A stretch of 64,000 bases of DNA from Rhizoctonia solani (taxonomy: Eukaryota > Basidiomycota > Agaricomycetes > Cantharellales > Ceratobasidiaceae): contig NC_057375.1 of the NCBI RefSeq assembly GCF_016906535.1, positions 2,294,001 through 2,358,000 of the forward strand. Reading direction: 5' to 3'. Under the pieces are notes generated by a model. It did no database searches, had not been told where the DNA came from, and saw only the letters and a list, made by a program, of their open reading frames with translations. The translations under genes were made by a program, and so were the position numbers. How positions within the stretch are numbered: the first letter of the stretch is position 1; each line of letters begins with the position of its first letter. Below, in pieces: positions 1-64,000 of this stretch.

Positions 1-1180
1 TGGGTATCATAGTTGGCTTTGGCCCCTGAAAAGGATTTTGACATATAGGCTACTGGATGAAGGTGGTTGTCTTCCCCTTGTTGACTAAGGATTGCTCCCA
101 TTGCTACTCCTGATGCGTCTGTTTCAAGGAAATAGGGTAGCACTGGGTTTGAATGAATCAGGACCAGGGACTGGGTGACTAGGGACTTCAACTCCTGAAA
201 AGCTTCCTCCTCTTGGGTCCCCCAGGACCATGGGGTTTCCTTTTTTGTGAGGTTGTGAAGGGGACAAGCCACGGAGCTAAAGTTGGGGATGAATCTGCGG
301 AGGTAGTTCACAAATCCCAGGAAGGCCTGGACTTGCTTGACTGTTTTAGGTTGGGGCCATGATGTAACCGCCTCAATCTTTTTCTGGTCCATAGAGAAGC
401 CAGCCGGGGATATAACAATGCCAAGATAATGGACTGTAGTGACATGGAAGTGACATTTAGAGAGTTTGCAGAACAGCTGATTTTTCATTAGTTGCAAAAG
501 GACCTCCCTAACATGTTCTGGGTGATTCTTGGGGTCTTCTGAGAAAATGAGAATGTCATCCAGGTAAACTACCACTGTAACGTCAATGAGGTCTCAAAAC
601 AAGTCATTCATAAAATGTTGGAAGGCAGCTGGGGTGTTGGTAAGGCCAAAGGGCATAACCAGGTATTCAAACAACCCATATTTGGTCCTGAATGCTGTCT
701 TCCATTCATCTCCTTCTTTGATTCTGACGTAGTTGTAACCCCAACAAAGATCTAGTTTGGTAAACAACTTTGCGTTCCTCAGTTTTGCCATTAAGTCATC
801 CTGTCTGGGGAGAGGGTACACATTCTTATGCGTGATGTTGTTGAGCTTTTGGTAGTCTACCACTAGTCTGAGAGAACCATCTGCCTTCTTGACAAACATG
901 ACCGGGGCGCCTGCCAAAGAGGTGCTGGGGCGTATCTTTCCTGTTGCCAGTTCCTCATCAATGTGTTGTTTCAGGGCCTTTGATTCTGCGTTGGTCATGC
1001 CATAGATGGGTCCGGGAGAGAGTTTAGCGTTGGGAATTAGGTCAATTGCAATGTCATACTCCCTGTGTGGAGGGAGGACCTTAAATTCCTCTTTGCCAAA
1101 TACCTTGGCAAACTTGTGATACTGTTGAGGGAGATCTGATAGGGGGTCCAAGTCTGCTTCCTCCTCAGAGGCAATTTGTT
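1..1180 (-). pseudogene. Ty3/gypsy pol relic, cut by the window edge
   Basis: The minus strand encodes the N-terminal to RNase H part of a chromovirus Pol, closely related to the copies at 1831-5250 and 39682-43098. The RT core motifs are visible, including YLDD just below 594. The frame is broken by TGA at 594-596, where relatives have an arginine codon; CGA to TGA fits CpG decay. Homology stops near 1180, so the protease and gag are missing. Bases 1181-1251 show nothing recognisable. This is an older fragment, and the complete element at 1257-7509 lies beside it in the same orientation. The stop and truncation are seen directly; calling it dead is a safe inference. Confidence 0.85.
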
Positions 1181-1256
1181 ATGGAATGACTAATTTAGAC
1201 ATATGCGCCCCTAATTGCCAATAGTGAATAGTGCAAACTGGAGTAATCATACTTGC

Positions 1257-1818
1257 TGTCGTATGCCAACTGTAAGGTTGGGTACTTGCTAGTGGATGGG
1301 CGCTTTTGGCCATACTACTACTGACAAAGCTTATCTAACTAACTAACTAGGCTATACTACTGCCACGTAAGGTGGACTTCTACTATCTATTGGCAACAAT
1401 GGGGCCTTAGGCCTGGGAGGTGTGGTGAGCGTGATAAGGGAGTTAACTTCTGTACTACTGGGGGGCCGGCTACTTAGCTGGCTGAAGGTCCTCCTCAATG
1501 GATATGAGACAAGGTAAAATTGACTTGGGGTCTCCAAGCAATTTCCCTGCTGTATATATAGAAGAGAGTGCACTATCTACATGGTCTGTGCACGTGAGAA
1601 AAAGAAGTACAGATGTGAAATGAGAAGTGTGCTGCGGGCTGCGCAGAAGCGTGGATTTCTCCTAAGCGCCCTTGGCACGGCATCTTGGCGCGGCATCTCG
1701 GCATAATAAGCGCCGAGATCACGTGATCAAAAAACAAGAGATATTGAGTCCGTAAAAAATACTAAAAATAATAGAAAAATTGTACGGTTCTAATGGTATA
1801 AGTAAGGAGGTTATAACA
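1257..1818 (-). repeat. 3' LTR of chromovirus copy 1
   Basis: This 562-bp LTR starts TGTCGTATGCC and ends GGTTATAACA on the plus strand. Directly inside it (1819-1835) is the polypurine tract, read as C on the plus strand, followed by the pol stop codon. Confidence 0.95.
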
Positions 1819-1830
1819 TTGCCCCCCCCT

Positions 1831-4800
1831 TTAAAGGCTCTTGGCGGAGTCACAAGCCTTTTTCAGTTGTGACCTGTTGAAGCGTTGAATCTCCTCTTGG
1901 CTGTGTTCTAGGAGTTCTTCCGGTTCCCAGGAATTATCTTCTGGACCATAACCCTTCCATTTAATTAGGTAAAACCATTTTCCCTGTTGTTGCTTGGAGT
2001 CAATGATTTGCTCAACCTTGTACTCCTCTTCCCCTTCTATTGTTTCAGGAGGGGGTCTTTCTGGAAATGGTTGATTGGGGGATTTGTGTGCTTTGGATAG
2101 TAGTCCTACATAGAACACATCATGGATTTTTAGGGTTTCTGGGAGCTTTAGGCGGTAGGCGTGACTTGATATTTTTTCTGTGACTTTGAATGGCCCTAGT
2201 CGCTTGGGGTCCAGTTTGTTAGAGTTTGTTCTAAGTCCTACATTTTTTCCATCAAGCCAGACTTCCTTGCCTATGGAGTACTCCGGTATTATTCCTTTTG
2301 GTCTTGTCATGCGTTCCTTAGTCATTCTGAGCGCTGACTCTGCCTCTTGCCATTCCTGGGCCAGGGTATTGGCTACCAAATCTGCTTCTGGCACATTGGC
2401 CGGCACGGTTGATGGATTCATTATGGGATTTCTTCCATAGACTAGTTCAAAGGGGGTTTTTCCGGTTGCAGCGTGTTTAGCGTTGTTGTAAGCGTATTCC
2501 GCAAGTGGCAACCATCTGACCCAATCCAAGTGGTCTGCTGCTACATAAGATCTCAGGTAGTACTCAATGAACTGGTTGACGCGCTCGGTTTGTCCGTCTG
2601 ATTTGGGGTGATAAGCCAAGGAGAAGGATGGTTGGATTCCCAGCCTTTGGTAAAGAGCTCTGAGGAACTTCCCAGTGAATGTTGTTCCTTGGTCCAATAT
2701 GGTTCTAACAGGGAGTCCGTGGAGTTTCCAAATGTGGGTGACAAAGAGATTAGCCAGACCTTTGGCCAACACCTTTTTTGTGGTTGGGATGAAGTGACCA
2801 AATTTGGAGAATGAGTCTATAACCACCAGTATTGCGTCATATCCTTCTGACTTGGGGAACCCCGTGATAAAATCATAGGAGATGGTATGGAACAGAAAGG
2901 GGGGAACATCTAAGGGTTTCAAAGCTATCACTGGGTTGTGAGCGCGGCAATTGGCTTGGCAGATGGGGCAACATTCTACCCATTCCTTAGCGGATGACTT
3001 CATTCCTGGCCACCAGTAGTTGCGGCTCAATAGCTCTAAGGTTCTTTGTTGGCCAGGGTGACCTGCTAGTGGGGAGTCATGAAACTCCCGCAATAGGCGT
3101 TCCTTTAAGTCCTCCGTATCTGGGATGACTAATTTCCCTTGGTACCACAGGAGGTCCTCTTCCCAGTTGTAGTCCCTATATGCTTTCCTGATTGAGGGTG
3201 GGGCATTTTCTGCATCCTTGGTTAAAAACTGGATAATGGGTTCCAGGGAAGGGTCTTCCTTTAGTTTATTCCAAACTAAGGAGACAACTTCCATTTCTTC
3301 TTCCAAGGTATTGGCAAAGACTTCTGCTGGGAGCATGACTTCTGGTTCTGGGGGGTTGTCAACATAGTCTGATCTCCTGGATAGGGCATCTGGTTTCCCT
3401 GACTGTTTTCCCGGGCAATAATGTATTTCAAAGTTGAAATTGCTCAGGAAGATCCTCCATTGTGCGTGCCTGCAATTGAACGTTTGTGCCTGCATCCAGT
3501 ACTCCAGGTTTCTATGGTCCGTAAAAACCTGGACCGGTTTGTCTGTGGCCTCCAGGAATATCCGCCATTCTTCTAATGCCTTAATGATTGCCAGGAGCTC
3601 CTTGTCATGGGTGTCATAGTTTGCTTCTGCTCCTGAGAATGATTTGGACATGTAGGCAATTGGATGTAAGCGGTTGTCTGTGCCTTGTTGACTGAGTATG
3701 GCCCCCATTGCTACCCCTGATGCGTCTGTTTCAAGGTAGTAGGGTAGGCTGGGGTTGGAGTGGATCAGTACTGGTGATCTGGTAACCAGGGACTTTAGTT
3801 CTTGAAAGGCTTCTTCTTCCGGTTTTCCCCAAGACCATGGGGAGTCCTTTCTTGTAAGGTTGTGAAGGGGACGTGCCACTGAACTAAAGTTGGGAATGAA
3901 GCAGCGGAGGTAATTTACGAATCCAAGGAAGGCCTGAACCTGTTTGACTGTTTTGGGGGTAGGCCATGATGTGACCGCCTCAATCTTCTTTTGATCCATG
4001 GAAAATCCTGCCAGGGAAATTACAATGCCAAGGTAGTCTACTGTGGTCACGTGGAAATGACATTTTGAGAGTTTACAGAAGAGTTGGTTTGCCATTAGTC
4101 TGGATAGGACTTCCCGCACATGGGCAGGGTGTTCTTCTGGTTTCTCCAAAAAGATTAGGATGTTGTCCAAATAGATGATCACTGTAACGTCAATGAGGTC
4201 CCTGAATAGGTTGTTCATGAAGTGTTGGAAGGCGGCTGGGGCATTTGTAAGACCAAAGGGCATCACTAAGTATTCAAAGAGCCCATATTTAGTCCTAAAA
4301 GCCGTCTTCCATTTGTCTCCTTCCTTGATTTGGACATTATTGTAACCCCAACGCAAGTCTAGTTTGGTGAACAACTTGGCATGTCTCAATTTGGCCATGA
4401 GATTGTCTTGTCTTGGCAGTGGATAGACATTTTTGTGGGTGACATTGTTGAGCTTTCTATAATCCACAACCAGCCGGAGGGAACCATCTGCCTTTTTGAC
4501 AAACATGACTGGGGCACCGGCGGAAGAGGTGCTGGGACGGATCTTTCCTGTGGCCAATTCCTCCTCAATGTGCTGTTTGAGTGCCTTGGATTCCGCGTCA
4601 GTCATACCATATATGGGACCAGGGTTTAACTTGGCATCAGGGATCAGATTGATGGAGATGTTGTATTCTCGATGTGGGGGAAGCATTTTGAATTCCTCTT
4701 CTCTGAACACCTTGGCAAACTTGTGGTATTGAGTGGGTAGTTCTGATAAAGGATTGGGGTCTGCTTCCTCCTCTGAAGCTATCTGTGCCTGGTCAGGGAA

Positions 4801-5250
4801 CGTCACAGTTCCTAGGGTCCAATTGATGAGTGGCAATTCTTGGGTGAGCCAAGTCATACCCAGGATAGCGGGAGTGTTGCCAATGGGGCATACTAGGAAA
4901 GGAATGGAGTGGGGATGGCCATTGGCCGAGACCGTGAGTTGAACCTGGTGCCATATGCAACCAGTCTGAGATATGGTAGCATCTAACATTCTCACTACTT
5001 GTGGATTTTTGAGTAGGGTTTTTGGGATTTTCAGTTTCTCAACTATGGTTGGGGAGATAAAATTGGAGGTTGCCCCAGAGTCTATAAGGGTTTTTAATGG
5101 TTCTGCTGGGTAGTTGTCCATGTGTAAATCAATGTGGAGCAGTGGTTTTCTATTTGAGTCTAATGCCACAGATACAAATTCAACACAAGATACATCAGAG
5201 ACTTCTATTTTTGGGCTCAAGGTTTTGGCAGCTTTCCTTGGCCCTACTCT
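1831..5250 (-). CDS. pol: Pol polyprotein of chromovirus copy 1 (protease, RT, RNase H, integrase, chromodomain)
   Basis: About 1140 codons, entered by -1 frameshift from gag; there is no ATG near the start, and the first near-cognate codon is TTG at 5220. Domain order: aspartic protease (DSGAT, about residue 58), reverse transcriptase, RNase H (ETDAS), integrase with an HHCC zinc finger (FHDSPLAGH and CPICQ) and DDE core, then a C-terminal chromodomain (WFYLIKWKGYGPEDNSWEP). This order is diagnostic of chromoviruses. The RT catalytic motif reads YLDN: the last aspartate is AAC at 4162-4164, explained by a CpG to CpA change in GACGAC. The loss should abolish or cripple polymerisation. The ORF is otherwise complete and ends just before the polypurine tract. 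Confidence 0.93.
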   Translation of the reverse strand, partial: RVGPRKAAKTLSPKIEVSDVSCVEFVSVALDSNRKPLLHIDLHMDNYPAEPLKTLIDSGATSNFISPTIVEKLKIPKTLLKNPQVVRMLDATISQTGCIWHQVQLTVSANGHPHSIPFLVCPIGNTPAILGMTWLTQELPLINWTLGTVTFPDQAQIASEEEADPNPLSELPTQYHKFAKVFREEEFKMLPPHREYNISINLIPDAKLNPGPIYGMTDAESKALKQHIEEELATGKIRPSTSSAGAPVMFVKKADGSLRLVVDYRKLNNVTHKNVYPLPRQDNLMAKLRHAKLFTKLDLRWGYNNVQIKEGDKWKTAFRTKYGLFEYLVMPFGLTNAPAAFQHFMNNLFRDLIDVTVIIYLDNILIFLEKPEEHPAHVREVLSRLMANQLFCKLSKCHFHVTTVDYLGIVISLAGFSMDQKKIEAVTSWPTPKTVKQVQAFLGFVNYLRCFIPNFSSVARPLHNLTRKDSPWSWGKPEEEAFQELKSLVTRSPVLIHSNPSLPYYLETDASGVAMGAILSQQGTDNRLHPIAYMSKSFSGAEANYDTHDKELLAIIKALEEWRIFLEATDKPVQVFTDHRNLEYWMQAQTFNCRHAQWRIFLSNFNFEIHYCPGKQSGKPDALSRRSDYVDNPPEPEVMLPAEVFANTLEEEMEVVSLVWNKLKEDPSLEPIIQFLTKDAENAPPSIRKAYRDYNWEEDLLWYQGKLVIPDTEDLKERLLREFHDSPLAGHPGQQRTLELLSRNYWWPGMKSSAKEWVECCPICQANCRAHNPVIALKPLDVPPFLFHTISYDFITGFPKSEGYDAILVVIDSFSKFGHFIPTTKKVLAKGLANLFVTHIWKLHGLPVRTILDQGTTFTGKFLRALYQRLGIQPSFSLAYHPKSDGQTERVNQFIEYYLRSYVAADHLDWVRWLPLAEYAYNNAKHAATGKTPFELVYGRNPIMNPSTVPANVPEADLVANTLAQEWQEAESALRMTKERMTRPKGIIPEYSIGKEVWLDGKNVGLRTNSNKLDPKRLGPFKVTEKISSHAYRLKLPETLKIHDVFYVGLLSKAHKSPNQPFPERPPPETIEGEEEYKVEQIIDSKQQQGKWFYLIKWKGYGPEDNSWEPEELLEHSQEEIQRFNRSQLKKACDSAKSL

Positions 5251-6428
5251 TTTCCCAATTCATCTTTGGCAACCTTGGCTACCTCCTTGATGGTTGCCTT
5301 CCAACCATTGGGGCACTGTTTGATGCCATGCCCTTTTTGGCCGCACTTGACACAAAGGCCAGACGCGCGGCAGCGGTCCCTCTCTTCTGGGGTGACATAG
5401 TTGGGGTCCTTGGATAGGCGGACCCTAGTGGTGGTAGTGGAAGTGGCCACGGTGGCCGGGGACTTGGCGGGTGCCTTTTTTGGGCGGTTCTCCTTGTTTT
5501 CCCAACAAGTGTTGTCAATTTTGACTGAGGCGGCAAATATGGCCTCAAGGTCATTGTTGGGAATATTGTCCTTAGTGGACAAGAGTTCTTTTACCTTCCA
5601 GTGAAGGCCGCGCGTAAACTGGGCAATGTACACCTCAGTGTTCCAGTCAAGTTCCGCCATGAGGTTGCGGAATTTGGTAACGTACTCAGACGTGGTGGTT
5701 GTCTGAGTCAGCGCGGCAATCTTTCTGGCGGCTGCCCGTTTAGCATTGGGGTCGGCAAACACTTCTTTGAATTTGGCTGTTAAGGCCAGGATAGTAGTGG
5801 GAGGGTTTCCCTTGCCCTTGATAATGGCCCCTATGAGGGGGAGCGCCCAATCGGCTGCCTTGTCTGTCATGTGGTAAAGTATCCACACGACCATCTGCTC
5901 CTCTTTGTCAAATTGATCCCTGTGTAAGGCTACCCAAAGCAGCATGCGGTCCAGCCATTGTGTGGCCTTGCGTCCCCTGGTGTCTCCTTTATAAGGGTTG
6001 GGGAGATCCATTTTGGGCCTTTTTATGCTGCCTCCTGCGTCAAAGGGGGTAAGGGAGCTGAGTGACCGCCTAGGCGTTCCCTGAGGCTCTTTTTTGGGTC
6101 GCCTTGGCTCTTCTTCTTCCTTGGAGTCAAACCCTGTTCCTCTTGAGGGGCGGAAGGGGGCTTTGAGCCCAGGCCTAACCGTGCCTGGAGTGTGGGTTTC
6201 CCCTCCTGAGTGGGTAGGAGGGGTGACAGGCCCAGTCAATGGGCCAGGCTTGGTTTGGGCTCCGCCCTGGTCCTTGTCACCAACAAGGTCATTGGTTTCC
6301 TTGCATATGGCGGTGAGCTGTGTGATTTGCTTGCCTTGGGATTTGATTTGGTCCTGCAAGGACCCAACTGTGGCTGTGAGGGCTGTGATAGCCTCAAGGA
6401 GAGCGGCAAGGGACGGCTCCAGTTCCAT
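5244..6428 (-). CDS. gag: Gag of chromovirus copy 1
   Basis: 394 residues from the ATG at 6428-6426; an in-frame TTG lies three codons upstream. The N-terminus has a coiled-coil-like helix (LEAITALTATVGSLQDQIKS), then a proline/glycine/charge-rich linker. The capsid-like retrotransposon gag domain follows (ATQWLDRMLLWVALHRDQF onward, about residues 155-300), and the C-terminus carries a CCHC zinc knuckle, CVKCGQKGHGIKQC. It forms the particle and binds the RNA. It ends at TAG 5246-5244, six bases after a GGGAAAA slip site that opens the pol frame. Confidence 0.93.
   Translation of the reverse strand: MELEPSLAALLEAITALTATVGSLQDQIKSQGKQITQLTAICKETNDLVGDKDQGGAQTKPGPLTGPVTPPTHSGGETHTPGTVRPGLKAPFRPSRGTGFDSKEEEEPRRPKKEPQGTPRRSLSSLTPFDAGGSIKRPKMDLPNPYKGDTRGRKATQWLDRMLLWVALHRDQFDKEEQMVVWILYHMTDKAADWALPLIGAIIKGKGNPPTTILALTAKFKEVFADPNAKRAAARKIAALTQTTTTSEYVTKFRNLMAELDWNTEVYIAQFTRGLHWKVKELLSTKDNIPNNDLEAIFAASVKIDNTCWENKENRPKKAPAKSPATVATSTTTTRVRLSKDPNYVTPEERDRCRASGLCVKCGQKGHGIKQCPNGWKATIKEVAKVAKDELGKE
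5250..5256 (-). promoter_or_regulatory. Putative -1 ribosomal frameshift site GGGAAAA (gag-pol)
   Basis: In the gag frame the bases read G GGA AAA, a canonical X XXY YYZ heptamer. Slipping back one base enters the open pol frame, AGA GTA GGG. The same heptamer at the same position occurs in the element at 37414-43671 (39676-39682). Downstream structure was not tested. Confidence 0.75.
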
Positions 6429-6932
6429 CCTTGGCAAGTCTTGCGAAGTGGGAGATGCGCTGCAAGAGGGCGGTAGGGAGTGGGTTGGAATGGAGCGTCT
6501 AGAGGAGCAACTGGAGGGACGGGAGTAAGGGTGTGGGGCGCCAGAGCGTGTAGAGGGGATATTGGAGACGGTGTGGGGGAAGTGGTGCCTATATCAGGAC
6601 TTATGGGCAGTTTTTGTGTAGTGTGTGGGCGCTAAACCTTTGCGTCAAGCACCTAGCGTTGGATAGTCCCTACAACAAATCAACAGATCTGGCAATTGTG
6701 ATATGAGCGGGTTTTCTACAAGCGGGTGTTTCAGCTGACTAAGGTTGCTAACTACTGTGTTCCGGCAAAACACGTGGTATGCAGGGGATTAGAGTCCTTC
6801 TGCCTTATAGCAATTCGGTACTACGTGAGGGTGGGGGGTTTTTGATTATTCTACCCCGCAAAGTGGCCCTGATCACGTGATTTCCCTTGTGCTAGTACAG
6901 GGGATCCTCTCCTTGTTGGACAAGCCTACAAG

Positions 6933-6947
6933 AAGTCAATTTTACAA
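6933..6947 (-). promoter_or_regulatory. Primer-binding site, self-priming type
   Basis: Adjacent to the 5' LTR the minus strand reads TTGTAAAATTGACTT. After two bases, GTAAAATTGACTT is the perfect 13-base complement of AAGTCAATTTTAC in the LTR (7205-7217), which should be the start of the transcript. This is the Tf1 arrangement, in which the RNA 5' end primes reverse transcription. I see no match to an initiator-tRNA primer site. Confidence 0.75.
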
Positions 6948-7509
6948 TGTTGTACGCCAACTGTAAGGTTGGGTACTTGCTAGTGGATGGGCGCTTTTGG
7001 CCGTACTACTACTGACAAAGCTTATCTAACTAACTAACTAGGCTATACTACTGCCACATAAGGTGGACTTCTACTATCTATTGGCAACAATGGGGCCTTA
7101 GGCCTGGGAGGTGTGGTGAGCGTGATAAGGGAGTTAACTTCTGTACTACTGGGGGGCCGGCTACTTAGCTGGCTGAAGGTCCTCCTCAATGGATATGAGA
7201 CAAGGTAAAATTGACTTGGGGTCTCCAAGCAATTTCCCTGCTGTATATATAGAAGAGAGTGCACTATCTACATGGTCTGTGCACGTGAGAAAAAGAAGTA
7301 CAGATGTGAAATGAGAAGTGTGCTGCGGGCTGCGCAGAAGCGTGGATTTCTCCTAAGCGCCCTTGGCACGGCATCCTGGCGCGGCATCTCGGCATAATAA
7401 GCGCCAAGATCACGTGATCAAAAAACAAGAGATATTGAGTCCGTAAAAAATACTAAAAATAATAGAAAAATCGTACGGTTCTAATGGTATAAGTAAGGAG
7501 GTTATAACA
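6948..7509 (-). repeat. 5' LTR of chromovirus copy 1
   Basis: 562 bp. On the minus strand it carries a U3 with the palindrome GATCACGTGATC, a GGCGCTTA word, TATATATA at 7251-7244, and the presumed RNA start AAGTCAATTTTAC from 7217, exactly 34 bases after the TATA start. Confidence 0.95.
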
Positions 7510-7514
7510 CTTGC

Positions 7515-8894
7515 TCTATCCAAATATGGGCATGAATATTACTATATTTGGAAACTGGCAGCGCTACAAGACCTTTTATACTTTATTTCCTCATGGCGCT
7601 TGCATATATACACGTCTGATTATGCAAAGTAGTCATACTATTATTTCTATGATTTATAGCATATTTTGTATCATACATTTATATGTAGGAATGGTACTTG
7701 TAGACCATAGAACAAGTGCAAGTAAGCATGCAAGCGCCGGCGCTTAGTCATTGCAAATAAGCGCCAAAGGTTGGCGGGGCGCGCCAACGCCAATATCTCG
7801 GCGGGAAATAGGCATATTACTATGCGGACAAATACCAATAGGTCGGAGGCTCCGGCATCTCAGTTCCTAAAAAGGAATCGTCTGATTCTGAGCTAAATTG
7901 ATGGAGATACTAACCATTTAAGTTTCTAGCTTTTTCTATGAGATCCTACCTTGCCTCAAGGTTATTTTTAGCATTCACACTAATGTAATTTAGTCATGTA
8001 TGCTCTAGAACATTCTGTAAATAGCCTTGAGTCTATCCCACTAGGACTTATTGGGACTAATTGGTCTTTATGTATCAAATAGCTCAGACTGTACCTCTCA
8101 TGTAACTTCCTCTTTTGTACATCATGTATATAGTTATTTGTTCTCCCTCTGGGGTATATAAACCCCCTGAGGGAGACCCTTTGAATACAATCTTCTTTTC
8201 ATCCCATTCTTACCCCTTGTGTGAACTTGAAGATCTATTAGATCTTCTTTACTTAGTTTAGAGTGTCTTATTTTGCTTTCTTAGCCTCTTAAGCTCACTG
8301 AACTTAACCTGTAAGGTATCTTGGCGCATATAGCCTCTAGCAAGGTCCCAACAGATACTGGGTAGCTAGGAAAGGCTCTAGGGCAACCCTGAACCTCTTG
8401 AGTAAGTCAGTTGGGAGAGTTTAAGGCCTTGAGAGTGGCATATACACCTTAACTGAGTGCAATCTCAGTCAAATAAATTACTAGCAAATCCAGATAAATT
8501 GTAGTAGGTAACTAAGACTCAATACTAACTTTCATACTATAGGTATAAGCATAACCAACCACCTGTATCTGCAGTAATTGCTTGATTACTTGTTAAGTGT
8601 AGGGATCACCCTGATTACTAACCTAATTTACCCTTATATAGCTAGTCTATTGCCTTTTATATCCATAGATAACTGATCTATTAATCACTTTATTATATTT
8701 TGTACTTAATTACATAGTCCCTAAAACCTTACTCTATAACACTTTGTACACAGGGCCTTACAGCCTGGGTTCCACTAAGTCCCCAGTAGATACATTGCTC
8801 ACACCACCTTAAGTGGCCTGCCCACTGTACTTACATAGCTTGCCAATGCCTTATAGCATTGGTCATTGTAGATAGTTAGCTAGTTGTTGTAGGT
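7515..8894. other. LTR-like debris without a convincing gene
   Basis: AT-rich, no convincing ORF. A promoter-like segment (GGGTATATAAACC near 8150) is followed by a leader-like tract. GCGCCGGCGCTTA and ACCAACCACCTG words recur in a similar order at 32800-33500. I read both blocks as remnants of one old LTR family. The Rep element at 8900 inserted into this debris, which resumes at 21340. Confidence 0.35.
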
Positions 8895-8899
8895 AGTTC

Positions 8900-9366
8900 T
8901 GTCATGACCCACTCCATTCTGTCCATGAGTCCTGACCTTGTCAAGCCTCCAACACACTCAGGTTGCACACCAACATGACCGCAAGCACGCATATACTCGC
9001 ACATATGCACTCAGAACCTCCAGGTTCCCATATATAAGAGACTTATGGTCAACATGGCTGGACTTAGTGATATTCTCTAAGTCCAGGTCACATGACCTCC
9101 CCCCTCCAGTCCTTTATCAAATACTATACTAAACTACTACGGATTTGAGGTGGGGGGGGGATGACATAATCTCTTCTATAATAATATATTATTCAGACCT
9201 TGCCTGCGGGCTCCCTTAACATTGGCCTGCGGCTAGGGGGGCGGGGGGAGTGCAACGTCCCCCAGCAACTTATATTATTAATATATCACTGTGCATCATA
9301 TATACCATATACATCTTTGACAGTGGATATATATGGTAATAACCCCTCCAGATATGGGTTATGACA
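8900..9366 (+). repeat. 5' LTR of the Rep-carrying element
   Basis: 467 bp, TG..CA. It contains TATATAAG at 9031, the stem-loop at 9058-9086, a G tract near 9151-9160 whose length differs between copies, the palindrome AATAATATATTATT at 9180-9193, and a GC-rich repeat block near 9200-9250. Confidence 0.93.
9058..9086 (+). other. Origin-like stem-loop in the LTR
   Basis: A perfect 10-bp stem (CTGGACTTAG and its complement) encloses the 9-base loop TGATATTCT. Geminivirus-type origins have a stem of similar length and the loop TAATATTAC; six of nine loop positions agree, including the ATATT core before the nick site. GGTCA words flank the stem. It is conserved in the 3' LTR (21025-21053) and in the solo LTR (36226-36254, minus). 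The structure is seen; origin function is inferred from the Rep gene in the same element. Confidence 0.55.
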
Positions 9367-9380
9367 TTGAAATCAAGCTG
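9367..9380 (+). promoter_or_regulatory. Primer-binding site of the Rep element
   Basis: Two bases after the LTR, GAAATCAAGCTG (9369-9380) is the perfect complement of CAGCTTGATTTC at 10229-10240. The two-base gap and match length are as in both chromovirus families here. Its partner, however, lies downstream in the internal region instead of in the LTR. Confidence 0.6.
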
Positions 9381-9435
9381 CTTACCTATACCCAGTATAT
9401 ATACATATATATGTGTATATGTATTGCCTATAGGG

Positions 9436-9464
9436 GATGTAGGGATGACTAATGCCCCTACATC
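9436..9464 (+). other. Stem-loop in the 5' leader of the Rep element
   Basis: GATGTAGGG (9436-9444) and its complement CCCTACATC (9456-9464) enclose an 11-base loop containing ATGACTAAT. TGACTAA is the core of the hairpins at 9651-9831, so the loop and that array share a word. Function unknown. Confidence 0.45.
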
Positions 9465-9650
9465 ACTGATGCACAACATATTGTCCCAACAACACAACGT
9501 CAGATTACCATTTATGGTAACTCACCTTCCTAATTAGGAAAGAGACATAACTTGAAGAAGACTTTCAAGACAAATAGAGACTAAGCAACCTAGACTTACC
9601 AAAAATGGCAATCCCCTTTCCAAATTAGGAAAGAAGATGAAATGGATGGA

Positions 9651-9840
9651 TGACTAAGCTTAGTCAGCTGAACTCTGATGAGTCAGCAACCAGATCACAT
9701 GATCAACTCATTGATAACAAATCAAGTATGACTAAGCATGATGACAAATGCTTAGTCAGCAACCAGGTCACATGATCAACTCATGAATGACAAATCAACT
9801 ATGACCAAGCATAATGACAAATGCTTAGTCATCAAGTACT
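9651..9840 (+). repeat. Array of TGACTAAGC hairpins, about 73-bp period
   Basis: The array opens with the perfect palindrome TGACTAAGCTTAGTCA (9651-9666). Two hairpins follow: arms 9729-9739 and 9748-9758 (perfect, 11 bp, loop GATGACAA), and arms 9802-9812 and 9821-9831 (one mismatch, loop AATGACAA). Between them CCAGRTCACATGATC occurs at 9690-9704 and 9763-9777, nearly identical to CCAGGTCACATGACC beside the LTR stem-loop. Repeated words of this kind are typical of initiator-binding iterons; that role here is inference. Confidence 0.6.
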
Positions 9841-10194
9841 ACCTGCACTGCCACAATCACATGATGATGGCTGTGCTTGATCTCCGGGTAAAACCAGGCC
9901 GGATTGGGGAATAGGATTACCACATATGGAAATTGGATGAGTCATACTTATATTGTGGCTGTGCATGCCAAGAGTATGAGTCATACTTAAGCGGTGTTCC
10001 ATGTGATCATGTGCTAAAAATAGAACCAACTCCGCCAAGACCTCACCTCACTGGTGTATTTCTTGGCATTTGATTGGCTAATCAAGCACTGCCACATGGT
10101 TCTTTGACTCATACTGCTTCTTGAGGCTGTGCTACGGTTCCAAGAGGCTGTGCTCCTATTTGAAATATGTATATAGACCCAAGTGATGCCCAGG

Positions 10195-10240
10195 TATATA
10201 AAGGGGTGGAACAAGCTGCTTAAAAAGCCAGCTTGATTTC
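10195..10240 (+). promoter_or_regulatory. Internal TATA box and predicted RNA start for the gag-like ORF
   Basis: TATATAAA at 10195-10202 is followed 34 bases later by CAGCTTGATTTC (10229-10240), the complement of the primer-binding site. The same 34-base spacing is seen in the LTRs of both chromovirus families. The predicted RNA would start near 10229, about 330 bases before the first ATG of ORF1. Confidence 0.6.
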
Positions 10241-10559
10241 CCTTGTCTTACAACCTATAGGGACAAGCAGGTGTTGCTACACCTCAAAAAGAGCAACTGC
10301 ATGATTTATTTGAAATTCAACTATCAACAACTGTCAACAAAGGATCTCCACTGATCCTTCTTTCTGATTAGTGATAAGAAGTACTGTCAGAGTCTTCTCA
10401 TCACTAGGACCCTAGGTGTCCACTGCTTTACTTGCAAATAGCTAAAGACTTCCTTTGTGGGTTGCGCTATTTGGCTTCTTACTGACTAAGATAGGTATAT
10501 CTTGGAACTTGCAAGTAATAGAGACTATTATAGTGCTCTATTTGGCCTTTTGCAACAAT

Positions 10560-11795
10560 ATGGGAATTCATAAGATGCAACCTAGGCGTGTATTTGGGAC
10601 TTTGCCCCAATTGGATAACCCTGAACATGATCATGTCATGGAGCTGACATCTCCTATGCAAGGCATGGAACAGGGACATCAGGAAGGAGTAGGAATTACC
10701 CCTTCTAAACAGGCTGACCAACCAGATATGGAATCATTTCAACTTGCCACAGCTAGGATCCTAGACCCTAGGCATGAGAATCCAGGGAATAACACACCCT
10801 TGGAGGACCCTGCCACCAGGGAAAAGGAAACCCCTTTGGTAGATGAGGCAACCAGGAATAAGACAGTGAAGGATTTTATTGAAGACTTCTTTGCCAAATT
10901 CCCTGAGGAAACTCAACCACCAAAAACTGAGGCAAACAGGAAACGGATTACTAATGACCACCTTACAAGTACCCAAAAGGTCTATGGATTCTTAATGGAA
11001 CTAGTAATGGGAGTCAAAAGGTTGGAGAAACATATTGACAACCATCTAAAGATGGAACAGGAAATGCTGGATCAAGGTATTTCTCAGGAAGTGATTGATC
11101 AATTGGATAAAATACTTCCCTTGTCTTCCCTCTGGGAGGCTGAGAACTACAGTGAATCCAATTCCAATAAATCAGGGTCTACTGAAATCCAATGTGAGGT
11201 GTGTGGGAGAACAAACCACTCTACTGAAGAACATAGGAAATCACGTGACCCTAGGGCAAAGGGCAATAAAGGGTCTGACAAGCGGAAAGATAAGGGTCCT
11301 GGCAACCCAGGGTATAAAGGAAGGCATCCCATGCCTGGGAAGTCATCTCAAACCACCACTGGCACCACTACTTTCTTATCCATCCCCATTACCAAGACAT
11401 CATGCCTGCCATCAGAACAGAGACCAGGATCTCCAAGGCCACTGGAGATGCCACCTCTTACCACCTTGACAGATCCAGTGAGCACAGGACTGAGTTCCCT
11501 TGGTCCCAGGACAACCTGGATCAATGGGCACCCCCAGATCCATCCATGGGCTGGGACATGGGGAATGATCAACCCCCTATCACCAACATCTATGACTGGC
11601 ATAAGGTCATCACAAGATGTGACTCCTTCCAATGATCCAAGGCTTATGCCAAACTACTTGATCCCTCAGCAACCCTTGATTACATACCAATGGGTCAACA
11701 ATGGAAATGCTACTGGATTGGAAGAACCCTACGCTGTCCAACCAGGGGATACCTCCGCTGGGTTGGCAGTGAGCCACCAAAACAACCCAAACTAA
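10560..11795 (+). CDS. Gag-like ORF1 of the Rep element
   Basis: 411 residues from the ATG at 10560; the frame is open further upstream without another ATG. I do not recognise the family by sequence. The middle (about residues 125-210) is charged and predicted helical (TVKDFIEDFFAKFPEE, FLMELVMGVKRLEKHID). A zinc-knuckle-like motif follows, CEVCGRTNHSTEEH (CX2CX4HX4H, the last Cys replaced by His), then a basic stretch (KGNKGSDKRKDKGPG) and a proline/threonine-rich tail. Knuckle plus basic tail resembles a retroelement nucleocapsid, so a gag-like RNA- or DNA-binding role is likely but unproven. Its stop TAA (11793-11795) overlaps the ATG of ORF2. The nested chromovirus starts eight bases later. 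Confidence 0.7.
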   Translation: MGIHKMQPRRVFGTLPQLDNPEHDHVMELTSPMQGMEQGHQEGVGITPSKQADQPDMESFQLATARILDPRHENPGNNTPLEDPATREKETPLVDEATRNKTVKDFIEDFFAKFPEETQPPKTEANRKRITNDHLTSTQKVYGFLMELVMGVKRLEKHIDNHLKMEQEMLDQGISQEVIDQLDKILPLSSLWEAENYSESNSNKSGSTEIQCEVCGRTNHSTEEHRKSRDPRAKGNKGSDKRKDKGPGNPGYKGRHPMPGKSSQTTTGTTTFLSIPITKTSCLPSEQRPGSPRPLEMPPLTTLTDPVSTGLSSLGPRTTWINGHPQIHPWAGTWGMINPLSPTSMTGIRSSQDVTPSNDPRLMPNYLIPQQPLITYQWVNNGNATGLEEPYAVQPGDTSAGLAVSHQNNPN

Positions 11796-11802
11796 TGCAA
11801 AG

Positions 11803-12375
11803 TGTCCTAGACGTCTGTAAGGACGTTGAGGGCGCGGGCGCTTGTGGCTGTGTGGATGTACAATGGGTACTGCTTAAGGCGGCAAAGTCTACCCTACAAC
11901 GTCTAACTACTAAACTACGGCGACCAAGGCCTTATGGGCGTTGGCAGGCTACGTATGTACAGCGGAGGCAACGCTTAAGGCGTTGTAGTGTTACTTAGTG
12001 ATCTGGCTGTAAGGCCTTGTACAAGTGGAGATGCGACAAGAGGTAATCAACCTGGGTGTTACCATGGTTGGTTGGCCTCCTTATATATTCTACAGACAAG
12101 CTATTTACAAAAACATTATATGTAATACCGTATCAAATAAGAACCCCGCTCCGCAGTTGGCCTTACTCATGCATACGTGTCACTGACGTGTCATACTGAT
12201 GTCATCAGGTGGAGGTGGCTACGTGTGCTGAGGTAAGCGCGGATGGGGACGTGGCTTGGCGCTTAGCGTATGATATAAGCGCCAATGTCACGTGATTGAA
12301 AATGTTCTCCAATTGCCTTTGTTTAAATTCGAGAAATTGGGAATAAATTCCCTGGTATCGATTGTGTCTACGACA
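11803..12375 (-). repeat. 3' LTR of the nested chromovirus
   Basis: 573 bp, TGTCCTAGAC to GTCTACGACA on the plus strand. The adjoining polypurine tract, read as CCCCCCTTTAAGGG on the plus strand, lies just inside it. It holds TAAGCGCC (12276-12283) and CACGTGAT (12289-12296). Confidence 0.95.
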
Positions 12376-12384
12376 CTGCCCCCC

Positions 12385-15300
12385 TTTAAGGGCCTTGGCA
12401 GCGCCAAGGGCCTTCTTTTTCATCTCTTTTTCATATTTTTCTAAAATTTTTTCAGCGTTTTTTAAGTTTTCTCAAGGTTCCCATGTATTCTCTTTGGATC
12501 CGTAGCCCTTCCATTTGACTCGGAAGAACCATTTTCCATCTCTTTCCTCGGCATTGGTGATTCCTTCTACTTCATATTCTTCCTCCCCCTCCACGGTGAC
12601 AGGTGGTGGGTGGTTTTCAAAGGCGCGCTTCTTGTCTCTCTTGACCTTAGATAGGAGCCCTATATAGAAGACATTGTGGATTCGCATGGTTGGAGGGAGT
12701 TCTAGACGGTAGGCTCGGTCGGAGATTTTCTCGATAACCTTAAATGGTCCTAGGCGTTGTTCCGTAAGTTTGGGACTCAAGGTTTTAAGGTTAACGTTCT
12801 TGGCGTCCAGCCAAGCTTCTTCTCCAATCTTGAATTCTGTTGGGCTTCCATCTTTCCCAGCCGTCATGCGTTGCTTAGATTGCCGGAGTGCCGATTCCAC
12901 TTCCTTCCATTGTGCCTCCATTGTCTGGGCAAGGTCATCTGCTTCTGGGACGTCCGTTGGTACATTTGATGGGGTTAAGGTGGGTTCCCATCCGTACAAG
13001 GCTTTGAAGGGGGTTTTTCCCGTGCTGCTATGTACGGCATTGTTGTACGCAAATTCTGCCATTGGGAGCCATTTAGTCCAGTCCCGTTGGTTAATCCCTG
13101 AGTAAGCCCTGAGGAAATGTTTGATGGAGGGGTTCACTCTTTCCGTTTGACCGTTGCTCTGAGGATGATAAGCCGAAGAGAAGTGAGGGTCTATTCCTAG
13201 GCGTTTGTATAGCGCTTTTAGGAATTTATTGTTGAAGACTCTTCCCCTATCCAAGATTGTTTTTTCAGGCATCCCGTGCTGTTTCCACACGTGTTCTAGG
13301 AATAGTTCCGCCAGTTCAGGTGCTTTGAGCTTTTTGGAGCATTTGACAAAAATCCCGTACTTGGTGAAGCTGTCAATGATAACCAGGATTGAGTTGCAAG
13401 TTCCGTCCTTGGGCAGGTCTACTATCATGTTGTAGGAGACATGTTGCCATGGTCTGTTAGGCAGCTCAAGGGGTTCAGGTGGTATTGACGCGTATTTGGG
13501 CTTCCTTATCCATTGACATGTTTCACAGGAGTCTACATGCCAGTATGTGTCAGCACAAATCCCAGGCCAATAGTAATTCCTTGATACCAACTCCAGGGTT
13601 CGTTGTCTTCCTGGATGTCCTGCCAAGGCGCTGTCGTGGAAAATGTGGAGTAGGTCTGTCCTTAGTGTTCCAACGTCAGGGACTACGATTTGTCCTTGGT
13701 AGAAGAGTAACCCGGCCTCCATCTTGTAATCTTTGAATGCGCGTTTGATGGAGGGGGGTGCTTTGGACTGGTTCTGTAGGAATTGGAGGATTTCCTCCAA
13801 GGATTTGTCTTGATCCAGGGACGCTTCAATTTGGCGCTGTAACTCCTTTTCCAGTGTGACCAGGGCAACGTTTGCAAACACAAGGTCCAGGAGCATGGTT
13901 TGGGCCGCAGGGGGGATATTGGCGTGATCCAATCGGCGTGAAAGGGCGTCCGGCTTTCCTGATTGCTTTCCGGGGCAATAGATGATCTGGAAATTGTACC
14001 CGGCTAGCAAGAGATGCCATTGTGCATGGCGACGGTTGAACGTCCTAGACTCCTTCCAATATTCTAAGTTCCTGTGGTTGGTAAAGACAGTGATGGGATG
14101 TAAGGTGCCTTCCAGGAAAATGCGCCAATACTCAAATGAGCGTATGATAGCAAGTAGTTCTTTGTCATGCGTATTGTAGTTCTGTTCCGCTCCCTTGAAT
14201 GATTCCGACAGAAATCCTAGTGGGTGTAGGCAACCGTCTTCCTGGCGTTGGCTTAATATGGAACCTAATGCTGCGCCGGAGGCGTCCGTTTCTAGGAAGT
14301 AGGGTCTTGTGGGGTTGGCGTGGCAAAGTACTGGCGCGTTGGTGATAGCATCCTTGAGGCTTTGGAATGCTTCTTGTTCCCTTGCTTCCCATTTCCAGGG
14401 TGTATCCTTCTTGACCAAGTTATGTAGTGGTCTGGCTAGGTGACTGAAGTTGGCAACAAATCTTCGGAGGAAGTTGGCAAACCCAAGGAAGGACTGGACC
14501 TCTTTGACTTTGGTAGGCGTGGGCCATTCTTGGACAGCCTGGATTTTGAGCTTATCCAGGCTAAAACCCTTATCAGATACAATGATTCCCAGATATTCTA
14601 CAGAGGTGACGTGGAATGTGCATTTGGACGCTTTACAGAACAATTGGTTATCCATTAGGCGCCGTAAGACCTCATGAACGTGCTTGGTGTGTGATGCGTC
14701 ATCCTTGGAGTAGATCAGGATGTCATCAAGGTATATGATGACGCATACATCTAGCAGATCCTTAAACAATTTGTTCATGAAGTGTTGGAAGGCGGCGGGA
14801 GCGTTGGTAAGGCCAAAGGTCATGACCAGGGATTCATAGAGGCTGTATTTGGTTTGGAATGCAGTTTTCCACTCATCACCTTCTTTAACTCGCACGTTGT
14901 TGTAACCCCATTGTAGATCTAGTTTGGTGAAGACCTTGGCGCCGCGGAGTTGGGCCATAAGGTCATCCGGACGGGGAAGCGGGTAAACGTTTTTCTTGGT
15001 GCAATTGTTAAGGCAACGGTAGTCAACAACCAAGCGACAGGATCCATCCTTTTTGGGGACAAATATTACAGGGGAACTGATGGAAGATTTGCTGGGGCGG
15101 ATCTTCCCAGCTTTCAACTCATCCCTGAGCCAGTCTTTGAGTGTGACGGACTCGGCGTCTGTCATGCTGTAAAGGGGGGAGTTAAGGGGACCTTCTTCCG
15201 TGAGTTCTATCCCAATGTTGTAATGCCGGTGAGGAGGAAGCTTGTTGAATTCTTCTTCTCCAAATACTTTGGCATATTGATGGTACTTGGGGGGTACTCC

Positions 15301-15804
15301 TTCAAGAGGGTTCTTATCTGCTTCTTCTTCCTTGGCAATGGCCACGCGTTCAGGGGTTGTACGAGGGAAAGAGAGGGTGCGTGTATTCCAATCAATCTCC
15401 GGATTGTGGGCATCCAACCATTTCAGTCCCAAGATAGCGGCGTGAGAACCTGTATTACATATAAGGAAGGTCTCTGTCATTTTCTTGCCATTGAGGGAGA
15501 AGGTCAGGATTGTCTTTTTCCAGATTTTGCCAGCCTGGGGGCTTGACCCATCGAGCATAGTGACGGTACAGGGAGTAGGGAGATCAATGAGTGGAAGGCG
15601 GAGTAGTTCCGCGGTACGGGGGTGAAGGAAGGATGATGTGGCGCCTGAATCAATCAGGACTTCTAGTGTTTCCGCTTGTTTCTCTGGCTTTATTGGAATA
15701 GTGAAAAGCGGTGTGATTCTATTGGTACTAGATATATTACAAAATTCCAAACAGATGCCAGAGTCCTTGGGGTCCTTGCGCGCGGCAGCAGGTACCCTTA
15801 CTCT
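12385..15804 (-). pseudogene. pol: Pol of the nested chromovirus (nearly intact, one stop near the C-terminus)
   Basis: The pol frame opens by -1 shift from gag at AGGAAAA (15804-15810). Protease DSGAT, RT with intact YLDD, RNase H (ETDAS), integrase zinc finger (FHDSALAGH) and DDE core, and chromodomain (WFFRVKWKGYGSKENTWEP) appear in order. A TGA at 12472-12474 directly after the chromodomain WEP interrupts the frame. The following codons still look coding (ENLKNAEKILEKYEKEMKKK), so it is probably CGA to TGA. Past that point the frame has no stop before the LTR and runs into it to about 12205. All catalytic domains precede the stop, so activity may survive. The true C-terminal end is uncertain. 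Confidence 0.85.
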
Positions 15805-17153
15805 TTTCCTGATTGGTACTCAGAGTCTTTGCCAATTTTGGCGGTTTCCTTGGCCTTCCCCTTATCCTCTTTTGGGGTAGCCTTCCATCCGGTCCAACAC
15901 TCGGCAAACTTGTGCCTGGGTTTGCCGCATTTGACACAGAGACCTTCTGCGCGGCGGCGGTTACATTCTTCCTCCGAGACGTAATTGGGATCGGAGGAAA
16001 GGGGGCCGGTTTTGGTGGCCTGTTGGCCGGTACTTGCCCCCCAATTGGGGGTGGAAGAAGTTTTACCAGACTTATTACCCTGTTGCGGGTGGCTGGCTTG
16101 CTCCTTGCAGAGGGCGTTGTCAATGATGAGGGCAGCATCTTGCAGCTCCCTCAGGGTACGGGGTTGCCTCTCCCTTGTGGCAATTTGTTTTCAAACTTCC
16201 CAGTGAAGTCCTTGCGCAAACTGACCGCGGAGTGTGGCATTGTTCCAATCAAGTTCCATTTGCAGCGTGCAGAACTTGGTAATATATTTGGCACATGTGC
16301 CGTTCTGAGTGAGGGAAGTAATTTTCCGCTCTGCTGCCCTGGTTGCGTCTGGATTGCCAAAGGCAGCCAGGAATTCGATTTTGAACTCATCCACGGTTTG
16401 AATGAGTGCGCGGTGGGACCCTAGTTGGTCCAGGTGGGGATGGGCCCAGGCCCCAGCTGCTTCCGTCATGTTCATCAACAGGAAGCTCAGGACCTCCATG
16501 TCCGAGGGGAACTGCCTCTGGTTGAGGCAAACCCAAGCCAACATACGGGTTAGCCATTGTTTGGCCTCCAAGCCAATTTTGCCTTTGAAGGCGTCTGGGT
16601 GGTCCACTTTTACTGTGGAGGGGGCTGGAGGCTGCGCTGGGGTAATGACAGGCGCTGGTGGAGGTCCCTGGGGAGCTGGAGCCGGTCCCAAAGGGAAGGA
16701 GGAGGAGGGATATGGGTTGAATAAGGAGAGGGGGTTGCGCCTTGGGGCCCCTGTGGAGATGATGGGGGCTGGGGCCCCAAGGAAGGGTTGAGCCTTGCCA
16801 ATAGGCTTGGCTTTGGGCGCGGCCCTGGGAGTTTCCTTGACCGCGGGGGGTTTTTGTTCTTCTGGGGTGTGAGGACCCCGGGCGTGTTGGAGCTGGGCAA
16901 GCCCATCCTTGACAGTATTGACCGTTTGCAAGATGTTCTTGACATTGGTTTGAACCTCTTGGCTAACTTCAGCTTGTTCCAAGAGGGTCCGCTCAATGCG
17001 GTTGACTTGGGATTGGAGTCCCCAGAGGAGGCGGATGACCCGCTCAAGGGATACTTCGCCGAGCTCAGGGGAGGTTGGCGGAAAAAGGGGTTCCAGCTGT
17101 CCCTGATCGACAGGGGAGCGGGCTCGAGAGGGTGGCCGGGAACGGGTTGCCAT
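15798..17153 (-). pseudogene. gag: Gag of the nested chromovirus with one in-frame stop
   Basis: Frame of 452 codons from the ATG at 17153-17151 to TAA at 15800-15798. A TGA at 16193-16191 follows LHWEV and replaces what is likely an arginine codon. The N-terminal half has a helical segment, then a Pro/Ala-rich linker, then the retrotransposon gag domain (AKQWLTRMLAWVCLNQRQF onward). After the stop the frame continues to a CCHC knuckle, CVKCGKPRHKFAEC. Without readthrough the product lacks the knuckle and the frameshift site, so Pol would not be made. Confidence 0.85.
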
Positions 17154-17626
17154 GGAGTGTGTGGGGTAAGACCGGCCAGCGTGGGTGGATGCCCAGGACA
17201 AAGAACGAGGGGGAGTGCGGGAGGTAATGGTGGAGAGTGTGGTGGGGACTAGTAGATGCCTATATCAGGACTTATGAGCGCTTTATTACTTGATTGCTAA
17301 GACCTTGCGTCAAACAACCTAGCATTGAACAGTAGGAATTACTAATCACAGCCGTGGGCGGGCGTGATGTAGAACCAAATTTCTGCAAGCGGGTGTATCT
17401 GCTGTCTAGGTCCGCTGGTAAATGGTGCGGCGACCGGGGGTATGCAGGCAATAGGGAATTCCTGCCTTATAGCAATTTGGTACTAGGAGGGGACAACGCT
17501 GGTTTGATTATTAACAGCAAAAGGCGATCCCGATCTCCGGTATTTCCCTTGTGCTAGTACAGGGTTCCTTCTTGTTGTTGAGCTAAGTGTGGTGGGTGCT
17601 GGTGGGCACGGTTTGCAACCAACTTA

Positions 17627-17639
17627 AGGTCGATTACCT
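17627..17639 (-). promoter_or_regulatory. Primer-binding site of the nested chromovirus, self-priming type
   Basis: Two bases inside the 5' LTR the minus strand reads AGGTAATCGACCT. It is the perfect complement of AGGTCGATTACCT in the LTR (17880-17892), which begins 34 bases after the TATATAA start at 17926. Confidence 0.75.
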
Positions 17640-17641
17640 AG

Positions 17642-18214
17642 TGTCCTAGACGTCTGTAAGGACGTTGAGGGCGCGGGCGCTTGTGGCTGTGTGGATGTAC
17701 AATGGGTACTGCTTAAGGCGGCAAAGTCTACCCTACGACGTCTAACTACTAAACTACAGCGACCAAGGCCTTATGGGCGTTGGCGGGCTACGTATGTACA
17801 GCGGAGGCAACGCTTAAGGTGTTGTAGTGTTACTTAGTGATCTGGCTGTAAGGCCTTGTACAAGTGGAGATGCAACAAGAGGTAATCGACCTGGGTGTTA
17901 CCATGGCCGGTTGGCCTCCTTATATATTCTACAGACAAGCTATTTACAAAAACATTATATGTAATACCGTATCAAATAAGAACCCCGCTCCGCAGTTGGC
18001 CTTACTCATGCATACGTGTCACTGACGTGTCATACTGATGTCATCAGGTGGAGGTGGCTACGTGTGCTGAGGTAAGCGCGGATGGGGACGTGGCTTGGCG
18101 CTTAGCGTATGATATAAGCGCCAATGTCACGTGATTGAAAATGTTCTCTGATTGCCTTTGTTTAAATTCGAGAAATTGGGAATAAATTCCCTGGTATTGA
18201 TTGTGTCTACGACA
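17642..18214 (-). repeat. 5' LTR of the nested chromovirus
   Basis: 573 bp. Minus-strand TATATAA at 17926-17920 and presumed RNA start at 17892. The U3 carries the CACGTGAT and TAAGCGCC pair with the same 5-base gap as the other family. Confidence 0.95.
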
Positions 18215-18887
18215 CAAAGTACCAAATTCTTTGTGTGTAGAGGTAATGTGGGTGCCTCTGTGGAGGATGTAGTAAGGGCCCCAGTGCTAAAGCACACAAG
18301 GAAGTTGGCAGAGTGGCATCTAGACATTGAGGAAATTGATCCTGAATGGTGGATACCAATCTCAACAGTAAGGGAATGGCTGGCTGCAGAAATTGAAAAC
18401 TGGAAAAACAAACTGCCATCAGGCTTAGGTGGCTATGTGGACAACCTCACTCCTGAGGATGTCTATTACATGATCCTAGAACGCAAAATGAGCATAGAGG
18501 ATCTACATGACTGGCTCAAACAATGGGCCATGCAAGCAGCTCAGAATGATCTGAGCAGAAGTATATCTAACTTAGCAATCCATGAACTAAGTGATGAAGG
18601 AGGACATGAGTCTGACCTTGAAAGTAACAAGGCCATGAACAAATGGAATCCCTTGGATTATGCTGATGGAATGTGATGAAATATGTAACATTCCATTAGT
18701 TACCTTACATTCTTCTCTTCTTCCTTTTCTTCCAATGTTTGATTCTTCTTAGTAACCATGTGTCTTATCTGATCTTCCAAGAATCATTTTATCTCTAAAT
18801 GCCAAATGGAGGAAGAGAAAGGATGCTTTTATTAAGACAGGAACCAGAACAGACAAGATAAGGAAAGACAAGACAAAGAGGAACTAT

Positions 18888-20471
18888 CTAATACAGCTTA
18901 TCACCAATATACACAAAGGTACAATTGGTGTCTATCCAATCCTTGCCATCAACTGTGGCATAACTACAATCAGCAAATACAAAAGGCTTAGAATTGGAAC
19001 ATATAACAGTAGAACGCCCCCATTGGCAATGGCGCTCTGATCTGTAACTAGTGCGGAAGTTGAAGTCTTCCTGCACCCACATCTTCAAAGGAACCTTGGA
19101 CCAATCCATATCATCCAGCACTGCATACTGAACCATAGGATGGTCACTAAACTCATCAGAGTTGAGGTTCTGCCTGAACCTAATATGGTGCCCCCAAGAA
19201 CAAGCCAGGGCTGACTTCCCTGTTTCTGAGGGCCCCCACAAAACAAGGATCTTACCACGATCAGATTCAGGGTCACGTTCCAATATATTGGAAGTAACCC
19301 ACTCCTGAACACCAGGTGGCAAGTTGACTGTAGCCCTGGTAACAACTTGTCAACATTCTCTTCTATGATGAAAAAGAAGAGGACTTACTTCTTAAGGGCC
19401 TTGGGTTCACATACACCCTGAGGAAGGGCACCCTTGTCCCTGTAGAAGTAACCAGTGAAAGCCTTGAGGTTGTTATACCCCATGGCCATATCACAAGGTT
19501 GGCGCTCCTTTAAGCAACCAAAAAATCCCTCAGCATCCTCTGCCTCCATGGCATAGGCAAAATCTTCATTACGCTGTAATAAGAGAACCATCAGCTGAGA
19601 ACCTCTTTCCATAACCAGGGACTTACATTGGTCTTAGCCTTCAACCCTGCAGGGCACTGGCCTAATAAGAACTCCTCTTACAAGAAGACGCTCATGAGGG
19701 CGCACTCCCTTATACTTCCATAGGTTCAGGGCCTCTGATGAGATGAGGGTCCTGGCCCAAACAATAACATGGCAATGCCAATCAGGTTGCCATTCACCTT
19801 CCCTCAGGTCATGGGACTCAGTGACTCCCATGGCATACTCCAAAAGGGAATTTGCCCCACTCCTCAGAGTAAGAAGATGATCTACAAGACTTGAATAATC
19901 TTCAGTAAAAGTAAAAACATCCTGGGTATAACTACTTACTCTTTTATAACCTCATGGCAAGAGGTTTCCCTTGTCTCCTCACTCTTGACATAACAAGCAT
20001 AAGTGAGAAGATAACACTTCCCCTTACAATGGAAGCGCCTTCCTTCTTGGGGAAGAACCCCAATGTCCTCCTGCCCTTCAGGGGCTGCAGGAACAATAGA
20101 TTCCCTTGACTCCAATGGAGCCATGGATGGGACAATGGAGCTTCCTCCATTTTCTAAGTCTTCCCTGTTGCTGGGCACTGCTAACCAACGCCTGGACAAG
20201 GGGGGAAGCACGCAGGATATCTGTGACTTTACAGTTATCTGTTAGTAAAAGGATTTTGCTAGCAAACAAGACCACTTACTCCTTCTTCTTGGGAGTCCAG
20301 ATCCAACCTTCTTTTGAGAGTCCTGGGAGTGAGCTGTGACAGAGGCAGCTCTTGACTCTGCCACACAGTAGATGCAATCTGGGAAACATAGGGGGTGGCA
20401 TCCAACAGCCCTGAAGGCTGTGAATCCAAGACTGTGGAGGGAGTGGCGCTGGCAGTTGGGCATTGAGACAT
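18888..20471 (-). pseudogene. rep: Geminivirus-type replication initiator (Rep), five exons, one frameshift
   Basis: Exons by splice sites and phase: 20280-20471, 19940-20220, 19627-19889, 19389-19573 and 18888-19335; introns of 59, 50, 53 and 53 bp. The frame is about 455 codons. An N-terminal extension of about 130 residues precedes motif I (YLLTYACY, about residue 134). Motif II is the metal-binding HUH pair in WHCHVIVWA (about 195), and the motif III tyrosine is probably in DFAYAMEAED (about 252), where the usual lysine three residues on is not seen. The superfamily 3 helicase follows: Walker A GPSETGKSA (about 341), Walker B AVLDDMDW (about 379), motif C VICSNSKP (about 417). CRESS-DNA viruses use this protein to nick the origin and unwind DNA. 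One extra base near 19657-19664 in exon 3 breaks the frame unless a 25-base intron is removed, which is unlikely. It is convergent with ORF2. Confidence 0.85.
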
Positions 20472-20505
20472 GTTGATGACTTATCCCACCTCCCACTGCC
20501 CTCTT

Positions 20506-20512
20506 CTTTATA
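20506..20512 (-). promoter_or_regulatory. TATA box for the Rep gene
   Basis: Minus-strand TATAAAG starts 41 bases before the Rep ATG (20471), implying a very short 5' UTR. Its position supports the chosen start. Confidence 0.4.
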
Positions 20513-20852
20513 CCATGGGGGCCAAGAGACTGAATCAGAGGGAAATGACTTACTATACCAATCCTTTCTGAACAATAAAATGGCACCATACGGTAACCAA
20601 GCAACCATGAAATATGTTGCTAACCAGGAACTTCCAGAAGACTTGAGAAGTTGCTTTACAAAGACTGTAGTGTGGGAACTTTCCCACAGGAAGAAAACAA
20701 CATTCCAATAAGGATCACATGACCAAGAACAAGTCAGGTGACCTCAGAACAACTCATTGCACAATTGTACTTAGGAGAACTTGACACCTAATAAGATATC
20801 TATCCAGATATATTTTCTAATGGCACAAGTTCATGTCCCCTAAACTATGTGC

Positions 20853-20863
20853 AAAAGGGGGGG
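20853..20863 (+). other. Polypurine tract of the Rep element
   Basis: AAAAGGGGGGG followed by CAA and then the LTR start TGTCATGACC at 20867. It matches the tract before the chromovirus LTRs and sets the element's orientation as plus. Confidence 0.8.
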
Positions 20864-20866
20864 CAA

Positions 20867-21334
20867 TGTCATGACCCACTCCATTCTGTCCATGAGTCCT
20901 GACCTTGTCAAGCCTCCAACACACTCATGTCGCACACCAACATGACCGCAAGCACGCATATACTCGCACATATGCACTCAGAACCTCCAGGTTCCCACAT
21001 ATAAGAGACTTATGGTCGACATGGCTGGACTTAGTGATATTCTCTAAGTCCAGGTCACATGACCTCCCCCCCTCCAGTCCTTTATCAAATACTATACTAA
21101 ACTACTACGGATTTGAGGTGGGGGGGGGATGACATAATCTCTTCTATAATAATATATTATTCAGACCTTGCCCGCGGGCTCCCTTAACATTGGCCCGCGG
21201 CTAGGGGGGCGGGGGGAGTGCAACGTCCCCCAGCAACTTATATTATTAATATATCACTGTGCATCATATATACTATATACATCTTTGACAGTGGATATAT
21301 ATGGTAATAACCCCTCCAGATATGGGTTATGACA
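20867..21334 (+). repeat. 3' LTR of the Rep-carrying element
   Basis: 468 bp, nearly identical to the left copy; differences are mostly C/T or G/A, plus tract length in the G run. The stem-loop is at 21025-21053. In this copy a GCCCGCGGGC palindrome is intact where the left copy has GCCTGCGGGC. Confidence 0.93.
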
Positions 21335-21339
21335 AGTTC

Positions 21340-23260
21340 CTTGCTGCCTTATGCAGTTCATACTTGTATCCCACACAACCACAAGCACCAGCTACCTCAA
21401 TGTCCTTATAGACATCTAGGACACCCATTTCCTTTGTTATTTACTTTTAATGACCACTTATATTACTTGGACCACTGTCCATGCAGTAATTTTCCTCATA
21501 TGCAAATGCAAAGGGGTGTGGGGCTGGTAGAGAAGGGATTGGGCAGCCTGTGTTTATATTAGGCTGGTGTTTATTTGTTATGCATTGGAAACACCCAGAA
21601 GAGGCCCACTAGGCCTTAAACAGATTTGGGGGTTATAAATGCCCTAACTGACAGCTTGTCATGACTTTCATCAGCATGACATGATTTTTACTATTTTTCT
21701 ACCTTTTTTCTGGAACAGTTTCCTTTTTTGGTATATATTTATGACTCATCAAGATCATGTGACATATTTGATATATGATGTGAAATTGTAAATGACTCAC
21801 TATTTGTTACTGTTGTGTTTGATGTGGCTCTTTTTCATGTATATAAGCTAGGTCAAGTTGCCACTATAACAGCAAGAATTGACCTCTTTGTCAATTCACC
21901 CTCATCTCATACCTACCCATTGCCCTGCTCCCTAGTTGAGCCTAGTGCACCTTACTTAAATCATATCCAGGCCCTTATTGCCCTCTACCCACATAACATA
22001 TCCCCTGGGCCCTAGCTGCCCCTCTACCCTAGTCTCATAGTCCATGGGTGATAGGGCCATGGACTTTAAGCTCCCTTGCACCATAGGTCTGAGCTGAGTT
22101 GTGACACAGCTGACAGGCATTCATTGTCTTTGCAAGGTTGTGTATGTACATAAGAACTGGACCATGACCTATTTAGAACATATTGAGAGGACTAGAGAGG
22201 AGTACCCCCTCTCAATATTTCCATGCTGATCTGCACAACTGAGATTTTAGAAGTGCCCCACAGGGCCAATTCCAGCAGATACAACTGAATTTCCTCTTGT
22301 ATGCAGGGTCTGAATCTGCATCCAGAGAGTATAGAATGTTCAATGGTCTATATCCTGTTCCAGATCCTATATTTTGGCTTACAGGTAGTCATCCATTTAT
22401 GTGATTCCAGAACAAACCAGCAATCCTTTTTGATGTACCTTGGTGTAAACTTCACCTTGCTTACATTTGTGCTTGTGACAGCCTTGACCTGCCACTTTCC
22501 TCTGAGGAAGATATTCAATGCACCCTTCTTTCCAATTCAATCCTACAGACACTCAATATCACTCTATAACCAACCTGGCTCAAGAAACCCAATTGCATCA
22601 CTGGTACACACACCTCAACCATCTTTGTATTTGAAGACCAGGACAAGTCTGTTTAGCAAGCTCTGCTGAAATCAAAGATTTTTGATTTTGGCAAAACCAT
22701 TACTTTGAAGAAATGTCTATGCTCAGTGCATAACCTTGGTCACTTTTTCGTCCTGTTCCCCCTTTTTATCTTTCATTTTTTCTCCCACGCCCAGCCCCTC
22801 TGTGTCTCCTTTCCAGTCTCATGTCTTTGCCTTACTTGCCTGGCTCTGCCTTCCGGTACCGACATTTTGTTCACAGCCATTCACCTTCCCGGCCTCTGTT
22901 ATGCCTACCGCCTGCCTATGGCAGCCTTGTGGGTGTTCTTATTGTCGCGTTTTAATTACTCGTTTTCTTTGTTTAAAATCTTCTCTAGCTGATACGTCGC
23001 ACCATAGGGCCCGCCCCCAGAACGTCGTAGAATTTAAAGAATGCAAAAAAAAACTCGATCCCGCATCCAAGGCAGTGTATCCTAGATTGGTGACAACGTG
23101 CGCCAGTTTGTATGCTATTACAAACAGCGAAGCACAGACATCGGTAGCGCGTACACATACTGACTCTTATGCGGCACCCATCCAGAAATCAACCCCATAT
23201 ACTTTACATTCGTCCCAGCTCAGTTCCTAATATTACACTAATACCCCACATATACATAGC
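21340..23260. other. No gene recognised
   Basis: The first part continues the debris interrupted at 8894. Open frames exist (for example near 22301-22669 and 22736-23230 on plus), but they lack recognisable domains or codon bias. From about 22660 the sequence looks like the 3' flank of the transporter gene. Confidence 0.3.
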
Positions 23261-23265
23261 GCATG

Positions 23266-25559
23266 TTAATACAAATACCTGAACCCTCTCCGCCTCCTGA
23301 TAGCCTCTTCGACCGTGATCCCCTCCAATCTTGCAGCTTCACGTACACGTTCAGCATCCCCTTGATTCTGAAGTGCATCCATATCTTGCTGGTCCATCTT
23401 ACGGTTCGCACGAATTAGCATCGTTCGGATGACTACAACGAGATAAGTCTGGGTGTAATCAAGAGAAAGAAAAAACGGCATACCAAATGCCAAAGCGCTG
23501 CTGAATGCAAGCGTCGCGATGCCAATAATCATCGACTGATGATATTTAGGACTCCACTGGGCCTTCCAAGCAAACGATCCAATGAGGTTTCCAATATTGC
23601 CGACTGAAATAGACTTTAGTCAAGTCGAAAGTGGATAGAATTCGGCCCGCTTACAGCCATTGACGATTCCGATTGCTGCAGCTCGTTTTGCAGGAGGACG
23701 AGGGATGGCATTGCTCACCCACACAAGTGTCAGAGCGAATCCTATCACCAGTAATCAGTCTTATTATCTCCAAATCGATTTATAAACAAGAGCCCACCAG
23801 CATATCCACTCGCCATCAAGAACATACTCACATACCGCCCCGCGGTGGCCATGGTGCTCAAAGCGATTATATATGCGACAATGACGACCCACCACCATCC
23901 GGCAATATGGAAGAACCGTTCGCCCGTCTTGTCGGCATGCCAAGCGTTAAGGAGACAAATGATAGAAGCAAGGATCCAGGGCGGACTGAGTATAAACGGT
24001 AAACAAGCAAGTAAATAGGTACGAGTAGAACACTCACGCAGCAAGTAGAAGCGATATGGTAGTATTATATCCAAGCGTAGCGGTCAATCTAGATGGAAAT
24101 ACACCCTAAGAGATGACAATGCACCCGAACTATCATACTCACGTCGGGAAAAAGTTGACAAAACTGAGGCCTAACAACTGGGAGCAAGTCATCACGGCTA
24201 GAATCGGCACTTTGGGATCTTTGAGTGCCATGATCAAACCAGCAAAGGCACTATCATATAGTCTATATTGATAAAGAGTACCAAGTTGTCCCGAATGAAT
24301 GCACTCACGAATCATTTGCACCGTCTTCGTCTGCCTCGGCTGCATCCTCCGAAAGCCGGGCTTGCGCCAAACGCCGTTGGGATCCTTTAATCCAACGCGT
24401 ATTATGTGGCTAAGATCCAATGAATAAACGCCAAGAGCAGTCTGGGGTTAGAAAAAACATACGTAGTCGGGCAATAGCCAGCTGTGAAAAAGGTCAGTAC
24501 TGCACACATGCTCGTGTCAAGAAAATCGCTTACATGGCTAGGATTCCGATGACAATAGTTATTGCTCCCTACGACTGGTCAGAGATGACCTGAACCAGGA
24601 TAGTGTAAATGCTCACCTCGATAAAGAACAACCATCTCCAAGCGGCAATCCCTCTTTTCCCTTGCATACCACTAAGTATACCGGCGGCCATAAGCTACGA
24701 GATGTGTTCACAAGCATTCAGGACGGAAATTCGGATCTAACTCACACTACCAAAAGCATTCGAAACTAAAAGTCCGAAATACAACAGTGCAGCCCTGAAA
24801 GCTAATTCCTAAAAAGGCATAGTCTGTCTACGGTCGGATGGAGAAAAAGGGTTAATATGCGAACCTTTCGCGTATACCAGCGTGATAAAATATAAGTTGC
24901 CCCAGGATAAAACGCCGCTTCAGGAACACCAATAAACACACGGCAAACGACAATACCGGCGAAATTATGCGTGACCTATACCAAAAGATGTACAAAATCA
25001 GATCCCGCGATGCGCAAGTGGTCGAAAGCAAATAGCCGGCAACCCACCCCTGTTAGCGCACTAACTAGTCCCCAGGCAATCACGCAGCCGCCAATGTACC
25101 AAGACGGTCGAGATACTTTGTTGAGTATCATGTTCGAAGGAACTTGGAGCGTACAATACGAGACATAGAGAATGGCTAGCACCGTTTGGTACTGGACATC
25201 TGATGGCTCTGTTAATTGTTTTGCCGGGGTTATCAATACGTCATGACTCACCCAAGAGCCCCAAATCCGCTTCGAGCCCACGTAGACGAGCTGCAGTAAC
25301 TGCCGTTCGCTATCACAGAGTTAGGAATGACTGGAAGTATACAGGGTATTGCGCTCACATCGATATAGTTCATAATGAAGATGAGTATCATTGTCGGCAT
25401 GAGCCTCGAGTCCAACTTGCGCACCAACTTTTTCTCGGCCCTGGCGCGTTCATCTGGAGTCCAGTGGTTGATAGCATCCTTGTCAACAGAATGTTGGGAT
25501 GAGCTGGGATGGTCTATATGTTCAGGAGCCTCGAACGAGGTCTTGTCTTTGGTGTCCAT
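23266..25559 (-). CDS. MFS transporter, Dal5/Tna1-like (anion:cation symporter type)
   Basis: Start at ATG 25559-25557; the gene is interrupted by many short introns, so coordinates are the outer limits. The N-terminus has the family signature RKLDSRLMPTMILIFIMNYID (first membrane helix). A later exon reads YQTVLAILYVSYCTLQVPSN followed by SRPSWYIGGCVIAWGLVSALTG, the usual helix 2-3 region. The last exon carries a helix and a cytoplasmic charged tail (ANRKMDQQDMDALQNQG) ending at 23266. These permeases import small organic anions such as allantoate, nicotinate or pantothenate; the substrate here cannot be told. I did not verify every exon junction. No lesion was noticed. Confidence 0.8.
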
Positions 25560-26136
25560 AGTCAAAGACAGGGATGGGGTAGAGGTGGACAAGTACGAGG
25601 GGCCCCACCGATAACGCAAAATTTCCCCACAACCGAGTACAGTATATATGTCGCCCCCCCAGGCCCACATTTCCGAGGGACCTGGGAGAAGATGGGGTAT
25701 GGACCGGACAATTGCCCTAAAGCGGGAAGTCTAGTAGAAGGAATGCGTCGTGTACGTCACGAGTTCGGATGTCCCGAATCCAACTGACCAATTGTATTGC
25801 TCGGGTAAGGTGATAACCGATAGGTGTATAAGCTTGAGAGAAGTAGACGCACACTTGGCATTTTACTTGCGATTCCTGGGGCTTCGAAGTCGAGCCTCGG
25901 TGACCGGTAAGATTCCCCATGCTCGCTTGCCAAGAAATGCTATTAAAAGCACTTATCATAGCTCGAGGATGCCGCTGACCTGATAACCAGCTGCAAATGC
26001 GAAAGAAGCGCACGGTCGGTTCATCGTTGGCACGCTGATGAACCAGATACCAATCCTGGTCCAGTCTTGGATATCAATGCCGGACTGTGCCACCGAGAAG
26101 CCCATGATAATGAAATAATAATTGAAAATCGACCTT

Positions 26137-27077
26137 CTATTGTACAACTGTAACAAAATTTCGGGGTGGGCCGGTTCGCGAACGGACTTGTGCTCGCAGG
26201 GCTATGATAGGGGTAAGAACGGTTTGATTGATTGCAAGTGAGGCGTAAGAGTAAAAAGACGAACCATCCACCTTTTTCCATTTCTTTCTGAAGGCCAAAC
26301 CTCCTTTCGTAGAGTTCTTGACCTTTCGGGTGGAAGATGAAGAGGATGCGGCTGGTGGCGCGTCGAGATCCATGGTAACTCGAAGGGTTCGGCCACTATG
26401 CGACATTAAAATATGATGGAAGATTAGTCGAGCACCAGACTTACTTTATAACCTTTTCCTTAGGGGTTTGACGAACTCGTTTTCGTTTTAGTGGTACATC
26501 ATTCTTGGAGAGTTTTTTGCTACTTTTTCGTTCGACTGTCTCGTGTGCTGCGGCAAATATGGAATCTGGCAAGCGGTTGGACCGAGGCGCTTCTTCAACT
26601 GGTTCGTCCTCTTCCATGTCTCTAGCGGCATCCGTAATTGGATCGACCTGGTTCTCAACTGAAGCAGGCACCTCTGACTTGGTATATTGAATGAAAGCCT
26701 CTCGAGCCTTGTTCTTGGTTTTTCGTAGCTCATTTAATCTAATGCAAGTAGTTGGCACAACAATCTTTGTCAGCTCAGTTGCAGCCAAAAAAAAAAGCAG
26801 CATGGAGATCACCCATATTGAATAAGACTTACCTTTGTTCATGCTTTTTTAGGGCATCATCCCTTGCATCCGCCGCTGCCTTTCCACCGCGCAGACTTTC
26901 CGCCTCTGGGGCATCATCCGATTCAGACTCGTCGTCGGACATATCGTCAGAGTCACTCCCTCCAATTTCATCACCCAAGCCATTCCCGATAGCATCTGAG
27001 CTCTCCTCTTCACTATCGGATATAATGATTGGCTCGGGAAACGTTTTGAGTTTTTGGTTTGTGGTCGTTGGTGCCAT
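26137..27077 (-). CDS. U3 snoRNA-associated protein, UTP16/BUD21-like
   Basis: Four exons; the clear ones are 26833-27077, 26445-26738 and one starting at 26395, and the last ends at TAG 26137. The protein starts MAPTTTNQKL, has an acidic serine-rich segment (SDSEEESSD, GGSDSDDMSDDESESDD), then a basic helical part with LPDSIFAAA, then KRKRVRQTPKEKV and a basic C-terminus (GGLAFRKKWKKV). The LPDSIFAAA signature and charge layout fit the U3 snoRNA-associated family, small nucleolar factors in 18S rRNA processing. The assignment is from memory of the family and moderately sure. It is separated by about 460 bp from the questin-oxidase-like gene. Confidence 0.6.
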
Positions 27078-27533
27078 ATTTATGTGGACAGTCTGGGATT
27101 CAAGGTAAATGACAAGGCGATCATTTGATCACGTGCATACCAGAAAACTGTAGCTGACGTGATACAATTCCGATCTCGCCCTTGATCGTTGATTTACCAC
27201 AACATACTTTTGGCACTCATTGTGCGAGCACTTGTATCCATACGAATTCACTACAAATACCCGATAAGATTACTATTCATAAAGGTGATAGTGGAGCTTA
27301 ATATCTCCTGACCTTTCAATTTACAATAGCCAAATTAAATCAATCGAACGTGCTCATTTCACGAGGATTTGTATGCTAGTAACCCTAGTTGGAGGTTCGA
27401 TAGAACAGGCCAGAACCGAATATTCAGACCATGAACCGTTCCTATGATGAAAATTACCCGTATGTCACCATCGAACCGGAACCATCGACAGCGAAACAAG
27501 CTTAAGCATGTCCAAACAGCGGTACTTCAATAA

Positions 27534-29289
27534 TCAACTCTTATATTTTATACAAACGATATCAGTCCCAACCCAAGCCATCACATACCGCCCATTTTCT
27601 TTGTCTATACCTTCCACCCTCTTGGTAACTTCATAGTGCCAGTCCATGGCATCCATCAGCAGCCCCGCCGCACGAATAAACAGCGTCCCATCAATGTATT
27701 CAGCACCCCTCAGTTCGGTATGCCCAAAGTAACCCTTGGGACGAGTTCCATACAACGATGCACTGTGCGACGGTGCCCTTACGGCCTTGACCAGATGCTC
27801 GTCCTGGTAGTGAACTACATGCGCGAGAATCAAATACCATGGGTTCCCGTTGATACTCTTAGTAGCTAAATCGGAATCGCCCTTTGGCGTCGGCTTGGTG
27901 GTGACGGAATCGAAGAAACCTTGAACTTCCAGCGCTGGACGACCTTCACCAATAAAACATACAAGCACATTGGCAAAGCACGCGCGCATCAGGTCAATCT
28001 GATGTGCAGGCTTCAACAGCAACATTACCGAAGGTAAAAATAGGCATGATGTGACCATGTGTGCGCTAGGACCGATCAGCACGAGGGTTGGCGCTGTTTG
28101 AATCGTTTTGCTTACATGTACAAATGAGCGCGAAAGGGTACATTCTTTTTCCAGCCACCAACGCCAAAAAGTAGTGCGACCAGCCAGTCTAGTTCCTCGA
28201 GACGTGCCTGGATATCGTTTTCATCTTCTTTGATGGTCCAAAGCGATGCATATTCTCGAACGATTCCTCCGACATTGTTGGGTGCCTCCATGGACCGCAC
28301 AAATGTGTCTTTACTACAAGCTGCGCCAGCCTTGAGCTGGTCGTCCATAAGAATACGTGATAGAATCGAGAATGAATGAACTCGATCCTGAAAAATCAGT
28401 CAGTATTAAACTTGGACATGGTTCAATCCGAAACTCACAGACGGCATCACTTCAGGTTTTGCATTAGATTCCATGAGACTTCGCTCGATCATGTTCCTGA
28501 GCGATGCATCATGCACTGCAGCTTGTGCTAGCCCTGAGCAAATATTCAATCATCATGTTATGTTCAAGTGAACTCATTGGAACCGACCTTCAACAGCCAT
28601 TCTGTGAATCCCAAACTCGGGCGCATGTGCAAAATGAATCATGGGGTGTCAGACCTGAAAGAAATCGGTCCAACATGCGGGGCTCTCCAGGTCCCCAGTC
28701 GGCATCATGACTAAATATGAACTACTCAATCGTAGAAGATACGCCATGATTGATTATTTCAGTACCAAAGAAGTTCAGGTAGGAGTTATAAAAACTAATG
28801 AAACGGAGCGGATTTATTACAACCATACTGCATTTGAATTTGGATTCGAAAGGCTCCATGGACGTACTCTTGATTGCCCAAGTGACTTGTCCAGTTTTTA
28901 CGGGTGATGGGTTCGGGTGATTGGAAAGCAGGACGCAAGTACGAAGAGTGGTTGTTGAAAACTTGTTGCAGGATATGAGATGGCGCTCCAACTGCATATG
29001 CTACCAAAAGATGGTGCGCGAGGTGGTTGTGAAGTCGCTACAACTAATTTCAGAATGCATACGACTATATATAACAGGCAATATGTTCAAATACCAGCTC
29101 GTGGAAAAATATGTGAAAGCGTTTGTGATTCTCGACCAGCAAGTGTTTTAAAGTAGAGGTGGACTCGACAGTAATTCCAGGAAGGGGCCTGGGTACTTTA
29201 GGGCCGACAGATGTGCCACCAAAGCTGGGGATGGCAAACAAATTCTCGACAAGAGTGTCATCAAAGACAGGGGGAATAGAGGCTGCCAT
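27534..29289 (-). CDS. Questin oxidase-like protein (AflY family)
   Basis: ATG at 29289, stop at 27534. Several exons: the first (MAASIPPVFDDTLVENLFA to HKRFHIFFHE) ends near 29102. The next holds an AYAVGAPSHILQQVF segment typical of the family N-terminus, another MEAPNNVGGIVREYASLW and WLVALLFGVGGWKKNVPF, and the last starts with GPSAHMVTSCLFLPSVMLLL. The HxVTS-x-LFLPS and ACFANVLVCFIGEGRP segments match the questin-oxidase family, which performs Baeyer-Villiger-like ring opening in secondary metabolism; many members have unknown substrates. Exon borders in the middle are approximate. Confidence 0.75.
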
Positions 29290-29616
29290 TCTGACTTAGT
29301 TGTTATAAGAAATCCTCGATATGTGCAAGTGACTAGATCTACGAGAGATGACACCGGCGGAAGAGATAAAAGATAACGTCTTGGAATCGATACCACCGCC
29401 ATTAAATAAACACGCTAGACACCAGACTTTCCAACGATCGACTAAGTCGATCATGAAGTCTCGGCGCCGAAGATTAGTGGAAAATAGTCATGAGGTCATC
29501 GAATGGACAAACCCGTTGCGAGTGCTAGGAAAGGCGCAGGTCACCAGATACGGTCAGTCCTATGTGGATATGTTTTTTTTGCCGCGATCCTTTTCGCCCT
29601 TCCGATGACTTAGTAA

Positions 29617-30300
29617 GTGGGTTCAAATAGATGTAAGACTTTGAAGTCATGCTTGAGCTCTCGAAAATGGAGACACCGTGGTTTGCTGCGTCGTTTTGCG
29701 TGGCACGTGTGGTCATGTAGCTCCTTAAATATGAATAAAAAAAAAAATGCGTGGCACGTGCTCCCAATCCATTCTATCGAAGAGGATTTTGTTCGTAAAA
29801 TGTCTCACGTAATTAGCGGCAAAAGCATCTAGGGATCAAGAGCGCCAAAGTCATGCCACTAACAGAAAGCTATGACTCTTACAAAAATACCCTAACGCTT
29901 GGGCACATGCTAAATATTCACTAGCTTGGCTCATAATTATGGGAGTGGTGCTCTCGTGTTGAGCTGTCAGTGTCATATAGCTCGAGCGATACATGCATCC
30001 ATACAACATATCCATTTTTGAATCCAGTATATGTGACCAGCGAAAAGTTTTCTACAAGTCTCAGTTTGTTGGGTTGATATTATGGTCGAGACTAAGGTAT
30101 GTAGTATAAACATATTCACTCTACTTTCATATTGTCTCGAGATTACCTGTTGACTGATTTACGTTTAGGTGCCTACAACAAAATGTAGTATGTTGTAGTC
30201 AGACAGGAAGTTCATTTACATTCATCCCCAAAACACCTACGCTCTCAATACCATATATACATTTCGTTTCTCAGTCAAATCCGCTTCATCTAATGGACGC
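29617..30300. other. 3' flank of DyP copy A, duplicated at 54640-55170
   Basis: Noncoding. Long stretches such as GTCATGCTTGAGCTCTCGAA and GAAGAGGATTTTGTTCGTAA recur at 54660-54770 in the same order, so the downstream flank was copied with the peroxidase gene. Confidence 0.7.
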
Positions 30301-30305
30301 ATACA

Positions 30306-32316
30306 TCACAGATGAACGGTACAAAGCTGCTTTAGAGTTTTGAGCGGCGGAACGAAGAAATACCCGCCTCCGCGGGGGATTATGAAGCGCCTAACATTGA
30401 GTTCATGTCCCATGTTATCGGTCGTTACACGTGCCTCTGACGGCTTTGACTGGTCGTTCTGCCCAATCAAGGGATCTAATCCCCATACATTGAAGTTTGA
30501 GCTATTGTGTTTGGTAGGAGGAAAATCCGGGTTATTTGCCCACACTGAAATAGATTAGGAGCTTAGTTTACCAATTCGACCTGATATGCATAAGGTCTTA
30601 CTAGTCTGCTGGAATTGGGATCCTTGGACAATATCATTTTGGTAAGCAACAAAGGCTAGCCCGCGGCTATGTCTTGTCTTGTGCTCATTACTCTCTTCAG
30701 GTTTTACTTCTAAAATTAGCGAGGTGCGGTGAGCATGTATCAGCTCTTGCATTTTGTCACATCATTCAGAATGTTCATACCCGGCCCATACGCGATTCCT
30801 GCTCGTATAATATTACTCTGATCGAAGTCGAACTTCTTTTCATAGTTTTCTGAATTCGTATAGTCGACACGGGGGTTCAGTTTACGGATGTGCGCTGAGA
30901 ACGGACATCTCGCTTGGTCGTCAGGCTTGAATAAGAAATTATTGACCTGCATCGGATCGTTGGCGATGGACGGGTTGTCTTCATGTAGCGAGAGCTCTAA
31001 AGGTGTTCCTACAGTTCCAGTGGTTATGTGATTGTTGAATCGTCCAAGCGATATGGAAAACAAACCGCTTGGCCATCGTCCAACCAACTGGGCAGCACGT
31101 AGCGCAGCACCCTTCTGCTCAAGTTGATCAGGTGAGATTCCAGGTATTTTTAGATCAATCGCGTTATCTGCTGTCCATTTGTGAAACTCTGGGACTAGTT
31201 GGTCGTACTGTCTAAAAGCCATATAGCTTCCATTTTTAGCCCAACTAGGACGCTTGAACGCCTCGCCTTTCTCGCCAGTGCGGTCATTATCGCCTGGGTC
31301 CCCCACCAGAATGTTACCTGTGAAATATGAAGACAGGATTTATAAGCAATAAAACCGAGGGTTTTATGGACAAATAAAATCAGTAGCATACCGCGTTCCG
31401 CTTCCAGCTGTCCTGGAACTTTCTGACATTCACAAAATACGCCTTTCAACCATGGATTTGAAATTCCATCCTTCCTGGTGCAGAGGTGAGAGTCGAACAT
31501 ACTATAACTTAACCACGATTTCTTACCAGCCAAAATGCTCATATCCCTGAGGTATGGATGACTAAATAACTTCATAATTGAAATCATGGAGACCAACCTT
31601 GTTAGAACCAGGGCAAACCTGACCTCTAAGCTCGTAAATTACTTGTCCATTATCACCAAGGGATGAATTGATATCATCCCTGAACTTTTTCAGAGTAAAG
31701 TCCGAATCACTGGCAACAAGTAGGATACCATGAATTTGGTCATGTTGCTTTTTGAATTCTTCAATCCATTCCTTTGGCACCCCTTCTTTTATAGGGTCAC
31801 CTAGCTGTGCAGCGCATGCTAATTGTCCTTGCTTGAGGACATCAGGAGTATCAAAATCAGCATAAAGCTCTTTGGGGTCAAGACCTAGAGTTTCAAGACC
31901 ATTATAGGTAAATGCAATGTTGACAAATCCCATGGACAACAAATCCTTAGTTCCTGTAGTCTTGAAGCTTGCAATACTCTCCCTGGCATTGATGACAACT
32001 TGAGTAGATGATATCTTGGGGAATAGACTTGGCATTGTGTGTTGCTTGAAAGATGCTATAAGAAACAAACTCAGCAACAGCTTAAGCCCTTTCATGAGTG
32101 CAGACCTGCATCTCAAATCTGAAAGAAAATAAAATCTTCCATGTGTTTTGGAAACTGGACACTGTTTTGTGAAGGTAAGCTCCCAGATTCATAGAAGTTC
32201 AAAATAAGGTGTGCATACATGACATCTCCCTGGACATTGTCAAGATCTACCTCAGACTTGAAGTCCTTGTTGGGACACTTGGCAGTATGAGTAAATATTA
32301 ATTGTTTTGTAGTCAT
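30306..32316 (-). pseudogene. Dye-decolorizing peroxidase, copy A (one stop codon)
   Basis: Multi-exon gene with ATG at 32316-32314. Exon 1 ends at 32219 (LDNVQGDV), exon 2 is 32106-32179, exon 3 starts at 32044, and the last exon ends at 30306. The DyP motifs are present: the GxxDG motif as GWKDG formed across an intron near 31510-31560, FRQYDQLVPEFHKW, and the heme-ligand segment RCPFSAHIRKLNPR. These heme enzymes oxidise dyes and lignin-like phenolics. No signal peptide is seen. Exon 2 has TGA at 32113-32115 where copy B has CGT, and the next intron starts GTCTGC instead of the GTATGT of copy B, so this copy is probably inactive unless spliced differently. Confidence 0.75.
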
Positions 32317-32399
32317 TGTGTAGAGAGGAGACAATGCAAGGTCACCCATGATCAGGCAGAACCTTTGCCTAGTAGTGTATATATTCAGGCCCATTGAAT

Positions 32400-33752
32400 A
32401 GAGTTTATCAATATGGTATTATTGAATAGGATCTACAAACACTTGTGATGACATGCCAGCATTTTTGCCATCTGTTATGGATATGACATTTCTTCAATAA
32501 TCTGTACTTATTTCATTAATTACACTAGTAATCTTACAGTAAATAAATGAGATAAAGATGCAAACTAAGGTTTTCAAGGTCCCTCTATCCAATTGCAACC
32601 TTTGCAAAACCTATAAACCTCAGGAATACCCTTAATATGCGACATCTTTAGCATATATGCTGTTTTCTCACTCATTTAAATATACATAAATTCAGCTGAG
32701 TAGATAAACAGTAACAAGCAATATTTCTCCTTTTTTAGTATTTATTATACAAGATTCTATCTTGTGGCTACACACAGAAATATTCAGGGTCCCCCCTGTT
32801 GCATAGGCAAGTGCTCCGGCGCTTAATCAGCGCTTAAGCGCCGACGCACTAAATGCGCATTTTCTCCATTACCCGGGCATCTCACACTGCCAAATTGCTT
32901 GCGCTTAGGTGCGCCTATTTGTGCGCTCCAGAACGCTGGGTCAAACACCCAAAACGGACAATATTTGGCAGAGTTATGCCTCATTTACTGTAAGTACCCA
33001 ATGCAGTGGTATCCTACCTTTGGGACTGTTTACTCCAAGGATGAAACACTTAGCCTTGGGACATCTAAGGACCCACACAGGTAAATACTGCCTTGGGGCA
33101 AATATTAGGAACTGTTGTTTGTTTACTATGTACCAAAGTATTGGCTCCATCAAGTGTTTCAGTTGCCACATGTACCCCCTGTACCCCCTCTTGGTATCAA
33201 TCATGTATATACTTGTTTGTGTGCCTTCTCAGGGTATAAAAGGACCCTGTAAAGACACTTCTAATGCATCCATTTATCCACTCTTATATATTGGCATATA
33301 CACACAAGCCTTTAACAGCTTATCTATAAGTCCTATACTTATTAGGCAAATCCTGTAAATCCTGTACATTAGTCAGGTAACCCTCTTACCTAAGGTACTA
33401 TCCCAGAGACCTTAAGTATACATACCCTTAGTCACTTGGGCTTAAGTAACATTAGTCTAAGGTACTATACATGACCAACCACCTGCACTTCATAGTTGCT
33501 AGACTATTTGTTAGGAGTTGTTATTCCTGATAACCTAGCCTATATTGTGCATATATTCTGTGCATATATTCTGATTCTTAATACTAGTTCTTAGTTATTC
33601 CCATATACATTTTGTATATATTGATTCTTTCTTACTCCTGTACTTACACAACTCTTAACACCATCCCTCTTTGCTTGACTTGGGGTCCCCAATAAGATGT
33701 CAAGTAAGAGATCAGATGCAAGTTTTTTGACAAATTGGAGAAGGCAATGTCC
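32400..33752. other. TE debris inserted upstream of DyP copy A
   Basis: No gene seen. GGCGCTTA words near 32820, TATAAAAGG near 33235 and ACCAACCACCTG near 33475 repeat the order of the debris at 7740-8600. Copy B of the peroxidase lacks this block: the upstream flank resumes in copy A at about 34337. Confidence 0.45.
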
Positions 33753-33757
33753 CACCC

Positions 33758-34331
33758 TGTTACACCCTCTTGAAATATACCATCAGAATCCCCTGAATTT
33801 TCTATTATTTTTAGTATTTTTTATGGACTCTATATCTTTTGTTTTTTGATCATGTGATCTTGGCGCTTATTATGCCAAGATGCTGTGCCAAGATGCTGTG
33901 CCAAGGGTGCTTAGGAGAAATCCATGCTTCTGCGCAGCCTGCAGCATGCTTCTCTTTTCACATGTAGTCTTCTATTCACACATGCACAGACCACATGTAC
34001 TTAGAAGTTTTGTCTATATATACAGCAGGAAAATTGCTTGGAAACATCAAGTTGATTTTACCTTGTCTCTCATTCATTAGAGGAGGTTATCAGAAAGCCA
34101 GCTAAGTAGCTGGCTGCCAGTAGTCCAATGCACTTACCCCTTTTACTCACTTACCATACCTCCAGGGCTCAGCCCCCCTTGTCAATAGTAGTTAGAAGTA
34201 GGACGCCATAAGCGTCATAGTTACAGTAGTATAGCAGTAGTATAGCCTTAGATAGCAACTTGCAGTGTTTAGTACAGCCTTAAGTGCCCATCTACCAGCG
34301 TGCACCCAACCTTACAGTTGGCATGCAACAC
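33758..34331 (+). repeat. Solo LTR, chromovirus family 1
   Basis: 574 bp, TGTTACACCC to GGCATGCAACA, with target duplication CACCC (33753-33757 and 34332-34336). Same U3/TATA/R plan as the 37414 element but diverged. A solo LTR arises by recombination between two LTRs. Confidence 0.9.
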
Positions 34332-34734
34332 ACCCAGTCAACTAATCTCTGTTTGGATGTGAAGAGTGAGTTTTGTTTGGAATGGCACTGTCTTATTCCA
34401 TAAGCTATCTATGGAACCAACCAAGTATACTGTAGTTGTCAAAATAAGAACAACATGTCATGTCACACAATGTGATTTTTGTTGTTCAATTTTTGCCAAG
34501 TAACAGTGGTTCTGAGGCTCCATTGTTCAACTTTGCCCAAAATGTCAAACATGAATGAGTATATACAAATGAGCAGAATTTTTATTAAGGAATGTATGTA
34601 TATATGTTTTCTAAATGAGATCAATTACTCCATATCAACATTGCTCTCCCATCATCCTCACTATCAGTTAGAACCTTGTCACCAATGTATACAATATCCC
34701 CCTTGTGCTTTGACACAGACTCAGGAAGCCAGAA

Positions 34735-35280
34735 TGTTACACCCTTACAAATTATACCATTAGACTTGGACAATTTTTCTCTTATTTTTAGCTTTTTTTA
34801 TGGACTTGATAGCTTTTGTTTTTTGATCACATGATCTTGGTGGTTGTTACACCCTCCTAACATATACCACTAGATTTGCCTGATTTTTCTGATATTTTTA
34901 CTATTTTTTCCAAACTCATTATCTTTAGTTTTCCAATCACATGATCTTGGCACTTACTATGCCAAGATGCTGTGCCAAGATGCTGTGCCAAGGCCGCTTA
35001 GGAGAAATCCACGCTTCTGCGCAGCCTGCAGCACGCTTCTTACTTTATATGTAAACTTCTTTCTCCCACGCACATGGACCACCTGTAGATAGTCTCTTGT
35101 GTTATATAAACAGCAGGAAAATTGCTTGGAGACCCCAAGTCAATTTTACCTTGTCTCTAATCACAGACAGGCCCAGTAGTCCAGCTAAGTAGCTGGAACC
35201 TTCAGAAGCATTGCACTCACTCCTGCCTCAGACAGACCTACCACACCTCCAGGCCTAAGGCCCCTCCTCACCATAGATAG
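34735..35280 (+). repeat. Two truncated family-1 LTRs, one inside the other
   Basis: An LTR start at 34735 is cut at 34844 by a second LTR start (TGTTACACCC at 34845). The second retains TATA and R (AAGTCAATTTTACC near 35125) and is cut at about 35280. No target duplication could be confirmed. Confidence 0.6.
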
Positions 35281-35818
35281 TGTCAGAGCCAACAACTACC
35301 ACAGGGTAAGCCTAACAAGCTATTGCCTAATATAGGACTTATCAGCTAGTAGGATCTAACAGAGCTCAAGGCAACTGCCAGATAAGGGGTTGGACAAGAC
35401 CAATATAGTAAGTGTGCACTGTGCTATAAAGATAGCTGGGCAAAGGACCCTTGACAGGGACTGGTATGCTCTCAGGCAATACTCTTAAGTGTATGTCTTA
35501 GGGTAGTAGTGTTGAATGAGGATAAGAGGTTGAGTTCTGAGGCTTAAGGCTCTCAGAACCCTCCTTATATATTCAACAGAGAAGGGGAAGAGTAATTACA
35601 TGTACAAACATAACAACAAAGATAAGGTCACATGACCAGAGATAAGAAAGACATGATCACATGACTAAAGGTCATGTGATTAGATTACATAATAAGCGCT
35701 CAGCGCCTAAATAGCATAAAGATGCATATATCCATAAATCTTCATGAAGATAGCGCATATATTCACTATTTCTTTGACTTAGTGGATTCTAAGGTGGTCA
35801 CGCCTCTAGGGCATGACA
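35281..35818 (-). repeat. LTR-like block of uncertain family
   Basis: Begins TGTCAGAGCC and ends GGGCATGACA. A promoter-like TATATATT lies near 35566 with layout similar to the family-2 LTR (minus). No target duplication, so the ends are tentative. Confidence 0.35.
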
Positions 35819-36860
35819 TGTTATACTCCACTGTAAGGTGGGGTACACGCTGGTGGAACAGGTGCTTGTGGCCATACTACTACAGGTATTGCTTATCTAA
35901 CTATCTAATTAGGCTGTGCTACTAACTACTAGTCCACTTAAGGTGGCTTGTCATAACCCATATCTGGAGGGGTTATTACCATATATATCCACTGTCAAAG
36001 ATATATATAGTATATATGATGCACAGTGATATATTAATAATATAAGTTGCTGGGGGACGTTGCACTCCCCCCGCCCCCCTAGCTGCGGGCCAATGTTAAT
36101 GCCCGCAGGCAAGGTCTGAATAATATATTATTATAGAAGAGATTATGTCATCCCCCCCCCCCTCAAATCCATAGTAGTTTAGTATAGTATTTGATAAAGG
36201 ACTGGAGGGGGGGAGGTCATGTGACCTGGACTTAGAGAATATCACTAAGTCCAGCCATGTTGACCATAAGTCTCTTATATGTGGGAACTTGGAGGTTCTG
36301 AGTGTATATGTGCTAGTATATGCGTGCTTGCGGTCATGTTGGTGTGTAACATGAGTGTGTTGGAGGCTTGACAAGGTCAGGGCTCATGGAAATAATGGAA
36401 AGGGTTGTGACATGGCTACTAACTATCTAATTCTAGAGCAAAGGGGCCAGAGGCCTGGAGGTGTGGTAGGTAAGGTAGAGGGGGTAAGTGGCTTCTGAGG
36501 ACTGGGGGCTGGTTACTTAGTTGGCTGAGTACCTTCTCTAATGAATAAGAGACAAAGTAAAATCAACTTGGGGTTTCCAAGTGATTTTCCTGCTGTATAT
36601 ATAGACATAGAGGCGCTATTTACATGGTCTGTGCGCATGAGAAAAGAAGTACTTATATGAAATAAGAAGAGTGCTGCGGGCTGTGCAGAAGTGTGGATTT
36701 CTCCTAAGCACCCTTGGCACAGCATCTTGGTGCAGCATCTTGGCATAATAAGCGCCAAGATCACGTGATTGAAAAAGTAAAGATAAAGGGTTTGTAAAAA
36801 ATACTAAAAATATCAGAAAAAAGAGGGGAATCCAATGGTATATGTTAGGGGATTGTAACA
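35819..36860 (-). repeat. Family-1 LTR (minus) interrupted by a Rep-family solo LTR
   Basis: The two parts, 35819-35948 and 36418-36860, add up to 573 bp and run TGTTATACTCC to GGGGATTGTAACA. The interruption is the LTR at 35949-36412 with its target duplication. Confidence 0.85.
35949..36412 (-). repeat. Solo LTR of the Rep-carrying element family
   Basis: 464 bp, reverse complement of the LTRs at 8900 and 20867, flanked by TGGCT (35944-35948 and 36413-36417). The stem-loop survives at 36226-36254. It proves that this LTR family moves as a normal 5-bp-duplicating element. Confidence 0.92.
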
Positions 36861-36878
36861 AAAAGACAATGCATTAAA

Positions 36879-37024
36879 TGGTTTTATCTGATCAAATGGA
36901 AGGGATATGGACTGGAGGATAACTCATGGGAACCCAAAGAGCTTCTGGAACACAGCCAGGAGGAAATCCAATGCTTCAACAGGTCACAGCTGAAAAAGGC
37001 TTGTGACTCTGCCAAGAGCCTTTA
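36879..37024 (+). pseudogene. pol: C-terminal chromodomain fragment of an old chromovirus pol
   Basis: Encodes WFYLIKWKGYG followed by the family C-terminus and the stop, then the polypurine tract and an LTR at 37036. Everything upstream in the element is lost. Confidence 0.85.
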
Positions 37025-37413
37025 AGGGGGAGCAATGTTACACCCTCTTAACATATACCACTAGATCTGCCTGATTTTTCTAATATTTTTACTATTTTTT
37101 CCAAACTCATTATCTTTAGTTTTCCAATCATGTGATCTTGGCGCTTACTATGCCAAGATGCCATGCCAAGATGCTGTGCCAAGGGCGCTTAGGAGAAATC
37201 CACGCTTCTGCGCAGCCCGCAGCATGCTTCTTACTTTATATGTACAGTTCTTTTCCCACATGCATGGACCAGCTGTAGATAGTCTCTTTTGTTATATAAA
37301 CAGCAGGAAAATTGCTTGGAGACCCCAAGTCAATTTTACCTTGTCTCTCAATCACAGGACAGGTTATCAGAAGCCAGCTAAGTGGCTTGGCTGCCAGTGG
37401 TACCAAACTTACC

Positions 37414-37975
37414 TGTTATAACCTCCTTAACTATACCATCAGAATCGCCCGAATTTTCTATTATTTTTAGTATTTTTTACGGACTTCATATCTTATGTTT
37501 TTCGATCACGTGATCTCGGCGCTTATTATGCCGAGATGCCGCGCCGAGATGCCGTGCCAAGGGCGCTTAGGAGAAATCCACGCTTCTGCGCAGCCCGCAG
37601 CACGCTTCTCATTTGTCCTCTGTACTTCTTTCTCTCACGCGCACAGACCATGTAGATAGTGTGCTTTGTCTATATATACAGCAGGAAAATCACTTGGAGA
37701 CCCCAAGTTGATTTTACCTCGTCTCAGATTCATTGAGGAGGATATCCAGCCAGCTAAGTAGCCGGCCCCTTAACCTTCAGAAGTTACTCCCTTATCTTCA
37801 CTCACCACACCTCCCAGGCCTAAGGCCCCCCCACAGTAGTATAGAAGTAGCAGGCCGCCTTAAGCGGTATTAGTATAGCCTAGTTTAGTAGATTAGTCAG
37901 CAGTGTCTTGTACTAGTTACGGCCCTAAGCGCCCATTCCCACTAGTGTGTGACCACCTTACAGTGGCTCACGACA
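37414..37975 (+). repeat. 5' LTR of chromovirus copy 3
   Basis: 562 bp. GATCACGTGATC, the repeated GCCGAGATGCCG word, TATATATA at 37671 and RNA start AAGTTGATTTTAC at 37705 (34 bases later). Confidence 0.96.
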
Positions 37976-37990
37976 TTGTAAAATCGACTT
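37976..37990 (+). promoter_or_regulatory. Primer-binding site, self-priming type
   Basis: TTGTAAAATCGACTT abuts the LTR. From the third base it pairs with AAGTTGATTTTAC of the LTR through 12 standard pairs and one G-U. Compared with copy 1, one paired position changed on both sides (A-T to G-C), which is covariation. Confidence 0.75.
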
Positions 37991-38494
37991 TCTGTAGGCT
38001 TTGATCGACAAGGAGAAGGTCCCCTGTACTAGCACAAGGGAAATCACGTGATTGGGGCCACTTTGCGGGACATAATAATCAAAAGTCCCCCACCCCCACG
38101 TAGTACCGAATTGCTATAAGGCAGACGGATCCTAATCCCCCGCTTACCACGTGTTTTGCCGGAACACAGCAGATAGCGACCCTAGACAGCTGATTCACCC
38201 GCTTGCTAAAAACCCGCCCATATCACGATCGCCAGATCTGTTGATTTGTTGTAGGGATAGTCCAACGCTAGGTGTCTGACGCAAGGGTTTAGCGTTCACA
38301 CTCTGCACAAAAACCGCCCATAAGTCCTGATATAGGCACCCTTCCCCACGCCGTTTTTCACAATTCCATCCACACGCTCTGGCGTCCCACACCCCTACTC
38401 CCGTCCCTCTAGTCGTACCAGCCGTCGCTCAGTTCCATCCCATTCCCAACCACCCACTCGCAGCCCATCTCCCACTGCGCAAGACTTGTCAGAA

Positions 38495-39688
38495 ATGGAA
38501 CCAGAGCCGACCATTAGCGCTCTCCTCGAGGCTATCACAGCCCTCACAGCCACCGTTGGGTCCTTACAGGACCAAATCCGCTCCCAAGGCCAACAGCTCA
38601 GCGAGCTCAAAGCCATATGCAAAGAGACCGCGGACCTTCTCGGTGACAAGGACCAAGGGGGAGCCACCCAAACCCAAGCACAGCCTGGCCCATCGACTGG
38701 GCCTATTACCCCTCCTTCTCATACAGGAGGACAAGCCGACACTCCAAGAACGGCTAGGCCTGGGCTCAGGGACCCTTTCCGCCCCACCAGAGGCACCACT
38801 GGGTACGACTCCGAGGAAGAACAGCCAAGGAGGATCAAGGAGGAACCTTGCGGAGCGCTTAGGGATCTAAGGACCCTCACCCCCTTCAGTTTGGGCTTGG
38901 ACACCAAACGTCCCAAAATGGAGCTACCAGATCCATTCAAAGGGGAGATTCGAGGGCGAAAGGCGGTTCAATGGCTAGACCGCATGCTGTTATGGGGGGC
39001 CCTTCACAGGGACCAATTTGAAGAGGACAAACAGTTGATTGTCTGGATCCTCTATCACATGGAGGATAAAGCCGCTGATTGGGCACTCCCTATTATTGGG
39101 AATATCCTCAAGGGGGAAACCAATGCCCCCACGACCATCCCTGCCTTGTCAACCAAGTTCAAGGAAGCCTTTGCGGATCCAGACGCCAAAAGGGCCGCCG
39201 CCAGGAAAATCGCGGCACTCTCCCAAACCACTACCACCTCCGAGTACGTCACGGAGTTCCGCAATCTCATGGCGGAATTAGACTGGAACGAGGAAGCCTA
39301 CATTGCGCAGTTCACACGAGGCCTCCACTGGAAGGTGAAGGAATTGCTATCGACCAAAGATAGCGTTCCTGACGAACTCAAGGCAATTTTTGCGGCTTCT
39401 ATAAAAATTGACAACATTCGCCGCGAAAACAAGGAGAACCGCCCAAAGAAGGCACCTGCCAAGTCCCCGGCTACCGTAGCCACCACTTCCACCACCACTC
39501 AACGGGTCCGACTGTCAGAGGACCCCAATTACGTAACACCGGAAGAAAGGGATTGCCGCCGCACGTCTGGCCTCTGCGTCAAGTGCGGTCAAAAGGGACA
39601 TGGTATCAAACAGTGCCCCAATGGCTGGAAGGCCACATTCAAAGAGGTGGCTAAGGTTGCTGAGGAATCAGAATTGGGAAAAGATTGA
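38495..39688 (+). CDS. gag: Gag of chromovirus copy 3
   Basis: 397 residues from ATG 38495; a TTG lies three codons upstream. It has an N-terminal helical segment (LEAITALTATVGSLQDQIRS), linker, the retrotransposon gag domain (AVQWLDRMLLWGALHRDQF onward) and a C-terminal CCHC knuckle, CVKCGQKGHGIKQC. No lesion. It ends at TGA 39686-39688, four bases after the GGGAAAA slip site. Confidence 0.95.
   Translation: MEPEPTISALLEAITALTATVGSLQDQIRSQGQQLSELKAICKETADLLGDKDQGGATQTQAQPGPSTGPITPPSHTGGQADTPRTARPGLRDPFRPTRGTTGYDSEEEQPRRIKEEPCGALRDLRTLTPFSLGLDTKRPKMELPDPFKGEIRGRKAVQWLDRMLLWGALHRDQFEEDKQLIVWILYHMEDKAADWALPIIGNILKGETNAPTTIPALSTKFKEAFADPDAKRAAARKIAALSQTTTTSEYVTEFRNLMAELDWNEEAYIAQFTRGLHWKVKELLSTKDSVPDELKAIFAASIKIDNIRRENKENRPKKAPAKSPATVATTSTTTQRVRLSEDPNYVTPEERDCRRTSGLCVKCGQKGHGIKQCPNGWKATFKEVAKVAEESELGKD
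39676..39682 (+). promoter_or_regulatory. Putative -1 frameshift site GGGAAAA (gag-pol)
   Basis: Reads G GGA AAA in the gag frame; a -1 slip enters pol as AGA TTG AAG. Conserved with copy 1. Confidence 0.75.
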
Positions 39689-42600
39689 AGTCGAGGACTG
39701 CTGCCAAGCCCCCGACTCAGAAAAAGGACATTGTAGATACTTGCGTAGAATTTGTTTCTGTTGGACTCGACTCTAATAAAAAACCGCTATTATTTATCAA
39801 TCTACACGTCCAAAATTCCCAGGCAGAACCCATTAAAACCCTTATAGATTCCGGCGCTACCTCCAACTTCATATCCCCGAGCTTAGTAGAAAAACTCAAA
39901 ATCCCAAAAACCCAACTCGAAAATCCACGAGTTGTGAGAATGTTAGATGGTACAATCTCCCAGACTGGTCGCATATGGCACCAGGTTCATCTCACGGTTT
40001 CGGCCAATGGCCACACCCACTCCATCCCATTTCTTGTTTGCCCCATTGGCAATACCCCGGCAATCCTAGGCATGACTTGGTTAACGGCAGAAGCTCCTCT
40101 CATCGATTGGCAACAGGGACTAGTCACATTCCCTGAACAAATTCAGATTGCCTCAGAAGAGGAAGCAGACTCAAACCCTTTAGCGGATCTTCCCCCACAG
40201 TACCACGAGTTTGCTAAAGTCTTTGGTGAAGAAGAGTTCAAGGTCCTCCCGCCACATAGGGAGTATGACATATCTATTGACCTCGTTTCGGACGCCAAAC
40301 TGTCTCCAGGACCAATATACGGCATGACTGACGCGGAATCCAAGGCACTGAAGCAACACATAGACGAAGAATTGGCAACAGGAAAAATCCGTCCTAGTAC
40401 CTCTTCTGCCGGCGCCCCCGTCATGTTTGTCAAGAAGGCGGACGGATCTCTTAGATTGGTAGTTGATTACAGGAAGTTGAACGAGGTCACCCATAAGAAT
40501 GTATATCCTTTACCAAGACAGGACGACCTCATGGCCAAACTCAGGCATGCCAAGATCTTCACTAAATTGGATTTACGCTGGGGCTACAATAACGTCAGGA
40601 TCAAAGAAGGAGATGAGTGGAAGACAGCGTTCAGGACCAAATACGGGTTATTCAAATATCTGGTAATGCCGTTTGGCCTTACCAATGCCCCCGCTGCCTT
40701 CCAGCATTTCATGAATGACCTATTCAGGGATCTCATTGACGTCACAGTGGTTATATACTTGGATGATATCTTGATCTTTTCGGAAAAACCTGAGGAACAC
40801 CCATCCCATGTCAGGGAAGTACTATCCCGGTTACTAAAGAATCAGCTATTCTGTAAACTATCGAAGTGCCACTTCCATGTCACTACAGTAGATTACCTTG
40901 GCATTGTTATCTCCCCAGCCGGTTTTTCCATGGACCAGAAGAAGATTGAAGCCGTCACCACATGGCCCACACCTAAAACAGTCAAGCAGGTCCAGGCCTT
41001 CTTGGGTTTTGTCAATTATCTCCGCCGGTTCATTCCTAATTTTAGCTCCATTGCGCGCCCTCTACATAACCTCACCAAAAAGGAGACCCCTTGGTCATGG
41101 GGTAACCTAGAGGAAACGGCCTTCCAGGAACTGAAAACCCTTGTCACCCGGGCACCCGTCCTAATCCACTCCAACCCTAACCTCCCCTACTACCTAGAAA
41201 CGGATGCATCAGGCGTAGCCATGGGAGCTATCTTAAGTCAACAAGGAGAGGATAACCGCCTTCACCCAGTTGCATATATGTCCAAGTCCTTCTCCGGAGC
41301 AGAAGCCAACTATGACACCCACGATAAGGAACTTTTGGCAATCATCAAGGCACTGGAGGAATGGCGGATATTCTTGGAAGCAACGGAAAAACCAATCCAG
41401 GTCTTTACAGATCACAGAAACCTGGAATACTGGATGCATGCTAGGACCTTCAACAGGAGACACGCGCGCTGGCGGATTTTCCTGAGCAATTTCCATTTCG
41501 AGATACACTACCGCCCAGGGAAGCAATCAGGAAAACCGGACGCACTGTCAAGAAGATCAGACTATGTTGACCAACCTCCAGAACCAGAAGTCATGCTACC
41601 AGCAGAAGTCTTTGCCAATACGTCAGAAGAGGAGCTGGAAATTGTCACGGAAATACGCTCCAAGCTAAGGGAAGACCCATCCCTTGAGCCTATCATCCAG
41701 TTCCTAACTGAAGACGCGGATAATGCTCCTCCCTCCATTCGGAAAGCTTACAGAGATTACAACTGGGAGGAAGATCTACTTTGGTATCAAGGGAAACTTG
41801 TGGTCCCAGACTCAGAGGCCCTGAAGGAACGATTACTCAGGGAATTTCATGACTCCCCACTAGCGGGCCATCCGGGTCAACAGAGAACCCTTGAACTCCT
41901 AAGTCGTAACTACTGGTGGCCAGGGATGAAATCAACAGCCAAGGAATGGGTAGAATGTTGTCCTATCTGCCAAGCCAACCGACGCGCCCATGCTCCTGTC
42001 ATTGCCCTTAAACCCCTAGAAGTCCCCCCTTATCCGTTCCACACCATCTCTTATGACTTCATTACAGGGTTCCCCAAGTCCCAAGGTCACGACGCTATAC
42101 TGGTGGTAATAGACTCCTTTTCCAAATTTGGCCACTTCATCCCCACTTCCAAGAAGGTCACAGCTAGGGGTCTGGCAGATCTATTCATTACCCACGTCTG
42201 GAAACTCCATGGGCTACCTGTCAAAACAGTCTCGGATAGAGGAACTACCTTCACAGGGAAATTCCTAAGGGCACTTTACCAGCGACTCGGAGTAAAACCA
42301 GCATTCTCCTTGGCTTATCACCCAGAGTCAGATGGGCAAACGGAAAGAGTCAACCAGTTCATCGAGTTTTACCTACGCTCCTACGTAGCAGCCAATCATT
42401 CCGATTGGGCAGCTTGGCTACCATTGGCAGAATATGCGTACAATAATGCCAAACACGCAGCAACGGGAAAAACACCCTTTGAACTGGTCTACGGACAAAA
42501 CCCAGTGATGAACCCTTCCAATGTCCCAGCCAACGTACCAGAGGCAGACAATGTAGCAGACACACTAGCCCGGGAATGGAAGGAAGCTGAGTCAGCCCTC

Positions 42601-43098
42601 AGACTAAGCAAAGAACGGATGACCAGGAACCAAGGAACAATACCGGAGTACTCGATAGGAGAAAAAGTCTGGCTGGATGGAAAGAACGTAGAACTCAGGA
42701 CCAATTCAAACAAGTTGGACCCCAAACGTCTTGGTCCCTTCAAGATCCTTGAGAAAATCTCCAGCCACGCCTACCGCCTAGAACTCCCAGAAACTCTAAA
42801 AATCCATGACGTCTTCAATGTTGGGTTGCTATCAAAGAGCCACGAGTCACCTAGTCAACCATTTCCGGAACAACCTCCCCCTGAAACAATAGAAGGGGAG
42901 GAGGAGTATGAAGTTGAGCAGATCATCGACTCAAAGCGTCAACAGGGAAAGTGGTTCTACCTGATAAAGTGGAAAGGTTACGGTCCAGAAGATAACTCCT
43001 GGGAACCCAAGGAACTCCTAGAGCATAGTCAAGAGGAGATCCAACGCTTCAACAAGTCGCAACTGAAAAAGGCTTGTGACTCCGCCAAGAGCCTTTAA
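39682..43098 (+). CDS. pol: Pol polyprotein of chromovirus copy 3
   Basis: 1138 residues after the slip site, no internal stop. In order: protease with DSGAT (about residue 60), RT with intact VVIYLDDILIF near 40750-40770, RNase H (ETDAS; TDHRNLEYW), integrase zinc finger (FHDSPLAGH; CPICQ), DDE core (YDFITGFP; SDRGTTF; GQTERVNQF), GPY/F-like module and chromodomain (KWFYLIKWKGYGPEDNSWEP). Chromodomains steer integration to heterochromatin. All catalytic residues I could check are present. The frame ends twelve bases before the 3' LTR, after the polypurine run has started. Confidence 0.96.
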   Translation, partial: RLKSRTAAKPPTQKKDIVDTCVEFVSVGLDSNKKPLLFINLHVQNSQAEPIKTLIDSGATSNFISPSLVEKLKIPKTQLENPRVVRMLDGTISQTGRIWHQVHLTVSANGHTHSIPFLVCPIGNTPAILGMTWLTAEAPLIDWQQGLVTFPEQIQIASEEEADSNPLADLPPQYHEFAKVFGEEEFKVLPPHREYDISIDLVSDAKLSPGPIYGMTDAESKALKQHIDEELATGKIRPSTSSAGAPVMFVKKADGSLRLVVDYRKLNEVTHKNVYPLPRQDDLMAKLRHAKIFTKLDLRWGYNNVRIKEGDEWKTAFRTKYGLFKYLVMPFGLTNAPAAFQHFMNDLFRDLIDVTVVIYLDDILIFSEKPEEHPSHVREVLSRLLKNQLFCKLSKCHFHVTTVDYLGIVISPAGFSMDQKKIEAVTTWPTPKTVKQVQAFLGFVNYLRRFIPNFSSIARPLHNLTKKETPWSWGNLEETAFQELKTLVTRAPVLIHSNPNLPYYLETDASGVAMGAILSQQGEDNRLHPVAYMSKSFSGAEANYDTHDKELLAIIKALEEWRIFLEATEKPIQVFTDHRNLEYWMHARTFNRRHARWRIFLSNFHFEIHYRPGKQSGKPDALSRRSDYVDQPPEPEVMLPAEVFANTSEEELEIVTEIRSKLREDPSLEPIIQFLTEDADNAPPSIRKAYRDYNWEEDLLWYQGKLVVPDSEALKERLLREFHDSPLAGHPGQQRTLELLSRNYWWPGMKSTAKEWVECCPICQANRRAHAPVIALKPLEVPPYPFHTISYDFITGFPKSQGHDAILVVIDSFSKFGHFIPTSKKVTARGLADLFITHVWKLHGLPVKTVSDRGTTFTGKFLRALYQRLGVKPAFSLAYHPESDGQTERVNQFIEFYLRSYVAANHSDWAAWLPLAEYAYNNAKHAATGKTPFELVYGQNPVMNPSNVPANVPEADNVADTLAREWKEAESALRLSKERMTRNQGTIPEYSIGEKVWLDGKNVELRTNSNKLDPKRLGPFKILEKISSHAYRLELPETLKIHDVFNVGLLSKSHESPSQPFPEQPPPETIEGEEEYEVEQIIDSKRQQGKWFYLIKWKGYGPEDNSWEPKELLEHSQEEIQRFNKSQLKKACDSAKSL

Positions 43099-43109
43099 GG
43101 GGGGGGCAA

Positions 43110-43671
43110 TGTTATAACCTCCTTAACTATACCATCAGAATCGCCCGAATTTTCTATTATTTTTAGTATTTTTTACAGACTTCATATCTTATGTTTTTTG
43201 ATCACGTGATCTCGGCGCTTATTATGCCGAGATGCCGCGCCGAGATGCCGTGCCAAGGGCGCTTAGGAGAAATCCACGCTTCTGCGCAGCCTGCAGCACG
43301 CTTCTCATTTGTCCTCTGTACTTCTTTCTCTCACGCGCACAGACCATGTAGATAGTGTGCTTTGTCTATATATACAGCAGGAAAATCACTTGGAGACCCC
43401 AAGTTGATTTTACCTCGTCTCAGATTCATTGAGGAGGATATCCAGCCAGCTAAGTAGCCGGCCCCTTAACCTTCAGAAGTTACTCCCTTATCTTCACTCA
43501 CCACACCTCCCAGGCCTAAGGCCCCCCCACAGTAGTATAGAAGTAGCAGGCCGCCTTAAGCGGTATTAGTATAGCCTAGTTTAGTAGATTAGTCAGCAGT
43601 GTCTTGTACTAGTTACGGCCCTAAGCGCCCATTCCCACTAGTGTGTGACCACCTTACAGTGGCTCACGACA
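43110..43671 (+). repeat. 3' LTR of chromovirus copy 3
   Basis: 562 bp; differs from the 5' copy at three CpG sites (CGG to CAG, TCGA to TTGA, CCCGC to CCTGC). Confidence 0.96.
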
Positions 43672-44136
43672 TTACCCCTTTATTTTGACCTATCACACCT
43701 CCAGGCCTCTGGCCCCTTTGCCTCAACAGTAGTTAGTTAGTTGTTGCCTTAAGCAACTAGTTATACAGTAGTTTAGCCTATTAGGATAGATTAGTCAGCT
43801 TTACCTTGTAGTAGATACAGCCCCAAGCACCCACCTCTAGCAAGTACCCACCTTACAGTGGTGTACAACACACCACTAGCACGTGACCAACCATACAGTT
43901 GGGTCACAACACAGAACAAGAGGATCAACCAAGTAGTCATTGTCATAATCAGGGGTGTCATCTTCCCCTTTGAACTTGGAGTCTTTGCCAGTAAGACAAG
44001 TATTGATGACCAAGAGTGCAAATTCCCAATCATCAAAAAATTGATAGTGCACTGTAGTCTGATTTGCTGGGGAAGTGAGAAAATCATAAGATAAATTCCA
44101 GCCCTTGAATTCAGCCCAATGCCATGCATCAAGAAT

Positions 44137-44709
44137 TGTTGTACTCCACTGTAAGGTGGGGTACACGCTGGTGGGACAGGCGCTTGTGGCTGTACTACTA
44201 CAGACACTGCTAATCTAACTAACTATCTAGGCTGTACTACTGACTGCTGATCTGCTTAAGGTGGCTACTATCTAACTATTTATGCAACAAAGGGGCCAGA
44301 GGCCTGGAGGTGTGGTAGGTCAAGGTAGGGGGTAAGTGTGCATTACTACTGGGGGGCCAGCTACTTAGTGGGCTGGATGATCCTTCTCAATGAATATGAG
44401 ACAAGGTAAAATCAACTTGGGGTCTCCAAGCAATTTCCCTGCTGTATATATAGACAAGAGGGTAAATACATGTGGTCTGTGCGTGTGTGAAAAAGAAGAC
44501 TACATGGGAAATAAGAAGAATGCTGCAGGCTGCACAGAAGTGTGGATTTCTCCTAAGCGCCCTTGGCACAGCATCTTGGCGCAGCATCTTGGCATAACAA
44601 GCACCAAGATCACATGATTGAAAAACATAAGACAAAGAGTTCGGAAAAAATAGTAAAAATATTAGAAAAATATGGCAACTCCAATGGTATATGTAAAGAG
44701 GGTGTAACA
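44137..44709 (-). repeat. Solo LTR, family 1, inside the transposase gene
   Basis: 573 bp, TGTTGTACTCC to GAGGGTGTAACA, with AGAAT duplicated (44132-44136 and 44710-44714). Confidence 0.93.
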
Positions 44710-45725
44710 AGAATGACCTGCAGGTGGTCTTGCAACCATTTCCATGAGTCTGTGATCTAACCAATGCTGGCATTGCAAAGAGTTGCAGGAGTGGAGTCCA
44801 TGACAATGTTCTTGGGTTTCACCCCTTGGCAAAGCTGTTTCTTGGTAGTTTCTGCCAACCATTCAATGCACAACAACTTAATTTGGTGCTTGAGTGGCCA
44901 ATTGACACCCATGTTGCATGGTTGGGCAACAGATGTACCTATCAATTTCCAATAGAATTAGATGGATTGGGTGTGAAGAAAACAATAACTTACATCCTCC
45001 AGGAACATAAAGTAAGATCAGCCAAGGAAAGCTACTCTGGAGCCACTTCTGGAAGGGTTCCTCCTGATGCACAGCCCAACAATCAAGGAGTAAAATTGCC
45101 TTCTGCAGATGCAATTGCTTGAGATGGTGCCACTCATGTTCAATGAATGGCACAAGAGCTTTGAGAACCCACTGAGTTGTCAAACACCTGTTTGAGCATG
45201 CTTCTGTGGCATTGGAGATGTAATAAACTCACAATCATCATAGCATCAAGTGTACTCCAATGCTTATTCCCTCCAGGTGTGAATACAAACTTGTATGCTT
45301 CACAAAGCAAGTCTGCCTGCACTGATGGGAGTGAGACAGCAGTTTGACCCTTGTAGATAGCTTGGTAGGGTAATATCTGCCCAGCAGCAGTAACAGCAGC
45401 CATTAGCATAAATTGTTGCTTCTCTTCTTTGCCAACTCCTGAAACCTGAGAGGATCCCTGGAGCTCCCAAGTCTTGGTTCCAGTACCCAGGTAAGAAACC
45501 CCAGTTTGATTGGTGTTAATGATCAGTTTGGGAGGGATGTTGTACTGGAGGACGTTCCAAGCCAAATGGTGAGCAAGGTCAAGGCAGTGATCTTCCTATT
45601 TGTTGGGAAGCTTGGCCTTATCTTGAGTTGTTGATTGCCATGTCCAATTCAGCTCATTGCACATCAATCTTTGGACAAAAGAGTCAGAGCATTTAAACTG
45701 GGGGTGTCATAAACAGAGGAAAATA

Positions 45726-45770
45726 GAACTAGCTGGAATTGAACCAGCTTGACCACTAAGCCATAGAGCC
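45726..45770 (-). other. tRNA-like sequence with A and B boxes but no anticodon arm
   Basis: Minus-strand TGGCTTAGTGG (45753-45763) fits the Pol III A box and GGTTCAATTCC (45735-45745) fits the B box exactly; the T stem CTGG/CCAG is intact. Only seven bases separate the boxes, so the anticodon region is absent. It may be a tRNA-derived SINE scrap. The neighbouring solo LTR duplicated GAGCC at its 5' end. Confidence 0.45.
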
Positions 45771-46332
45771 TGTTATAACCTCCTTACCTATACCACTAGA
45801 TCCAGACAATTTTTCTGATATTTTCACTATTTTTTACAAACCCTTTATCTTGTGTTTTTTAATCACGTGACCTTGGCGCTTATTATGCCAAGATGCCGCG
45901 CCAAGATGCCATGCCAAGGGCGCTTAGGAGAAATCCACGCTTCTGCGCAGCCTGCAGCACTCTTCTTATCTCCATTATGTACTTCTTTTCTCACGCGCAC
46001 AGACCATGTAGATAGCGCCCCTTTGCATATATATACAGCAGGAAAATTGCTTGGAAACCCCAAGTCAATTTTACCTTGTCTCATCCTCATTGAGGAGGAT
46101 TAGTCAGCCAGCTAAGTAGCTGGCCCCAGTAGTTCTCAGATGCTCACCACCCCTCTTACTCATCACACCTCCCAGGCCTTAGGCCCCTTTGCACCAACAG
46201 TTGATAGTAGTAGGTTGCCCTAAGCAACATTAGTATAGCCTTAGATAGTTGGTTACGTAAGCAGTGTACTAGTTGTATGGCCTTAAGCGCCTGTTCCATT
46301 AGCAAGTACCCACCTTACAGTGGTGTACAACA
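45771..46332 (+). repeat. Solo LTR, family 1
   Basis: 562 bp, TGTTATAACC to GGTGTACAACA, target duplication GAGCC (45766-45770 and 46333-46337). The transposase frame resumes on both sides. Confidence 0.94.
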
Positions 46333-47689
46333 GAGCCCTATTATTCCTCTGCTGACAACCCATGATTACACCTGCTACCCCCCAAATTTGGGCTTGGGCC
46401 AGCATGCAACCACTTGTACTGGTCATGTGACCATGTCCAGGACAGGGGGTCATGGAAGAGCTTGGGTGCATCTGCAAGGATAAAACCCAATGTTACACCT
46501 TGGGTAACAGAGTGTGTGATGAGACAACCAGCACATTGGATGTTTGAGAGAAGCTGCACAATGTTTTTGAGCACTTGGGGATATTTGTCCTGTACATAAT
46601 GTTAGTCAGATATGTGACATATATGCGTGTTATTTACATACTAGTTGTGCTGGCCAACCAAGTTTTGAGCCCTTGCTGCCAACATGCAGTGGTTTGACCT
46701 TCTTTTTTGACTCTGCAGCATGTGCAACACAATCCATCACTTTGTTGGTCCACCCGGAATGATTGTCCTTAATCCAGTGAAAAACTGTACCACGTTGAAG
46801 CGCCTGGAATAATGTGCCATTGGGTCCAAGCTTGAGCTCCTTGACAATCAGCTCTGGGTGCAAAAATTCACAGAGGGCTGCTGCGCGTTCAATCATAGCA
46901 AATTGAGTTGGCCCAAAGTAGTTTGTTGGCGATGCACGTCGCTTTTTTGAGTTCTCAGCATTGGTTGTTGGTAACTTTTCACAAACAAGCTTCATAACCT
47001 AGGGAACGTGAGCGATTTATGATTTAAAAGTGAGCTGGAAATCTTACCTTGATTCGATGAAGTGTTACCGGATTACGAAGGCCTTGTGAGGCTTCGGCCA
47101 AAGCAACGTTATGCTGGTGCTTTCGCTGTCGCTCTGCTGCCCCCTGGCGCTTGTGTTGCCGCTTTTGGTTGCTTTTCGACAAATCTTGGGCTTGTTTCCA
47201 CTGACAATTGTGTTGAATTTGCTCGATCCCACGTTCGTCTTGCTCCTTGATCTGTTCGGGGGGTGGCTTTTGAGAAGTAGGAAATAATCAGCGTCATTAA
47301 GTATACTAGGTGTTAAGATAGAAGATTAGATGCGAGCGAGAATAGCTGGAATGAGTGTAGGTAGATAGAAAAAACAGAAAGGAGTGACAGTCGAGTGAGA
47401 ATGCAGCAGAGGAAAGAAGTAAATTTAGCTATTTATGTACATATGGCGAGACCCGGAGACGTAAATTGGGTGTCATCGACCCCCAATAGCTGGTTGTTCA
47501 GATCTACGCAGTCACAATGAAAAACCGCTTCGTTGTTCGTCCAAAACCCAAATTTTGCGTCACGCGGCGCAGGCGCCGCGTTGTTCGATTTATGACGACT
47601 ACAGTAACCCAAAGACTGAAATCTGAATGAGACTGAATGAATGTAATCTTTCTTTTACGTGTATCTTCGCTTGCCTGATTAAGGGGGAG

Positions 47690-47939
47690 TGTAGAAATAT
47701 CATGTATATTGTAGTAAATACAAGAAGAATCTGGAATGTACTGGAATATGCATGTAATCGAGTCAAGCGACGATGCCTAGTCATATACTAGATGACTCGA
47801 CTATAATGTAAAGGTATAAATACGGGTGCACTCGACCGTATAATACCCCACCTCTCTTTTCTTTCTCTCGATTCACACTACTGTCTTTACTATCGTTTTG
47901 TATTCATATAATTCTATTTACAAGATTATTCTTTCTACA
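47690..47939 (+). repeat. Short LTR, probably Copia-type 3' end
   Basis: 250 bp, TGTAGAAATATC to TCTTTCTACA, preceded by AAGGGGGAG, a polypurine tract. TATAAATA occurs near 47815. No target duplication was found, so it may be the 3' end of a truncated element. Confidence 0.55.
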
Positions 47940-48640
47940 ATATATGCAGATCATCGGCATCGGCGTAGTTGCGAATAGGTGTAGGGTCCAATGTTTGGTT
48001 ATCGAGGGGAGGTCCTTTGAAACGTACCCTTGCGGCGCTGATCGCACTAAAAGGACGTTCGAAGGACGTCCTCTAAACGACTCAATTGACTCTGACTTGC
48101 GTGCGGACAGTTGACTCGGAAGCTGTGCTCAGGAAATAAAGTGAGCGCTAGCATGTTAGCGCTAGTAACGCGCTCTTGACATTCTAGGTAAAGCGTTAGA
48201 CTAATGTCAGTTGAAAGGCACGAGCGCCCAACGGACAACTTATAATGCACTACTACAGTCTAGACCACCCCATCCACAATGGATGTTCTCTTACCTCGTC
48301 ATCGATGTATAGGTAACCAACGAAGTTCAAGTCTTCCAGTAGAGCTCTACACTCCAGACATCCTCGAGAACCCCGCCGAGAAAACAGTACGTGTATGTCT
48401 TCTCGATAGGCATCGATTCCGTATCTCATATGAAGTCAATGAAATGTTTTTAACAGTCGCTCGGTGGGCACCCACAATCTCCAACTCACTGCCAGTGCCC
48501 CGGAGAGAAGATAAAACACTCCGGACAATCAAAAAGGGAAGATGTAAATACCAAGGTGAATCCAATGTGCCCATACCCCAGAGTTATGCGTGAGAAAACT
48601 GAAAACAATCGTTACCACACTTTTGTCCGATAGTCGCATT
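47940..48640. other. No gene recognised
   Basis: A plus-strand open frame at 48279-48593 has no recognisable domain. The stretch is the likely 5' flank of the DUF6535 gene. Confidence 0.3.
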
Positions 48641-48649
48641 TGCACGATG

Positions 48650-51600
48650 AGTGGTCATATCTGAGACCCGACGAACGTGGCGCAGAGTTGGGCAGGGAGG
48701 CGAGGGTTTGGAAGGTCTACGTGGGGGAGACTGAAAAATGGGATAAGGAGATGATTGAAGGATGGGAAAAGTGAGTGAGGAACCTTCGTACAGGCGATGT
48801 ATGTTACTGAAACCTCTGCTAAAAGGTCCATGGATGCACTATTAGGTAAGCGTACGGTATCAATTCTTCGTTGAGCTGACCGCACTAACTAAAGGGGTTG
48901 GCAGTTTTTGTAAGCATCTGTTCTAACACCGCTCATCTGATACAATGAGCTTACGGACATCTTCGAATCATCGTGATAGGCGGCATTATTCTCGGCTGTA
49001 ACAGCTGCGTGAGTGCTGTTTAACTACGGTGAAGAAGCACCTCCATGTCATGCTAAAAAAGGACTTCTTTAGTTTTTTGATCGAAAGCTCGGGTATGCTC
49101 AAGCAAGATCCCAACGACATCTCTGCGGCGGCTTTACTTATTATTTCTCAAGCCGCGATAGCCATTGCTACCAACAACGCCTCTGTTAAAGAGCCCACCT
49201 TACCCAAGCAAGGTATTATATGGCCATCCGATTTCGCCCCTTCCCAAAGCGCTATCATAATCAATACCTTATGGTACACGTCCCTCACCCTCAGCATCGC
49301 AACTGCGTTCATGGCTATGCTCGCCAAGGACTGGTGCTATTCGTTTGGAGCCAAGCGCACAGGACACCCCTTTGACCAGGCACACCGGCGACAACGCAAA
49401 TGGGAACTAATCGAACGCTGGAAAATGCAAGAGTTGATTCAAGCTCTTCCCTTCATGATACATCTATCGTTATGTAGGTTTGTTTTAACATTATAGAATT
49501 GGTACCTTCTCACTTACAGGGGAATAACACAGTGTTGTTCTCTGTAGGCTTATGCGTCTACCTTTGGGATCTAAACCATACTGTTGCGATCCCTATTGTG
49601 TGCATTGCTGGGGCGTTTTTAGCCTTTTATCTCTGGTCCAGCTTAATTGCGAGTATTGAGGAATTTTTCCCATATACTACTATTGTCTCCCGGATTCTGC
49701 GTTCCGGCAGCCTTCTATCACTCTACCCGCCTATTCGTAAAATTTTATCCCAGGTCACATTTGCATTAGCTCAGCTCTACGTTTGGGCTATTTACCTTTA
49801 CTTGGCCCTTGCATACATCCCAGCTGGGATAATAACTGCAGTATTTGCTCTTCTGATGGCTCTAGATAAGTATTCGTTACGCATTTTCATCAAATCACCC
49901 GGCGTACTCTCTAGCCTTATCGAATCATTCTGGTCTACTGCTGCCTTTTTACCGGTTTTGCCGTGGTACTTTGTTGGTGCTTTGTGCTCCCCTATCCACT
50001 CTGGGATCAGCCATGCGCTAAAAAGGCTTCAACTAACTCAAGATCTTACAACAAGCCTCGCGCTCAGTTGGCTCATAAAGCATTGCGAGTCCCCGAGTGC
50101 GGTTGATATAGCACTTCAAGCAATTGCCGGAGCGGGCCAGGGGTTCCCAAAGGAACCATTGCTATCATGCCAGGCGATTGTGAAAATTATGCAACTCGTT
50201 GTTTCGCATGATTCTTCCTATGAAGACGACGCTCGTAACGATCGCTACATCCGAGGTCTCAAGTTTTTGGGCTTCAATTCTTCGTTGATATCAGTGGACA
50301 AAAAGTATAAGCCCGAAGAAGATATTAAAGTGATGGTTTGGGATCTCAAGGCCAAGCGTGAGCGGTGCGAATTCTTCTGATTCAACGGTCTCAATAAGCT
50401 CTGACCAATCAAGTGTTGTTCGAAAATAGAAAGATTGCTGACTTTATTAAGGACGGGAGCTTTGTTCCAAGCGATAACAACTTTCAAGCAATAAAGATTG
50501 GCAATTCTGTCGCGCCCCGGTGTCTCGATTTATTGACAGGAGAGACCGAAACTACCGCCAAGACTCTTGGCGCAATTACTCAACTACTTTCTGGTCATCT
50601 TGTGTCCAAGACTGAAAGACTTCACCCTGCTGCGCTGCATTCTCTTGCCAAGGCAGCGGCGCTATATGCATCTCTGTTGACTTCTCCCAAAATACCCCCT
50701 AATCTGGTTAATTTGTGTATGGCTTATTGCGAAGAGCTGGCCCATGGATACTATTATGGGGACTCTACGTGCGACTTTGGAACCGGAGTCATGTTCATCT
50801 TATGCGTTTTATTACACGGGAATTCTAGTATTGGGAAACATCGCCCGACGGGGCTGCTCTCAAAGCTTGAACATCGAGCCTGCTCATCGCGAGCGATTCA
50901 TATGCTGTTGGACACGTACACCGAAGATGAGAAACTTCAGCAAGAGATATTTTGGGTGGCCTGCTTTGAGATTCTATCCAATGCTTCGATATATGGCCTA
51001 GAAAAAGGTGCCAACGATTGGGAAACTCTCGAATATTGGTGCACCCAACGTGCCACTGAATCCTTGACCCGGCTATCCCCTCCACTTTCTCAAACGTATA
51101 CATGGGACAACGATGAACGGATGATCAAAATTTCACGCAAACGATTTGTTGACGCGACTACCCAGGTCTATGGTCTTATCATCGTATCGCGCCCGTTAGC
51201 CCGACCCCCCCATCTTCCTGACTCAATATACACCATATTGACGGTTATCGCCTGCAGTAGCTCGCCTGGAACCTGGGAGTTTCAAGAATGCAACAAATTG
51301 CTTGCACAATCTCAGCTACCAAAACTAAGCAAAGGTCTTGTCGATAATATATGCGCGCAAAATATCGCCCACTTGTATACCGAACCCTTGTGTATGACGC
51401 CGCTATCAATATTTGTGGATGCCTACGCTCGGAATCCTCAGTCGGACGCCCAGCGACATTTTTCAGCCATCCAACTTTGGCTACTATTCCGCCTCGCAGA
51501 GCAAGTGTCTTTGATTAACAGTGAGGAGAAGCGTTTGCGATTGAGAAGAAACCTTGGAGCCATGATCCGGACCATTCCAGAGCTTCGAAACAAAAGTCTT

Positions 51601-52242
51601 GATCGAGTTCAAGAGGAAATCGAAACATTGATAATCGAAAACTATAGAAGAGACCATTCAGCAAATGGCGCAGTAGTAAATAAGAACAATAGTCCACAAT
51701 CCATTTGGGATCGTATCACTTTCCGCTTAAAGGTGATTACTCTTTACTACATATGATCTCTGATGTTTACTATGTTCGTATAGGCATGGCGCCTGAATAC
51801 CAGTACAGGGAGTACACTGTTACAGATTGGCAACTGCCATAATTTAGAAGAAAACGGTCTCCCAGTGGACACAGAAGCTCGTATACTGGCAGTAAAATAC
51901 CAAAGAGAGTATACGTTGCGGATCATCAAGCTAATTCTCGAGATACGCGGAGTACAAGGAAATCAAGATCTAATACCACTGATGGAAGAGGACTGCAAAG
52001 GGCTTTCCGCTGGCGTTAGAATGCGCCTCAACCTATCGGGCTTGAAGCTCGGGCCACCAGTTCAATCCAGAGACAAACCTGGTCCAGAAACAACACCCGT
52101 GGTGGAACCACTGCCAGTGTCTGATGAACCTGGATATGTGGCAGTTGAAGTACATAAATTACCTAATCCGTCCCACTCGGAGAATTACAGCTGTGATATG
52201 GGCTTGCATAGATTGTTTTACGGGTCCTCCGAGGCCCTGTAA
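48650..52242 (+). CDS. DUF6535 transmembrane protein
   Basis: Multi-exon. Coding-like sequence begins near 48656: AELGREARVWKVYVGETEKWDKEMIEGWEK is spelled around 48675-48768 (the family N-terminus), then short exons with SMDALL and AALFSAV. From about 49060 runs FFSFLIESSGMLKQDP, ALLIISQAAIAIATNN and TLWYTSLTLSIATAFMAMLA with KDW, the DUF6535 core with several membrane helices. After an intron near 49472-49519 the frame continues with VGLCVYLWDLN and further helices. A long cytoplasmic part follows (50413-51735), and a last exon from 51785 ends at 52242. Function unknown; the family is expanded in Agaricomycetes. The exact start and the first two intron phases are unresolved, and I cannot exclude a frameshift near 49475. 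Confidence 0.65.
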
Positions 52243-52940
52243 TACAGACACGCTTCAAGAATTACATATTTAGTAGCCATATGCGCAATGCATAATGTAT
52301 ATATACCACTATAGATATCCTATCCAGATCTGTGCTGTTGATTCAAGAGCTCACTATATGTTAACTTTAAGTTAGAAATCTGAAAGTGAGCCCGATTTCC
52401 AAAGTCTTTACCGCTGGTTGCACACCGATAGACCGCTGCACGGCGACGCCTTTAGGGTCTGGTTTAGGGCAGTAATGATGCTTATGTAACCACTGGTCGC
52501 GCGCAATCACTGATCATGTATGCGAAATTTTATATTGTCCGCCATCCTACACTGGCAAATTGGTCGCGATCTAGTAGTCTTAGTATTTCACAAAAGTGAG
52601 CGGACATCGCTTCATCAAATAAACAAACCTACCAGTGTTAGTGAATGATTTACCCAACGACGGGCAGCTTTGAATCGGACTACCAGGGGCGTTTGAGTTA
52701 GGGGGCACACGGGGGTATGCGCCCCAGTCGCATGTATATAGAACGTACCCGCATACGCAGAGATTCATCCTTTCCGCCGCTACACATCCCCATATCCAGT
52801 GCCATGCTCTTTATGCGATGACTCTGGCTCTTCAGTCAAGGCCAAGAGTATCACCTAGGTCACGCCCAAGGCCCTCGAAAACCTGAGACTTCTTCTGCAT
52901 ATAATGACTGTTGTATGCTCGGAGCCCTTGGTGTCAACCC
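52243..52940. other. Flank of the DUF6535 gene with a block duplicated at 59512-59620
   Basis: At 52695-52795, ACACGGGGGTATGC, CGCATGTATATAG and CCCGCATACGC appear in the same order as at 59525-59580. No gene is seen. Confidence 0.6.
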
Positions 52941-52949
52941 GTCGTATCC

Positions 52950-53390
52950 CAATCGCTGATACATTGTCACATTCCTGGTGGTGTAATAACGATGCCTCCA
53001 GACGGCTTACAACAATCTGCAACTGGGCCTTGGGCCGGCACGTGATGAACAAAGACGAGAAGAGATGCATACATGACAAGGGGAAAAAAGATGCGCGTAC
53101 GATCCAGACCGGCAGACGCATGGGGGTGGGAGCCGGAGAGGCGGTACGCCGAACCGGGGTGCCACCGGGGCCGAGCCACCAAGCGAGCTGGGTGGGCGGC
53201 CGAACCGGATCGTATGCGTGTAGAGAAGGCGCGGGCGGGTGGGAACATACAAAGAGAAAAAGCGGGGAAGACGGACTGGATAAGCTCTGCAGCGAGCACG
53301 TTGTGCTCGCCGAACGTAGAATGGAAGAGGCAGGGCGAACGGCGTAAGCGCCGAGAGCAGGGTGCAACAAACAGGGCACAAACATGAGGG
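52950..53390. other. GC-rich island of unknown nature
   Basis: Markedly richer in G and C than its surroundings. Frames are open on both strands, as expected of GC-rich DNA, but no domain is recognised. A related island lies at 60000-60320, again downstream of the duplicated block. Confidence 0.4.
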
Positions 53391-54640
53391 CTATTACAGT
53401 AGTAAGGGCAACACGCAACGGCCTGGTCGGCCCAGTATAAGTTTTGCGTCCTTCACAAGCTCCGTCGCAAAACTATACTTACATCGGGCTAATACAAACA
53501 TTCTGCAGGCAGTACAAGTCAGAGAGAGCAAGTGAGGTTTATACTTGACATAAGGATAATGACACGCGCATGTAGAGAGTGAATGGCGGCCCTGAGTATC
53601 ACTTAGATTTCATCTGGGGGACAACCAAAATGCTGGAAGATCACTGCTTAGTAATTAATTTAACCCTAACTTTGTCCCTATGCTCCCCACTGTAAACGGT
53701 CTATCGATACGCAACCAGCTGTAAAGCAAAGGTCGTAAGAATAGACTATGCCATCTTCCGCTGGGTTCGGAAATAGCTCCCGTGCAATTGTTGAGGTAGT
53801 TCATTGAGTCCTAATCCGGATGCCGAATCCGCCTCATATCAGTCACTTGTCATGCAGTCAGCTACTGGAGTTTATAGTGAATGTATGGTCACCAAAAAGT
53901 AGCCGCGTCCGTGAAAGAGTCTAATTATCAGGCAAAACAAGTAGTATTCATCGATCCGCCGTCTTCTGACATCGATACGTGTACAAGTAACCATTCCCGC
54001 GGTCTCACATGATGAAGTGATGCGGCGAAGAGTCCGCTCAATTATAAACTTATACCCAACGCAATGGAAAGGTCTGAGGCTGGTATACACGATCCGAGTC
54101 TCAACAGCATTCATTTGACATCTGTTGGTATACACCAACAATTGAATAAGTCCTCCATACAAATCAAAAAGGAGGAAAATTTGTCTAGAGAATGGTTCTA
54201 CAAGTTCACGCGACACCTTTCAGTTCCCAATCCCCTAGATGTTTGATATGTAAATTGCTGTTGGAGATCTTTGTGTTGAGAGCCAAAATGACGCGGTGTT
54301 TATTACCAGATGAACTGCTTGTATGTACGATTGATCAAACCAGACGTCTGCTTGAGCAATTTTCATGCCCCCACCAACCAATTGTAGACTTTGGGCCATT
54401 TCTATCGATGAGGAACAGCCTGTTTACCTATTTTTTTATATATCACCGGTGAAATGGTATCTCATTTCAGTCCATAAGCTCCAGTGGCTAAACGCTCAAT
54501 GGGTGGCTGGCATATGGCGGAATCGGCATCCCAGTCAGAACTTTACAAAAGAGATGTGCAATCACTCGGACATGGTTTTACCAACTATATACGTGACATC
54601 CTGGACAGGTCATTCATGATGAACAATGCATGAACGATGT
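53391..54640. other. No gene recognised
   Basis: Short frames only; nothing with a recognisable motif. Confidence 0.3.
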
Positions 54641-55173
54641 AAGATGTAAGACTGTAGAGTCATGCTTGAGCTCTCGAAAACGCAGACACGGTGGTTCGCT
54701 GCATCGTTTTGCGTGGCACGTGTTCCCAATCCGTGCTATCGAAGAGGATTTTGTTCGTAACATGTCTCACGTAATTAGGGGCAAAAGCATCTAGGGATCA
54801 AGAGTACCTAGGTCATGCCACTAACAGGGAGCTATGACTTACAAAAATACCCTAACGTTTAGGCGCATGCTACTTATCCGCTAACTTGACTTATGGGAGT
54901 GATGCTCTCGTGTTGCGATGTCAGCATCATGGCTCGAGCGATACATGCATCCATACAACGTGTTCGCTTTTGCATCTAGTATATGGGGCCAGCGAGAAAT
55001 CCCCTACGAGTCTCAGTTTGCTAGATTAATATTATGATCGAGACTAAGGTATGTAGTATGTTATAGTCAGGCCGGAAATTTATTTGAATTTGTCCCCAAA
55101 ACACCTGCGTTCTCGATGCTATACATACGTTCCGTATCTCAGTCAAATTCACTTCATTTAATGGACGCATATA
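54641..55173. other. 3' flank of DyP copy B, duplicated at 29617-30300
   Basis: Noncoding; collinear with the flank of copy A, with scattered substitutions and small indels. Confidence 0.7.
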
Positions 55174-57182
55174 TTACATGTGAACGGCGCATAGCTGCTT
55201 CAGAGTTTGGAGCGGCGGGACAAAGAAGTAGGCGCCTCCGCGTGGAATAATGAATCGCCCGATATTGACACTGTTTCCCACATTATCAGTCGTTACACGG
55301 GCCTCAGCTGGTTGCGACTGTTGGTTCTGCCCAATCAAGGGATCTAGTCCCCAGAAATCGAAGTTTGGGCCATTGTGTTTGGTTGGGGGGAATTCAGTGT
55401 TGTTCGCCCAGGCTACCATAGATTAGGAGTTCAGTGTATAATTAAGCGATGTCATATGCATAGAGTCTCACCAGTCTGCTGCAATTGAAACCCTTGGATA
55501 ATGTCATTTTGGTAAGCAACAAAAGCTAGCCCACGGCTATGTCGCGTCTTGTGTTCTTTATTCTCTTCAGGTTCTACCTCTGCAATTACAGGGTTGGGAT
55601 GAACGTAGAATTAGTTTGTGCTCTTTGCTATGTGGCTCAGCATGCTCATACCAGGTCCGTATGCAATCCCGGCTCGTATGATACTGTTTTCGCCAAAGTT
55701 AAACTTGAGCCTATCATTGTCGGAATTTGAATAGTCAACCCGGGGGTTCAGTTTACGAATGTGGGCAGAGAATGGACATTTCGTTTGATCATCAGGCTTG
55801 AATAAGAAATCGTTAACTCGTTTGGGATTGCTGGCAATGGATAGGTTATCTTCGTGCGGCGAGAGTTCCAAAGGTGTTCCTAAAAGACAGGAATTGAGTC
55901 AACATTTGGCCATCGAAGTGTTATAAAAAAACAAACCGCTTGGCCATCGTCCAACTAACTGAGCAGCACGCAGCGCAGCACCCTTCTCCCTGAGCTGATC
56001 GGGTGACATTCCAGGTATTTTTAGGTCGATAGCGTTGTCCACTGTCCATTTGTGAAATTCCGGAACCAATTGATCATACTGTCTAAAGGCCATATAGCTT
56101 CCATTTTTAGCCCAACCAGGTCGCTTAAAAGCCTTGCTTTTATCGCTGCTCGTGCGGTCATTATCGCCTGGGTGTCCCACCAAAATGTTTCCTTGAAAAT
56201 ATCAAGACGGAATTGATGATTAATGACTCGAGACTCTATCGAAATCAGTTCTTACATACCGCGTTCAGCTTCTAATTGTCCGGAAATTTCTGGCATTCAC
56301 AAAATACGCCCTTCAACCATGGATTCGAGATACCGTCCTTCCTAATAGAGTTCATAACCAAATTTACCAGGATTATAATCGCCATTGCTTACCAACCAAA
56401 ATGTTCATGACCCTGGAGCACAAACGATAGATTAACCGACCCACAAATGAAATCAGGAAGACCAACCTTGTTAGCACCAGGGCGGACCTGACCTCTAAGC
56501 TCGTAAATTACTTCTGCATTATTGCCCAAGGCTAACTTGACATCGTCTCTGAATTTTTGTAGAGTAGAATCCGAATCGCCTGCAATAAGTAGGATGCCAT
56601 GAATTTGGTCATGCTGCTTCTTAAATTCGTCGATCCATTCTTTTGGCTTCCCGTCTTCCATAGGATCGCCTAGTTTTTCAGCGCACACCAATTGGCCTTG
56701 CTTGAGAACGTCGGGAGTTTCAAAACCAGCATAGAGCTCTCGGGGTCAAGGCCTAGAATTTTAAGGCCATTATAGGTAAATCCGATGTTAATAAATCCTG
56801 TAGACAACAATCCTTGGCCCCTGTAGCTTTGAAGTGTGCAATACTCTCTCTCGTGCCAATCACAGCTTTAGCAGATGATATTTTGGGCAATATGCTTGGC
56901 ATTGTGTGCTGCTTAAATAATGCTATAAGAATGTGCCTTAGTAATACTCCAACCTCTCCCATTATTACATACCTCCATCACGGATCTTAAAGAAAATAAA
57001 ATCTTCACACGTTTTGGAAACTGGACACTGTTTGGTGCAAGTAAGCTCTCAGAATTGCAGAAATTTACAGTAAAATATACATACACCACATCGCCCTGAA
57101 TGTCATCAAGGTCGACCTCAGATCTGAAGTCCTTGTTGGTGCACTCGGAAGTATGGGTGAAGATGAATTGTTTTGTAGTCAT
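55174..57182 (-). pseudogene. Dye-decolorizing peroxidase, copy B (frameshifted)
   Basis: Same exon layout as copy A with ATG at 57182-57180 and stop at 55174. GWKDG (across an intron), FRQYDQLVPEFHKW and KCPFSAHIRKLNPR are retained. Two separate one-base deletions relative to copy A, near 56808-56811 and near 56738-56741, shift the frame in exon 3; together they do not restore it. The arginine that is a stop in copy A is CGT here. So each copy is broken at a different place and they decayed independently. Both derive from one duplication that includes flanks. Confidence 0.8.
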
Positions 57183-57289
57183 TGCGGGCGGATAACAACA
57201 CAGGACTACTGGTGGGGAGGTGAAGCCTTCATGCAACAACATTTATATTCAAGGCCATTGAATAGAGCTTGCCAACTTAGTATAACTGA

Positions 57290-58984
57290 ATGGAGTCCGC
57301 AGGTATTCATGATGACATACCTTGCTTGACCCAAGGCCTCTAGCAAAACGTCATGTACAGGCCAAAAGAGAGCATTTTGACAGATAGGAGGAAGTAACAT
57401 TGACATCACACAACTAACCACCTTCTATTCAAGTGTGAAGAGTAAGCCTTTTCGGAACAGCACTGTCTTACTCCGTATGTTATCTATGGAGCCAACCAGG
57501 TATATGCACATCCGCACCTTCTATTTGTAGCTCCAGATCTAGAGCTTCAGCTTTGTGACACCCATCCGGTTATTCGGAACGCTAGACATACCATTTCTAT
57601 TCAATTCCACGACGACCGTGAGATAATCGGCGATGACCTTGGTATTCGGATCCTCATCGGAATTGTGGCTGCGTCAACCTTTTGTATACAGAATATAACA
57701 TTTCAGGCACTTAGCTACAGTCAAACCCCTCGAAAGTGATACCCTTGTCATACATGACCCCGGAATCACCGAGCTCCTCGGCTCCCATTTTTACTCCAAT
57801 TACGCCACTATTCCCACACGTAACATGGCCGGGCAGTCGTTCTGTCTCTACGACAGCTACAGAGAAATGAGATCATGCAGGCAGGAAATTCCGGCCAACG
57901 AGCGCTGGAATTTGCTATTTCTGGCCTTGCGAAGGCCACTAGTATAGGCCGTGCGGGGCTAGGAAGCCAGCGCCTGCAAAGTCCTGTATCCATTTTTTAC
58001 TACCATTCGGATTTAAGGAAATACATGCAAATAAGGCAAACCGCTCAACGTTCACCACTCATCCACGTGACCTTTAGCTCATCCAGCAATTTCGAACGTT
58101 GATTAGATCATGTTGACAAACGGGTCGAGGAACGCGCTTGGTGTATTTTTCCGCTCCTTTTCCCTGCCCCCTATGTCTAACCCAGGTGGCCCATCCGGCC
58201 CTTGAGTTGTGCTCACATCTCAGTCGGTTTAGTAAATTATTACTAGAACAATTTGACTACGTTGTGCAGCAAAACTAATTAGAAATTAATCAGCGAGTTC
58301 AGATGTCTTCGCAGACCTGAGCTTATCTCCTTGAGACTTGAGGCCTAGGTCGTCAGGATTCAAACTATTATCATATAAGCGATTTGAGGTGCGTGATCGA
58401 GTTCAAACAGGGCCCATTCCTGTACCTATTGTGATACAGTAAACGTGGTCATGTAAGCCGCGGCGTGCGGAGGCATCGCATGCGATACTTGACCGAGGGC
58501 GGAGGTCGCAATCGCGTGTGTCAGCTTTTTTTAAAAAAATACACGTCCATATATAACTAGCAAATATGAGAGCTACATACAAACAAGGCAAACCGCCCCA
58601 CATGAGTCACCTAGACACCATTCCATACTGCGATCTTGGAATGGTGTACTGAGCGTGAGAACTCAGGCTGTTCTCACATTTTTCAGCACCCACCCGCCAT
58701 CCCTCAATTTCTGCCGCATTTTCACGTTATTTTTACTTATTACCCATCTCACTGCGGTTTCACTCCTAACATATCCATCTATGTGCGGTTCTCTGCCACC
58801 CAAGCCTTCTATCCGGAGAGTCACAGTCTTGAGTGGCCTGGTCAACGCCACTAGGCCGCCTGCGGGTGGCCACAGGCTTCCCCTCTTGTACCGCGTACAG
58901 AACCCACACATTATACACAGCAGCCGAAGCATAGGTTAAGTCTGTCCCAATGTTGGCTTCCCAAACCCGACCCTGATATGGTCA
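57290..58984. other. Flank of DyP copy B and a weak coding-like stretch
   Basis: 57404-57510 matches 34340-34440, the displaced upstream flank of copy A. Between about 57560 and 57900 the plus strand has coding-like pieces (ATVKPLESDTLVIHDPG, SHFYSNYATIPT) interrupted by stops; I do not recognise the family. The rest shows nothing. Confidence 0.35.
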
Positions 58985-59345
58985 ACGTCATAAATAATCG
59001 TCCAGTTCTGTCAACTCTTGAAAATACCTATGCATGGACCACGCAGTTACACGCCCATAGCCAACAGTATTTTGCGGCGACTCAACTTTGGGCATTTTTT
59101 CATCTCACTAGTAACTTGGATTCACATAGCGAGGAAGAGTTGAAAAAATAAATCAAGGCCATGCTCGGGAGCAACTCGAGGCTTGAAACCAAAACCTTTG
59201 ATCAAGTCCAACGTGAACTTGAATTATTCACATGGGTGGCTACAAGGAACACCATAGAGTTCACCATGAAGCGACGGACGATAAGACTACACCAAACTCC
59301 ATTTGGGGTCCGCTCGGGGTCCGCATACAGGTGAGTCACAGTTGA
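58985..59345 (+). pseudogene. DUF6535 gene relic (C-terminal part)
   Basis: Encodes pieces parallel to the C-terminal region of the gene at 48650-52242: QLWAFFHLTSNLD and TKTFDQVQRELEL against QLWLLFRLAEQVS and NKSLDRVQEEIETL. A TAA (about 59149-59151) interrupts it. The upstream exons are absent. Confidence 0.65.
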
Positions 59346-61280
59346 GGGATGTTCTAAATTGTGCTTACAATATTCCTATACATGGTACACGGATATTAGT
59401 GCTCGAGAGTTGCCGTTCAGACTCGGCAGTAGCCTGGATTCAGTCACAAGTACTCAGGATAATAATGAAAAAGATTATACAGCAGCCTCTCGACACCGAC
59501 GGTTATACATGTTGGAGCAGGGGGTACACGGGGGTATGCTCCCCAACCGCATGTATATAGCACGTGCCCGCATACGCGGATATGCATCTCTTTCCATCAC
59601 CTCGTACACCCGTCTCCAACGTCCCTTAGATCTACTACGACTAGTCGAAAAGGATGGTCGAGAACTAGAGTCTTATATTGAAACGCCCCTCCCAACCGCC
59701 GGACTAAAGCCCTCGAGACGGCAATTCAAGCTAGGGACAATCCTGAAACCCAAATTATATCACCGAGAAAATCTCAGTCCACTAGTCTTGAACAGGTGCT
59801 TGTTCATGTACATACCGACTAATAGCTTTTGCTGCAGTCGTACTCTTGATCGTATTGAGCTATGTCGTGTATATACAAGTGAGATACTGGTCCTGTAGTT
59901 TGACTGTTTTACCTTTTATTCAATATGTAATACTCTGCGGATCCATTATTCAATCCATCTAATTATAGTTATTATAGACACGCATAAACGACAATTATCC
60001 CTTATCATCTGCCCGCACGTCCGCGCTGGCCATAAAACCCAGACCGGTGAGGTTGGGGAACCCCCGCGGCTGCGAAGCAGCGAGGGAGGACCGGGGGCAC
60101 CCGACCACGAGTCTGGCTCGTGGGCGGGCGGCCCAAACCAGCTCTCGTGACCTACGGGATGGTGGGTGGGATAAAAACGACATGCAAAGACGTGGCGCGG
60201 CACTCGCTGTGTACGAGGCCAGACGGTAGAGGTCGGACACAAGTCGACACGGCATGAAGTGGTCCTCACGTGACTCGCTACACGCTCCAGATAAGTCACA
60301 TAACGTCCAACTGGCGCCCAGGTCGAATAAAGATGTAATAGTGCATGTATATGAATAGAATTAATCCCAATAGCTAACAAGAGTTACAACTTTCTTTAAT
60401 ATCCCAGTACAGTTCCCGTCTTCTCTCTTTCACAATCTAGGTTGCTAGACTTAATGCTCCAAAGATTACTATACTTTCAATGTCAACCCGATATACGCTT
60501 TTGCTCTTGGCCTCGATGCAATAGACAAAGACTACAGCTGGGTCAAGTTGCGCATATATAAGTACCAGTTTCAAGTTCCAAATGCCCCATCGGAGAAAGA
60601 TGAATCAAAGACGTGTCAAATAAATCTGGTGCACAAGTCCGTGACATCTTCCAAATTAAATCAAACCCAGGCTCCTTTTTTTTCAGCGTGAGTTTTGGCC
60701 CATGTGATTCAGCCTGCCCCAAGCAATTAGCCGACTCGGGAATAAAAAAAAAACGCGAGGAAGCAAAGTCGTGCATATAGGACCACGTGATACTCGCCAC
60801 AAAAGTGGCCACGGACGCATTTTACCGAGTACGGCTATCCCGCATCCCCGCGCACTTGACCAGAGTCTTATCTCCGACCGGTTCCGAGGATCGACAACAC
60901 CGCTTGTCTACCCTGTGCTACAAGTCAAGGCACGGCGCATTCACACGGGACAATCTACTTTTATCAACAAAGACCACCGCGTCATCATGTCATGCTATTC
61001 AGACAGCCCATCATCTACAATGAAACAACATGACACAAAAAAAACAACACGATGACCAAAAAAACAACACGAGACAAACAGCGATAAACGTCCGTGCCTT
61101 GAACATCCACAACAACGTAAAAGAGGAAGAAAGTTCTACAAGAATGCCCCAGACGGAAGGAGGAAGAAAAGACAGATGAGAAATGGAATGTTTATTGATT
61201 AAAAAGCGTACGAGTCATAACGTCACTGTTACTGTCAATGAGCGGGTTTTAAAAAATGCAAGAAAGAGTTCAAGTCCGCA
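59346..61280. other. Duplicated block, GC-rich island and intergenic DNA
   Basis: 59512-59620 repeats 52695-52795. 60000-60320 is GC-rich and resembles 52950-53390 in places (GGTT..GGCCGCCC on the minus strand). Near 61030-61075, AAAAAACAACACGA-like units repeat about three times. No gene is recognised. Confidence 0.45.
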
Positions 61281-61287
61281 GAATTGT

Positions 61288-62640
61288 CTAGACGAGTGAT
61301 AATAGTCCTGCAAGAACGAGACCGAATGCGGACGAGCCGATGGTTAGACGGCTGGCGTCGGAAGATTGGCCTTGAGGAGTACCGGTGGGTGAGCTCGAAC
61401 CTCCGTTGGTGCCAGTCGTGTTTCCGCTTCCAGGGGTAGGGGTGGGGTCAGACGAGGGAACATTGTCATTCGGTCCACCGGCAACAGCACGATCGCCAAC
61501 GGGGCTAGTGTTGTCCTCGGAGTTGAGGTACCAGTCTTCGCCGAACGCGTCGGGGATGGAGTGGGCCTTCCATCCGTTCTGGGCGATCAGAGGGTAAGTG
61601 TCGGTGAATACCTTGATGGTCGTGTTGGACTGCTCGTGTTCGAGAATATTGAGACCCGGGGACTTGGGACCTGCGTACGCGTCTGAAAGAACCTTCTTGG
61701 CACCGTTGAGGGTTTGAGTACCCTCGGCGATCTTCCAGTCGTCGGTATCGTCATTCCAGATGACAGTTTCCATACCAAAGACTTCTTTCGCGATGGCACG
61801 AACGCGCATGTCTGAATCTCCATACGGCGGACGCCAGTACCGGGGAAGGCGACCGCCAGTCGAGTCGTGAATGATTTGGCAGCACCATCCAAGTTCAGCC
61901 AAGACCATGTCGTCGGAGAGAGTAGTGGTCTGCTGGTGGGACCAGGTATGCACCGCAATGTCATTCTGATTCACTTCGTACGCTTCCTTGAAAATCTCCG
62001 GGTACTCGAGGATATTAGAACCTGAAGGTTATCACGTAAGCATGCGTCATTTACGAATATACCGTTAGCAATTTCGACTTACCAATATAGAAGTGAGTAA
62101 CTTTTTGGTTGTTTTCCCTCAAGAACTTGTACAGCACCGGGCTGGCAGGGTAGGGACCATCGTCGAAGGAGAGAGCGACAATACCGTCGGGAACGTCGTA
62201 GATCTGGGTGTCGTCTTTGCATCCTACGGTACTTGAGCAAATAGGAGCTTTGCCTGCGTCGAGGGTCTTTCCGTTTCGGTCGCGGTAAACGCCAGCAGTG
62301 GTGGCGACAGGAACGGTGCTCGTAGAGGGAATCTTGCCCGAGTCAATCCCGGCCTTCAAGGCATCGCGCCATGCTTGGGGCACCGAAGTAGCGTTGAGCG
62401 CGCCAGTGGGGAACTTTGCCCTCCACTCTACACAGCACATAATCCGAATTAATTAAGAATTAATGGGCCAGGAACAAAGGACTGACCAGGAGAGCCAACG
62501 GCAGCGGTAGCGGTCTGCCTGGAGAAGAGCTTGTGTACCGGATGGTCATTGGCTCCGACTTCGCGGTACCACTTGCTCGGCAAAGCACTCGCAGCAGTGG
62601 TCGAGGCAAGCGCAGAGCAGAGCGCGACAAAGGCCAACAT
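61288..62640 (-). CDS. Chitin deacetylase, GPI-anchored (carbohydrate esterase 4)
   Basis: Three exons: 62487-62640, 62083-62427 and 61288-62021; introns of 59 and 61 bp, phases consistent, 410 residues. The ATG at 62640 starts a signal peptide (MLAFVALCSALASTTAASA). The NodB homology domain has motif 1 SFDDGP (catalytic base and metal Asp), motif 2 HTWSH (metal histidines), motif 3 RPPYGDSD, motif 4 WNDDTDDW and motif 5 ILEHE. A Ser/Thr/Gly-rich tail (TPTPGSGNTTGTNGGSSS) and a C-terminal hydrophobic stretch (SSAFGLVLAGLLSLV) suggest a GPI anchor. It converts wall chitin to chitosan at the cell surface. All key residues are present and no lesion is seen. Confidence 0.92.
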
Positions 62641-62689
62641 GGCTAATTTTCGGAAACTGAAGAGAGAACACAACGCGAGGACAAACCTC

Positions 62690-62700
62690 GTTATAAACCT
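62690..62700 (-). promoter_or_regulatory. TATA-like box before the chitin deacetylase
   Basis: Minus-strand GGTTTATAACG lies about 50 bases before the ATG. Confidence 0.35.
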
Positions 62701-62800
62701 CTGCCAAGATATGCCAAGACCAATACGGCGCTCGATCGGTGGCAGTGTCTGCTCTGCCCCTGGCGTTATCGCCCTGGCTTGATTCGTTCAAGGTCATATT

Positions 62801-64000
62801 GAGGTCACCATTCAGTCATATTTGACCTTTTCCCCCGGTGTCTGTATGCTCGACCTGAGCGCGAACACAGTGTTGGAGATACCGGAACGGGTGCGATAGA
62901 CGTACGTACAGCCAACTCTCGTCTGCTTGGCACGAGTTCCATTTCGGCCATCAGCAACCAGGACAAGCGCCCGAACATCCCAACCGTAACATCCTGCCAC
63001 CTTACAAAGGCGCATTCACTTCTCCCTTGGTTTTTGCCATTGAAGCTCGTCATAGCCTCGAGGCAAAATGCCCTATCCTCGTTCCCGTCGCTATATTCGT
63101 CGCGTCCGTTGCGCCAAGCACGCTGCTTGTCACCTCCTTCTCAATTCACTTTTTTTTTTTCAATCCGGAATGCAAATCGGGTCCGTATCATCGCCCAGTG
63201 TTCCACGCCGTTAACAACAACACTATCCCACGCTGAGCTTACATTACACTGCCCACGGTCTTTCCGCCGGGTAAATAAAATTTGATCGAAGAGGCACTCG
63301 GGGGAACGACACGGCCCCGGAGCACCAAAACACGTGGAATAGTTGGGAAGCGGCCCACAAGGCACGTGACCTTCTTAGGACTACGTCATGCTTCCGTAAA
63401 TTAATCAAGTTTATGGGGGAGGGACAATCAACACGCCCCCTTTGCACGCGGTGGCACGAACCGAATGGTTGTTTGTAGGTGAGAAACGTACGCACGTCAA
63501 CAGCGATTGTGCTCTTCTGTGGTAAAAAAAAGTGAATGGTTGTCATGTTGGATGATCGCTCGGGCAGGGTCGTCGATCGAATCCCTTTGTGGATTCTGTC
63601 AAACTCAATACTGCTGTCGTCGGCAGATGAATAGGGCCAGGTCGTTTCCTTCGAGATACGGCCACTATCACTGTGCATGGTGCGCTCATAAACCACCTGC
63701 GTATCCAGGTCCGTCGCGCTCTCGTCAAAACCATGCGATGCCCAATTGTCCTACGCGTCCGTAAATTGACTTTCAAATTCTGTCGCGTTCCGAAAGTGGG
63801 AACTAATAGAATATCATATGGATGGTGGAACACCCCCCTTCTGCCGATCCCCGTCAGCATATACCGACAACTCTAGTAATTACAAATCTCTTTCCCAATC
63901 CGCCAAGGAGCCAAGTAAGAGCATCATGTGTTAGCGAGCGTGGATAGTTTAGAGTATCTTGTCAGGGTGATATAACCTATTACAACCATATTGCATGCGT
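62801..64000. other. No gene recognised
   Basis: Contains open frames on both strands (the longest is minus, 63244-63696) without recognisable domains, introns or codon bias. It probably holds the upstream region of the deacetylase and intergenic DNA. Confidence 0.3.

Follow-up and report, generated by a model that had tools for sequence, protein, structure and literature searches.

The window analysed here is a stretch of 64,000 nucleotides from Rhizoctonia solani (NC_057375.1, positions 2,294,001 to 2,358,000), in which an LTR element encloses two sense ORFs, a convergent antisense gene resembling a geminivirus Rep, and a second, nested LTR element (Table 1). The direct LTRs of the outer element have TG..CA ends, differ over 468 columns by 7 substitutions and one gap column, and are flanked on both sides by the same 5-bp target duplication, within the 4-6 bp usual for LTR retrotransposons. 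A primer-binding site and a polypurine tract, two further hallmarks of this class, are both present. These observations bear out much of the structural description in the earlier note, including the TAATG-coupled ORFs and a spliced antisense gene with HUH and SF3 motifs, which has five exons (18888-20471). No reverse transcriptase or integrase of its own was found in the outer element, which sets it apart from autonomous elements.

Table 1. Features of the outer LTR element and of the element nested in it (window coordinates).
Feature	Position	Strand	Basis
Left target-site duplication AGTTC	8895..8899	.	read in sequence
5' LTR, TGTCATGACCC...GGGTTATGACA	8900..9366	+	LTR comparison
5' leader, common to gag-pol sister	9367..10476	+	95.6% identity to L044 over 8955-10476
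Primer-binding site GAAATCAAGCTG, two bases after LTR	9369..9380	+	complementary to 10229-10240
TATA-like TATATAAA, ~30 bp upstream of presumed primer sequence	10195..10202	+	read in sequence
CAGCTTGATTTC, presumed source of self-primer	10229..10240	+	base 10236 covaries with 9373
ORF1, 411 aa	10560..11795	+	ORF and comparison among copies
CCCAAAC heptamer directly 5' of ORF1 stop	11786..11792	+	found in L009, same letters at window junction
TAATG stop/start overlap, ORF1/ORF2	11793..11797	+	read in sequence
ORF2 first bases, before nested insertion	11795..11802	+	comparison with other copies
Nested Ty3/gypsy element, other family	11803..18214	-	LTRs 11803-12375 and 17642-18214, TSD CAAAG
Nested element pol ORF and gag	12472..15750 (pol), 16191..17201 (gag)	-	ORFs and Pfam domains
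ORF2 remainder	18220..18676	+	comparison with other copies
Putative Rep exon 5, helicase part (GPSETGKS, VLDD, ICSN)	18888..19335	-	gene model, motifs
Putative Rep exon 4, central region	19389..19573	-	gene model; Gemini_AL1_M match in intact copies
Putative Rep exon 3, HUH (HCHV); motif III (YLKK) region deleted in window copy	19627..19889	-	gene model
Putative Rep exon 2, motif I (LLTY)	19940..20220	-	gene model, motifs
Putative Rep exon 1, start codon at 20471	20280..20471	-	gene model
TATAAAG ~35 bp upstream of Rep start	20506..20512	-	read in sequence
Polypurine tract AAAAGGGGGGG	20853..20863	+	read in sequence
3' LTR	20867..21334	+	LTR comparison
Right target-site duplication AGTTC	21335..21339	.	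read in sequence

The nested element splits ORF2 of the outer element and carries its own 573-bp LTRs, gag, and reverse transcriptase, RNase H, integrase and chromodomain. It is missing from the corresponding site in the seven other two-LTR copies of the outer family (L009-L015), so the pol in this interval cannot be part of the outer element. The absence of reverse transcriptase asserted in the earlier note therefore holds for the outer element but not for the interval as a whole.

ORF1 contains a C-x2-C-x4-H-x4-H motif, which we take to be zinc-knuckle-like, and dN/dS between copies gives signs of purifying selection. Constraint on ORF2 is clear only in comparison with L088 (ratio 0.08 on 15 changes); the ratio is 1.75 on 8 changes against L089, and the values against L013 (0.16, 5 changes) and L012 (0.25, 4 changes) rest on counts too thin for conclusions. 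A Pfam scan of ORF1 and the scanned part of ORF2 returned no family above cut-off, and no capsid was recognised. Kinship of ORF1 with the gag of the related element described below was rejected, as BLASTP aligned a short low-complexity stretch alone (E 0.059). The heptamer at the end of ORF1 is a candidate -1 frameshift site.

Motifs I, HUH, YxxK, Walker A, Walker B and motif C, which we take to define a CRESS-type Rep, occur in this order in the antisense gene, with YxxK lost from the window copy. None of 200,000 shuffled sequences reached this six-motif match, for which the pattern was composed with the protein in view. Gemini_AL1_M was the top Pfam match of all three full Rep models scanned (E 0.0056-0.051), covering positions 5-105 or 6-105 of 107 from just after the HUH region into Walker A, yet its scores of 14.1-17.2 bits fall short of the cut-off of 24, and no Pfam Rep family exceeded its curated threshold. 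The "geminivirus-type" label given earlier, and the profile search proposed with it, thus come out in part: the motifs are in order and the geminivirus profile ranks first, but below cut-off, and a geminivirus-like Rep is plausible, not proven. Searches of PDB sequences gave no match and PHROGs no informative one. AlphaFold models of two Rep exons were uninformative (pLDDT 39.5 and 35.0, from alignments of 10-12 closely related sequences). Gemini_AL1 and Gemini_AL1_M profiles found nothing in the unspliced genome, but control genomes were equally silent, so these searches carry no weight. Scans of viral contigs for relatives of the Rep found none; two further scans of viral contigs gave 27 and 13 loci, all on contigs of at least 4.6 kb.

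The Rep and ORF2 converge, with 211 bp between their ends, and the TATAAAG upstream of the Rep start may serve as its promoter element. Borders of the GT..AG type were found in 62 of the 64 introns of 16 modelled copies. The full 488-codon Rep, without internal stop, is present in seven of these copies; the remaining nine, including the window copy, comprise eight with broken frames and L025, whose Rep is open but lacks the last exon within the stretch examined. In the window copy exon 3 measures 263 bp against 358 in L009, as the 95 bp in which the presumed catalytic tyrosine would lie are gone and the frame is lost. This broken state had been overlooked in the earlier note.

Across the genome the family comprises 19 copies by matches to the HUH exon. 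The seven other two-LTR copies each hold ORF1, ORF2 and the Rep at the matching place, so that the layout is shared by eight of eight two-LTR copies examined at eight genomic places, and the Rep belongs to a mobile family, as the earlier claim that it moved as part of the unit had anticipated. Target-site duplications are exact in five of these eight, carry one mismatch in two and are absent in one, while L009, L010 and L013 have only 2 LTR substitutions each and are recent copies. Two wider LTR pairs outside the eight (C1 119-133 kb and C10 369-381 kb) also have Rep and ORF1 matches. The genome contains 23 helicase-exon matches, of which 21 have, by coordinates, an ORF2 match no more than 1.7 kb away. 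The other two, on C8 and C16, are truncated and about 650 bp long, and a progenitor Rep outside the element was rejected on this ground.

The same LTR chassis also occurs without a Rep: L044 and L045 have gag and pol frames on it, and L046 has a gag frame. L044 has LTRs identical at 460 of 460 positions, the target duplication CTTCT, a complete gag, domains in the order PR-RT-RH-IN and a chromodomain, as in Ty3/gypsy chromoviruses. The window copy is 90% identical to it over 20830-21334, in addition to the leader similarity given in Table 1. Relatives with pol and without Rep had been named in advance as a sign of a one-off Rep insertion; such elements do exist, but their whole internal region differs, and the presence of the Rep in all eight two-LTR copies examined rules that possibility out. 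Since this sister shares the LTRs, the 5' leader and the 3' tail, the Rep element is most likely mobilised by the sister's enzymes.

The primer-binding site reported earlier is present, but it is not of the tRNA type: no TGG follows the LTR, and the complement of the site is found in the leader of the element itself. Near pairs of primer site and leader sequence are complementary in 23 of 26 cases and mismatched in three, L011 among them. The two sites covary with r2 0.71, a value reached by none of 104 other distant site pairs, which suggests a primer derived from the element's own RNA. The TATA-like sequence upstream of the presumed primer source could act as a promoter element.

Two Rep alleles were distinguished, A (L009) and B (L013), with dS 0.354, dN 0.040 and a ratio of 0.113, apparently reflecting purifying selection. 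Introns 2 and 3 are just 54% and 58% identical between them, and the divergent block coincides with the Rep unit together with the flank 3' of it. As the alleles have diverged while the surrounding flanks stay 94-100% identical, the comparison indicates that the Rep is a cassette swapped between copies. Among copies of allele A, changes are very few (2 synonymous and 9 nonsynonymous in L010, 3 and 9 in L011) and dN/dS comes to about 1, so that constraint can be seen between alleles only and may have acted before capture.

We consider it probable, at roughly 0.7, that this is a non-autonomous LTR family on a chromovirus chassis with a Rep-bearing payload, moved in trans, with the Rep expressed antisense. 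Its LTRs, primer site, leader and polypurine tract are those of a Ty3/gypsy chromovirus in the same genome, and its interior would have given way to a payload of about 3.9 kb with ORF1 and ORF2 in sense and the five-exon Rep convergent to them. An LTR-driven sense RNA would most likely be primed by a fragment of itself, then reverse transcribed and integrated by the proteins of the gag-pol sister. The four Rep introns would survive because this genomic RNA carries them in antisense, and the Rep would be transcribed off the opposite strand of the integrated DNA from its own promoter. As the least certain step, our first choice is that the Rep may help the element as a nuclear nickase/helicase, acting on extrachromosomal DNA of the element or on host DNA synthesis. 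More tentatively, the family could be a chimera, its RNA spread by borrowed gypsy enzymes while its own rolling-circle initiator acts on circular by-products of its DNA or on the replication programme of the host, with diverged alleles exchanged as cassettes.

The payload may instead have originated as a captured circular ssDNA replicon, viral or plasmid, opened in its large intergenic region by the LTR chassis, so that retrotransposition and rolling-circle replication might coexist. We regard this origin as possible without favouring it. It would fit the ambisense convergent layout, the constraint on the Rep, on ORF1 and on ORF2 relative to L088, and the payload borders, which fall where homology to the gag-pol sister ends. 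Against it stand the lack of recognised families or a capsid among the sense ORFs and the four introns, viral Reps being compact. Moreover, a scan of L009 and L013 revealed no conserved nonanucleotide in a stem-loop (stems of at least 6 bp), presumably the mark of a CRESS origin, and no such origin was recognisable. As a statement on the payload's origin, this reading is compatible with trans-mobilisation on a chromovirus chassis.

That the Rep is passive cargo, a host-resident gene caught by chance and carried unused, seems improbable to us. The nine modelled copies without a full frame, the window copy among them, and the within-allele ratio would suit it, but the between-allele dN/dS of 0.11, the occurrence in every two-LTR copy examined and the lack of any complete Rep outside the element among the 23 helicase matches all oppose it. 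We give still less credence to the antisense gene being a different P-loop protein, for instance a Rad17- or AAA-like ATPase; the helicase exon by itself does match Rad17 (E 0.0044) and AAA_25 (E 0.0057) best, both below cut-off, whereas the full models put Gemini_AL1_M first in three of three cases and hold six Rep motifs in the correct order. Movement by the Rep alone, rolling-circle or Helitron-like with incidental LTRs, is very improbable despite the complete HUH-helicase gene in seven modelled copies, given the 5-bp duplications, TG..CA ends, polypurine tract, a chassis common to an RT/integrase element, and antisense introns kept in the copies as expected of a sense RNA intermediate.

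Retrotransposons and rolling-circle ssDNA replicons normally belong to separate worlds, and a Rep-bearing LTR family would be a stable union of the two, offering Rep genes a route to spread in genomes without a virus. Whether an HUH-helicase can help a retroelement becomes testable, and further work could start from the intact gag-pol sister, from the two Rep alleles or from the covariation of the primer site.

Among known systems, the sister resembles Tf1/sushi-type chromoviruses in its gag-pol with chromodomain and in the suggested self-derived primer. In Tf1 the transcript supplies its own first 11 nt as primer, whereas the complementary stretch found here belongs to the leader rather than the LTR, about 860 bp downstream of the primer site. 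LARD-type elements and BARE-2 are non-autonomous LTR elements mobilised in trans, which likewise lack pol and have the LTR and cis sequences of an autonomous partner; unlike them, the present family encodes three proteins in its internal region, among them the Rep-like one. Some plant LTR elements carry antisense extra ORFs between the internal region and the 3' LTR, at a location similar to that of the gene described here, and these are not known to be Reps. Among the papers listed in our literature searches, none showed an LTR element carrying a Rep gene. A close parallel is a geminivirus-like transposon of Tuber melanosporum, described by Liu et al. 2011 (PMC3198968) as multicopy and Rep-containing, with 37-bp terminal inverted repeats and transposase ORFs, no obvious target-site duplication and an interrupted Rep. 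Both are multicopy mobile elements of a fungal genome with a geminivirus-like Rep gene, but the present one has LTRs, 5-bp target duplications and a gypsy-type chassis, its antisense Rep contains introns, and several copies are intact. Its ends are LTRs with a target duplication rather than terminal inverted repeats, and no transposase domain was found in the scanned payload proteins. SsHADV-1-like mycoviruses and endogenous fungal Reps share the geminivirus-like Rep resemblance, as set out in the same paper (PMC3198968); the former are free viruses and the latter scattered integrations, whereas the Rep described here sits in an LTR element.

The antisense Rep gene is carried by a family of LTR elements and is not a single case. 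In the 40.7-Mb genome (16 contigs), probably fungal to judge by its short introns and kinds of element, a search with the 467-bp LTR gave at least 41 matches, with 40 of 278 candidates scored, and seven extra two-LTR copies (L009-L015, with one truncated LTR in L011) were taken from pairs among the matches listed. The earlier note left open whether other full-length copies hold Rep at the same place; all seven do. Their leader, ORF1, ORF2 and Rep region are ordered and oriented as in the window, and the nested Ty3/gypsy element is missing from this site in every one. The target site duplication is exact in five of eight copies (window, L010, L013, L014 and L015), contains one mismatch in L009 and L011, and is absent from L012. 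Two wider LTR pairs, on contigs C1 and C10, both contain Rep and ORF1 matches, as judged from the match lists. Across the genome, matches number 24 for the HUH exon (19 copies when grouped by coordinates), 23 for the helicase exon, 23 for ORF2 and 38 for ORF1. Judged by coordinates, 21 of the 23 helicase-exon matches have an ORF2 match no more than 1.7 kb away, and the remaining two are truncated fragments amid other repeats; thus, the genome-wide helicase-exon and ORF2 matches revealed no complete Rep beyond the element.

The LTRs with TG..CA ends and the 5-bp target duplication claimed for the window element were borne out. The interval said to lack reverse transcriptase does hold a pol, but it is that of a nested element of another family set inside the outer one. 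This insertion, whose LTRs differ by 11 substitutions, splits ORF2 just past its start at the ORF1-ORF2 junction; without it the outer element measures about 6 kb. A further LTR of the outer family occurs at window 35949-36412 (minus strand; G000:C6:2329949-2330412 in genome coordinates) with 95% identity and without a second LTR partner among the matches listed. To the left of the window element, the flank at 8412-8743 matches the left flank of L045, a gag-pol sister on a different contig (L045:1-332), at 98% identity; both elements adjoin the same repeat.

Features of the window element (window coordinates) and motifs of Rep (positions in Rep)
Feature	Position	Remarks
5' LTR of window element	8900-9366	TG..CA ends, flanked by AGTTC
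CCCAAAC heptamer + TAATG	11786-11797	at ORF1 stop
Nested Ty3/gypsy element	11803-18214	other family, chromodomain pol; opposite strand to outer element; 5-bp TSD CAAAG
3' LTR of window element	20867-21334	TG..CA ends, flanked by AGTTC
Rep motif LLTY	135	
Rep motif HCHV	196	
Rep motif YLKK	244	
Rep motif GPSETGKS	373	
Rep motif VLDD	411	
Rep motif ICSN	450	

In L009, Rep comprises five exons, separated by four introns of 50-59 bp that each begin GTAAGT, and encodes 487 residues. Models were moved from it by alignment to 15 further copies, so that 16 of 19 copies were modelled. The frame is fully open in seven (L009-L013, L015 and the further Rep copy L026), open in L025 but without the last exon in the stretch examined, and broken in eight, including L014 and the window copy, both of which have lost exon 3 DNA. 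Introns have GT..AG borders in 62 of 64 cases; intron 2 ends with TTTTTAG in allele B and TTCAAG in allele A at the same codon, which supports the splice model. The ordered six-motif set occurred in none of 200,000 shuffles, a weak test given that the pattern was composed with the protein in view. A profile search lent partial support to the proposed geminivirus type: Gemini_AL1_M was the best Pfam match in three full models and aligned almost full length at the expected place, yet its scores (E 0.012, 0.0056 and 0.051) fall below the cut-off. The gene is probably a geminivirus-like Rep. At the ORF1-ORF2 junction, CCCAAAC, a heptamer of the -1 frameshift type, directly precedes the ORF1 stop in both L009 and the window, and the ORF2 frame of L009 is open for 133 codons upstream, overlapping ORF1; the junction is a candidate frameshift or reinitiation signal.

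Between alleles A (L009) and B (L013), Rep shows 90.5 synonymous and 44.5 nonsynonymous changes (dS 0.354, dN 0.040, ratio 0.113), with the same ratio in L015. Identity is 54% in intron 2 and 58% in intron 3, and 92% in intron 1 and 77% in intron 4. Outside the divergent block, which comprises the Rep unit and its 3' flank, A and B copies share 94-100% identity in 150-bp windows, and L012 changes from one allele to the other within the gene. This confinement and the switch in L012 point to recombination between elements that exchanged Rep alleles. The few differences within allele A show no constraint (two synonymous and nine nonsynonymous in L010, three and nine in L011), as expected of copies decaying after insertion; part of the constraint on Rep may date from before capture. 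In ORF1, the ratios outside the overlap are 0.19-0.27 in four comparisons, with a stop there in L009, while ORF2 has a ratio of 0.08 against comparison copy L088, and its comparisons with L089, L012 and L013 carry no information.

The earlier note held that pol-bearing copies without Rep would make Rep a one-off insertion. A complete gag-pol sister without Rep does exist on related LTRs and leader, but the regular presence of Rep in L009-L015 speaks against a one-off event. This sister, L044 on contig C9, has identical LTRs (460/460), TSD CTTCT, a gag with Retrotrans_gag and Ty3_capsid, and a pol with protease, RT, RNase H, integrase and chromodomain; its gag start has ten genome-wide matches. 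Common to L044 and the Rep element are the LTR except its first 55 bp, the leader (95.6% identity over 8955-10476) and a 3' tail with 90% identity; between leader and tail, the sole matches of L044 to the window are pol pieces, 65-66% identical to the nested element's pol. On the natural reading, the Rep element would be mobilised in trans by L044's family. Distant leader relatives with 67-77% identity were found at G000:C4:648589-649413, C5:1885144-1885542 and C11:1126611-1127029; known from the leader alone, they may represent additional families that use this chassis.

The claimed primer-binding site is present, but its pairing partner lies in the element's own leader and is not a tRNA end. 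The site, GAAATCAAGCTG, is separated from the LTR by two bases; its complement, CAGCTTGATTTC, lies downstream at a distance of about 860 bp, roughly 30 bp past a TATA-like box. Certain copies have A for T in GAAATCAAGCTG and T for A in CAGCTTGATTTC (window 9373 and 10236), in the Rep family and gag-pol sisters alike. Among 43 primer and 32 partner sites, 26 pairs lie within 1.5 kb: 14 A-T, nine T-A, three T-T (mismatched, including L011) and no A-A (Fisher p 7e-5, relatedness of copies ignored). Three more distant pairs are also complementary, and 14 of the 43 primer sites lack a partner within 8 kb. Across 13 aligned leaders, r2 for the two positions is 0.71, a value that no other of the 104 site pairs separated by 500 columns or more reaches and that 2.4% of all 666 site pairs reach. 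This covariation supports a primer derived from the element's own RNA; with its presumed source so far downstream, the self-priming layout would be unusual.

Under the proposed mechanism, sense RNA of the Rep element would be copied from this self-primer by the sister's enzymes, and Rep would be expressed off the antisense strand of integrated copies and then spliced; its introns would persist because they are antisense in the genomic RNA. Rep may act on extrachromosomal circles of the element or affect host DNA synthesis, possibilities to which we give about equal weight. No recognisable origin was found in L009 or L013, and one perfect 8-bp hairpin is present upstream of Rep in both.

Overall, the element probably belongs to the non-autonomous LTR retrotransposons and has, as one of its regular genes, a probable CRESS-type Rep. 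A literature search of limited reach, a weak test of novelty, found no LTR element with Rep. The nearest published system found is the geminivirus-like transposon of Tuber melanosporum, which has inverted repeats and transposase ORFs (PMC3198968), whereas the present element has LTRs.
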